Source: Bacteroidota bacterium (GTDB lineage: Bacteria; Bacteroidota; Ignavibacteria; Ignavibacteriales; Melioribacteraceae). Taken from it: a stretch of DNA of 43,618 nt. The position numbers were made by a program, and so were the translations under genes. The DNA lies in contig JAKAMT010000007.1 in NCBI GenBank assembly GCA_021812705.1, positions 1-43,618 on the forward strand, read 5' to 3'. Below are positions 1 through 43,618 of the stretch, in pieces; the stretch's first letter is position 1, and each line of letters opens with the position of its first letter. The notes under the pieces were generated by a model. It searched no databases, had not been told where the DNA came from, and saw only the letters and a program-made list of their open reading frames with translations.

Positions 1-108
1 TTTGTGTTTCCTGTTATGCTGAGAAATGCGCTGTTCAAGATTTGAGGTACAGCCAATATAATGACGGTTTTTATCGGATTGGAGTATGTAAACAAAGTAA
101 TCCTGCAT
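1..108 (-). CDS. GIY-YIG nuclease family protein, N-terminal part only (runs off window start)
   Basis: Reverse complement reads MQDYFVYILQSDKNRHYIGCTSNLEQRISQHNRK; identical to 343-450 except base 100 vs 442 (synonymous GAT/GAC). Confidence 0.8.
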   Translation of the reverse strand, partial: MQDYFVYILQSDKNRHYIGCTSNLEQRISQHNRKHK

Positions 109-112
109 AAAT

Positions 113-138
113 AAAAAACCCCAAATTTCTTTGGGGTT
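113..138 (-). terminator. Rho-independent terminator (copy 1)
   Basis: AACCCCAAA-gaaa-TTTGGGGTT followed by TTTT on the minus strand. Confidence 0.75.
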
Positions 139-147
139 ATTTAATTG

Positions 148-215
148 TGGGGGCTGAAGGATTCGAACCTACGACCCCTCCGACTTCGTCGGAGTGCTCT
201 GAACCAACTGAGCTA
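148..215 (-). pseudogene. tRNA-Val-like remnant: T arm, D arm and 3' acceptor strand kept, 5' acceptor strand missing, anticodon arm replaced by palindrome CTCCGACGAAGTCGGAG
   Basis: Matches the 490-564 tRNA outside the anticodon arm; 178-194 is a perfect 7-bp/3-nt-loop palindrome; the 5' acceptor strand is replaced by GIY-YIG coding sequence. Confidence 0.85.
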
Positions 216-450
216 GATATTCTTTTGCTTTTAACCAATTCTTCAAACTTTTCAAATACTTTTCTAATTTCATTGCAGAATTTTTATCCACTGTTTTGTA
301 TGAAATCAAAACAGACCATGTTTCGGTTGTACCGGTAAATCCTTTGTGTTTCCTGTTATGCTGAGAAATGCGCTGTTCAAGATTTGAGGTACAGCCAATA
401 TAATGACGGTTTTTATCGGATTGGAGTATGTAAACAAAGTAGTCCTGCAT
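169..450 (-). CDS. GIY-YIG nuclease family protein (93 aa) whose C-terminus is encoded by tRNA-like sequence
   Basis: YVYILQS..HYIGCTSNLEQRISQHN..LEKYLKSLKN is a GIY-YIG signature; the tail AQLVQSTPTKSEGS is the translated D arm and palindrome. Confidence 0.8.
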   Translation of the reverse strand: MQDYFVYILQSDKNRHYIGCTSNLEQRISQHNRKHKGFTGTTETWSVLISYKTVDKNSAMKLEKYLKSLKNWLKAKEYLAQLVQSTPTKSEGS

Positions 451-454
451 AAAT

Positions 455-480
455 AAAAAACCCCAAATTTCTTTGGGGTT
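455..480 (-). terminator. Rho-independent terminator downstream of tRNA-Val (copy 2)
   Basis: Same AACCCCAAA/TTTGGGGTT hairpin plus T-tract, offset by 342 bp from copy 1. Confidence 0.8.
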
Positions 481-489
481 ATTTAATTG

Positions 490-564
490 TGGGGGCTGAA
501 GGATTCGAACCTACGACCCTCTGCTTGTAAGGCAGATGCTCTGAACCAACTGAGCTAAGCCCCC
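490..564 (-). tRNA. tRNA-Val (anticodon TAC)
   Basis: Minus strand GGGGGCTTAGCTCAGTTGGTTCAGAGCATCTGCCTTACAAGCAGAGGGTCGTAGGTTCGAATCCTTCAGCCCCCA folds as a cloverleaf; loop CTTACAA. Confidence 0.92.
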
Positions 565-660
565 GTTAAGGGTAAATCAAAAAGAACTTCAAAATTTGCG
601 CATCAATTATAGAACATTTATGCGTGAGAAACAATACATAAGAAAAATATTTTATAAGAG

Positions 661-733
661 AGCGGGTGACGGGACTCGAACCCGCGACTTTCAGCTTGGG
701 AAGCTAACACTCTACCAACTGAGTTACACCCGC
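661..733 (-). tRNA. tRNA-Gly (anticodon CCC)
   Basis: Minus strand GCGGGTGTAACTCAGTTGGTAGAGTGTTAGCTTCCCAAGCTGAAAGTCGCGGGTTCGAGTCCCGTCACCCGCT; loop TTCCCAA. Confidence 0.92.
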
Positions 734-745
734 ATATTTTTTTAA

Positions 746-807
746 GAACCCGCGACTTTCATCCCGCCCTTGGCGGGATAACACTCTACCAACTGAGTTA
801 CACCCGC
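746..807 (-). pseudogene. tRNA-Gly-like remnant, 5' part up to the T loop, with palindrome TCCCGCCAAGGGCGGGA in place of the anticodon loop
   Basis: Identical to tRNA-Gly from the 5' acceptor through GGGTTC except for the 17-nt palindrome at 762-778; the 3' end is absent. Confidence 0.85.
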
Positions 808-869
808 ATTTTAATAAATAAATCTTCTGAGTAAAATTATATCTGCCGTTCGACTTTATCAAGAATTAT

Positions 870-1004
870 TTACTCTGTAATTATTAATGATATCTTTTCG
901 CTGTCATCCGGAAAATCTTTCTGAATCTGCATCGCTAACCTGAGAGCATTATAGACCCTCTCTGTCCCGTATGGTGGGTCATTTAAAAGTAAAAGATGTT
1001 TCAC
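870..1004 (-). pseudogene. Truncated DsrE/DsrF-like protein (44 aa)
   Basis: GTG start behind AAAGGAGGATTT; reads (M)KHLLLLNDPPYGTERVYNALRLAMQIQKDFPDDSEKISLIITE*, like the N-terminus of DsrE-family proteins, then stops early. Below the ORF-track length cutoff. Confidence 0.55.
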
Positions 1005-1228
1005 AAATCCTCCTTTTTTAGAAATATTTAAAAATCAGCTTATAAATAAAGAAAAGATTAGCAAAAGTTTATCAATGGTAATTACTGGGTATTGTGGATG
1101 AATGATCTGAATCACGTTTAATATTAAGATTGCGTTAAATGAGTGATTTTTATTGCATCGAGCATAAAAAAAATCTATTTTCAATTTAGGATGAGCATTA
1201 TATTCATTCAGAAAAGAAGTCATAGACC

Positions 1229-1711
1229 ATGGATAATGGGCAAACATTTTTAGTTTTGGGTGCGATGGTTCTCCTTGCTTTTCTTATTCTCAATGTAAAC
1301 CGCACTATTCTTGGCACTACGGATAATTCTCTGCAGGCGCAAGCCATAACCTCTTCAAATAGTGCTGGGCAACAGATAATGGATTTGATTAAATCCAAAT
1401 CATTCGACGAAAGCACTGTGAACGCAGTTGTTACCGATATCAATAATTTTACTGCGCCTAATTTATTGGGCCATGAGTCAGGCGAGACTATTAATACATT
1501 CGATGATGTCGATGATTTCAATCAATACAGCTGTACGGTATCAACTCCGCGCATGGGTAATGTAGCAATCAAAGCAACAGTCGGATATGTTAATCCTGGT
1601 TCCCCTGATATATTGGTCGCCTCAAAAACCAGAATGAAAAAGATTGAGGTTAAAGCCATGGCCCGTTTCCTGCCCGACACTCTAAGAATCTATTATTATG
1701 CGAGTTATTGA
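1229..1711 (+). CDS. Pilin-like single-TM exported protein
   Basis: N-terminal TM segment (GQTFLVLGAMVLLAFLILNVNRTIL) followed by an extracytoplasmic-looking domain; clustered with two similar ORFs. Confidence 0.5.
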   Translation: MDNGQTFLVLGAMVLLAFLILNVNRTILGTTDNSLQAQAITSSNSAGQQIMDLIKSKSFDESTVNAVVTDINNFTAPNLLGHESGETINTFDDVDDFNQYSCTVSTPRMGNVAIKATVGYVNPGSPDILVASKTRMKKIEVKAMARFLPDTLRIYYYASY

Positions 1712-1720
1712 GTTAATTAT

Positions 1721-2248
1721 ATGGGCTCTATAAATTTAACAGGATCATTCATCATCGGCGGTATAGTATTGCTCACTCTTCTTTTTGTACAATCCAACAT
1801 AAAAGATTTTCAAAGATCACAGATAATTAATGAATTCACCGAATCAAGTATGGTCAGTATGTCGAATGTAGTTGATTATGATTTTAATAAAATAGGCTAC
1901 CGTGTTACAACTAATCCCAAAATATCTTCTATTAATGGTTCATCAATCTCTTTTTTGTCCGATCTGAATAATAATGGAACTGTTGACAGCGTGAAGTATT
2001 TTATCAGGACTCTTTCCGGCAAACAATATTTAGTTAGAAGAACATTTGAGAATTCTGCATCAGAATATCAGATGGCGATTAGCAATTTCTTAATTCAAGG
2101 GTATGATTCACTGAATAGTGCCACTTTTACTGTCGCGAATATTAAAAGCGTTGACGTGAAAATTGTAATTGATAACAACGCCTTCAGGAGTGATACTACC
2201 AGCAATTTCGGATCGTACTATCAGAGAAGATATTTTATTCATAATTAA
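1721..2248 (+). CDS. Pilin-like single-TM exported protein
   Basis: N-terminal TM segment (LTGSFIIGGIVLLTLLFVQS); 9 bp after the previous ORF. Confidence 0.5.
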   Translation: MGSINLTGSFIIGGIVLLTLLFVQSNIKDFQRSQIINEFTESSMVSMSNVVDYDFNKIGYRVTTNPKISSINGSSISFLSDLNNNGTVDSVKYFIRTLSGKQYLVRRTFENSASEYQMAISNFLIQGYDSLNSATFTVANIKSVDVKIVIDNNAFRSDTTSNFGSYYQRRYFIHN

Positions 2249-2259
2249 AAGTTGAATTC

Positions 2260-3381
2260 ATGGGAAGAATGCTTCTGTTTTTGGTATTGGGAGTGAGCGG
2301 TTTATTCACTCTGGCAACTCTGAATATAAATTACAGCAGTGTCCGTCTTACGAACACCTCACTTGAAAAATTTGAGAGGACTCAGGCAGCAAATTTAGCT
2401 TCAAGCGGAATTAATCTGGCAATTTCTAAATTGAATCTGGATACAACATGGGCTGGAATTAACGGGCAGCAGTTCGGACCGGGTTCTTTAACTCTCACTG
2501 TTGCGACCACAACAAGTCAGTATCCGGGCGGGCCGAACATGGGATTAACCAGTATGAGACTCATTTCAAGCACCGGCACAGTAAATAATCAGTCCGTCAC
2601 TATCAGTTCCGTTTTTCGATTAACAACTAATCCAACAGCACCTCCATTCTTGCAATACGCAATGGCGTCCGGAAATGATCTCCAGCTTCAGGGAAGCATA
2701 GATGTCCGTGATGACAATAATACTAACTGGAATGCGAATATTCATTCGAATAATAATCTTCAAACTACAGGTAACGCTTATTCAGTAAGGGGATTTGGTA
2801 CTTATTCCGATCAGCTTGAATCTTCAAAAAATAATTTTTCTCCAAATCAGAATCCGAATTCTTTGCCGGTTAATTATAAGATTCCGCCTATAACGATCCC
2901 GGTCTTCAATCCGACCGATTATCTCAGTATTGCAACAAATATTTCAAACGGTGATCTGACAGTGACCGGCCCGATGGTATTAGGGTCTAAGAGCAATCCG
3001 GTTATCTACTATGTGAACGGCAATCTAAATTTCAGAGGATCAACTACCGGTTATGGGATATTTATTGTAACCGGGAACATTAATTTTAATGGAAATGTTA
3101 CAGTTAATTCTCAGGATCCCACGGCAAGCAATATAGGATTCTATGCCGGGGGCAACATACAAGCGAGCGGGAATATAAATTTAGCGGGGCAGATGTATGC
3201 GTCGCAAAATATTCAGGCAAGCGGAAATTTTACTCTGATCGGTTCCATGACAGCGCGAAATAATATCCAGCTTTCAGGAAATCCTACGATCAGATATAGA
3301 CCGGCTAATTCATCCTTGACAAAACAATTCTGGCCTACTGCTACAAATCTGAGACCTGCTGTTATCTCCTATTATGAGTGA
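2260..3381 (+). CDS. PilX-like exported protein with C-terminal beta-repeat region
   Basis: N-terminal TM then LASSGINLAISKLN (pilin-like), with C-terminal GNIQASGNINLAGQMYASQNIQASGNFTL repeats. Confidence 0.5.
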   Translation: MGRMLLFLVLGVSGLFTLATLNINYSSVRLTNTSLEKFERTQAANLASSGINLAISKLNLDTTWAGINGQQFGPGSLTLTVATTTSQYPGGPNMGLTSMRLISSTGTVNNQSVTISSVFRLTTNPTAPPFLQYAMASGNDLQLQGSIDVRDDNNTNWNANIHSNNNLQTTGNAYSVRGFGTYSDQLESSKNNFSPNQNPNSLPVNYKIPPITIPVFNPTDYLSIATNISNGDLTVTGPMVLGSKSNPVIYYVNGNLNFRGSTTGYGIFIVTGNINFNGNVTVNSQDPTASNIGFYAGGNIQASGNINLAGQMYASQNIQASGNFTLIGSMTARNNIQLSGNPTIRYRPANSSLTKQFWPTATNLRPAVISYYE

Positions 3382-3706
3382 ACAACCGTTTTACTTTCCA
3401 ACTGCTCACTCTGGAAAATTTACAACTTCTGCATATTCTTGCGGACTCATCAGAAGCGCTCAGAAATTTTAACGTTAAATTATTCTTCCTCTACACTATT
3501 TTTTAATTGTTCATCATCACAACCCCGGCCATAACATTTTGAACTGACTAAATTGTATGATAACTTATAAACGTTTAATTTATTTAAGAAAGAATAATGT
3601 GAAGAACGCTTTATCTCCTGCAACTTTTGGAGCAAATAAAATAATTGCTGAATATATTCCATCTCACAATTAATAAGATGCTGCAGATCAAATTTTTATA
3701 AAACAA

Positions 3707-4207
3707 ATGAAAAGGAGAAAAATGAAAAAGTTAAGAATATTCCAATTTATTTTTGTAATGATATCATTATGCAGCACTTTGAGCGCCCAGGGAAAACCTG
3801 TTCAGCTTGCGTTATTCAATCCCATTCAGCTCTTCAGCGAGAACACTTCTATCACCGGTTTGAGACTCAGCCTTATCTATGGAAAGAATACAAGCGTAAC
3901 AGGATTGGACTGGGGATTAGTGAGTCACACTACATCTGGTACCTCAACCGGCGTACAATTCGGATTTCTCGGCATAAATGAAGCAGACTTCATCGGCTGG
4001 CAGGATACCGGCATAAATATAAATCACGGCAGCTTCGAGGGACTTCAATTGGGTCTTGTTAATTATGCCGGCGCTGTAAATGGCGTTCAGATTGGATTTG
4101 TCAATTATGCCGCGAATATGAAAAAGGGGCTGCAAATTGGAATTGTGAACATTATTAAGCAGGGTGGCCAGTTCCCGTTTTTCCCGATTGTCAATTGGGC
4201 GCTGTAG
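3707..4207 (+). CDS. LA_2272-like surface repeat protein
   Basis: Signal peptide, then repeated GLQLGLVNYAG / GVQIGFVNYAA / GLQIGIVNI units. Confidence 0.6.
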   Translation: MKRRKMKKLRIFQFIFVMISLCSTLSAQGKPVQLALFNPIQLFSENTSITGLRLSLIYGKNTSVTGLDWGLVSHTTSGTSTGVQFGFLGINEADFIGWQDTGININHGSFEGLQLGLVNYAGAVNGVQIGFVNYAANMKKGLQIGIVNIIKQGGQFPFFPIVNWAL

Positions 4208-4510
4208 AAGCAGTGAATAGTCAATAGTGAAGAGTGAATAGTTCGTAGGGAATACGGTGATTTAGACGCGAGGCTCGCTCAGTGAGGCTTGAAGAGAACA
4301 AATATTTTGTTCCATCATGGAGCGAAGTAACCAATTCAACCTTTCAATAAGCCATATACAACTGTTGAACTGTTGTGCGGGTGTAATAGACAGTTGTTTA
4401 ACTGTTGAATAGATGAAATTTCATTAAAGCGGATACAAAACAAAGTGACCAATTCAACAAGCATTTATTTTTGCTAAGCTGTTCAACAGTTCAACGCTTC
4501 AACAATTTAA

Positions 4511-4560
4511 AATTCACCATCCACGATTCACAATTCACCATCCACGATTCACAATTCACT
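4511..4560. repeat. 21-bp tandem repeat (AATTCACCATCCACGATTCAC)x2 plus partial third unit
   Basis: Read directly: aattcaccatccacgattcac aattcaccatccacgattcac aattcac. Confidence 0.85.
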
Positions 4561-4618
4561 CTCAAATTTATTATTTTTGTGGAGTTGACTGATTTATTTG
4601 ATTCTGTGGAGATGAATA

Positions 4619-6337
4619 ATGAATGTTTTAAAACCCAAAATTTTAACAACTCTTAAAAACTACAACAAAGAACAATTCATAAAAGATGCTACTGCTGGTG
4701 TTATAGTAGGAATTGTTGCTCTCCCGCTAGCTATCGCATTTGGTATTGCCAGCGGTGTTACTCCAGAAAAAGGAATTATCACTGCAATTATCGCGGGTTT
4801 TATAATTTCCGCTTTTGGAGGAAGCCGCGTGCAGATCGGCGGACCAACCGGCGCATTCATTATTATTGTTTATGGGATTGTCCAGAATTACGGTACAACA
4901 GGTCTTGCAATTGCAACAATAATGGCAGGGATTATTTTAGTCATAATGGGCCTTGTAAAATTCGGGTCACTCATTAAATTTATTCCTTACCCGGTTGTTG
5001 TAGGATTTACAAGCGGCATCGCACTTTTAATCTTTTCAACACAGATAAAGGATTTTTTAGGGCTCCAGATTCAAAAAGTACCATCCGAATTTCATGAAAA
5101 GTGGATTGCTTACTTCGAGGCGTTCCCGACAATAAATTATTATGTGTTCGGAATAGCTCTCCTTGCTATATTCATTATGATCTTCTGGCCTAAAATTACT
5201 CACAGAATACCCGGTTCTTTAGTTGCGATAATTATTACTACAATTCTTGTGATTGTTATGAAACTTCCGGTTGATACTATCGGAAGCAGATTCGGAGAGA
5301 TCCCATCTAATCTTCCCGCGCCGAGTACTTTCACTATAAATTTAACAGTTATAAAAGGCCTCATTGGTCCTGCAACTGTTATCGCGCTGCTTGCTGCTAT
5401 AGAATCTCTTCTTTCGGCTGTTGTTGCCGACGGTATGATTGGAGGCAAGCACAGAAGCAATATGGAACTGATTGCTCAGGGTCTGGCAAATATTGTTACT
5501 CCTATTTTCGGCGGAATTCCGGCAACGGGAGCAATTGCAAGAACTGCAACTAATATTAAAAATGGCGGAAGAACTCCGGTTGCAGGAATAATCCATGCTT
5601 TAACTCTGCTGCTTATAATGCTCTTCTTCGGCAGCTACGCAAAACTCATCCCGATGGCTACTTTGGCCGCTATTCTTGTAATTGTCGCGTACAATATGAG
5701 CGAATGGCATTCATTCAAATCGCTTTTAAAAAGTCCTAAGAGTGATGTTGCGGTTTTATTAACCACATTCTTTCTAACTGTGCTATTCGATTTGACGATC
5801 GCAATTGAAATCGGTATGGTCCTGGCAGTGCTGTTATTTATGAAACGTATGGCTGAAGTTTCAAACGTAAGTGTGATTACCAGAGAACTTGAAGATGAAG
5901 ATGAGATCCCCGATCCTAATGCGATTGATAAAAAGCAGATTCCGGTTGGCGTCGAAGTATTCGAAATTAACGGTCCCTTCTTTTTTGGCGCCGCTAAGAA
6001 GTTCAAAGACGAGATGTTGGATATTGAAGATCCGCCGAAAGTTAGAATTATCCGTATGAGAAATGTGCCGGCTGTTGACGCTACCGGACTTCAGACTTTG
6101 AAAGATTTTTATAACGATGCTAAAAAACAAAAAATTCATATGATTCTCTCGGGCGTTCATACACAGCCGCTCTTCGCGATGACTCAGGCCGGACTTTTCG
6201 ACTTATACGGGGAGGAGAATATATTCGGTAATATCGATGACGCGCTCGATCATGCCAGGCAGCTGCTCGGTCTGCCAAAATTGGGAAGACCCAAAGATTT
6301 TGTTGCTACGGTGAAGAGAGAGATGAAAAATGATTAA
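4619..6337 (+). CDS. SulP family inorganic anion transporter with STAS domain
   Basis: [35 protein letters not shown], multiple TMs, C-terminal STAS ([28 protein letters not shown]). Confidence 0.93.
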
Positions 6338-6410
6338 TTTATATAACTGGATTATTTTTTGTCCCGATATCTGTTGAGGTGCGATTTAAAAAATTAATAA
6401 TTACAATTTA

Positions 6411-7097
6411 TTGAATACTAGAGTGGACCTTAATACAAAAGATATTTCTCTTTTGCTGATGATTCCTGAAAAAGAAGTTCAGCAATTTATAAAACGGAAA
6501 GAGATTCCTTTCCAGTTCCTTCATGATAAAGTAGTGTTCAATAAACAGCAGATTATTGAATGGGCATTGGGGCGCAACTATCCTATCAATATATCCGGCA
6601 ATAATAAACTAAGCGAATATCATATCGATACTGTCAGCCCCCTTCTTGATAAAGATTCGTTTCACTATAACTGTGATTTTAATGAATCTGATTATATTGA
6701 GCAAATGGTTGCACGGATTAATATCGATAAAAATGTAGATAAAGAAATCATTACTCAGTTGCTGAGAAGCAGGGAATCGATGATGAGTACTGCCATCGGA
6801 AACGGAATAAGTCTGCCTCATCCGCGCGTCCCTCTCATGGTTGGTAAGAATAAACCGTTAATAAATTTTTTCTTCCCGGAAAAGCTGCTTGACTTAAAAT
6901 CAATTGACGGCAAGCCGGTTCATACTTTAATTCTTCTTATCTCTCAAACTATTAAACAGCATCTGAGCCTGATCGCGCATCTCAGCTTCCTGCTTTCAAC
7001 GGAAACTTTCCGCTTCGCACTTGGAAACCGGCTTGAGTCAGGAGAAATACTGGATATAATTCAGAAGATTGAAGAGGCTAAAAACAAAGCCCAATGA
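6411..7097 (+). CDS. HTH (excisionase-like) + PTS EIIA type-2 domain protein
   Basis: N-terminal HTH-like segment; EIIA motif GNGISLPHPR; TTG start; stop overlaps the next ATG. Confidence 0.75.
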   Translation: MNTRVDLNTKDISLLLMIPEKEVQQFIKRKEIPFQFLHDKVVFNKQQIIEWALGRNYPINISGNNKLSEYHIDTVSPLLDKDSFHYNCDFNESDYIEQMVARINIDKNVDKEIITQLLRSRESMMSTAIGNGISLPHPRVPLMVGKNKPLINFFFPEKLLDLKSIDGKPVHTLILLISQTIKQHLSLIAHLSFLLSTETFRFALGNRLESGEILDIIQKIEEAKNKAQ

Positions 7098-9076
7098 ATG
7101 ATTTAGCTGATCCCGGATATAGTTTATTCATTGTTGCATTTGCAATTCAATTACTCGCGATAGTTTTTCTTTCTATCAGGAATGAACGCACTGCATTGTT
7201 TTCATCAAGTATTGTCCTAGTCATCGGTCTGATACTCGGCCTCATTTCAACATTTTCTTCGGCTCTCTTTTCTTCAGTGGAAATTCCGGGAAGAACTTTT
7301 TTTTCAAATTGGATACGTCTTGACGGATTGAGCATTTATTTCATATTTATTATACAGCTTGTTGCAATTCCAACTACAGTCTCCGGCATCTCATACCTTA
7401 ATCATTACATCGATCAGAAGAGATCTGTTAAAAGCTTTTTCATATTCTATATAATTCTTTTAATCTCAACTCAGTTTGTAGTAATTGCAAATCAGACAAT
7501 ATTTTTCCTGGTCAGTTGGGAAGTGATGAGCATGTCGGCCTATCTTGCAATGATTCTTGAGCGTGAAAAGGAAGAAGTTCAACGCGGAAGTTTCTACTAT
7601 TTTGCCGCGTCGCATGTTCTGATTTTTATCCTCTATATAATGTTTTTCCTGCTTCATCATCAGACGGGGAGCTGGTACTTCAGCGATTACCATCTCTCAT
7701 TTTCTTCAGGTATTGTTGTTCCATTAATTTTCATCCTGTCATTGATTGGATTCGGAATCAAAGCCGGATTCATACCGTTCCATTTCTGGCTTCCGCAGGC
7801 GCACCCGATTGCTCCGACTGTACTAAGCGCTTTTTTATCCGGCGTAATTATTAAAATGGGTATTTACGGAATTTTCAGGACGTTTCTTTTTCTTAAGCCG
7901 GTTCCCGAGTGGTGCGGATGGCTTCTGCTGATTGTGGGTATGATCAGCGCAATATTCGGCGTATGGTATGCACTTGCCCAGCATGATATTAAACGACTGC
8001 TTGCATATCACTCCGTGGAAAATATCGGCATTATTGGAATAGGTATCGGTATAGGATTTATTGGCTCGGCTAATAATCTCTCCTCTGTTCAAGTGCTTGG
8101 ATTCGGCGGGGCGCTCCTGCATACCTTGAACCATGCGATATTTAAAAGCCTTCTGTTCATCGGAAGCGGTGTTATTTATAGAAATCTCGGAATAAGAAAT
8201 ATTGAATTGATGGGAGGACTGATCCACCGCGCAAAATATATTGCGCTCTTTTTTCTGGCGGGATCTGTCGCGATAAGCGGAATTCCTCCGTTTAACGGTT
8301 TTATCTCCGAGTTCATCGTCTATACCGGATTTTTCAAAACCGCAAATGAACTGAAAAATTATTATCCAATTTTAATGCTGATGTTTGTAGTCGGGCTGGC
8401 ATTTGTCGGAGGACTTGCGGTTGGGTGTTTCACAAAAGTAAATTCAGTAATCTTTTTGGGAAGTGAAAGGAGAGAAGTGAAGAGATTTCATTCTTCCATT
8501 TACGATTATGTTTCGCTTGGCTTTTTATCTTTGCTCTGCATTTTGATAGGATTTTATCCGCAGCCGTTTGTAGGCGTAGTTAATAAAGTAATCTCATCCG
8601 GTTTTTTAAACGGGAATAGTTCTTCGGCATTAATTAATATTGACTGGCACTACTTCACTCTAATATTTTCGTCCCTCGCAATAGGAATTATCCTTTTGTA
8701 TCTGCTAAAATTAAAACTTGAAAAGAAATATGGAAGAAGAACTTCTGCTGCATGGGGCTGCGGATATGAAAATCTTACTCCGCGAATGCAATATTCGGCA
8801 TCATCATTTGCAGATGAGCTGAACACAATCCCAAAAACAATTCTGGTTTATCAAAAAGAAGTTGAAATATCAGATTCTCCCTATCCTGTTTCCTCCGGAT
8901 TTGAAAGTCATTCTAAAGATTTTGTTGACTACAAGATAGTTCTGCCTCTTTTCAATTTTTTAAGATCGCTTGCCGCAAGAATCGGATTTTTAAGTCAGAC
9001 TGATATCCGTTACTACATTGCATTCATTTTAATAATAATTTCAATTTACGGATTGATAGCGTTTCTATGGGTTTAA
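7094..9076 (+). CDS. HyfB/NuoL-like proton-translocating antiporter subunit
   Basis: GFIPFHFWLPQAHPIAPTVLSAFLSGVIIKMGIYGIFR; many TM segments. Confidence 0.88.
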   Translation: MNDLADPGYSLFIVAFAIQLLAIVFLSIRNERTALFSSSIVLVIGLILGLISTFSSALFSSVEIPGRTFFSNWIRLDGLSIYFIFIIQLVAIPTTVSGISYLNHYIDQKRSVKSFFIFYIILLISTQFVVIANQTIFFLVSWEVMSMSAYLAMILEREKEEVQRGSFYYFAASHVLIFILYIMFFLLHHQTGSWYFSDYHLSFSSGIVVPLIFILSLIGFGIKAGFIPFHFWLPQAHPIAPTVLSAFLSGVIIKMGIYGIFRTFLFLKPVPEWCGWLLLIVGMISAIFGVWYALAQHDIKRLLAYHSVENIGIIGIGIGIGFIGSANNLSSVQVLGFGGALLHTLNHAIFKSLLFIGSGVIYRNLGIRNIELMGGLIHRAKYIALFFLAGSVAISGIPPFNGFISEFIVYTGFFKTANELKNYYPILMLMFVVGLAFVGGLAVGCFTKVNSVIFLGSERREVKRFHSSIYDYVSLGFLSLLCILIGFYPQPFVGVVNKVISSGFLNGNSSSALINIDWHYFTLIFSSLAIGIILLYLLKLKLEKKYGRRTSAAWGCGYENLTPRMQYSASSFADELNTIPKTILVYQKEVEISDSPYPVSSGFESHSKDFVDYKIVLPLFNFLRSLAARIGFLSQTDIRYYIAFILIIISIYGLIAFLWV

Positions 9077-9990
9077 CTTTTTTACAGGGAATTATCTCAA
9101 TAATCGTGATTATGGCTCTCGCGCCATTGTTTGCCGGAATGGTGAACAAACAAAAAGCGATTTTAACCGGCCGGATCGGAGCGCCGGTTCTTCAGCCTTA
9201 CTATGAGCTGATTCGTCTCTTCAAAAAAGAAACTATTAATGCCGGCACTTCTTCCTTCATAAGTAGAATTTCACCATTGATCAATCTCGTTTCTATGATC
9301 GTGGCCGCGGCAATGCTTCCGGTAGGGTTCTGGAAACCGATAATCAGTTTTAACGGCGATATAATTCTGTTCGCTTATATTCTTGGTCTTGCCCGTTTTT
9401 TTCAGATCCTTGCTGCAATGGATATCGGCAGTTCATTCGAAGGAATGGGCGCTGCGCGCGAGGCAACGTTTGCTCTCTTTGCCGAACCGATCTTCTTTTT
9501 TACGATAGGGAGTATCTCATTTATCAGCGGTTATAATTCTTTATTCGATATTTACCATTCAATTCAGCTGAATAATGTCTCGTATGAAGTATTTATAATC
9601 GTCTGCTCAATTTCCGTTTTTATGCTTGCTGTTACGGAATGTTCAAGAATGCCGGTTGATGATCCAAACACGCATCTCGAGCTCACGATGATTCACGAAG
9701 TAATGATACTCGATAATTCAGGCATCGATCTGTTTCTTTACCAGTACTCAAGCTATATCAAACTCTTTATCTATGCGCTTCTTGAAATTTCTTTTTTCTA
9801 TCCGTTCAGTCAGAAGAGCAATTCTGTGGGGATTTTAATCTTCATCACCGGAAGTGTCGCGCTTACTTTTGTCCTTGGAATAGTTGAAACCATTACTTCA
9901 AGATACAGGATGAAAAATATTCCGCAGTATCTACTCTTTGCGACCGCTATCGGAATTTTAAATTTGCTGATCTATACTTTTACAAAATGA
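9067..9990 (+). CDS. HyfC/NuoH-like membrane subunit
   Basis: GRIGAPVLQPYYELIRLFKKE, FEGMGAAREATFALFAEP, PVDDPNTHLELTMIHE. Confidence 0.9.
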   Translation: MGLTFLQGIISIIVIMALAPLFAGMVNKQKAILTGRIGAPVLQPYYELIRLFKKETINAGTSSFISRISPLINLVSMIVAAAMLPVGFWKPIISFNGDIILFAYILGLARFFQILAAMDIGSSFEGMGAAREATFALFAEPIFFFTIGSISFISGYNSLFDIYHSIQLNNVSYEVFIIVCSISVFMLAVTECSRMPVDDPNTHLELTMIHEVMILDNSGIDLFLYQYSSYIKLFIYALLEISFFYPFSQKSNSVGILIFITGSVALTFVLGIVETITSRYRMKNIPQYLLFATAIGILNLLIYTFTK

Positions 9991-9997
9991 ACTGAAT

Positions 9998-10630
9998 ATG
10001 GAAAATGTATTAAGCATATTATTCTGCCTCTCATTGTTTTACGTGGTTGTTACTTCGCGGGTAAAGGCATATGTGACGGTATTGCGGTTCCAGGGGATTA
10101 TATTGTCTGTCCTTCTCGTAATCCCGTTTATCTATAATTTTTCAATATTCGGAATTATTCTGCCGGCAACATTGCTGCTGGTAAAAGTATTTCTCATTCC
10201 GGGCTATATAAATAAAGTTATTCTAGATCTCGATATAAAGAGAAGAATTGAACCGCCGATTCAGCAGATGATATTTCTTCCCCTTGTAATCGCAACAATG
10301 ATTATAGTATTTCTCGCGTCCAGCATTCTCTCAAAAATTACAGAGCTGGATGTAATTCCGTTTGCTTCCGGATTCTCGGCGATTATTATCGGCATATACC
10401 TGATTATTTTCCGGAGGAAACTGATAATTCATGTCTGCGGTTTTCTGATTCTTGAAAACGGAATTTTCCTCTTCGGTACTGCGGTCGCATCGGAACTTCC
10501 GATGATGATTGAACTCGGCACATTGCTCGATATCTTTGTTGTTGTATTCCTCATGGGAATTGCATTGAATAGGATAAGAGGCACTTTCGCGGGATTTGAA
10601 GCAACGCATCTTGGGAGACTGAAAGACTGA
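9998..10630 (+). CDS. HyfE-like membrane subunit
   Basis: Position in operon; GFLILENGIFLFGTAVASELPMMIELGTLLDIFVVVFLMGI. Confidence 0.85.
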   Translation: MENVLSILFCLSLFYVVVTSRVKAYVTVLRFQGIILSVLLVIPFIYNFSIFGIILPATLLLVKVFLIPGYINKVILDLDIKRRIEPPIQQMIFLPLVIATMIIVFLASSILSKITELDVIPFASGFSAIIIGIYLIIFRRKLIIHVCGFLILENGIFLFGTAVASELPMMIELGTLLDIFVVVFLMGIALNRIRGTFAGFEATHLGRLKD

Positions 10631-12084
10631 TGCTCGAATTTTCTATTTTTATATTGATTCCACTCGCTTCGGCAGGATTATGTTATCTGATTAAAAATTT
10701 GCGTGTGCAATATGCAATCTCTCTCTTTGTATCTACAATCCATCTCGGGTTATCGCTGGCTGTTTTTCTAGGTCTGCATCACACACTATTACCGACTTTT
10801 TTCGGCGTTGATTCGCTCAGCAAATTTTTTATACTGATTCTCTCCAACGTTTATTTCTGGGTCGTTCTCGTTTCCTATTCTTATCTTAAAAGACCCGTGA
10901 TGCCGAGAGCCGAAGAGGGAAAGCGGTTTTACTTTATGCTTTTGAATTTTTATCTGGCCGCCAATTCTGCGGCAATGTTGAGCAGTCATTTCGGAATGTA
11001 TTGGGTTGCAGCCGAAGCAACAACTCTAAGCGTGGCTCCGCTGATCTATTTTTACCGCAATGAAGAATCACTTGAAGCAATGTGGAAATACCTCTTTCTG
11101 GTCTCTATCGGAATTGCGTTCGCGTTCATTGGAATTTTATTACTGACTCTCTCGGCTAAAGGGACTTCGCTGGCGGGAGGACAATTATTCTTCTGGGAAT
11201 TCATACGAAAAGCCGGTCAGTTAAATCCGATCTGGTTGAAAGCCAGTTTTGTGTTCATCTTTGTAGGACTGAGTACAAAAATTGGAATTGCGCCGATGCA
11301 TTCGGGCGATATCGATGCCACAAGCAATGCCCCGAGTCCGATTGCAGCCTTGATGTCCGGCTCGCTCCGGTTGACCGCACTTCTCGGAGTCTTGAGAATT
11401 TTTCAGATCATCCGGCCCACTTCTTCATTTGAGTTCGCGAAAACGCTCCTCATTATCGGTGCTTTGCTCTCGCTCTTTGTAGCATTCGTATTTATGTTCA
11501 GAGTGAATAATTATAAACGGTTGCTCGCATATTCAAGCGTTGAGCATCTCGGACTAATTTCTCTCGGATTGGGAATAGGGGGATTGGCTTTTGTCGGCGC
11601 ACTGTATCATGCAATCTATAATTCGATTACTAAAGTAGTTCTCTTCCTTATGGCGGGAAATATTCACAGCCGGTTTAAATCGCGCGAAGTGGATAAAATC
11701 AGGTCGGTCCTGAATGTTTTGCCGAAAACCGGATGGCTCTTTATCCTGGCATTTATGGCTATCTCCGGAATACCTCCGCTTGGAATATTTTTTAGTGAGA
11801 TAAAAATATTTGAAGGAATTCTTTTCTCAGATAAACCGTATCTGCTCGCAGTGGTTATGTTTTTTCTCCTCTTCATTTTTGTGAATATGGGCAAAATAAT
11901 TTTTACTATGCTCTACAAAAAAGGAGATGATGATAAACTGCAGAGTGGAGTCGAGAAATTTGAACTTACTCATTTTGTGGCTATTGTTTTGCTGATTCTA
12001 TTGGTCGCAATTGCGGTTGCCGCGCCGGATAAGGTTAACCTGAATATTATTGATATCGCAAAAGATTTTGGTGTAAAATTATGA
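10630..12084 (+). CDS. HyfF-like antiporter-like membrane subunit
   Basis: KIGIAPMHSGDIDATSNAPSPIAALMSGSLRLTALLGVLRI; RVNNYKRLLAYSSVEHLGLI. Confidence 0.87.
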   Translation: MLEFSIFILIPLASAGLCYLIKNLRVQYAISLFVSTIHLGLSLAVFLGLHHTLLPTFFGVDSLSKFFILILSNVYFWVVLVSYSYLKRPVMPRAEEGKRFYFMLLNFYLAANSAAMLSSHFGMYWVAAEATTLSVAPLIYFYRNEESLEAMWKYLFLVSIGIAFAFIGILLLTLSAKGTSLAGGQLFFWEFIRKAGQLNPIWLKASFVFIFVGLSTKIGIAPMHSGDIDATSNAPSPIAALMSGSLRLTALLGVLRIFQIIRPTSSFEFAKTLLIIGALLSLFVAFVFMFRVNNYKRLLAYSSVEHLGLISLGLGIGGLAFVGALYHAIYNSITKVVLFLMAGNIHSRFKSREVDKIRSVLNVLPKTGWLFILAFMAISGIPPLGIFFSEIKIFEGILFSDKPYLLAVVMFFLLFIFVNMGKIIFTMLYKKGDDDKLQSGVEKFELTHFVAIVLLILLVAIAVAAPDKVNLNIIDIAKDFGVKL

Positions 12085-13559
12085 AACTGATCGAAGTTCA
12101 GAATAATCAGATGTTCAAAATTGATGATATCCGCTTTACCGGAAAAGAGGAATTCAGAGATACTATTGCTGAACTGATGCTTAACGGAAGCAGATTGATT
12201 TCTCTTACTCCAGTTGACCCGGATAATCCGAAAAAAATATTCGCCGCGTTGACTGACAAAAATTTTTCGGTTATATATCTGAGCGGGTGCGACTTTAACG
12301 GGTCAGCACTTGAATACGAATCCTTTGCAAACGATTTTCCACAGACAAATTATTTCGAATGCGAACTTGCCGAAAATTACGGCATAATGCCGTTGAATCA
12401 TCCGTGGCTCAGACCTGTAAGAAAACAGAATGTGATAATGGGAAATATACCGTATCACTTTTTCCAGTTGAAGGGAGAAGAGGTTCATGAAGTTGCGGTG
12501 GGACCGATCCACGCGGGAGTCATTGAACCGGGTCATTTCAGATTTCAGTGCCATGGCGAACTTGTTTATAATCTCGAAATTAATTTGGGTTACCAGCACA
12601 GGGGAGTGGAAAAATTATTTCTTCAGTTGAATTCTGATCAACGAATTATTTTGTCGGAATCAATTGCGGGCGATACCGCGCTCGGCCATGCATTTGCGCA
12701 CTGCCACGCGATTGAAAGTTTATCGAATATACAACTGAGTCTGCGCGCTAAAGTGATAAGAACTGTAGCCGCGGAGATCGAAAGAGTAGCAATGCATCTC
12801 TCCGGACTGGGAGGTATTGCAAATGATGTTGGTTTCGCTCTCCCGTCAGCTTCATACGGAAGATTGCGCACACTAGCCATTAATAGTCTCGCGCTGATTT
12901 GCGGATCAAGATTCGGCAGGGGATTGTTTGTATATGGCGGAGTCCGTTACGATATCGATAATGAAATAAAAAATTCCGTGATGGAAAACCTGAATACAAT
13001 ATTGAATGATGTTCGGCAAGTCAACGACTATATGTTCTCGTCGGTAGGTGCGCTTTCTCGTTTCGAGGAAACGGGAATTGTAAGCAAAGATCTTGCTCAG
13101 AGTATCGGATTGGTCGGTCTGGCCGCCCGCTCGTCAGGACTTGAAGAGGATGTCCGGATTAATTTTCCATACAGCGCCTACCGTTATAATCCTGTCTCTA
13201 TGATAACATTATCGACCGGTGATGTTTTCGCGCGGGCCCGTTTGCGCGCGCTTGAAATTGATGAGACGTTGCGGTTCATAATCGAACAGCTCGAGAATCT
13301 TCCTGAAGGAGAGATTAAAGCCGGATCCGGAAAAACAGTGCCTGGCTCCGCTGTAATCTCGATGATCGAGGGATGGCGCGGAGAAATTGTTCATTCGGTA
13401 TTTACAGACTCCGAAGGGAAATTGATGAATTATAAAATCAAAGATCCTTCATTTAATAATTGGTATGGATTGAGTCTGGCATTACGCGAGACTGGCATTT
13501 CGGATTTCCCGCTGTGTAATAAAAGTTTTGATCTGTCGTATGCCGGTCACGATTTATAA
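12081..13559 (+). CDS. HyfG-like (NuoC+NuoD-type) large subunit lacking NiFe cysteine motifs; Ehr-type
   Basis: NuoD/HycE-like YQHRGVEKLF, but SESIAGDTALGHAFAHCHAIE and DPSFNNWYGL in place of the CxxC motifs. Confidence 0.87.
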   Translation: MKLIEVQNNQMFKIDDIRFTGKEEFRDTIAELMLNGSRLISLTPVDPDNPKKIFAALTDKNFSVIYLSGCDFNGSALEYESFANDFPQTNYFECELAENYGIMPLNHPWLRPVRKQNVIMGNIPYHFFQLKGEEVHEVAVGPIHAGVIEPGHFRFQCHGELVYNLEINLGYQHRGVEKLFLQLNSDQRIILSESIAGDTALGHAFAHCHAIESLSNIQLSLRAKVIRTVAAEIERVAMHLSGLGGIANDVGFALPSASYGRLRTLAINSLALICGSRFGRGLFVYGGVRYDIDNEIKNSVMENLNTILNDVRQVNDYMFSSVGALSRFEETGIVSKDLAQSIGLVGLAARSSGLEEDVRINFPYSAYRYNPVSMITLSTGDVFARARLRALEIDETLRFIIEQLENLPEGEIKAGSGKTVPGSAVISMIEGWRGEIVHSVFTDSEGKLMNYKIKDPSFNNWYGLSLALRETGISDFPLCNKSFDLSYAGHDL

Positions 13560-13653
13560 AATAGATTCTAGGATCACCTTAATTACGGGTGTAAATGAGT
13601 ACAGATTTATTTGAATGAATATCGGCTGATATTATTAAGAAAAATAATTATTT

Positions 13654-14400
13654 ATGAAAGACGCAATTAAAATAAGAATACTTCAGGGTGATCCGGTTAT
13701 TCACGATGTAAAAAACGCATCTCTCCCAAAATTGTTCCGCGGATTGCCGGTTATAGAAGATAAACCGTGCCTCACCGGCTGCACGAGCTGTGCCGAAATC
13801 TGCCCGACAAACGCGATCAAGTTAAATCCCGTAAGTATAGATATTGGTTTATGCGTTTTTTGCCCTTTGTGCGAAGAAGCCTGTCCCGAAAAATTAATCC
13901 ATTTTACGAACGATTATAATACGGCATCAGAAGTCAGAGAAAAATTAATTGTAACTAATAAAACAAAAAGTATTACTCCGGAAAAAGCTTCGGAGAAGAT
14001 CAGGAACTATTTTGGTCGATCTCTGAAACTGCGTCAGATATCTGCCGGCGGGTGCAACGGATGCGAACTTGAATTAAATGCTCTCGGCAATGTTAATTTT
14101 GATATGGGCAGATACGGTATTGAATTTGTCGCCTCGCCCCGGCATGCCGATGGAATTGTTATAACCGGTCCCATAACTGAAAATATGTCTAAGGCCGTCG
14201 AAATATGTTTCGATGCCGTCCCGAATCCAAAAATAATTATTCTTGTTGGTACCTGCGCTATTTCTTGCGGCATCTTTAAGAATTCAACCAAGCTACAACG
14301 GAAATTCCTCAATGAAAATAAAATTGACCTTTTTATTCCAGGCTGCCCGCCCCATCCGCTGACTTTTATAAACGGATTATTAGATTGGCTTGATAAATAA
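13654..14400 (+). CDS. Fused 2[4Fe-4S] ferredoxin (HyfH-like) + NuoB/HyfI-like small subunit, copy A
   Basis: CLTGCTSCAEICP, CVFCPLCEEACP, then GGCNGCELE, GTCAIS, IPGCPPHP. Confidence 0.9.
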   Translation: MKDAIKIRILQGDPVIHDVKNASLPKLFRGLPVIEDKPCLTGCTSCAEICPTNAIKLNPVSIDIGLCVFCPLCEEACPEKLIHFTNDYNTASEVREKLIVTNKTKSITPEKASEKIRNYFGRSLKLRQISAGGCNGCELELNALGNVNFDMGRYGIEFVASPRHADGIVITGPITENMSKAVEICFDAVPNPKIIILVGTCAISCGIFKNSTKLQRKFLNENKIDLFIPGCPPHPLTFINGLLDWLDK

Positions 14401-14649
14401 TTTAATCGGTCGGTTATCAGTCAAATATTCAATTTTTAAATATCGCAAATCAGTCTGATAACTCATGAATTGCATAATCATCTCTACTTCCTTCAATATG
14501 GATAGTATTACACCGAGATCAATAATTATAAATGTGGGTTTTATCAGTATCGACAACAATGTCTGCTAAAAAAATAATTTTTATAAAAATCATATTTTAC
14601 TTTATATAACAGTTTTCAAAAATTATCTTTACCCAACAGTAAATCAAAA

Positions 14650-14814
14650 ATGAAAAGCACAACGCAAAATATCCAATCTGATTTTACAAGTGCCGGATCG
14701 GGCATTACGGGTGTTGTGCCAATTTCTATTAATAACTTTCCTTCACTTATTCTACTAGGGATTAATATTATTATTCTAAGCCTGCTCGGTAGTCTAATTA
14801 CTGTGATAGGCTAA
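14650..14814 (+). CDS. Small hydrophobic protein, 54 aa, copy A
   Basis: MKSTTQNIQSDFTSAGSGITGVVPISINNFPSLILLGINIIILSLLGSLITVIG; open frame matching the 22250-22414 ORF; absent from the ORF track by size. Confidence 0.5.
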   Translation: MKSTTQNIQSDFTSAGSGITGVVPISINNFPSLILLGINIIILSLLGSLITVIG

Positions 14815-14872
14815 GACATAATAGGTTGACCCAAAATCAGATCAAAATATTGGTTAAACAAGTAGAACAAAA

Positions 14873-14974
14873 GACAGGGCAAGAGAGATTGAAGGTGTGC
14901 CCAAGTTGGGGCGTCCTGAAAATTTTATACCGACTGTAAAAAGGGAAATGGCCGACCCTAAAAAGGCGCAATGA
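14873..14974 (+). pseudogene. 3' remnant of a second SulP gene
   Basis: Reads DRAREIEGVPKLGRPENFIPTVKREMADPKKAQ*, matching the SulP C-terminus [28 protein letters not shown]. Confidence 0.8.
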
Positions 14975-15092
14975 TAGATGTGATTTTTATCTATTGTGAC
15001 TTATCCGTAAAAGATTATATTAGAACATATTCGAGGGCAATTATTCTTTAATTAACTGAGAAAGGGAAAATATATCTTTTAAGGAGGGTATT

Positions 15093-16946
15093 ATGAAAAG
15101 ATTTCAACTGCTTTTCGCGGTTGCAACTCTAATGGGGCTCTTTTCAACTTATTCCTTTGCAGAAACTGAACCGAATAACACGTACCAGACAGCTAATACG
15201 TTACTGCCCAGCGGCGGCAGCGATTCCGGCTCCCTGAATGAAGGAAATCCTACATCATCCTATGATCCCGAAGACTGGTTTAAAGTTACTTTATCTTCGG
15301 ACGGATGCTGGTATGTTACAACTACCAGCTCATCCGGATTGGATATAGACCTGTATATCTATGATACTAACGGCAATACACAAATTGCCTCCGGAACAAA
15401 ATACGGCACGTTTGAATCCGTCTATAAAGTAAATCTTAAAGCGGGCACCTATTATGTCCGTCTATACCGTTTTAATGGCACCGGAACTTATTCTCTGTCT
15501 TCAAGATTTACTTCTGCTCTTTATACAAACGATTCTGAACCCAATGATACATATCAGACTGCACTTTCACTCGGTTTGAATACGCAGACTACTGGGCATA
15601 TATATTATTATGGAAATGGAACCACTGATGGAGAGGATTATTACAAAGTTGTAATTCCTTATGATGGCAGCTTGACAGCCAACGTGGCATCGGATTCCGC
15701 AGATATTGATATTTACCTGTTTGATGTGAACGGCGCAACTCAGATAAAATCAGGCACGGCATATGGACTTACTGATCAGTTCACTTATCCTAATTTATCT
15801 CCCGGGACTTATTACATCAGAATATATCCCGCAGGGGGACATCAGGGGTCTTACACATTAAGTGCCACATATGTGCAATCTTCAATTAACAGCGTAACCA
15901 CAAATGATCCAGAATTAAATGATTCATATCAGACTGCTGTAACATATTTTAATTTCGGCTCTTCAGGCACTTTAACCAATTATGGTCATCTTGGTTTCTA
16001 CACAAACAGCTATAAGGATAACGATGATTACTGGGTGCTCCAGACTTCAACCGACGGCAAGATTGTGATCAGAATAGAATCGAACAGCACTCTTGATATA
16101 GACCTGTATCTAATTGATGTGAACGGTTCAACGTCCATATACAGCGCTTCGAATTACGGTAGTACAGAGACGTTAACTTTCAATAATTTAGCCGCGGGCA
16201 AATTCTATATAAGAGCATGGAATTCAGGCGGCGGATACGGTTCTTATAAAATTACGTGTGAATTTACAACACCTACGATGGCTAACGATTCCGGCAGCAA
16301 TGATACATTTGGAACTGCGGCTTCAATCAGCCTGGAAACCAAAATGACCGGGCATCTTGGCTATTATGCTAACAGCGTAACTGACTATGACGATTATTAT
16401 ATTTTTACATTACCCGCCGCGTGGGATTCTCTTTATGTGAGAACAGATTCAGAGTCTTCGCTCGAACTTGATCTTTATCTTTTTAACAGTTCACAGGTAC
16501 AAATTAACAGCGGCTACGCTTACGGTACAAAAGAGTTGGTCAAAAGAGGTAGCACTGCAGCGGGGACTTATTACGTGCGCGCATACAGATCAAGCGGACA
16601 GGGAAGTTATGCAATAAAAATTTCAAACCGGTATCCCGCATCTCCATTAACGGATGTTAAAAAGGAAGAGATTATAATTCCTGCAGATTACTCCTTGTCC
16701 CAGAATTATCCCAATCCTTTCAACCCGACCACCAATATCAAATATCAAATTCCGGTTCCGGGATATGTTACTTTAAAAGTATTTGATCTTCTGGGAAGGG
16801 AAGTAAAAACACTGGTAGACGGAAATTTAAATGCAGGATTCTACAATGCGGAATTAAACGCTTCCGATCTTTCGAGCGGAATTTATTTTTACAGAATTCA
16901 GACGGATAAATTTACCGCAGTTAAAAAACTGCTTCTGATAAAATAA
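15093..16946 (+). CDS. Secreted multi-PPC-domain protein with T9SS type A sorting domain
   Basis: Signal peptide; repeated E(P/S)NDTYQTA..DxDDYY..LDLYLxD..G.YYVR blocks; C-terminal NYPNPFNPTTNIKYQIP...KKLLLIK. Confidence 0.87.
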   Translation: MKRFQLLFAVATLMGLFSTYSFAETEPNNTYQTANTLLPSGGSDSGSLNEGNPTSSYDPEDWFKVTLSSDGCWYVTTTSSSGLDIDLYIYDTNGNTQIASGTKYGTFESVYKVNLKAGTYYVRLYRFNGTGTYSLSSRFTSALYTNDSEPNDTYQTALSLGLNTQTTGHIYYYGNGTTDGEDYYKVVIPYDGSLTANVASDSADIDIYLFDVNGATQIKSGTAYGLTDQFTYPNLSPGTYYIRIYPAGGHQGSYTLSATYVQSSINSVTTNDPELNDSYQTAVTYFNFGSSGTLTNYGHLGFYTNSYKDNDDYWVLQTSTDGKIVIRIESNSTLDIDLYLIDVNGSTSIYSASNYGSTETLTFNNLAAGKFYIRAWNSGGGYGSYKITCEFTTPTMANDSGSNDTFGTAASISLETKMTGHLGYYANSVTDYDDYYIFTLPAAWDSLYVRTDSESSLELDLYLFNSSQVQINSGYAYGTKELVKRGSTAAGTYYVRAYRSSGQGSYAIKISNRYPASPLTDVKKEEIIIPADYSLSQNYPNPFNPTTNIKYQIPVPGYVTLKVFDLLGREVKTLVDGNLNAGFYNAELNASDLSSGIYFYRIQTDKFTAVKKLLLIK

Positions 16947-16981
16947 CACTGATACGGTTAATCCGGATTATTCTTTCACCG

Positions 16982-17005
16982 CTCTCCCCGTAATCGCGGG
17001 GAGAG
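16982..17005. repeat. Perfect 9-bp inverted repeat CTCTCCCCG-taatcg-CGGGGAGAG
   Basis: Read directly; no following T-tract, so not an obvious terminator. Confidence 0.8.
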
Positions 17006-17333
17006 GCGGCATTTCAGTAATCTCCGGTTCAGTACCGGTCAGCAGCACATTCATAAGTATTAAAAATAATCTTCTAATTTTCTTTTTCAGCTGCTTAATA
17101 GATTTTTTTCTCTTTCGCGTTGATAGCGTGCTGAAATTAGTTAGGATGTGTCCATTTTTTCAATTGAAACAGGAGATTCCGGTCTTATTCATATAGGAGA
17201 TTAGTGATTAAAAGATTTACTTTATACGAAAAATTTGTGAACTTATATCACCTTATTAAACTGTAGTAATCAATGCGTTGAGTACTCCTCTTCCGGCATT
17301 AATCGGATTAAGACATTATCAGTTTCCGTGTGA

Positions 17334-20300
17334 ATGATTATGGATAATAATTTTTATGCTGCCGCAGTGAATATTTTAAAATCCGTTTTCAGAACGAACT
17401 GCATCTTAATAATAAAATCTTACCGCGGACTTTATTTATTTATCATACTATCATTCTTCTTGTCACAATTCAATTCTTATGGTCAGTCTTTTATTCCGCC
17501 GCCGAGGTTGATTTCACCTCATGAAGGCAGCGACAATTTATTTATTGTGGTTGATCTGGAATTCAGCGGCGAGTGCAGCTCAAAAAATTCCTCCTTTCAT
17601 CTTCAGATTTCCCATGATAAAGAGTTTACCGAGATATTAATAGAGAAAAAAAATATCGAGAACCCTCCTAACGGATGGCCACGGTACAGAACATACGGGC
17701 TAAAAGACACAACAATTTATTATTGGCGTGTGCGTCAGACCTGTTCGGGCCTTATAAGCGACTGGTCCGAAATTTGGTGGTTTCGTACTAAGAAAGAGAT
17801 CGGCTCTAAGCCTCCTTCTCCTCCGGTACAGTTATTCCCGCCCGACAACGCGACGGGAATCTCATGCATGAAGAATGAATTAATCTGCAGCAGCGCCGAA
17901 GGGGCAACTAATTATGAGTGGAAATTCTCCAGAGACCCTGAATTCAGCCCCTCGGAAAAATCTACGAAGAGCTTTACAACACCGGACACCAGCCTGACCT
18001 TTTCTTCGGTGGAGGGAGGCGGAATCTGGTACTGGAAAGTAAGAGCTGTTAATCTGGGTACCAGGAGTGATTGGTCGTCTGTCTGGAAATATCAGGTCGT
18101 TCCGTATCCCGCGCGTCTCCTCTCGCCCGCGTCAAATTCCATAAATGTTCCGGTTAATTTTACATTTAAATGGGCCCCGTCTATCGGCGCCTCCGTATAC
18201 CGGCTGCTTGTATTCACAGATTATTTCGGAAATAATAAAACTGTGGTAATCGACAGAACCACTTCTGAGGATTCTGTCTCGGTGACGGATCTCTCTCCCA
18301 ATACGGCTTATTTCTGGTATGTTAAAACCTACGACTCGAACGGCGACAGCGAACCCGAACCCGTTTATCTAAGTAAATTTAGTACGCTGACCGAATCAAT
18401 TAATATTGCTCCCGCCGCTCCGGTTTTAATCTCTCCTTCGGATGGAGCGGTTAATATCTCGCCTGAGATTAATCTGGAATGGAACCCCTCCGCCGGTGCC
18501 GCATCGTATCATCTTCAGGTTTCAGCCGATCCCGGTTTTACCGCATATGCATATGAGAACAGTGCTGTCTCAAGTATATCTCAGCAGGTATCCGGATTAA
18601 ACAATTCGGTTAAATATTACTGGCGGGTTAAAGCTGTAAACAGTAATGGCGCATCTGCATGGTCAGTTCCCTGGTCATTCACTACAGCGGAAAGAAATGA
18701 TGTTATTACCTCAAGCGCGCCGGCGCTTTTATTTCCGCCGGACGGTTCATTAAAAATCGCAACCCTTATCACGCTTCAATGGTCTCCTCTTAGCGGTGCT
18801 GGGTCGTATCGTCTTCATGTATCTACTGTTCCCGATTTTTCCGATACTGTCTTAAGTAAAAGTAATATTACCGGTACTTTTCAGGAAGTATCCGGTTTAA
18901 ACAATTCCGCAAAATATTATTGGAGAGTAAAAGCAGTCAACACCAGCGGTACATCGGCATGGTCCGCCTCGTGGTCATTTACAACCGAGGGTTTCACTCT
19001 TCCTTTACCGGCTCCTCAACTTGAATCACCTTTAAATGGAACTCTGAATATTTCTACAAGTCCCTCGCTCGCCTGGTATCATATCACCGGCGCGACTTAT
19101 TATCAGCTGCAGGTTTCTTCGGATCCGAATTTCGGTTCCTTTGAACTTGATCGTGATAATATCCAGGTGCTTTCTCAGAATTCGCGTGACCTGTCTTCCG
19201 AAGTAATAAATCTTCATGATAATACCGCATATTACTGGCGGGTACGTGCCGGGAATGACGGCGGATTGAGCCCTTGGTCCGATCCTTGGAACTTTAAAAC
19301 AGCCGCTCCAAAATTAGTATTAAATGCTCCGGTGATCTTATCACCCCGGAATAACTCGTTTAATATATTAATTAATCCGTGCCGGTTCATCTGGCATAAA
19401 ATTCCGGAAGCCGCCTCGTATGATCTGATCCTTTCACGCGATAGTCTTTTTAATCCGATTGTTTCTACGCTGACTGCTTTGCCGGATACTGTAAAATATC
19501 TGAATGGTCTGCAGCCGGCTGTCAGATATTTCTGGAAAGTGAAAGCCGTTAATGTCAGCGGTTCATCAGTATGGTCCGATACCTGGTCGTTTGTATCGCA
19601 GGACGCTTTGACGATCCCCGATATTCCGAATTTAATTTCGCCTTCCCAGGATGCTGCTGATCTTGCAACTACTTTTACATTCAGCTGGACAGCCCCGGCG
19701 CGGGCAGTGGATTATCAGCTGCAGATATCAACCGACCGTTATTTCACCGGAAATTTTTTCGAATTTATAAGCTTAGACGCTTTTCAGCAGGTAACCGGTC
19801 TAAGCAATTCCACATTATATTATTGGAGAATAAAAGCAAGAAACAGTTACGGAGCATCGGATTGGTCTGTTACCTGGTCTTTTACTACCAGGGCTGCTGC
19901 CACTGCTCTTACAGTCCCGAAATTATTATTGCCTCCTGACGGGGCTTCCGGTCTGGAACTGCCTCCGACGCTGACGTGGAATTCGGAGGAAGGTATTATT
20001 TATTATCATCTGCAGGTTTCTGCAAATCCCGATTTTTCCGCAACCGTCTATATTGCCAGTGATCCCGCCTTTTCTCAGCAGGTCCCGGGGCTGGTCAGCG
20101 GCAGAACTTATTACTGGAGGGTTCTTGCAGCCGGCATCTATGGACTTTCCGACTGGTCTGAAGTATGGTCATTCACAACAGCAGAGCTGAAAACTTCCAT
20201 CCGGCAAACGAAGGATGAATTGCCTGATAAATTAATGCTCTCGCAAAACTATCCGAATCCGTTCAACCCGTCTACATCAATAAAATATCAGCTTCCGTCC

Positions 20301-20489
20301 GACGGATATATCTCTTTAAAGGTTTATGATATTCTGGGAAGGGAAACGGCCGTGCTGGTTGAAGGGGAACAGAGCGCCGGTTATTATGAGGCGAAATTCG
20401 ACGCCGGGAATCTCTCCAGTGGTATTTATTTCTGCCGGCTTCAGGCGGATAAATTCTCTTCGGTTAAAAAATTATTGCTCGTTAAATAA
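17334..20489 (+). CDS. Secreted Fn3-like repeat protein (1051 aa) with T9SS type A sorting domain
   Basis: About eight ~95-aa repeats ending YYWRVKAVN..G.SAWS..WSFTT; C-terminal NYPNPFNPSTSIKYQLP...KKLLLVK. Confidence 0.85.
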   Translation: MIMDNNFYAAAVNILKSVFRTNCILIIKSYRGLYLFIILSFFLSQFNSYGQSFIPPPRLISPHEGSDNLFIVVDLEFSGECSSKNSSFHLQISHDKEFTEILIEKKNIENPPNGWPRYRTYGLKDTTIYYWRVRQTCSGLISDWSEIWWFRTKKEIGSKPPSPPVQLFPPDNATGISCMKNELICSSAEGATNYEWKFSRDPEFSPSEKSTKSFTTPDTSLTFSSVEGGGIWYWKVRAVNLGTRSDWSSVWKYQVVPYPARLLSPASNSINVPVNFTFKWAPSIGASVYRLLVFTDYFGNNKTVVIDRTTSEDSVSVTDLSPNTAYFWYVKTYDSNGDSEPEPVYLSKFSTLTESINIAPAAPVLISPSDGAVNISPEINLEWNPSAGAASYHLQVSADPGFTAYAYENSAVSSISQQVSGLNNSVKYYWRVKAVNSNGASAWSVPWSFTTAERNDVITSSAPALLFPPDGSLKIATLITLQWSPLSGAGSYRLHVSTVPDFSDTVLSKSNITGTFQEVSGLNNSAKYYWRVKAVNTSGTSAWSASWSFTTEGFTLPLPAPQLESPLNGTLNISTSPSLAWYHITGATYYQLQVSSDPNFGSFELDRDNIQVLSQNSRDLSSEVINLHDNTAYYWRVRAGNDGGLSPWSDPWNFKTAAPKLVLNAPVILSPRNNSFNILINPCRFIWHKIPEAASYDLILSRDSLFNPIVSTLTALPDTVKYLNGLQPAVRYFWKVKAVNVSGSSVWSDTWSFVSQDALTIPDIPNLISPSQDAADLATTFTFSWTAPARAVDYQLQISTDRYFTGNFFEFISLDAFQQVTGLSNSTLYYWRIKARNSYGASDWSVTWSFTTRAAATALTVPKLLLPPDGASGLELPPTLTWNSEEGIIYYHLQVSANPDFSATVYIASDPAFSQQVPGLVSGRTYYWRVLAAGIYGLSDWSEVWSFTTAELKTSIRQTKDELPDKLMLSQNYPNPFNPSTSIKYQLPSDGYISLKVYDILGRETAVLVEGEQSAGYYEAKFDAGNLSSGIYFCRLQADKFSSVKKLLLVK

Positions 20490-20514
20490 ATATTTTTCTC
20501 ATAACCGGAATAAA

Positions 20515-20544
20515 AAGGGCGTCGAACGACGCCCTTACTTTTTT
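20515..20544 (+). terminator. Rho-independent terminator
   Basis: AAGGGCGTC-GAAC-GACGCCCTT followed by ACTTTTTT. Confidence 0.85.
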
Positions 20545-20558
20545 AAATTTATGATTTA

Positions 20559-20846
20559 TTATTTAATCTTTATCGCAATACACTCATGACATATTCTGCT
20601 CGACTGATAAACAGAAGAATTTCTTTTAAGTATTCGCCATCCTGCAAAATCAAAAACATTGCTGTTGTTCACCAGATCAGCTAAGCTTGAATAATTATCA
20701 AGAAGATCGATCAGCTCTTTGTTCTGCCCTAATGTACTGTGACGCAAATTGTGACCGGTTATTATAGTTACTGTCTCAATTACAAGATTTGACAAATTCT
20801 GAAATTCCAATCCGGGCAGCGCCTGCTTTGCTTCGAGCTGAATCAT
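20559..20846 (-). CDS. Hypothetical protein, possibly truncated at the duplication junction
   Basis: 95-aa open frame whose 5' end coincides with the start of duplication copy B. Confidence 0.3.
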   Translation of the reverse strand: MIQLEAKQALPGLEFQNLSNLVIETVTIITGHNLRHSTLGQNKELIDLLDNYSSLADLVNNSNVFDFAGWRILKRNSSVYQSSRICHECIAIKIK

Positions 20847-21162
20847 GCGCGCGCTTGAAATCGACGAGACGTTGCGGTTTATAATCGAACAGCTCGAGAA
20901 TCTTCCTGAAGGAGAGATTAAAGCCGAATCCGGAAAAACGGTGCCGGACTCCGGTGTGATCTCAATGATCGAGGGATGGCGCGGAGAAATTGTTCATTCA
21001 GTATTTACTGACTCCAAAGGAAATTTGATCAATTACAAAATCAAAGATCCTTCATTTAATAATTGGTATGGATTGAGTCTGGCATTACGCGAGACCGCTA
21101 TTTCGGATTTCCCGCTGTGTAATAAAAGTTTTGATCTGTCGTATGCCGGTCACGATTTATAA
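20845..21162 (+). pseudogene. C-terminal fragment of HyfG-like subunit (105 aa, in frame)
   Basis: About 93% identical by eye to residues at the C-terminus of the 12081-13559 product. Confidence 0.85.
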
Positions 21163-21254
21163 ATTAGTTGCCGGGATCAGTTTAATGACGGGCGTAGATC
21201 AGTACAGATTTATTTTAATAAAATTGGCTGATATTATTCATAAAAAAATTATTT

Positions 21255-22001
21255 ATGAAAGACGCAATTAAAATAAGAATACTTCAGGGTGATCCGGTTA
21301 TTCACGATGTGAAAAACGCATCACTCCCAAAATTGTTCCGCGGATTGCCTGTTATAGAAGATAAACCGTGCCTCAGCGGCTGCACGAGCTGTACCGAAAT
21401 CTGCCCGACAAATGCGGTCAAATTAAATCCCGTGAGTATCGATTTGGGTTTATGCGTCTTTTGCCCTTTGTGCGAAGAAACCTGTCCCGAAAAATTAATC
21501 CATTTCACAAACGATTATCATACGGCATCGGACGTCAGAGAAAAATTAATCGTCACCAATCAGACAAAAAATATTACTCCGGAAAAAGCTTCAGAGAAAA
21601 TCAGGAAATATTTCGGAAGTTCACTAAAGCTGCGTCAGATTTCTGCCGGCGGGTGCAACGGCTGCGAACTTGAATTGAATGCTCTCAGCAATGTTAATTT
21701 TGATATGGGTAGATACGGTATTGAGTTTGTTGCATCGCCCCGTCATGCCGATGGAATTGTTATAACCGGTCCTGTAACTGAAAATATGTCAAAGGCTGTC
21801 GAAATATGTTTCGATGCTGTCCCGAATCCAAAAATAATTATTCTCATCGGCACCTGTGCCATCTCTGCCGGAATCTTCAAGAATTCAACCAAGCTTCAAC
21901 GGAAATTCTTCCATGAGAATAAAATTGATCTTTTTATTCCAGGCTGCCCGCCCCATCCGCTGACTTTTATAAATGGATTATTAGATTGGCTGGATAAATA
22001 A
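21255..22001 (+). CDS. Fused ferredoxin + NuoB/HyfI-like small subunit, copy B
   Basis: 248 aa, about 17 substitutions by eye vs copy A; all cluster-ligand cysteines kept. Confidence 0.88.
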   Translation: MKDAIKIRILQGDPVIHDVKNASLPKLFRGLPVIEDKPCLSGCTSCTEICPTNAVKLNPVSIDLGLCVFCPLCEETCPEKLIHFTNDYHTASDVREKLIVTNQTKNITPEKASEKIRKYFGSSLKLRQISAGGCNGCELELNALSNVNFDMGRYGIEFVASPRHADGIVITGPVTENMSKAVEICFDAVPNPKIIILIGTCAISAGIFKNSTKLQRKFFHENKIDLFIPGCPPHPLTFINGLLDWLDK

Positions 22002-22249
22002 TTTAATCGGTTGGTCATCAGTCAAACACCCAATTATGCAAATCGCAAATTAGTCTGATAGTTCATGAATTGTATAATCATCTCTACTTTCTTCAATATG
22101 GATAGTAATACACATTTATGAATAATTATGAATGTGGATTTTATCAGAGCCGACAGCAATGTCCGCTAAAAAATATTTTTTTATATTATTTATATTTTAC
22201 TTGACATATCAATTTTCAAAAATTATCTTTGCCCAACAGTAAATCAAAA

Positions 22250-22414
22250 ATGAAAAACACAACACAAAATATTGATACTGATTTTATGAGTGCCGGAGGC
22301 GGTATCCTCAGTGTTGTGTCAATTTCTATTAATAACCTTCCTTCAATTATTCTACTAGGGATTAATATTATTATTCTAAGCCTACTCGGTATTCTAATTA
22401 CCGTTATAGGCTAA
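22250..22414 (+). CDS. Small hydrophobic protein, 54 aa, copy B
   Basis: MKNTTQNIDTDFMSAGGGILSVVSISINNLPSIILLGINIIILSLLGILITVIG; open frame conserved with copy A. Confidence 0.5.
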   Translation: MKNTTQNIDTDFMSAGGGILSVVSISINNLPSIILLGINIIILSLLGILITVIG

Positions 22415-22423
22415 GACATAATA

Positions 22424-22483
22424 GGTTAACCCAAAATCAGATCAAAATATTAATTAAACAAGCATAACGAAAAAGGGTTAACC
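22424..22483. promoter_or_regulatory. Spaced inverted repeat GGTTAACCC ... GGGTTAACC upstream of ilvD
   Basis: 22424-22432 and 22475-22483 are exact reverse complements. Confidence 0.35.
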
Positions 22484-22526
22484 GAAACCCGAACAGAATT
22501 TCTGAAGGATTTTCTTTAGGAATTTT

Positions 22527-24206
22527 ATGCGTTCAGATTTAATTAAAAAAGGATTTGAAAAAGCTCCCCACAGAAGCCTTCTTAAAGCAACAGGCGTTAT
22601 CAGAAGCGACGCAGATTTTGAAAAACCGTTCATAGGTGTATGCAACTCATATATCGATCTTATACCAGGGCATGTTCATCTTCAGGAATTCGGAAGAGTA
22701 ATAAAAGAAGCCATCAGAGAGGCCGGCGGAATACCCTTTGAATTCAACACAATCGGTGTTGATGACGGAATTGCAATGGGCCATCTTGGAATGCGTTACT
22801 CACTCCCCAGCCGTGAACTGATTGCGGATTCGGTAGAGACAGTTGTAGAAGCGCATCGTTTAGACGGTATGGTTTGCATCCCGAATTGCGATAAGATTGT
22901 GCCGGGCATGTTAATGGCTGCTGTCCGTGTCGATATCCCCACAATATTTGTTTCCGGCGGACCGATGAAATCCGGAAGAACTCCGGACGGAGAGAAAGTC
23001 GATCTGATTTCTGTATTTGAGGGAGTGGGAAAATATCAAGCCGGCAAAATTAATGCTGATAAGTTGAAAGAATATGAAGACTACAGCTGTCCTACCTGCG
23101 GCTCATGCTCAGGAATGTTCACCGCAAATTCAATGAATTGTCTTATGGAAGCGCTCGGACTCGCGCTGCCCGGCAACGGTTCCATCCTCGCGATTGATCC
23201 CAGAAGAAAGAATCTCGCAAAAAAAGCAGCCGCTCAAATTTTAAATCTTGTTGAAAAGGATTTGAAACCAAGTGATATACTTTCGGCGGAATCTTTTATT
23301 AATGCCTTTGCCCTGGATATGGCAATGGGCGGAAGCACGAATACCGTCTTGCATGCGCTGGCTATCGCTAATGAAGCGCATATAAATTTTGATTTGAAGA
23401 CGCTGAATGAACTTTCGGATAAAGTCCCTTATATCTGCAAAGTGAGTCCCGCCACAAAAAATGTGCATATGGAGGATGTCGACAGAGCCGGAGGTATATC
23501 GGCTATTCTTAATGAAATATCCAAAGTGAATGTGCTCGATTTAAAAAGACCGACAGTAACCAGTAAAACGCTGGGTGAAAATATTTTAGATGCGAAAATT
23601 CTTGATAGCTCTGTCATAAGAAATGTCGAAGATCCGTATTCAAAAACCGGAGGACTTGCCGTGCTGTATGGAAATCTTGCACCGGACGGCTCTGTAGTAA
23701 AAACCGGCGCCGTTGAAGCCGGCATGAAAGTTTTTTCCGGACCGGCTAAAATTTTTGAATCGCAGGAAGAAGCAGTAGAAAAAATTCTCGCGGGTGTTGT
23801 TGTGGCAGGTGATGTTGTGGTTATCCGTTATGAAGGTCCGAAAGGCGGACCCGGTATGCCGGAAATGCTTTCTCCAACTAGTGCAATCATGGGTCTGGGT
23901 CTTGGTGATAAAGTTGCTCTGATCACTGACGGCAGATTTTCCGGCGGCACTCGCGGGGCGTGCATAGGCCATATCTCCCCAGAAGCCGCGGAACGCGGAC
24001 CGATCGCAGCTCTTCAGAATGGGGATTTTATAAAAATTGATATTCCAAGCAGAACATTAAATGTGGATCTGGAAGATGAAGTGATTCAAAAAAGATTGAA
24101 AGCTCTTCCTGAATTCACGCCTAAAATAAAAAGCGGCTACCTCTCTCGTTATGCGAAGATGGTATCTTCTGCCAATACCGGCGCAATATTAAAAAATAAT
24201 TTCTAA
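22527..24206 (+). CDS. ilvD: Dihydroxy-acid dehydratase
   Basis: [54 protein letters not shown]. Confidence 0.96.
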
Positions 24207-24221
24207 GAAAAAGAGTATGCT

Positions 24222-25940
24222 ATGAAAAAGTCTGACAATCTTATGAGCGGGGCGCAAATATTTTTTGAATGCTTAAAGCGCGAAAAGGTCGAACACATTT
24301 TTGGATATCCGGGTGGCGCTGTGCTTAAACTATATGAACATCTTTATGATGTGGATTTTCTGGAGCATGTGCTTGTGCGCCATGAACAGGGAGCCGTTCA
24401 TGCTGCGGAAGGCTATGCTAAGGCCTCCGGAAAAGTCGGAGTTGTTTTAGTTACATCCGGCCCGGGAGCTACAAATACAGTTACCGGTATTGCCGACGCA
24501 TACATGGATTCTGTCCCTATTGTTGTTTTTACCGGCCAGGTTCCTTCTCACTTAATCGGCAATGATGCATTCCAGGAAGCAGATATTGTCGGCATCACAC
24601 GCCCGATTACAAAACATAATTTTCTTGTCCGTGATGTTAAAGATCTCGCTCTTACAATTAGAAAAGCTTTTTATATCGCCTCTACCGGGAGGCCGGGACC
24701 GGTACTGGTCGATTTGCCGAAAAATGTTATCGCCTCGAAGTGCGAATTTATCTATCCGGAAGATGTTGAACTGCGCGGATATAAACCAAATTATAAAGGC
24801 CATATTAATCAGATAAAAAAAGTTGCCGAAGTGATTGCCTCGGCAAAGAGACCGCTCCTCTATGTAGGCGGGGGAGTTATAATGTCCGGCGGCTCAAGAG
24901 AACTTGCAATTCTGGCGCGCGAAAATAAATTGCCAGTTGCTATGACGCTTCAGGGATTAGGCGCGTTTCCCGGTACTGACGATCTCTCATTAGGAATGCT
25001 GGGAATGCACGGGACATATTGGGCAAACCGTGCTGTTGATAACTGCGATGTATTGGTGTCGCTTGGTGCAAGATTCGACGACAGAGTTACAGGAAATGTT
25101 GAAACGTTTGCCAGGAATGCTTTTAAAATTCATGTCGATATTGATCCTACCTGCATCGATAAAAATGTTGTTGTCGATTTGCCGGTCGTAGGAGATGTAA
25201 AACATATAATCGCAGAAATCGCTTCCGAGATGCCGAATCAGCCCGATACCACAGAATGGCTCGCACAGATAAATGAATGGCGCGAAGAATGTCCTCTGGT
25301 CTATGAAGATAATGACGGCAGACTAAGAACAGAATTTGTAATCGAAAAATTATTTGAAAAAACCAAAGGTGAAGCTGTTATTGTAACTGACGTGGGTCAG
25401 CATCAGATGTGGACTGCGCAGCATTATAAGTATAATCACCCCCGTTCAAATCTTACAAGCGGCGGTTTGGGCACAATGGGATTTTCTGTGCCCGCGTCAA
25501 TAGGCGCCTCCTTCGCGGTTAAAGACCGGCCTATTATCTCAATCAGCGGCGACGGCGGTTTCCAGATGAATATTCAGGAATTAATAACTGCCGCTGCAAA
25601 TAAAGTTCCGGTCAAATTCATAATCATCAATAACAGCTTCCTCGGAATGGTGAGACAATGGCAGGAATTATTTCATGCCGAGAAATTCAGTTTCACTGAT
25701 CTTAGCAGCAGCAATCCAGACTTTGTAAAAGTCGGAGAAGCTTTTGGAATTCCATCTTACTCCACCGATAATCCGAAAGAAGTGGATTCAATTTTAGAGA
25801 AAGCTTTCTCAATAAATGACCGTCCGGTTCTTCTTGAATTTAAAGTAGTGAAAGCCGATATGGTCTTTCCGATGGTTCCGTCCGGGGGATCTATTTCTGA
25901 TATGATGGTTAAAAGATTAAATCCGAGGAGGATGACCTGA
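24222..25940 (+). CDS. ilvB: Acetolactate synthase large subunit
   Basis: GYPGGAVLKLYE, RHEQGAVHAAEGYAKASGKVGVVLVTSGPGATN, GDGGFQMNIQEL. Confidence 0.96.
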   Translation: MKKSDNLMSGAQIFFECLKREKVEHIFGYPGGAVLKLYEHLYDVDFLEHVLVRHEQGAVHAAEGYAKASGKVGVVLVTSGPGATNTVTGIADAYMDSVPIVVFTGQVPSHLIGNDAFQEADIVGITRPITKHNFLVRDVKDLALTIRKAFYIASTGRPGPVLVDLPKNVIASKCEFIYPEDVELRGYKPNYKGHINQIKKVAEVIASAKRPLLYVGGGVIMSGGSRELAILARENKLPVAMTLQGLGAFPGTDDLSLGMLGMHGTYWANRAVDNCDVLVSLGARFDDRVTGNVETFARNAFKIHVDIDPTCIDKNVVVDLPVVGDVKHIIAEIASEMPNQPDTTEWLAQINEWREECPLVYEDNDGRLRTEFVIEKLFEKTKGEAVIVTDVGQHQMWTAQHYKYNHPRSNLTSGGLGTMGFSVPASIGASFAVKDRPIISISGDGGFQMNIQELITAAANKVPVKFIIINNSFLGMVRQWQELFHAEKFSFTDLSSSNPDFVKVGEAFGIPSYSTDNPKEVDSILEKAFSINDRPVLLEFKVVKADMVFPMVPSGGSISDMMVKRLNPRRMT

Positions 25941-25941
25941 T

Positions 25942-26454
25942 ATGAGGCGCACAATCTCAGTTTTAGTAGAAAATCGTTTTGGAGCTTTCGACCGCATTGC
26001 TACTATGTTCAGCGGCAAGGGATTCAATATCAGAAGCATTTCAATAGGAGAAACCGAAATTGCAGATATATCCCGCATGACGATTGTTACCGAAGGCGAT
26101 GATCAGATAATCGATCAGGTTGTAAAACAATTAAACCGCTTGATTGATACGATAAAAGTTGTTGACCTTGCCGATACTTATCACGTTGAGCGGGAACTTG
26201 CATTAATAAGTATCGGCCTTCATAAAGGCTCAATGGAGCAGATAAAAAACATCTGCGACATCTTCCGCGGAAATATAGTTGACATTACAAATAAATCTAT
26301 GATGATCGAAGTTACCGGTCCGCCCGATAAAATTGATGCCGCGGTAAATGTCCTGGCGCCGTTCGGAATTAAAGAGATGGCCCGTTCCGGTATTGTCGCG
26401 CTTAAACGTGGCGAGCAATTGAAAATTCAGAAAAAAGAAAATTTTACAACTTAA
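25942..26454 (+). CDS. ilvN: Acetolactate synthase small subunit
   Basis: ACT domain: [35 protein letters not shown]. Confidence 0.95.
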
Positions 26455-26467
26455 TCGAGGAAATAAA

Positions 26468-27484
26468 ATGAAAGTCTATTATGAACAGGACGCGAATTTT
26501 GGTTTACTGAAATCTAAAAAAATTGCAGTGCTCGGATTTGGAAGTCAAGGCCATGCGCACAGCTTGAACTTAAAAGAGAGCGGCATGAATGTTTGTGTGG
26601 GACTTAGAACTACCTCTGCGACATGGGAAAAAGCTAAGAACGCGGGCATGGAAGTTAAAACTGTCGCCGATGCAGTTAACTGGGCTAATGTAATTATGAT
26701 TCTTCTGCCGGATCAGAATCAGAAAGAAGTTTATGATAAAGAGATCGCCCCAAATTTAAAAGCCGGTGATACTCTTGCGTTCGGTCATGGTTTCAATATT
26801 CACTACAAACAAATTGTTCCTCCCGCCGATGTTAATGTTATGATGATTGCGCCTAAAGGTCCCGGTCATTTGGTGCGCAGGACTTTTCTGGAAGGTACGG
26901 GAGTCCCTTGCCTAATTGCGGTTCATCAGGATCCGGGCGGAAAGACAAAAGAACTTGCTCTCGCATGGGCTAAAGGAATCGGTGGAACGAGAGCCGGCGT
27001 TATTGAAACGAATTTTAAAGACGAAACCGAAACGGATCTATTCGGCGAACAGGCAGTATTGTGCGGCGGTTCTGCCGAACTGATCAAAGCAGGATTTGAA
27101 ACTTTGGTTCAGGCCGGTTATTCGCCGGAACTGGCTTACTTTGAATGCATGCACGAAATGAAATTGATTGTCGATCTCTATTATGAAGGCGGTCTCTCAA
27201 GAATGAATTATTCTGTGAGCGATACGGCAGAATACGGCGGCATGAGCAGAGGAAGCAGATTAATAACTGCCGATACAAAAAAAGAGATGAAAAAAATTCT
27301 TACCGAAATTCAGGATGGGAGCTTTGCCAAAGAATGGCTTGCCGAATACAATGCCGGTATGCCGAATATGAATAAACTCAGAAAAGAAAATAGAGAGCAT
27401 ATCATTGAAGAGGTTGGCGCAAAATTGAGAGGAATGATGAGCTGGCTCTTTAAAAAAAATAAAAAGGAAGAGGTCGGTGTATGA
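26468..27484 (+). CDS. ilvC: Ketol-acid reductoisomerase (NADP+)
   Basis: [40 protein letters not shown]. Confidence 0.97.
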
Positions 27485-28578
27485 GCTACAAGATTACTCT
27501 TCTGCCCGGAGATGGTATTGGTGTTGAAGTAACAGAAGCTGCCGTGAAAGTAATGAATGAAGTCGCTGATAAATTCAATTTAACTCTTGAATTTAAAACC
27601 GAATTGATAGGCGGATCCTCATACGAAAAAAACGGCTCGCCATTGACGGACGAAACACTTCAATCGTGCTACGATTCTGATGCGGTTTTTCTCGGCGCGG
27701 TGGGAGGTCCAAAGTGGGAATCTCTTCCTCATAATCTTAAACCGGAGGCTGCTCTGCTTAAACTGAGAAAGTCGCTCGGTCTTTTTGCGAATATCAGACC
27801 CGCAAAAATCTATGAACCGCTCATCGATTCTTCTACATTGAAAAAAAATGTTCTACTGGGCACGGACTTAATTGTACTTCGTGAGCTTACAGGGGGAATC
27901 TATTTCGGAACGCCGCGTGGGTTCGATGAAAATCGCGGCTGGAATACTATGGAGTACTCTTATGAGGAAGTAGAACGAATAACCCGAATCGCGTTCCGGA
28001 TGGCAAAGGAGAGGAATAAAAAAGTTACTTCAGTTGATAAAGCCAATGTCCTTGAAGTGAGCCAGTTCTGGAGAAATATAGTTCATAAAGTTCATAATGA
28101 ATTTAAAGATGTGGAACTGAATGATATGTATGTTGATAACGCCGCGATGCAGATTGTTCGTAATCCTAAACAATTTGATGTAATTCTCACTTCCAATTTA
28201 TTCGGAGATATATTAAGTGATATTGCTGGAATGATTACCGGCAGCCTTGGGATGCTTCCATCAGCAAGTATCGGCACAAAATATTCTTTGTACGAACCTG
28301 TTCACGGCAGCGCGCCCGATATCGCGGGGCAGAATAAGGCTAATCCGCTGGCGGCAATTTCATCTGCCGCAATGATGTTTAATTATTCATTCGGATTGCA
28401 GAAAGCTGCAGAAATTATTGACTCTGCAATTGAAAAAACACTTGCATCGGGAATCCGTACTCGCGATATCTATTCTGAAGGAACTGCTTTGGTTTCCACT
28501 GAACAGATGACCGGTGCGGTACTGGAAAACATAAATGAAATTTACCATAGTCAGGCTCTGGGTGTGTTTACTCTTTAA
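27481..28578 (+). CDS. leuB: 3-isopropylmalate dehydrogenase
   Basis: [61 protein letters not shown]. Confidence 0.96.
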
Positions 28579-28598
28579 TAAGTAGACAAACCTGAAAT

Positions 28599-28624
28599 AT
28601 CCTCTTCCCCATAAGGGAGGAGGA
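28599..28624. repeat. Inverted repeat ATCCTCTTCCC-cataa-GGGAGGAGGAT between leuB and leuA
   Basis: 11-bp stem with one G-T position; no clear T-tract. Confidence 0.7.
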
Positions 28625-28667
28625 TAAAGAGCTGATTTAATTTGATGATAAAAAAGCGGGAAAGAAT

Positions 28668-30248
28668 ATGAGTGAGAGAATTTTAATTTTTGACACGACC
28701 TTAAGAGACGGCGAACAATCCCCCGGCGCATCATTGAATGTGTTCGAAAAATTGGAAATTGCGCGTCAGCTTGCAAAGTTGAAAGTGGATGTAATTGAAG
28801 CCGGCTTCCCGGTCTCTTCTCCGGCGCAGTTCGATGCGGTAAAGAGAATAGCTGATGAATCGGAAGTCATCATTGCGGCATTAGCTCGCGCTAAAGAGAT
28901 CGATATAAAAACCGCATTCGACTCTTTGCGTAATGCAAAGAAACCAAGGATTCATACTTTTTCCAGCACATCGGATATCCATATACTGGGAAAATTCGGA
29001 GACGCCAAATATGGCGAATCGCTTAAGGAAAAAAGAAATACAATCTTGAAAATGTCTTACGATGCAGTCGCATATGCAAAAACTTTTTGCGCTGATGTGG
29101 AATTCTCCGCCGAGGACGCCGGCAGGACAGATATAGGTTACCTGTGCGATGTAATTGAGACTGCGATTGATGCCGGGGCTACTACGGTAAACATACCTGA
29201 TACTACCGGATATAATTTCCCGTCGGAATTCGGAAGCAAAATTGAGGAATTGAAAAAGCGGGTGAAAAATATTCATAAAGCGGTTATAAGCGTGCACTGC
29301 CATAATGATCTCGGTCTTGCCGTCGCAAATTCAATCTCCGCTGTTCAAAACGGCGCACGGCAGATTGAATGCACCGTAAACGGAATTGGAGAAAGAGCCG
29401 GCAACGCTTCTTTGGAAGAGATTGTTATGGCTCTTAAAGTGAGGAATGATATTTGCGGTTATTATACACAAACGGACATAACTGAAATATATAATACCAG
29501 CAAAATGGTTTCCGGATTTACCGGAATAGTCGTTCAGCCTAATAAAGCGATTGTGGGTGAAAATGCATTCGCGCATGAAAGCGGAATACATCAGGACGGA
29601 ATGCTGAAGAATAAACAGACTTATGAAATTATGACCCCTGAGTCTGTCGGAGTAAATAAAACTAAAATTGTTCTTGGAAGGCATTCCGGCAGGCACGGAT
29701 TAAAGGCCCGTTTAAATGAATTGGGCTACAGACCCTCGGAAGAAGATCTCCAAAAAGTTTATGATCTTTTTCTTGAATTGGCTGATAAGAAAAAAGAAGT
29801 TTTTGATGATGATTTGAGAATATTGATGGGCGACGAAATTTATAGGGAAGAAGAATTGTATGAACTTGAATACCTGCATGTAAATTCCGGAACCGGAACT
29901 ATACCTACTGCAACTGTAAAAATAAAATCAAAAGAAAAAGAAATACAGGAATCCTGCACGGGAGACGGACCTGTCGACGCCAGCTTTAACGCTATCGAAC
30001 GTGCACTTGATTTTAAACCAGTAGTTGAATCTTATAACGTGCGCTCGGTTACTTCCGGAAGACAGGCGCTCGGCGAGGCGATTGTTAGAATAAGAGACGG
30101 CGAAAATTCCTTCACAGGAAGAGGTACATCAACAGATATTATCGAGGCAAGCGCAAAAGCCTATCTTCAGGCAATTAATCAATTCCTTCTTTTCTCAAAA
30201 ACTAATCTTGAATTTGAGAATGATGAATTGATTATCAAAAAAAATTGA
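28668..30248 (+). CDS. leuA: 2-isopropylmalate synthase
   Basis: FDTTLRDGEQSPGASLN, HCHNDLGLAVANS, GERAGNASLEEIVMAL. Confidence 0.95.
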   Translation: MSERILIFDTTLRDGEQSPGASLNVFEKLEIARQLAKLKVDVIEAGFPVSSPAQFDAVKRIADESEVIIAALARAKEIDIKTAFDSLRNAKKPRIHTFSSTSDIHILGKFGDAKYGESLKEKRNTILKMSYDAVAYAKTFCADVEFSAEDAGRTDIGYLCDVIETAIDAGATTVNIPDTTGYNFPSEFGSKIEELKKRVKNIHKAVISVHCHNDLGLAVANSISAVQNGARQIECTVNGIGERAGNASLEEIVMALKVRNDICGYYTQTDITEIYNTSKMVSGFTGIVVQPNKAIVGENAFAHESGIHQDGMLKNKQTYEIMTPESVGVNKTKIVLGRHSGRHGLKARLNELGYRPSEEDLQKVYDLFLELADKKKEVFDDDLRILMGDEIYREEELYELEYLHVNSGTGTIPTATVKIKSKEKEIQESCTGDGPVDASFNAIERALDFKPVVESYNVRSVTSGRQALGEAIVRIRDGENSFTGRGTSTDIIEASAKAYLQAINQFLLFSKTNLEFENDELIIKKN

Positions 30249-30257
30249 GGCAAAAAA

Positions 30258-31553
30258 ATGAAAATGACTATCACAGAAAAAATATTGGCAAAGGCTGCGA
30301 AGAGAAAAAGCGTGACTGCTGGTGAAAATGTATGGTTAGATGTAGATGTTCTTATGACCCATGATGTGTGCGGACCTCCCACTTTTGCAATATGGAAAAA
30401 AGAATTCGGCGAGAAAGCTGAAATCTGGGACAAGGAAAAAGTAGTGATCTTTCCGGATCATTATATTTTTACAAAAAATCCGCATGCAAATAGAAATGTC
30501 GATCTGCTGCGCCAATTCGCTTCGGAACATTCGCTTCCCAACTATTACGACATTGGCTCGGATCGTTATAAAGGTGTGTGCCACATAGCGCTGGCGGAGG
30601 AAGGCTTTAATGTACCGGGAACCGTTTTGTTTGGAACAGATTCCCACACCTGCACATCCGGAGCATTCGGAATGTTTGCTACGGGAGTGGGCAATACAGA
30701 CGCCGCGTTTATACTTGGGACCGGAAAAATATGGGAAAAAATTCCTGAGTCTATGGAATTTGTTTTTGATGGCACAATGCCTCCTTATCTAACCGCAAAA
30801 GATCTTATCCTGCAAATACTTGGAGATATAGGAACAGACGGCGCCGCCTATCGTGCAATGGAATTCAAAGGAGAAGCAATAAAATCATTGCAAATGTACG
30901 AACGGATGACACTCACAAATATGGCTATCGAAGCCGGAGGCATGAACGGCATTATAGAAGTGGATGATACTACAAAAAATTTTCTAGCTACGATCGGAGT
31001 GAATGAATTCGAAAGTTTTATCAGCGATTCCGATGCTTCATATTATTCAAGTTATCATTATGACGTTTCTAAAATTGAACCGCTCCTTGCTAAACCGCAC
31101 AGCCCCGATAATCGCGACACCGTCCGGAATGTCGCCGGTACTAAATTGACCAAATGTTATATCGGCTCGTGTACCGGGGGAAAGATTACAGATTTCCGGT
31201 TTGCTGCTGAACTTCTTTTCGGAAATGAAGTTAAGGTCACAACATTTATTGTCCCGGCCAGCGTTGCAATTGCCAAACAGTTGGAAGAAGAAACCCATAA
31301 CGGAATTTCTCTGAAAGAGATTTTTGAAAAAGCAGGATGCACCATCGCTGAATCTTCCTGCGCTGCTTGCCTTGGCGGTCCTTCTGATACTATAGGAAGG
31401 GCTGTTGAAGATGATGTGGTGATTTCGACTACTAATAGAAATTTTCCCGGAAGAATGGGAAGCAAATCTTCACAGGTTTATCTGGCGTCTCCGTTAACTG
31501 TGGCTGCATCCGCAATTTCAGGCGCTATCACGGATCCCAGAGATTTTTTGTAG
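30258..31553 (+). CDS. leuC: 3-isopropylmalate dehydratase large subunit
   Basis: FGTDSHTCTSGAFGMFATGVGNTD, YIGSCTGGKITD, SSCAACLGGPSD. Confidence 0.95.
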   Translation: MKMTITEKILAKAAKRKSVTAGENVWLDVDVLMTHDVCGPPTFAIWKKEFGEKAEIWDKEKVVIFPDHYIFTKNPHANRNVDLLRQFASEHSLPNYYDIGSDRYKGVCHIALAEEGFNVPGTVLFGTDSHTCTSGAFGMFATGVGNTDAAFILGTGKIWEKIPESMEFVFDGTMPPYLTAKDLILQILGDIGTDGAAYRAMEFKGEAIKSLQMYERMTLTNMAIEAGGMNGIIEVDDTTKNFLATIGVNEFESFISDSDASYYSSYHYDVSKIEPLLAKPHSPDNRDTVRNVAGTKLTKCYIGSCTGGKITDFRFAAELLFGNEVKVTTFIVPASVAIAKQLEEETHNGISLKEIFEKAGCTIAESSCAACLGGPSDTIGRAVEDDVVISTTNRNFPGRMGSKSSQVYLASPLTVAASAISGAITDPRDFL

Positions 31554-31625
31554 TACCCAAGTAACTTCTAAAAAATTTGAAAGAATTAATTCTAATATGC
31601 ACTCATCAAATATGAGGAAATTGAA

Positions 31626-32183
31626 ATGGAAAAAATTATAACCGGTAAGGCTTATGTGCTCGGAGATAATATCGATACCGATCAGATTATTCCTGCCGAG
31701 CATCTGGTTTACAGCACAAGCGATCCGGAGGAATTAAAAAAGTATGGGCACTATGCGCTTTCCAGCGTGCCGGTGGAAAAAGCCGGACTGCCGGATGGAG
31801 GGCATCCGTTTATTTCAGGTGATAATTATAGCTCCGGATTCAGCATTATCATAGGAGGTTCTAATTTCGGATGCGGATCTTCAAGGGAACATGCGCCGCT
31901 CGCTCTGCAGGTTGCTGGTGCTAAAGTCGTCATCGCCGATTCTTATGCAAGAATATTTTACCGCAATGCCGTAGACGGAGGTTTCCTGATCCCTTATGAA
32001 TCTTCTGAAAAACTGAAGGATAAAATAAAAACTGGAAATCTGCTCGAAGTTAATATTAGCGAGAATTTATTGGTTGATCTGACTGAACAAAAAAAATATA
32101 AACTTAATCCGCTGGGAGACGTTTTTGAAATTGTTGAAGCCGGCGGATTGTTTGAATTTGCCCGCTCCAAAGGGATGATCTGA
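31626..32183 (+). CDS. leuD: 3-isopropylmalate dehydratase small subunit
   Basis: GDNIDTDQIIPAEHL, GGSNFGCGSSREHAPLALQ, ADSYARIFYRNA. Confidence 0.95.
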   Translation: MEKIITGKAYVLGDNIDTDQIIPAEHLVYSTSDPEELKKYGHYALSSVPVEKAGLPDGGHPFISGDNYSSGFSIIIGGSNFGCGSSREHAPLALQVAGAKVVIADSYARIFYRNAVDGGFLIPYESSEKLKDKIKTGNLLEVNISENLLVDLTEQKKYKLNPLGDVFEIVEAGGLFEFARSKGMI

Positions 32184-32241
32184 AATGAATTTACTCTGCA
32201 GTCTCAAAAATAAAATTGTTAAATGAATTGAGTATAATAAA

Positions 32242-33834
32242 ATGAAATTCGATTTTGTAGAACTATTCGATACAACACTCCGGGACGGCACTCAGGGCGA
32301 GGGTGTGAATCTGTCCATAAATGATAAATTGAGTATTGCACAGAAACTAGACGAATTCGGAATCGATATCATAGAAGGGGGCTGGCCCGGAAGCAATCCC
32401 CGCGATGAAGAATTTTTTAAATCGGCGTCGAAACTTCATCTGAGGAATGCAAGAATCTGCGCTTTCGGCTCGACCGCAAGAGCCCTGAACAAAATTTCTG
32501 AAGACCTTAACCTCAACGCGCTTCTTAAAGCCGAAACTCCCTGTGTCTCAATTTTCGGCAAGACATGGAAATTCCATGCGGAAAAAGGATTAGGATTATC
32601 CGCATCCGAGAATGAGGAACTTATCTACAAATCTGTACTCTTTTTAAAAGAGCACGGAAGAGAAGTTGTTTTCGATGCAGAACATTTTTTTGACGGCTAT
32701 AAAGATGAAAAAGAATTTGCCCTGAAAATGATTCTTGCCGCCCAACGCGGCGGAGCGGATGTAATTACTCTATGCGATACCAACGGGGGCTCTCTTCCGA
32801 ATGAAGTTTATAATGCGGTGAGTGAAGTAGCACGTTTAATATCTATTCCCGTCGGAATTCATACACATAACGATGGTGAACTTGCCGCGGCTAATTCTCT
32901 GATGGCTGTTGAAGCAGGCGCTTCGCACGTGCAGGGAACAATTAATGGAGTAGGGGAAAGATGCGGCAACGCTAATTTAATCGGCATCATTCCGAATCTT
33001 CTGCTTAAAATGAATCTTAAAACAAAAAATGAAATAGATCTTAAAGAACTTACAAAACTTTCAAACTATGTGAGCGAAGTGATGAATATGGCTCCGAACC
33101 AGAGAGCTGCTTATGTTGGCAATTCAGCATTCGCCCATAAAGGCGGTATTCACGTCAGCGCGGTTCTGAAAGAAAGCAGAATGTATGAGCATATTGATCC
33201 GGGTGCGGTGGGAAATAAACAGCGTGTACTTGTTTCCGATCTTGCAGGGCAGAGTAACGTAAAATATAAAGCAAAAGAATTTGGCGTCGACCTCTCGGAT
33301 AACAACGATCTAAGCAAAAAAATAGTAAAGCATATTAAATCTCTGGAATATGAGGGATACCAGTTCGATGGGGCGGAAGCTTCTTTTGAATTAATGCTCC
33401 GTGCGGAGACAAAAGAATTTTCACCCTTCTTCAAACTGATAGATTCAAAAGTGCATGTCGCGTTCGACAGCGCTAAGCATTCTAGCGCAGAAGCCGTTCT
33501 TAAAATCGAAGTAGACGGAGAGATTGAACACACCGCGGCTAATGGAGACGGTCCGGTTAATGCTTTCGACAATGCACTTAGAAAAGCGCTTCTCAGATTC
33601 TACCCCGAGATCTCTTCAATAAAACTTCTCGATTATAAAGTTCGCGTGCTTAATGAAAAAAGCGGCACCGCCGCTAAAGTACGTGTCCTCATTCAGTCCG
33701 GCGACGGCATAGAAACGTGGTCGACCGTCGGTGTCTCTGAAAATATACTTGAAGCTAGCTGGCAGGCGCTGTGCGACAGTATTAACTATAAACTATTTAA
33801 AAGTGAAAAAGAAAAAAATGTGTTTGCCAATTAA
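32242..33834 (+). CDS. cimA: Citramalate synthase
   Basis: LFDTTLRDGTQGEGVNLSINDKL..IIEGGWPGSNPRDEEFF, CDTNGGSLPNEV; distinct from leuA in the same cluster. Confidence 0.92.
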   Translation: MKFDFVELFDTTLRDGTQGEGVNLSINDKLSIAQKLDEFGIDIIEGGWPGSNPRDEEFFKSASKLHLRNARICAFGSTARALNKISEDLNLNALLKAETPCVSIFGKTWKFHAEKGLGLSASENEELIYKSVLFLKEHGREVVFDAEHFFDGYKDEKEFALKMILAAQRGGADVITLCDTNGGSLPNEVYNAVSEVARLISIPVGIHTHNDGELAAANSLMAVEAGASHVQGTINGVGERCGNANLIGIIPNLLLKMNLKTKNEIDLKELTKLSNYVSEVMNMAPNQRAAYVGNSAFAHKGGIHVSAVLKESRMYEHIDPGAVGNKQRVLVSDLAGQSNVKYKAKEFGVDLSDNNDLSKKIVKHIKSLEYEGYQFDGAEASFELMLRAETKEFSPFFKLIDSKVHVAFDSAKHSSAEAVLKIEVDGEIEHTAANGDGPVNAFDNALRKALLRFYPEISSIKLLDYKVRVLNEKSGTAAKVRVLIQSGDGIETWSTVGVSENILEASWQALCDSINYKLFKSEKEKNVFAN

Positions 33835-33851
33835 TATCAATAGGAGATGCC

Positions 33852-34817
33852 ATGGCATTCGAATCTGATTATATCTGGCTGGAAGGAAAATTTATTCCGT
33901 TCGGAGAAGCTAAACTTCATTTCTTAACCAGCTCGCTTCATTATGGAACTTCTCTCTTTGAAGGGATCCGCTCTTATTCCACTCAAAATGGACCCGCAAT
34001 TTTTAGATTGAGAGACCATCTCGAAAGACTAATTCAGAGTACAAAAATTCTGGGGATAGAGGAATTTCCATATACATTGGATCAAATTTATGACGCGTCG
34101 ATCAAATTGGTTAGAATGAATAATATGGAGGAATGTTATATCCGTCCGCTTGTCTATATAAAAGAAGGAGGCTGGAATCTTTCCGTGACGAATGTAAAAA
34201 TAGATATGGGAATTGCTGTCTGGAAATGGACAAATTATCTCGGAGAGTCCGCGCTCAAAAACGGTGTGCGCGCTAATGTATCCTCCTTTCCAAGACACCA
34301 CCCTAACATAATGATGACAAAAGGGAAAATTGCGGGTAATTATGTTAACTCTGTTCTGGCAAAATCGGAAAGTCTTAGAGGTGGATTTGATGAGGCTATT
34401 ATGCTTGATCCGAACGGCAATGTATCGGAATGTACAGGCGAAAATATTTTTGTCGTGAGAAATGGAATTATCTATACAACACCAAGAAACAGCGTGCTGG
34501 AAGGATTAACACGGGATTCAATTATTAAAATTGCGTCCGATCTTGGCTATTCAGTGGTAGAAGAAACTATAACTCGGGATCAGCTCTATATCTCCGATGA
34601 AGTTTTTGTTACCGGAACAGCCGCGGAAGTTATTGCGCTCAGAGAAATCGATTATAGAAAAATCGGGACTGGAATGACAGGTCCAGTATGCGCGGCTCTT
34701 CAAAAAATCTATTCAGATATCATTCACGGGAGAAATGAGAAATATGAAATGTGGATCGATTACGTATATCCGGATTCTGTAAAAAATAGTGCCGCTGTAA
34801 AATCTGCTCTCGGTTGA
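33852..34817 (+). CDS. ilvE: Branched-chain amino acid aminotransferase
   Basis: FLTSSLHYGTSLFEGIRSY, YNVTKGKIAGNYVNS-type motif (MTKGKIAGNYVNSVLAK), TPRNSVLEGLTRDSI. Confidence 0.94.
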   Translation: MAFESDYIWLEGKFIPFGEAKLHFLTSSLHYGTSLFEGIRSYSTQNGPAIFRLRDHLERLIQSTKILGIEEFPYTLDQIYDASIKLVRMNNMEECYIRPLVYIKEGGWNLSVTNVKIDMGIAVWKWTNYLGESALKNGVRANVSSFPRHHPNIMMTKGKIAGNYVNSVLAKSESLRGGFDEAIMLDPNGNVSECTGENIFVVRNGIIYTTPRNSVLEGLTRDSIIKIASDLGYSVVEETITRDQLYISDEVFVTGTAAEVIALREIDYRKIGTGMTGPVCAALQKIYSDIIHGRNEKYEMWIDYVYPDSVKNSAAVKSALG

Positions 34818-34967
34818 ATTAAAATTATTTTCAAATTCCGGATCGATTAGAGTTTCTATCATCCGTAAATCAGATCACGCTTCCTTGAATTTATATCACT
34901 CCGCCATGAGCGGTAATATTTAATACTAAGAGTAAGTGTTTTTATACATTAAGAAAATGGATAAAAA

Positions 34968-37900
34968 ATGCAAATAGCAGACGGACTTATCAAAAAAGAA
35001 TTCCACGATGCTTGCGGAATCGGATTTATCTCTGAATTGACCGGCAAACCGGGAAGACGTGTAATTGAACTCTCAATAGAGGCTTTGAGAAATATGTCGC
35101 ACCGGGGCGCTTCAGGATCAGACGAAAGAACAAGCGACGGCACCGGACTGCTGACCGATATACCGGTAGAGTATTTTAACATTGTATTGGAAGATGAACT
35201 TGATCAAAAAATAAATGATGGGAATCTTGGCATTGCTATGGTTTTCACATCTGAAAAAGAATTGCCCGTTATTGAAAAATCTTTTTTAGAGCTCTCTTCC
35301 GGACTAAGGATAAAATATTTAGGAAAGCGGCGTGTGCCTGTAAATACCGCCGTGCTTGGAGAAACCGGCCGCTCTACATGCCCGCTCATTATTCAATTCT
35401 TTTTTTCCGGATTGGACGAAGTTCAATATAAATATGAGACACGTCTCTATATCCTCCGCAAATCCGTAGAAAAAATTATTCTCAAATCTGAGATGGAAAC
35501 TTACATCTGCTCACTCTCCAGCAGGACTCTCGTTTACAAAGGTATGATGAAGCCGAATCAGCTTTCAAGATTTTATTATGATCTTAATCAGCCTGAATAC
35601 AAAGTGAAAGTTGCTCTATTCCATGAAAGGTTTTCAACTAATACTATTTCCAGTTGGAGTATGGCTCAGCCGTTCAGAATGCTGGGACACAACGGTGAAA
35701 TTAATACAATTAAAGGGAACCGTTTGTGGATGCGGACCCGCGAAGCAACAATTAAATCTTCTTTCTGGAATGAGCATCTTGAATCATTAAAACCGCTCGT
35801 CTCGGAAATTGGAAGCGATTCCTTCTCTCTCGATAATATTTTGGAATTTTTGGTGCAGAGCGGACGAAGCCTGTTCCACAGCCTCATGATGCTGATCCCA
35901 GAACCATATATCTATGATAACAGCATGCCGGATGATCTGAAAAATTTTTATGTGTATCATGAGAATCACATTGAGCCGTGGGATGGTCCTGCTGCTCTTG
36001 TCTTTACAGACGGAGAATTGGTCGGCGCTAAATTAGACCGGAATGGTTTGCGTCCGCTTAGATATACTATCACGAAAGACGGATTGGTTATTATGGCATC
36101 CGAAGCCGGTGTTGTTGAAATAGATGAGGAAAATATTCTTCTGCACCATCATATGAAATCGGGCGAAAATTTTGCTATCAGATTAGACGGCACAGGCGTG
36201 ATGAATAACTACGAGATTACTAAAAATGTCGCCTCACTGGATAAATATTCGGAAAAAGTTAAAAGTCATCTCTCAAATCTCGAACGAATGAATGACTCCG
36301 GGGAATTCGGCGGCTTTGCTCTGCCTGAAAACGGATTCGATAAACGTCTGCGCATTGCTTTCGGAATCGATAAAGAAGATATAGACCGCTTTCTAATTCC
36401 TATGGCAGATAACGCTGTCGAATCAATTGGGTCAATGGGAGACGATACTCCCCCCGCTTTCGTTTCTCATCAGAACAGAAAATTTTATGACTACTTTAAA
36501 CAGCATTTCGCACAGGTTACTAATCCATCAATCGACTCAATCCGCGAACGTTACGTGATGAGTCTCTACCGGTATATAGGCAGTGAGAGTGACCTTCTAA
36601 GCGATACAAGCGCGTTCGGAGGAGCAATAAGGATAGACAGCCCCGTGCTCTCTCCTAGAGAAGTAAATCTTCTCCGGGATAGGCATCATTTCTTTCCTCA
36701 TGTGGTTGTCAGTTGTCACTTTAAAATCAGCCAAAACCTTTCCGATAGAATTGATGAGATTAAAAAAGAATGTGAAACCGCGCTTCATCAAGGCGCAAAA
36801 ATTATAATACTTTCAGATGAGGGACTGCAGCCGGATCAGGCGCCAATTCCTATGCTGCTGATTGTATCGGCTGTGCATCAGCACTTAATTAAGAAAAAAT
36901 TGAGAAACAAATGCGCTCTTGTGAGTTTTACAGGGGACGTAATCGAAGATCATCATGTTGCTTGTCTTGTAGCCTTTGGAGCCAGCGTGGTTTATCCGTA
37001 TATGGCTTATGAACTTATCAGAGAATATTTTAAAGATGAAGACTGGATAACAAAACTTAGCAATTACAGAAAAGCATTGGAGAATGGACTTCTCAAAATA
37101 ATGGCTAAGATGGGAATCTCAACGGTGAGCAGTTATCACGGCAGTATGCTCTTTAATGCAATCGGAATATCACAAAATCTTATCAACGAATATTTCCCCT
37201 CAGTTAAAAGCGCATTCGGTGGAATCGATATCGAAATTCTTCAGCAGTCGCTTAATGAAAAAAGCAAAAAAGCTTTCTCTGAAAAATTTGAACTGAATGA
37301 GATTGGTAGATTCCGTTTCAGAAGGGAGGGAGAAGCGCACGGATTTTCTCCTTCTGTCATTAAAACAATCCATAATGTTTCCCGGCAGGAAAATAAACTT
37401 ATAGAGAATCATAAGCCCCCGGTATATATCAGGGATTTTTTGAATTTTGTCTCTGATGGTCAAACCTCTCTTGACAATGTGGAACCGCCCGAAATCATTC
37501 TTAAAAGATTTGGACTCGGCGCGGTCTCTTTCGGCGCGGTCTCCGAAGAAGTGCATAGAGCTCTGGCGCGCGCGGCTTCTATACTCGGTATTAGAAGCAA
37601 CACCGGTGAAGGAGGAGAACAGAAAGACCGCTACAGCACTTCTAATCCGGATCAAAATGAAAACTGCTATACAAAACAGATTGCAAGCGGAAGATTCGGT
37701 GTTACTACTTACTACTTAACTGCTGCCCGTGAATTGCAGATTAAAATAGGTCAGGGCGCTAAACCCGGAGAAGGGGGGCAGCTTCCGGGAGAGAAAGTTA
37801 CTCTATCAATAGCTAATAACAGATATACAACTGTAGGAGTACCGCTGATCTCTCCGCCGCCTCACCATGATATTTACAGCATAGAAGATCTGGCTCAGTT

Positions 37901-39446
37901 GATCTATGATCTTCGGCAGGTTAATCCAAGGGCAAAAATCTGCGTTAAACTTGTTTCGCAATTCGGTGTGGGAATAATTGCCTCCGGTGTCGTTAAAGCC
38001 GGTGCGGATATAATTCTTATAAGCGGAAACGACGGCGGCACTGGAGCCAGTCCGCTCGGTTCTCTAAAACATACCGGTCTTCCCTGGGAAATTGGTCTGG
38101 CTGAAGTGCACCGCACTTTAATTGAAAACGGTCTGCGGAATATGGTCACTTTAAGAGTCGACGGCGGTTTGAAAAATGCGAAAGACATAATTGTCGCCGC
38201 GATGCTCGGCGCCGAGGAATTTGATTTCGGAACTTCAGCACTCGTTGCACTCGGCTGCGTTATGGCCAGGCAGTGCCACTTAAATACATGCCCCGTCGGA
38301 ATCGCTACTCAGGATCCCGCTCTTAAAAAGAAATTTAACGGAAAACCCGAAAATCTTGTTAACTATCTGAAAAATTTAGCCGCTGATATAAGAATGCTGT
38401 TGCACGGGATCGGCGTTAATTCTATCTCGGAAATAGTAGGGCGTAATGATCTGCTTCTGATCGATTCTAAATTCGAAAAATATCTTGAAGAAAAAAGAAT
38501 AGACCTAAATTACTTGCTCGCGGAAAAGAATAAGAATTTCTTCTTCGATTCGAATAAAAAAATCACTGCGCCGACTGCAAAATTTGAACAGCATTTTGCA
38601 GAAGGACTCAATGAAGAGGTGCTCCCGGCAATTATTACTCACGGCAGAGTAATTGTAAATAGAAAATTAAAAAATACCGACCGCGCTGTGGGAAGCAGAA
38701 TATCGGGGCTCATCTCATTTCTATACGGACCGGGTGAATTTAAAGGATATATTCAATACAGGTTAAACGGAGCTGCGGGGCAAAGTCTAGGCGCATTCTT
38801 AGTGGATAATGTTGAGATGAGATTGTGCGGCGTGGCTAATGACTACGTAGGTAAAGGAATGAGCGGCGGAATGATTACAATCCGTTTCCCTAGATCTATA
38901 AGAAAATCTTTGGAAGGCAATACAATCATCGGCAATGTAGCGCTTTATGGCGCTACCGGTGGTGAACTATTTGTGGCGGGGAAAGCCGGAGAAAGATTTG
39001 CTGTGCGCAACAGCGGTGCCGCCTCGGTGGTTGAAGGGGTTGGAAATCACTGCTGTGAATATATGACCAGAGGATTTGTTATTGTGCTGGGCGGAATTGG
39101 AAAAAATTTCGGTGCTGGAATGACGGGCGGACTTGCATTTATTTTTGACGAACTCGCCGCGATTGAAAAAAATCTTAACGAAAAATATGTTAAAATCGAT
39201 CAGCTCAAGTTATCTGATGAGGATCTCATCTACAAATATCTCATAAACCATGAATTCCATACCGGTTCAACTTTCGCAAATTCAATTCTTGAAAATTGGG
39301 AGACCCAAAAAAACAAATTTGTTAAAATTGTGCCGAAAGCACTCGAGTCTGTAAATTACAGCAGGATCTTCGAAGAGCAATCTAAAAATAGATTGATGAG
39401 TATCTTCAATGGTGAAATTAATGAGACAGTGAGAATGAGACTTTAA
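34968..39446 (+). CDS. gltB: Glutamate synthase large subunit
   Basis: N-terminal amidotransferase HDACGIGF, FMN/FeS region GSGNDGGTGASPLGS-like (SGNDGGTGASPLGSLKHTG), CHLNTCPVGIATQ, C-terminal GXGXG helix domain. Confidence 0.95.
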   Translation: MQIADGLIKKEFHDACGIGFISELTGKPGRRVIELSIEALRNMSHRGASGSDERTSDGTGLLTDIPVEYFNIVLEDELDQKINDGNLGIAMVFTSEKELPVIEKSFLELSSGLRIKYLGKRRVPVNTAVLGETGRSTCPLIIQFFFSGLDEVQYKYETRLYILRKSVEKIILKSEMETYICSLSSRTLVYKGMMKPNQLSRFYYDLNQPEYKVKVALFHERFSTNTISSWSMAQPFRMLGHNGEINTIKGNRLWMRTREATIKSSFWNEHLESLKPLVSEIGSDSFSLDNILEFLVQSGRSLFHSLMMLIPEPYIYDNSMPDDLKNFYVYHENHIEPWDGPAALVFTDGELVGAKLDRNGLRPLRYTITKDGLVIMASEAGVVEIDEENILLHHHMKSGENFAIRLDGTGVMNNYEITKNVASLDKYSEKVKSHLSNLERMNDSGEFGGFALPENGFDKRLRIAFGIDKEDIDRFLIPMADNAVESIGSMGDDTPPAFVSHQNRKFYDYFKQHFAQVTNPSIDSIRERYVMSLYRYIGSESDLLSDTSAFGGAIRIDSPVLSPREVNLLRDRHHFFPHVVVSCHFKISQNLSDRIDEIKKECETALHQGAKIIILSDEGLQPDQAPIPMLLIVSAVHQHLIKKKLRNKCALVSFTGDVIEDHHVACLVAFGASVVYPYMAYELIREYFKDEDWITKLSNYRKALENGLLKIMAKMGISTVSSYHGSMLFNAIGISQNLINEYFPSVKSAFGGIDIEILQQSLNEKSKKAFSEKFELNEIGRFRFRREGEAHGFSPSVIKTIHNVSRQENKLIENHKPPVYIRDFLNFVSDGQTSLDNVEPPEIILKRFGLGAVSFGAVSEEVHRALARAASILGIRSNTGEGGEQKDRYSTSNPDQNENCYTKQIASGRFGVTTYYLTAARELQIKIGQGAKPGEGGQLPGEKVTLSIANNRYTTVGVPLISPPPHHDIYSIEDLAQLIYDLRQVNPRAKICVKLVSQFGVGIIASGVVKAGADIILISGNDGGTGASPLGSLKHTGLPWEIGLAEVHRTLIENGLRNMVTLRVDGGLKNAKDIIVAAMLGAEEFDFGTSALVALGCVMARQCHLNTCPVGIATQDPALKKKFNGKPENLVNYLKNLAADIRMLLHGIGVNSISEIVGRNDLLLIDSKFEKYLEEKRIDLNYLLAEKNKNFFFDSNKKITAPTAKFEQHFAEGLNEEVLPAIITHGRVIVNRKLKNTDRAVGSRISGLISFLYGPGEFKGYIQYRLNGAAGQSLGAFLVDNVEMRLCGVANDYVGKGMSGGMITIRFPRSIRKSLEGNTIIGNVALYGATGGELFVAGKAGERFAVRNSGAASVVEGVGNHCCEYMTRGFVIVLGGIGKNFGAGMTGGLAFIFDELAAIEKNLNEKYVKIDQLKLSDEDLIYKYLINHEFHTGSTFANSILENWETQKNKFVKIVPKALESVNYSRIFEEQSKNRLMSIFNGEINETVRMRL

Positions 39447-39601
39447 TAATTGTTAAAGTTCTTTTCGAATTTATTTTTTTCCTTAAAGATGTTTTAATTG
39501 AGAATCATAGATAACGAGGAGAAAATGGAACTAATTAATCTCATCTTTCCCATTATTTTGATCTTTATCCTTTCAGCCTGCACTCCGGCTGAAACTGAAC
39601 C

Positions 39602-39682
39602 GAACTGTCTAACGGAACGTATCTCTACAGGATTCAGACGGATATATTCTCTCCGGTTAAAAAATTATTGCTCATTAAATAA
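39602..39682 (+). pseudogene. Remnant of a T9SS type A sorting domain (C-terminal ~26 aa)
   Basis: Frame reads ELSNGTYLYRIQTDIFSPVKKLLLIK*, matching the tails of the 15093 and 17334 proteins. Confidence 0.75.
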
Positions 39683-39735
39683 CGGATCATTATTAAAATA
39701 GGTGACGTCCTTTTAATAAGGTCGTCATATTTTTC

Positions 39736-39761
39736 GTATTCAAAAAATTGGTTTTGAATAC
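39736..39761. promoter_or_regulatory. Perfect 10-bp inverted repeat GTATTCAAAA-aattgg-TTTTGAATAC
   Basis: Read directly, about 50 bp upstream of the next ORF. Confidence 0.45.
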
Positions 39762-39811
39762 TTGAAATTCTAATATACGCATTGTAACTTAATGCAAAAT
39801 TTATATAAAGT

Positions 39812-40843
39812 TTGCATTTAGAGTTACAGAAATATCTTGTTCCTCTTCTTAACGCAGCCATATTGGGGACCATCTCTGACTTTGAAATTAATCAGTTAGT
39901 CAAAATTGCTCAAAGGTATGCGAGTATTAGGTTAACGCAGTTGATCAAAAAGGGGAAGTTGTCAACTGAAGTAGTGCCTCACTCTATCAAAGTGGTTGCA
40001 CTTGATTGCATTGCCGAAATTTTTAAAAGAGATCAAAAAGGCAATTTTGTTGAACTAAGTCTATATTTCTCAAATGAAAAGTCGATCCATTCTGTTGAAC
40101 CGGAAATAACTCTGATAAACTTCAGGTCTCTGGTATTTTCGAAATTGAACGACGGGATATTCCGCTTATACAGAGATTATGATCCTATAACAAGTAAAAT
40201 ACTTCGTAATATAAAGCTTATTTGTAAAAATGAATCCGAAGTGATGCTTTTCGAAAGATTTGGCGAGATAATGATCTCCAATGCTGGTGAGGCATTAAAT
40301 GAACATTTGCCGGAATATCCTTTTGACGAGCTTGAAACTGCCTTGACGATTAATTCAATTGATAGCCAATCTACAAAAAAAATCCTCATCTCTATTCTTG
40401 ATAATATAAAAAACAACTCATGCTATAGAAAATATTATCCTTTGACGGATGTTGCTCTCTTAATGAAATTTATTTATCTAAGAAATAGGGAATTCGTTTC
40501 TGATAAGACCTTGAATGATGGTGATCTGATTTTCGACGATGTTAAAAACATAATTAAGAACAGTTTTGATGAATTTAAAATTGAGTTGTCGGACAAATAT
40601 CTTGTCAAAAAGAAAATTGACGAAGACTCTTTTTTGCAATATCTTAATGCGATTGAAAAATATCTTTATAGCAGATTTCTGCTGAATAATGGCAATAAAC
40701 TTACTTATTTTGAATATCTGCAGGAACAAAATAACGAACTTACTTACGAGAAGTACCGGTCATTTGATCGGATAAAATTTGAATATATGTTAAAAGTTGC
40801 CAAATCTAAAGTAATCGCTAACCTTAAAGTAGCTTTCAATTAA
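39812..40843 (+). CDS. Hypothetical protein (343 aa), no recognised family
   Basis: Long open frame; first start is TTG (in-frame stop just upstream). Confidence 0.6.
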   Translation: MHLELQKYLVPLLNAAILGTISDFEINQLVKIAQRYASIRLTQLIKKGKLSTEVVPHSIKVVALDCIAEIFKRDQKGNFVELSLYFSNEKSIHSVEPEITLINFRSLVFSKLNDGIFRLYRDYDPITSKILRNIKLICKNESEVMLFERFGEIMISNAGEALNEHLPEYPFDELETALTINSIDSQSTKKILISILDNIKNNSCYRKYYPLTDVALLMKFIYLRNREFVSDKTLNDGDLIFDDVKNIIKNSFDEFKIELSDKYLVKKKIDEDSFLQYLNAIEKYLYSRFLLNNGNKLTYFEYLQEQNNELTYEKYRSFDRIKFEYMLKVAKSKVIANLKVAFN

Positions 40844-40887
40844 TTCGAAATCCGATTCTCATCGGCAAGCTTAGCTTAATTTCTGCC

Positions 40888-41118
40888 GTGCATTTGCTTT
40901 GCAAGGATAATTTATTGATGAAACATTATACTGAACATATTCTTGAACTATTTTATCTAAAAAGTAAAAGTGTCTCCTTAAACCGAGAAGAGATCGAAGA
41001 ACATTTGACAAATTGTGCCGGATGTACTGATTTATTCAATCAAATTGCAGACTTTTACAAGCGCATGGATAAATCCATTCCAGAGAACAAAAAAAACGAA
41101 CAAAAGGGGCAAATGTAG
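40888..41118 (+). CDS. Putative zinc-binding anti-sigma-factor-like protein
   Basis: EEIEEHLTNCAGC carries the ZAS-type Hx3Cx2C motif; the true start is probably the internal ATG at 40918 (MKHYTEHILELFY). Confidence 0.5.
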   Translation: MHLLCKDNLLMKHYTEHILELFYLKSKSVSLNREEIEEHLTNCAGCTDLFNQIADFYKRMDKSIPENKKNEQKGQM

Positions 41119-41588
41119 AATGATATATAGCCTCTCCGAATTACATAATGATCATTTCTATAATCTTGACTTGTCGAATCATCTGAAAATCAGAAGCCAT
41201 CCAAATTCATTCGTATAAAAAATCTAGTTTTATCCCCCGTTTTTAAGTGAACAAAAATAATTTTGTATACTACAAGATATTTTTTTATGATAGTTTGCAG
41301 TTTACTGCCGCCAGATCACCCGGGAACCTCTTCAAATCATACCTTCTATTCCATTTAGACTGTCCGATTATCTCTGAAATTATTTAAAATATTTTTCTGC
41401 AGATTCTCCAACACGCAAGGATAAATATATGTACTAAGGGTTGAGTAGTGTAAACTGTCAATTCCTTCCTGTATTAACAATTAATTATGAGCATAAAAAA
41501 AGCGTATTAAAATACTTGCTTTGTCATGTCCATTGTTTAAAAAAATAGAGAATCATTAATTAATAAATTCATCGTGTAGGGAGGAAGT

Positions 41589-43618
41589 ATGAAAAAAGTT
41601 GTATTGATTCTTTTATTCACTTTAGCAAGCTCTTTATCGGTCATTGCTCAAAATGTAAATTTGGCGAGCCCTTATCAAGGGCAAAATCAAGTAAGCCCGA
41701 TGCCACAATTCTATTGGCATCCATTCGTAGGCTCAGCATCATATACGCTTTCAATTAATAATACACCTGACTTCACCAGTCCTCTATTCAATTTTAATGT
41801 GAGTGATACTACTTTTACAATGGCCCAATCGTTAAATGAAAATACATGGTATTATTGGCGCGTAAAAGCGGACAATAGCGGTTGGTCTGATATATGGAAT
41901 TTTTTAACCCGTGAATCTCCAATTCCAAGACTGCTTGAGCCTAAGGACGGCTATGCAGAAGTCCCGGCAAATGGTGCCTTCTTAAGATGGAACTGGGTCA
42001 ACGGCGCAAACAATTTTCATGTAGATGTATCAACTGACCCCAATTTTAACTCCATCCAATTTACTCAAGAGAATAATAATACGATGTTCTGGCTTCCCCC
42101 ATTGACTGAAGGAACCACATATTATTGGAGAGTCAAATCATTTACCGATGTATGGAATGAATTTAGTCAAACCAGAAGTTTTACGGTTCATACAGTAAAT
42201 ATTATAATCCCGAATTATAAATTTTCGACGATAGATTATAGCCTGAATGCTGATCAGGGCTCTACATACAGAAGTGCCTTATACGCAGATGTGAACGGAG
42301 ATGGTACAAAGAAATTACTTGTAGGGAACGGCAAAGCAGGTAAATTGGAATTTTATCGATATGAGAATAATTCTTTGGTGAAAGAGAATGAAATTCAAAT
42401 ATTCTCCACTCCAGCCGATTGGACAGGCATAGCTCCTAAAGCGGTCGGGGATATTAACAAGGATGGGAAGAATGAAATTATAGTTACAGGTCAAGACCCC
42501 GCGGGAGCTTGGCAGCCTCCATTATTTAAGATACTGGAATGGAATGGAACCGGCTATGAATCGATATATGATAATCAAAATCTCTATGTCTCTCAAAACT
42601 GCAAAGTAGAGATATTGGATATAGATAATGACGGAAATCAGGAAATAATAATGATCTCCGGAAATATGCTGAAGATATATAGATTTAATTCAAATACATT
42701 GGACATGGTTTATGAGTTTAATCAGCCTCTCGGACCTCAGTTCGGTATTGGTGATACCGATGGAGACGGAAAAAATGAAATTGTAGTTGCACAGCAGAGT
42801 TACCCCGAATGGGAAATGAAGAATTTATACATTGTAGAATGCAATGGAAGCAGTTACAATTTGGAAAAAACTATCGGCGGATTTGAATATGGGCTTGGCG
42901 GTATTGCCGTTGAAGACTTAAATGGAGACGGAAGAGGGGAGATAATTACAGGGACTGGTTGGGGACAAATTTATACACACAGTACATATGTCATTGGTTA
43001 CAACGGAGCTGATTATAGTATTCTGCGCAACGATCGTATCCAATTTGGTGAAATTAATGGAAGGATAGGAGATGTTGACGGTGATGGGAAGAAGGAAGTT
43101 GTTCTCTTCAGAAATGCGAACGGATCTTACATTTATGATTACGAAAACGGAAACTACACGCTCGGATTTGTTGAACATATTGGTTTGGCAGAGAACGGCG
43201 ATGTGAACGATATTGACGGGGATTCAAGAGCGGAGATAATTGCCCCGGCTTATGGACAGATGCAGATAGTTAGCATCTTTGATCAAAATCCTAAGGTAGT
43301 ATTATTAACCCCTGTGCAAAATCAGAATGAAATAAAACCACTTACAACTTTTGTATGGGAAGCGTTTGCTGGTGCTGCCAGCTATACACTGCAAATCAAT
43401 AATAATCCAGACTTTACTAATCCGCAGTTTTCATATCCATCTAGTACAACAACATTCACAATCCCCCAGGCATTAAATGAAAATACCAGTTATTGGTGGA
43501 GAGTAAAAGCGGATAACAGTCAATGGTCGGATGTCTGGTCCTTTAATACAGGAAGTAATCCCATCCCAAGATTGTTGGAACCTAAAAACGGTTATGCAGA
43601 AGTACCGGCGAATGGCGC
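41589..43618 (+). CDS. Secreted Fn3-like/FG-GAP (VCBS-like) repeat protein, partial (runs off window end)
   Basis: Strong SD (GGGAGGAAGT), MKKVVLILLFTLASSLSVIAQ signal peptide, two Fn3-like modules, seven DxDGDGxxEI-type repeats, then Fn3-like modules again; no stop in window, so absent from the ORF track. Confidence 0.88.
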   Translation, partial: MKKVVLILLFTLASSLSVIAQNVNLASPYQGQNQVSPMPQFYWHPFVGSASYTLSINNTPDFTSPLFNFNVSDTTFTMAQSLNENTWYYWRVKADNSGWSDIWNFLTRESPIPRLLEPKDGYAEVPANGAFLRWNWVNGANNFHVDVSTDPNFNSIQFTQENNNTMFWLPPLTEGTTYYWRVKSFTDVWNEFSQTRSFTVHTVNIIIPNYKFSTIDYSLNADQGSTYRSALYADVNGDGTKKLLVGNGKAGKLEFYRYENNSLVKENEIQIFSTPADWTGIAPKAVGDINKDGKNEIIVTGQDPAGAWQPPLFKILEWNGTGYESIYDNQNLYVSQNCKVEILDIDNDGNQEIIMISGNMLKIYRFNSNTLDMVYEFNQPLGPQFGIGDTDGDGKNEIVVAQQSYPEWEMKNLYIVECNGSSYNLEKTIGGFEYGLGGIAVEDLNGDGRGEIITGTGWGQIYTHSTYVIGYNGADYSILRNDRIQFGEINGRIGDVDGDGKKEVVLFRNANGSYIYDYENGNYTLGFVEHIGLAENGDVNDIDGDSRAEIIAPAYGQMQIVSIFDQNPKVVLLTPVQNQNEIKPLTTFVWEAFAGAASYTLQINNNPDFTNPQFSYPSSTTTFTIPQALNENTSYWWRVKADNSQWSDVWSFNTGSNPIPRLLEPKNGYAEVPANG

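Follow-up and report, generated by a model that had tools for sequence, protein, structure and literature searches.

The window, by which the whole analysed stretch of 43,618 nt is meant, probably carries a tandem array of an approximately 342-bp, tRNA-targeting, homing-like element, whose tRNA-derived end is a tRNA copy with a hairpin in place of its anticodon arm. Judged from sequence comparison, the element consists of a hairpin-armed partial tRNA, a terminator-like spacer and a single-domain GIY-YIG nuclease gene, a layout that extends across the order and was seen elsewhere in the phylum. It adjoins many tRNA species and lies on the same strand as the tRNA. No account of hairpin-swapped tRNA copies next to GIY-YIG genes came up in literature searches. 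The features of the window that are relevant here are the following:

1-108, minus strand: GIY-YIG ORF of the following tandem unit (period 342 bp), 5' part, truncated at the contig end
117-138, minus strand: terminator-like hairpin, second copy (tandem unit)
147-215, minus strand: partial tRNA-Val copy composed of tRNA nt 8-28, the hairpin and nt 46-76 (31.8 bits, Rfam tRNA model)
169-450, minus strand: GIY-YIG nuclease ORF, 93 aa, UPF0213/Slx1-like, catalytic residues present
178-194, minus strand: perfect 17-nt hairpin, CTCCGACGAAGTCGGAG in tRNA sense, substituting the anticodon arm (sequence comparison)
459-480, minus strand: terminator-like hairpin with T-run, between tRNA-Val and the ORF start
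489-564, minus strand: intact tRNA-Val(TAC)
660-733, minus strand: intact tRNA-Gly(CCC)
746-808, minus strand: partial tRNA-Gly(CCC) copy composed of nt 1-29, a hairpin and nt 41-56
761-779, minus strand: hairpin ATCCCGCC-AAG-GGCGGGAT within the tRNA-Gly(CCC) copy

Comparison of the window with itself revealed direct repeats (1-177 and 343-519) that are 99% identical. Past the repeat, the first copy continues with CTCCGACTTCGTCGGAG (178-194) and its counterpart with TCTGCTTGTAAGGCAGA (520-536), the native tRNA-Val arm, and beyond these 17 nt the identity is 100% (195-215 vs. 537-557). The swapped segment corresponds to canonical positions 27-43 in ARAGORN numbering, i.e. the entire anticodon arm, and the palindrome, a 7-bp stem with a 3-nt loop, has the same length as the arm it replaces. 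The repeat comparison thus bears out the initial sequence-only reading, according to which a 17-nt palindrome exactly replaces the tRNA-Val anticodon arm between unchanged flanks. CTCCGACTTCGTCGGAG occurs only once in the window and in the genome and was absent from 100 shuffles. The C-terminus of the GIY-YIG ORF (169-450) is encoded by the partial tRNA-Val, and the palindrome lies inside this ORF on the minus strand. The ORF is the sole gene of the 342-bp unit; an integrase gene, the criterion for a tRNA-targeting integrative element, is absent from it. Position 1 of the window is a contig end within the tandem GIY-YIG array, which suggests that such arrays break assemblies.

A second, independent case had been proposed in the window. 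It is real (746-808, tRNA-Gly) but not a swap of equal length, since a 17-nt hairpin, with an additional A-T pair flanking it, stands in for 11 nt (30-40). The same assembly contains another Gly-Val tRNA locus (L041/L191, G000:C212), homologous to window positions 489-830, with two hairpin-bearing tRNA-Gly copies, a tRNA-Val 3' copy with a double hairpin in the T-loop and no GIY-YIG ORF nearby; it may be a strain variant or a duplication.

The assembly of this genome comprises 277 contigs, and the nearest named GIY-YIG loci belong to Melioribacter and Ignavibacteriales MAGs. Nine GIY-YIG matches were found at eight loci (the pair in the window being tandem copies), most of which adjoin tRNA or tmRNA sequence. 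A survey of the tRNAs and the tmRNA of the genome unveiled many with adjoining partial copies broken by short perfect hairpins. An exact 17-for-17 arm swap is likewise present at tRNA-Thr, and arm replacements occur in Asp and Gly copies; inserts elsewhere are located in the T-loop (Met, Val), the D-loop (Ser) and the T-arm (tmRNA). Palindromes were counted by pattern search and stretch by stretch; CCCGCCNNNGGCGGG occurs 20 times vs. 0 for the reversed control, by inspection about half of the times within tRNA copies. Several 3'-end copies with two hairpins in the T arm lie downstream of the tmRNA gene (L026, 405-753), and another hairpin-bearing tmRNA 3'-end copy is found 3' of a GIY-YIG ORF (L004, 60-360 and 690-755). 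tRNA-Phe (L087, 1-410) is followed by a 122-bp tandem array of hairpins, a terminator copy and an apparent inverted T-arm piece. Two GIY-YIG genes away from tRNAs adjoin dispersed palindromic or tandem repeats (L007, 1403-1422, ATTCCCGCGAAAGCGGGAAT; L005, 1720-2100, CTCGTCTCCGCTCGGAATGAC).

The association extends well beyond this genome. A search profile (A1) derived from five tRNA-adjacent nucleases of this type found matches in 129 of the 146 genomes of the order and, in a phylum-wide sample, in 111 of 198, and linkage of such nucleases to tRNAs was seen outside the order too. At 79 of 85 distinct loci a tRNA or tmRNA lies within 500 bp of the nuclease gene, usually at some tens of bp, and in 79 out of 79 cases on the same strand; by chance, such proximity would be expected in roughly 1%, given about 36 tRNAs in 3.2 Mb. 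Because the profile derives from tRNA-adjacent members and the loci sampled were among its best hits, the linkage of 93% holds for this subfamily. Two layouts were recognised in the relatives, for which the data consist of MAGs, short alignments and top-ranked loci. In the first one (Val, Lys, Met, Pro, Asn, Gly and others), the intact tRNA is followed by a spacer, terminator-like in the loci read, the ORF, a D-arm piece, the hairpin and the tRNA 3' half. The second, a mirror image found at many tRNA-Ser loci, consists of a 5' half with D-loop hairpins, the ORF and the intact tRNA. In the loci read, the hairpin sits on the side of the ORF distal to the intact tRNA. In most cases a partial copy has no 5' acceptor strand, and some hairpin-bearing partial tRNAs are not accompanied by an ORF. 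Tandem units with periods of ~310-380 bp occur in the single-contig genomes G003, G025, G035 and G066, so assembly error is not the cause of the arrays.

Partial tRNA copies that keep both the D part and the variable/T part can be compared with one another; of 43 such copies in the order, none has a native anticodon arm, the single row scored as native being a pseudo-tRNA that itself carries the hairpin. Nearly all of them contain a 16-25-nt hairpin with the consensus YYCCGAY...RTCGGRR. The arm hairpins (43 distinct ones) were scored over six stem positions; of the 258 cells, 252 are Watson-Crick pairs, and both-sided changes occur at positions 1, 2, 5 and 6. Canonical positions 27-43 are removed precisely in Val, Lys, Met, Pro and Thr, and the insertion borders are sharp, both at the arm edges (26/27 and 43/44) and in the T-loop (56/57). 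The T-loop inserts, which are found at other loci and differ from the single hairpin of the window, are typically 22-nt double hairpins (11+11 nt) with zero loss of target. Since the hairpin replaces the arm in the comparable copies and its stem covaries, it is best regarded as a standing part of the GIY-YIG/tRNA element, and the earlier view of the copy as an isolated remnant or one-off accident does not stand. Random decay is ruled out by the recurrence and the shuffle controls, in agreement with the earlier argument against decay by point mutation. Template switching, which had been offered as an origin, is not supported, and switching from the native arm was rejected, as the palindromes end at the tRNA borders and do not copy the neighbouring sequence. 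Two candidate functions were rejected as well. A terminator role is at odds with the missing T-run behind the arm hairpins that were read. As the competing acceptor strand remains present, the hairpin does not serve mainly to insulate the intact tRNA against the second 3' half within the transcript.

It is conceivable, though unlikely, that independently mobile REP-like or double-hairpin palindromes land in nonessential hairpin loops, with the tRNA copies as tolerant targets and the GIY-YIG gene as a bystander or general mobilizer. In an order-wide sample of one palindrome per genome from 30 genomes, TCCCGACN2-4GTCGGGA was located less than 1 kb from a tRNA at 11 of 30 loci, with 0 hits for the reversed controls; together with the counts for CCCGCCNNNGGCGGG, this is the enrichment in tRNA-like sequence and beside GIY-YIG ORFs that the sequence-only reading had suggested looking for. 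The other loci of the sample lie mostly in non-tRNA, intergenic-looking sequence. The class is therefore not exclusive to tRNA copies, and the probability of independent mobility remains low without becoming negligible. Hairpins of the TCCCGAC type were observed in the middle of GTCATTCTGA-hairpin-GAAGAATCT or close variants (L242, L255 and L262, around 1501), which look like dispersed repeats. The presence of the same palindromes in such repeats speaks for independent mobility, and so do the loss-free double hairpins at 56/57, the D-loop double hairpins in tRNA-Ser and the hairpin copies without an ORF. However, independent landing should spare some native arms, which was seen in none of the 43 copies, and the hairpin of the arm follows a consensus of its own, at a fixed place beside the ORF.

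A role at the RNA level, in which the hairpin-armed copy acts as a structured RNA (an mRNA 3' end, a processing block or a tRNA-mimic decoy restraining the nuclease), seems rather improbable. The stems covary, the copy still scores as a tRNA and folds stably (z of -2.4 in the window and -4.75 for the tRNA-Thr copy), and the same-strand linkage suggests co-transcription. Imperfect stems with a single mismatch, however, show no preference for G-U (G-T 4, A-C 3, other 4), which, with these small numbers, does not favour selection on RNA. Moreover, most tRNA-Ser loci have the hairpins upstream of the ORF, whereas Val, Lys and Met loci have them downstream of it, so that there is no constant position in an mRNA, and the frequent lack of the 5' acceptor strand likewise argues against an RNA function.

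The history of the nuclease gene was deduced from a tree that includes one nuclease for each locus and tRNA (79 in total) and is based on few columns (about 80). The amino-acid label of the tRNA required 23 changes on this tree vs. at least 46 (mean 49.8) in shuffles, and a host signal was absent from it (genome 74 vs. a shuffle mean of 72.5, family 27 vs. 28.1). The partial 3' halves match a tRNA of their own genome at least as well as that of any other in 32 out of 32 cases (96% vs. 85%). According to these two observations, the nuclease gene passes from host to host within one tRNA type, and the tRNA copy at its flank either derives from the local gene or is kept the same as it. Likeness of the anticodon arms is not clearly the sole cause of nuclease clades being shared between tRNAs: the arms of Val, Lys and Met are alike in some genomes, but in the genome studied here they are no more alike than those of several other tRNAs. 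Comparison of related genomes also uncovered occupied and empty target alleles, one of the criteria for a homing endonuclease. At tRNA-Met, a filled site (G033) and a bare tRNA (G143) match on both flanks and differ by a gain of 344 bp. At tRNA-Val, the filled site (G026) has gained 348 bp relative to the empty one (G042) and, 87 nt upstream, a 5' tRNA fragment. It is the upstream flank of this fragment that corresponds to the empty site, and the native tRNA-Val gene of G026 thus appears to have been split around an intact copy.

Against this background, a purely local segmental amplification of tRNA and nuclease gene, as in SegB escapers, with no movement between genomes or sites, is very improbable. 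It would be in keeping with the tandem arrays of identical units and has a precedent in SegB (PMC13096335), but the nuclease tree tracks tRNA species and not the host, close relatives have empty sites, and no hairpin swap appears in the SegB repeats in the available part of that report (PMC13096335). Chance, mutational decay or an assembly artefact, for which one might cite that the first copy, part of a tandem repeat, adjoins a contig end, can be dismissed in view of the same structure in many independent genomes, single-contig ones included, and of shuffle and reversed-pattern controls close to zero.

The protein encoded in the window matches Pfam PF01541 (E 2.6e-14), and, with few exceptions, the 124 sequences compared share the catalytic residues Y, Y, G, R, H and E. 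Its AlphaFold model (93 aa, pLDDT 87) shows a bare GIY-YIG fold with a C-terminal helix. Matches in the PDB were 1zg2, 1ywl and Slx1; the relationship to UPF0213/Slx1 was supported by sequence (hmmsearch against 1zg2, E 1.3e-10) and by fold (Foldseek, 1zg2 and Slx1 chains, probability 1.00, E 1e-3 to 5e-2). An NCBIfam search gave no family for the nuclease, PHROGs yielded one weak match only, and the protein had no match in the phage collection. The protein thus resembles the UPF0213/YhbQ proteins and the structure-specific nuclease Slx1 in sequence and fold; these are not known as components of tRNA-gene elements. Slx1 acts on branched DNA (entry title, 6seh), and by analogy a structure-directed target is plausible, though unproven.

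In the preferred explanation, that of a homing-like element, the nuclease would nick or cut in the vicinity of the anticodon arm, acting on the native tRNA gene or on a folded single strand of it. The shared tRNA half would then serve for repair or recombination that sets the unit in place, with the intact tRNA kept and the hairpin-armed half displaced by about 340 bp. The hairpin would mark the tRNA-distal end of the element and render that copy useless as a tRNA; most likely it represents either the structured recognition site of the nuclease or an uncleavable form of the target. The duplicated tRNA half might permit both tandem amplification and scarless loss. Several observations count against this explanation: the intact tRNA adjoining the element retains the supposed target arm, no separate DNA-binding domain was recognised in the window protein by domain search or in the AlphaFold model, similar palindromes are found outside tRNA copies, and some hairpin-bearing partial tRNAs have no ORF. 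Tentatively, the elements might even form an undescribed class of mobile elements that is specific for tRNA genes, leaves the tRNA intact and recognises folded single-stranded arms and hairpins rather than duplex sequence; at ~310-380 bp, they would be among the smallest with their own enzyme.

If correct, this explanation accounts for the broken tRNA copies and tiny GIY-YIG genes before or after many tRNA genes of the order, and offers a natural system for studying the tRNA specificity of nuclease lineages together with a covarying hairpin. It would also represent a bacterial chromosomal counterpart of SegB-driven tRNA amplification. As a practical consequence, tRNA finders and gene callers can mis-annotate hairpin-armed copies, and assemblies can break at the arrays.

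The closest precedent in behaviour appears to be SegB, a free-standing GIY-YIG homing endonuclease of T-even phages. It is reported to cut within tRNA genes and to drive the tandem amplification of a 718-bp unit of tRNA-Tyr and segB (PMC13096335). Both systems have a GIY-YIG gene adjoining tRNA genes and tandem repeats of tRNA and nuclease, and the microhomology between the tRNA 5' end and the nuclease 3' end in the SegB system can be counted as a further likeness (PMC13096335). SegB, however, is phage-borne, and the text at hand describes no hairpin replacing a tRNA arm (PMC13096335), whereas the element described here is chromosomal, is associated with many tRNA species and encodes a bare domain of ~85-93 aa. 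REP/RAYT systems resemble it in that a small nuclease gene is associated with short GC-rich palindromes scattered through intergenic DNA, but here the partner is a GIY-YIG protein instead of a Y1/HUH transposase and the palindromes lie within partial tRNA genes. Mitochondrial double-hairpin or repetitive hairpin-forming elements of fungi and sponges are paired short GC hairpins inserted at many sites. Their two adjacent hairpins without target loss are matched by the T-loop inserts (11+11 nt, 56/57) at other loci; the inserts described here differ in residing in bacterial chromosomes, at fixed tRNA positions and coupled to a nuclease gene. Finally, the Ssn family of Neisseria comprises GIY-YIG single-strand-specific nucleases with repeat targets, and shares with the window protein a bare GIY-YIG domain, proposed to act on repeats in single-stranded DNA.

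Follow-up and report, generated by a model that had tools for sequence, protein, structure and literature searches.

A displaced tRNA-Gly copy with a palindromic anticodon arm and its possible link to tRNA-specific GIY-YIG elements

Two tRNA genes with displaced, hairpin-bearing copies

The first 807 nucleotides of the window (the whole 43,618-nucleotide stretch of DNA that was analysed) hold an intact tRNA-Gly gene and an intact tRNA-Val gene, each accompanied by a displaced partial copy of itself in which a palindrome occupies the anticodon arm. The features, all of them on the minus strand, are as follows.

746–807, minus strand: displaced remnant of tRNA-Gly(CCC), made up of tRNA positions 1–29, a hairpin and positions 41–56; flanks 100% identical to tRNA-Gly
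762–778, minus strand: 17-nt palindrome TCCCGCCAAGGGCGGGA, TCCCGCC-AAG-GGCGGGA, in place of 11 nt of the anticodon arm (read from the sequence)
734–745, minus strand: AT-rich 12-nt spacer TTAAAAAAATAT between the remnant and the intact tRNA-Gly (read from the sequence)
660–733, minus strand: intact tRNA-Gly(CCC) (ARAGORN, 660–733; Rfam, 661–733, 69.4 bits)
489–564, minus strand: intact tRNA-Val(TAC), the putative target of the Val cassette (ARAGORN, Rfam)
459–480, minus strand: terminator-like hairpin after tRNA-Val (hairpin scan)
169–450, minus strand: GIY-YIG nuclease ORF of the Val cassette (PF01541, E 2.6e-14, above the cut-off)
147–215, minus strand: displaced tRNA-Val remnant, made up of positions 8–28, a hairpin and positions 46–76
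178–194, minus strand: palindrome CTCCGAC-GAA-GTCGGAG, replacing arm positions 27–43 (17 nt for 17 nt)
117–138, minus strand: second copy of the terminator hairpin (342-bp tandem unit)
1–108, minus strand: second GIY-YIG copy, truncated by the contig end

Read along the minus strand from 807 to 746, the Gly remnant starts at the 5' end of the tRNA, runs through the D arm and ends in the T loop at GGGTTC, and the spacer and then the intact tRNA-Gly follow. Direct reading and BLAST thus agree with the sequence, coordinates and geometry given in the original prediction. Eleven nucleotides of the tRNA-Gly arm, GCTTCCCAAGC, are swapped for 17 nt that form a 7-bp stem with a 3-nt loop, and the predicted lengthening of this hairpin to 10 bp is borne out by outer A-T, T.G and T-A pairs, one of which is a wobble. 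Through the retention of these outer three arm pairs the Gly(CCC) remnant represents a variant geometry. The predicted lack of a GIY-YIG ORF at the Gly copy also holds, none being present beside the remnant either in the window or on C212, another contig of this assembly; the catalytic domain (PF01541) is present at the Val locus and not at the Gly copy.

The Val case with which the Gly copy had been compared is equally real, with CTCCGACGAAGTCGGAG at 178–194 standing in place of exactly arm positions 27–43 of tRNA-Val. Here the intact tRNA is succeeded by a terminator, a GIY-YIG gene, a tRNA copy that bears the hairpin, another terminator and the second GIY-YIG copy, repeating with a tandem period of 342 bp and with 1 mismatch over the 177-nt overlap. 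Two GIY-YIG frames, at window 169–450 and at C203:2914–3180 (L045), draw their C-terminal residues and stop codon from tRNA DNA, which is the tRNA-Val remnant in the first case and the intact tRNA-Ser in the second.

On C212, which is ∼94% identical to the window over the tRNA region, the Gly remnant occurs twice in tandem with a 75-bp period, each copy bearing the hairpin at the same place with the loop ATA instead of AAG. C212 probably derives from a second strain in the bin. A decayed stretch at window 883–997 matches a small ORF beside the C212 tRNA locus (L044:972–1086), and window 3689–4248 matches L044:1–560, the gene at 3707–4207 of the window sitting near the tRNAs on C212. Between the two contigs, then, this locus has undergone rearrangement.

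Geometry and distribution of the remnants

The window contains 6 GC-rich hairpins with a stem of at least 7, against 2.6 per 43.6 kb under a Markov null, and four of the six lie within the first 800 nt, two of these being copies of one terminator. Across the whole assembly the pattern CCGCCNNNGGCGG gave 41 matches compared with 3 for the reversed control pattern. At 40 distinct pattern sites that were inspected, tRNA-matching flanks were found by BLAST in 14 and ∼20 tRNA remnants were recognized by eye, counts that are non-exhaustive because the remnants of the genome came from searches and from the stretches around named loci. Hairpin remnants lie beside tRNA-Gly, Val, Asp, Ser(TGA), Ser(GCT), Ser(CGA), Thr(GGT), Thr(TGT), Pro, Met, Lys, Leu and Phe. 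Most of the remaining pattern sites are intergenic short-repeat arrays, and about half of the TCCCGCC-type hairpins lie outside tRNA loci, so these palindromes are not exclusive to tRNA remnants. One such second, non-tRNA home of the palindrome family is a AGTATCCAG-like short repeat whose intergenic arrays carry hairpins of TCCGCC/CCCGTC type, on contigs C62, C108, C159, C160, C163 and at the end of C239 (L055, L065, L137, L138, L139, L142). A different arrangement was seen at L008 (C59), 1–405, where a 122-bp unit is repeated three times in tandem after tRNA-Phe. Every unit contains two 7+3+7 hairpins, one TCACGCC-type and the other CTGTGGC-type, as well as a terminator-like hairpin and an inverted T-arm piece.

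Placed on tRNA coordinates, 64 hairpins fall in the anticodon region (42), the T region (16) and the D region (6). The family of palindromes proposed by the original prediction is therefore tied to tRNA copies with the anticodon arm as its main site, but the junction is not always at the anticodon loop, since T-loop (16/64) and D-loop (6/64) hairpins occur as well. In the commonest event the whole 17-nt anticodon arm (27–43) is lost and a 17–20-nt hairpin stands in its place; exactly this replacement is seen in many of the 25+ remnants, which span many isoacceptors and phyla. A second event is the pure insertion of a 22-nt double hairpin between T-loop positions 56 and 57 (C212 Val, C130 Thr, L110 Ile and L122 Gly), and D-loop hairpins occur in tRNA-Ser and tRNA-Asp remnants. 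The predicted 7+3+7 class proved to be the commonest form but one among several, with stems of 6–8 bp, loops of 2–5 nt and the 22-nt double hairpins also represented. Loci L067–L135 were chosen by the TCCCGCC pattern, and stem conservation among them is accordingly no evidence; in the set free of that bias, from L214 on, the stems are TCCCGCC, TCCCGAC, TCCCGAT, CTCCGAC, CTCCGAT and TTCCGAT, with pairing kept and loops variable. Growth of the stem from the tRNA's own arm was rejected, given that unrelated tRNAs share the stem TCCCGCC. Because the palindrome sits in a displaced duplicate with an intact copy adjacent, the event includes the duplication or insertion of a tRNA. The interpretation first put forward, taken as a whole, is partly supported.

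The kept cloverleaf length (17 nt for 17 nt) and the conservation of pairing while sequence varies are what one might expect if the remnant were a functional tRNA-like RNA, an anticodon-less decoy or regulator that selection maintains and in which the hairpin does the work. We consider this highly unlikely, given that the remnants are truncated at either end with one acceptor strand missing, that their presence and copy number differ among close strains and that the palindrome has no effect on the predicted folding of the downstream tRNA-Gly (0.303 vs 0.305). The same fold test leaves unsupported the idea of the hairpin as an insulator that shields the folding of the downstream tRNA.

Hairpin-bearing broken tRNA copies beside intact tRNAs are found in Ignavibacteria, in Bacteroidota and in several other phyla. 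Outside the phylum, Zixibacteria, Kiritimatiellae, Verrucomicrobia and candidate-phylum genomes contain remnants of the TCCCGCC-hairpin kind, and within Bacteroidota the isolate Muriicola marianensis (L121) carries one. The draft state of the assembly, with its 277 contigs and apparent strain mixture, would lend itself to an assembly artefact or to an ordinary pseudogene with a chance palindrome. However, the structure recurs in that isolate and in three single-contig genomes (G029, G057, G063), and the 41 matches against 3 for the control argue in the same direction, so that we give this explanation almost no credence. As a marker of the system the strict pattern is too narrow, retrieving 5 of 398 genomes of the phylum, and a GIY-YIG search revealed other stems; the exact form is thus patchy. 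Pattern matches in the same-class genome G309 lie where those of an uncultured Ignavibacteria bacterium lie in its contigs (L090, L093), so that the window and this bacterium appear to share a class. Of the 69 pattern loci found in other genomes, many lack a neighbouring tRNA, above all those from GC-rich genomes, and these probably match by chance.

Loci lacking the palindrome, which the original prediction had proposed to look for in close relatives, are present both in same-genus relatives and on another contig of this assembly. In five genomes of the genus the Gly-Val pair is there but the Gly remnant is not, and the closest of the five retains an apparent decayed trace of a Val remnant. 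On contig C196 a tRNA-Thr(TGT) has nothing upstream, and its counterpart on C10, with a 96% identical flank, has an upstream remnant with D-loop and anticodon hairpins; the DNA downstream differs between the two.

GIY-YIG genes and tRNA isotypes

This genome has ∼10 small GIY-YIG genes, 6 of them at tRNAs; beyond the Val locus, such genes lie at tRNA-Ser(TGA), Ser(GCT), Pro and Asn. A search that was independent of hairpins, using the GIY-YIG domain against 119 genomes of the phylum, retrieved 29 loci, of which 22 have a tRNA within 600 bp and 20 a remnant of that tRNA. A hairpin is readable in all 20 remnants, imperfect or AT-rich in three of them (L215, L226, L229), and no hairpin-free remnant was found among these 20 GIY-YIG-linked loci. 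At most nuclease-side loci the GIY-YIG gene lies between the intact and the broken tRNA copies.

The original prediction had set the Gly copy, with its 5' side kept, apart from the Val copy, with its 3' side kept. The two do differ in this way in the window, but both forms share single loci elsewhere: at L228 and at L217 5'-type remnants and a 3'-type remnant with the same stem occur together with an intact tRNA and a GIY-YIG gene. Judged from these sequences, the 5'-retained (Gly) and 3'-retained (Val) forms appear to be two faces of one system, and because L228 and L217 hold both remnant types the nuclease-free Gly scar can be tied to the GIY-YIG system, if indirectly. The examined stretches of five further 5'-type loci (L078, L096, L115, L121, L133) likewise hold no GIY-YIG gene.

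The nuclease lineages are bound to tRNA isotypes. On a tree of 30 GIY-YIG domains, built from a short alignment and with many unresolved forks, the 12 isotypes require 13 changes (minimum 11) compared with a mean of 21.4 when isotypes are shuffled, and 0 of 500 shuffles came as low as 13, a signal that is partly fed by the shared ancestry of neighbouring genomes. With near copies removed the figures are 13 and 18.5 (0/500), the count is still 13 after the addition of 17 further sequences, and the Val, Pro and Met groupings unite different families. The link between lineage and hairpin site (anticodon or not) is weak, at 6 changes vs 8.6 (17/500). Tandem arrays are not confined to the window, the tRNA-Ala locus of G295 having a Val-like array with a 337/338-bp period. 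In G053 (C34:6985–9748, partly L227) eight tandem GIY-YIG copies ∼364 bp apart lie downstream of a tRNA 3' end, and the remnants of this array have one or two TCCGCC hairpins each.

An alternative history would have tRNA copies arise by ordinary tandem duplication, with independent mobile mini-hairpins of a genome-wide palindrome family later entering or replacing the arms of the non-functional copies, which would tolerate such insertions, and the GIY-YIG genes as passengers or occasional partners. It would accommodate the same-type hairpins at non-tRNA intergenic repeats, the several remnants with no GIY-YIG gene nearby and the variation of stems by genome rather than by nuclease lineage. Set against these are the hairpin-bearing remnants at 20 of 29 loci that were found independently of hairpins, with none hairpin-free, the recurrence across phyla of the exact 27–43 and 56/57 positions, the tracking of isotype by nuclease lineage and the other hairpins that flank the Y1 transposases of this genome. 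We therefore regard this history as somewhat unlikely.

A proposed self-restoring cassette and comparable systems

The Gly feature probably represents a disarmed fragment of tRNA-Gly, displaced by an insertion that restores its own target as tRNA-specific GIY-YIG homing cassettes would do. A cassette of this type would contain part of a tRNA gene, a hairpin and usually a GIY-YIG endonuclease gene. Its nuclease would cut one tRNA gene, presumably in the anticodon arm or, in other lineages, in the T loop, and repair of the break would copy the cassette in by homing, so that an intact tRNA is rebuilt from host and cassette DNA while the host's old tRNA half is pushed aside, joined through the hairpin. 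Keeping tRNA homology in its flanks only, and with a strong hairpin at the former nuclease site, the displaced half could no longer be cut; the hairpin would also shorten the direct repeat, or make it less perfect. That protection is the role of the hairpin is a tentative proposal. Since the intact tRNA would be rebuilt each time, insertion or amplification could be repeated, giving tandem arrays. At the Gly locus of the window the 5'-type scar alone survives, the nuclease gene being absent, and for want of a GIY-YIG ORF there we class it as the likely product of an element rather than as an element. Of the features of a free-standing GIY-YIG homing endonuclease element, the wider system shows the catalytic domain, a nuclease lineage bound to a linked target gene, and empty and occupied alleles in close relatives.

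Several observations count against the cassette model. The rebuilt tRNA should remain a target of the nuclease; the Gly locus and several 5'-type loci have no GIY-YIG gene; and hairpins are also found in non-tRNA repeats. Moreover, the T loop is intact in some remnants, and two or three hairpins are present in some, so that a rule of a single hairpin for each cut site would oversimplify.

Taken more broadly, the prospects seem evenly balanced that these loci represent an undescribed and widespread class of mobile element, namely ∼0.35-kb isotype-specific GIY-YIG cassettes that rebuild the tRNA, lock the displaced half with a hairpin in place of the nuclease target, form arrays and leave nuclease-free scars. 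If so, it would account for broken tRNA copies and small GIY-YIG genes in Bacteroidota, Ignavibacteria and some candidate-phylum genomes, would supply compact nucleases with natural isotype specificity and would make testable how a homing element survives in an essential gene that it leaves intact. Mobile DNA inserts preferentially at tRNA genes. In the open literature that was searched we found no element with a nuclease alone that divides a tRNA gene, restores it and leaves a hairpin in the cast-off half, and no prior description of the arrangement of hairpin-scarred tRNA and GIY-YIG gene in open-access papers, the nearest being SegB and the mitochondrial hairpin elements.

SegB of phages T4 and T6 is a free-standing GIY-YIG homing endonuclease (PMC13096335; PMC2988022). 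In T6 it lies in a tRNA cluster, cuts inside tRNA genes at the motif RAWTSGAAC and drives tandem amplification of a segment with tRNA and segB (PMC13096335). This motif is the complement of the T loop GTTCGAATY (Val form), and the T-loop hairpins described here fall in that sequence; the T loop of the window's tRNA-Val fits the motif and that of tRNA-Gly, GTTCGAGTC, fits it incompletely. Common to both systems are a GIY-YIG gene among tRNA genes, a motif that matches the T loop and tandem amplification of tRNA and nuclease. However, SegB is phage-borne and sits between two tRNA genes, whereas the cassettes here are chromosomal and isotype-bound and split and rebuild one tRNA, and the main text of the SegB paper, which contains neither 'palindrom' nor 'truncated tRNA', describes no hairpin-replaced tRNA remnant (PMC13096335). 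By analogy, the GIY-YIG cassette system may work like a SegB-type homing element.

GIY-YIG endonucleases also accompany group I introns in the anticodon loops of tRNAs. These introns resemble the cassettes in inserting with function retained and in their related nuclease domain, for which TIGR01453 gave a match below its cut-off, but there splicing keeps the tRNA functional, whereas here duplicated tRNA DNA does so; a group I intron in a tRNA was rejected for the window, where Rfam gave no match besides tRNA. Islands and phages that integrate into tRNA genes through tyrosine integrases carry part of the tRNA in the inserted DNA and so rebuild an intact gene. The cassettes share this restoration and differ in that no integrase is seen, the unit is ∼0.35 kb or less and a hairpin lies in the displaced half. 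Mitochondrial double-hairpin elements and rickettsial palindromic elements are likewise short palindromic inserts, hairpin pairs included. Those are bare inserts, whereas here the hairpin takes the place of an arm within a displaced tRNA copy and has a nuclease gene linked to it. REP/RAYT systems are alike in dispersing short palindromes in a bacterial genome, but the location here is fixed to tRNA arms, and an origin from RAYT/REP was rejected given that all four Y1 genes of this genome have other hairpins. At one of its Y1-type transposase genes (L166, C120) the flanks hold four TGACTCC-GGA-GGAGTCA-like palindromes, which are REP-like and distinct from those linked to tRNAs.
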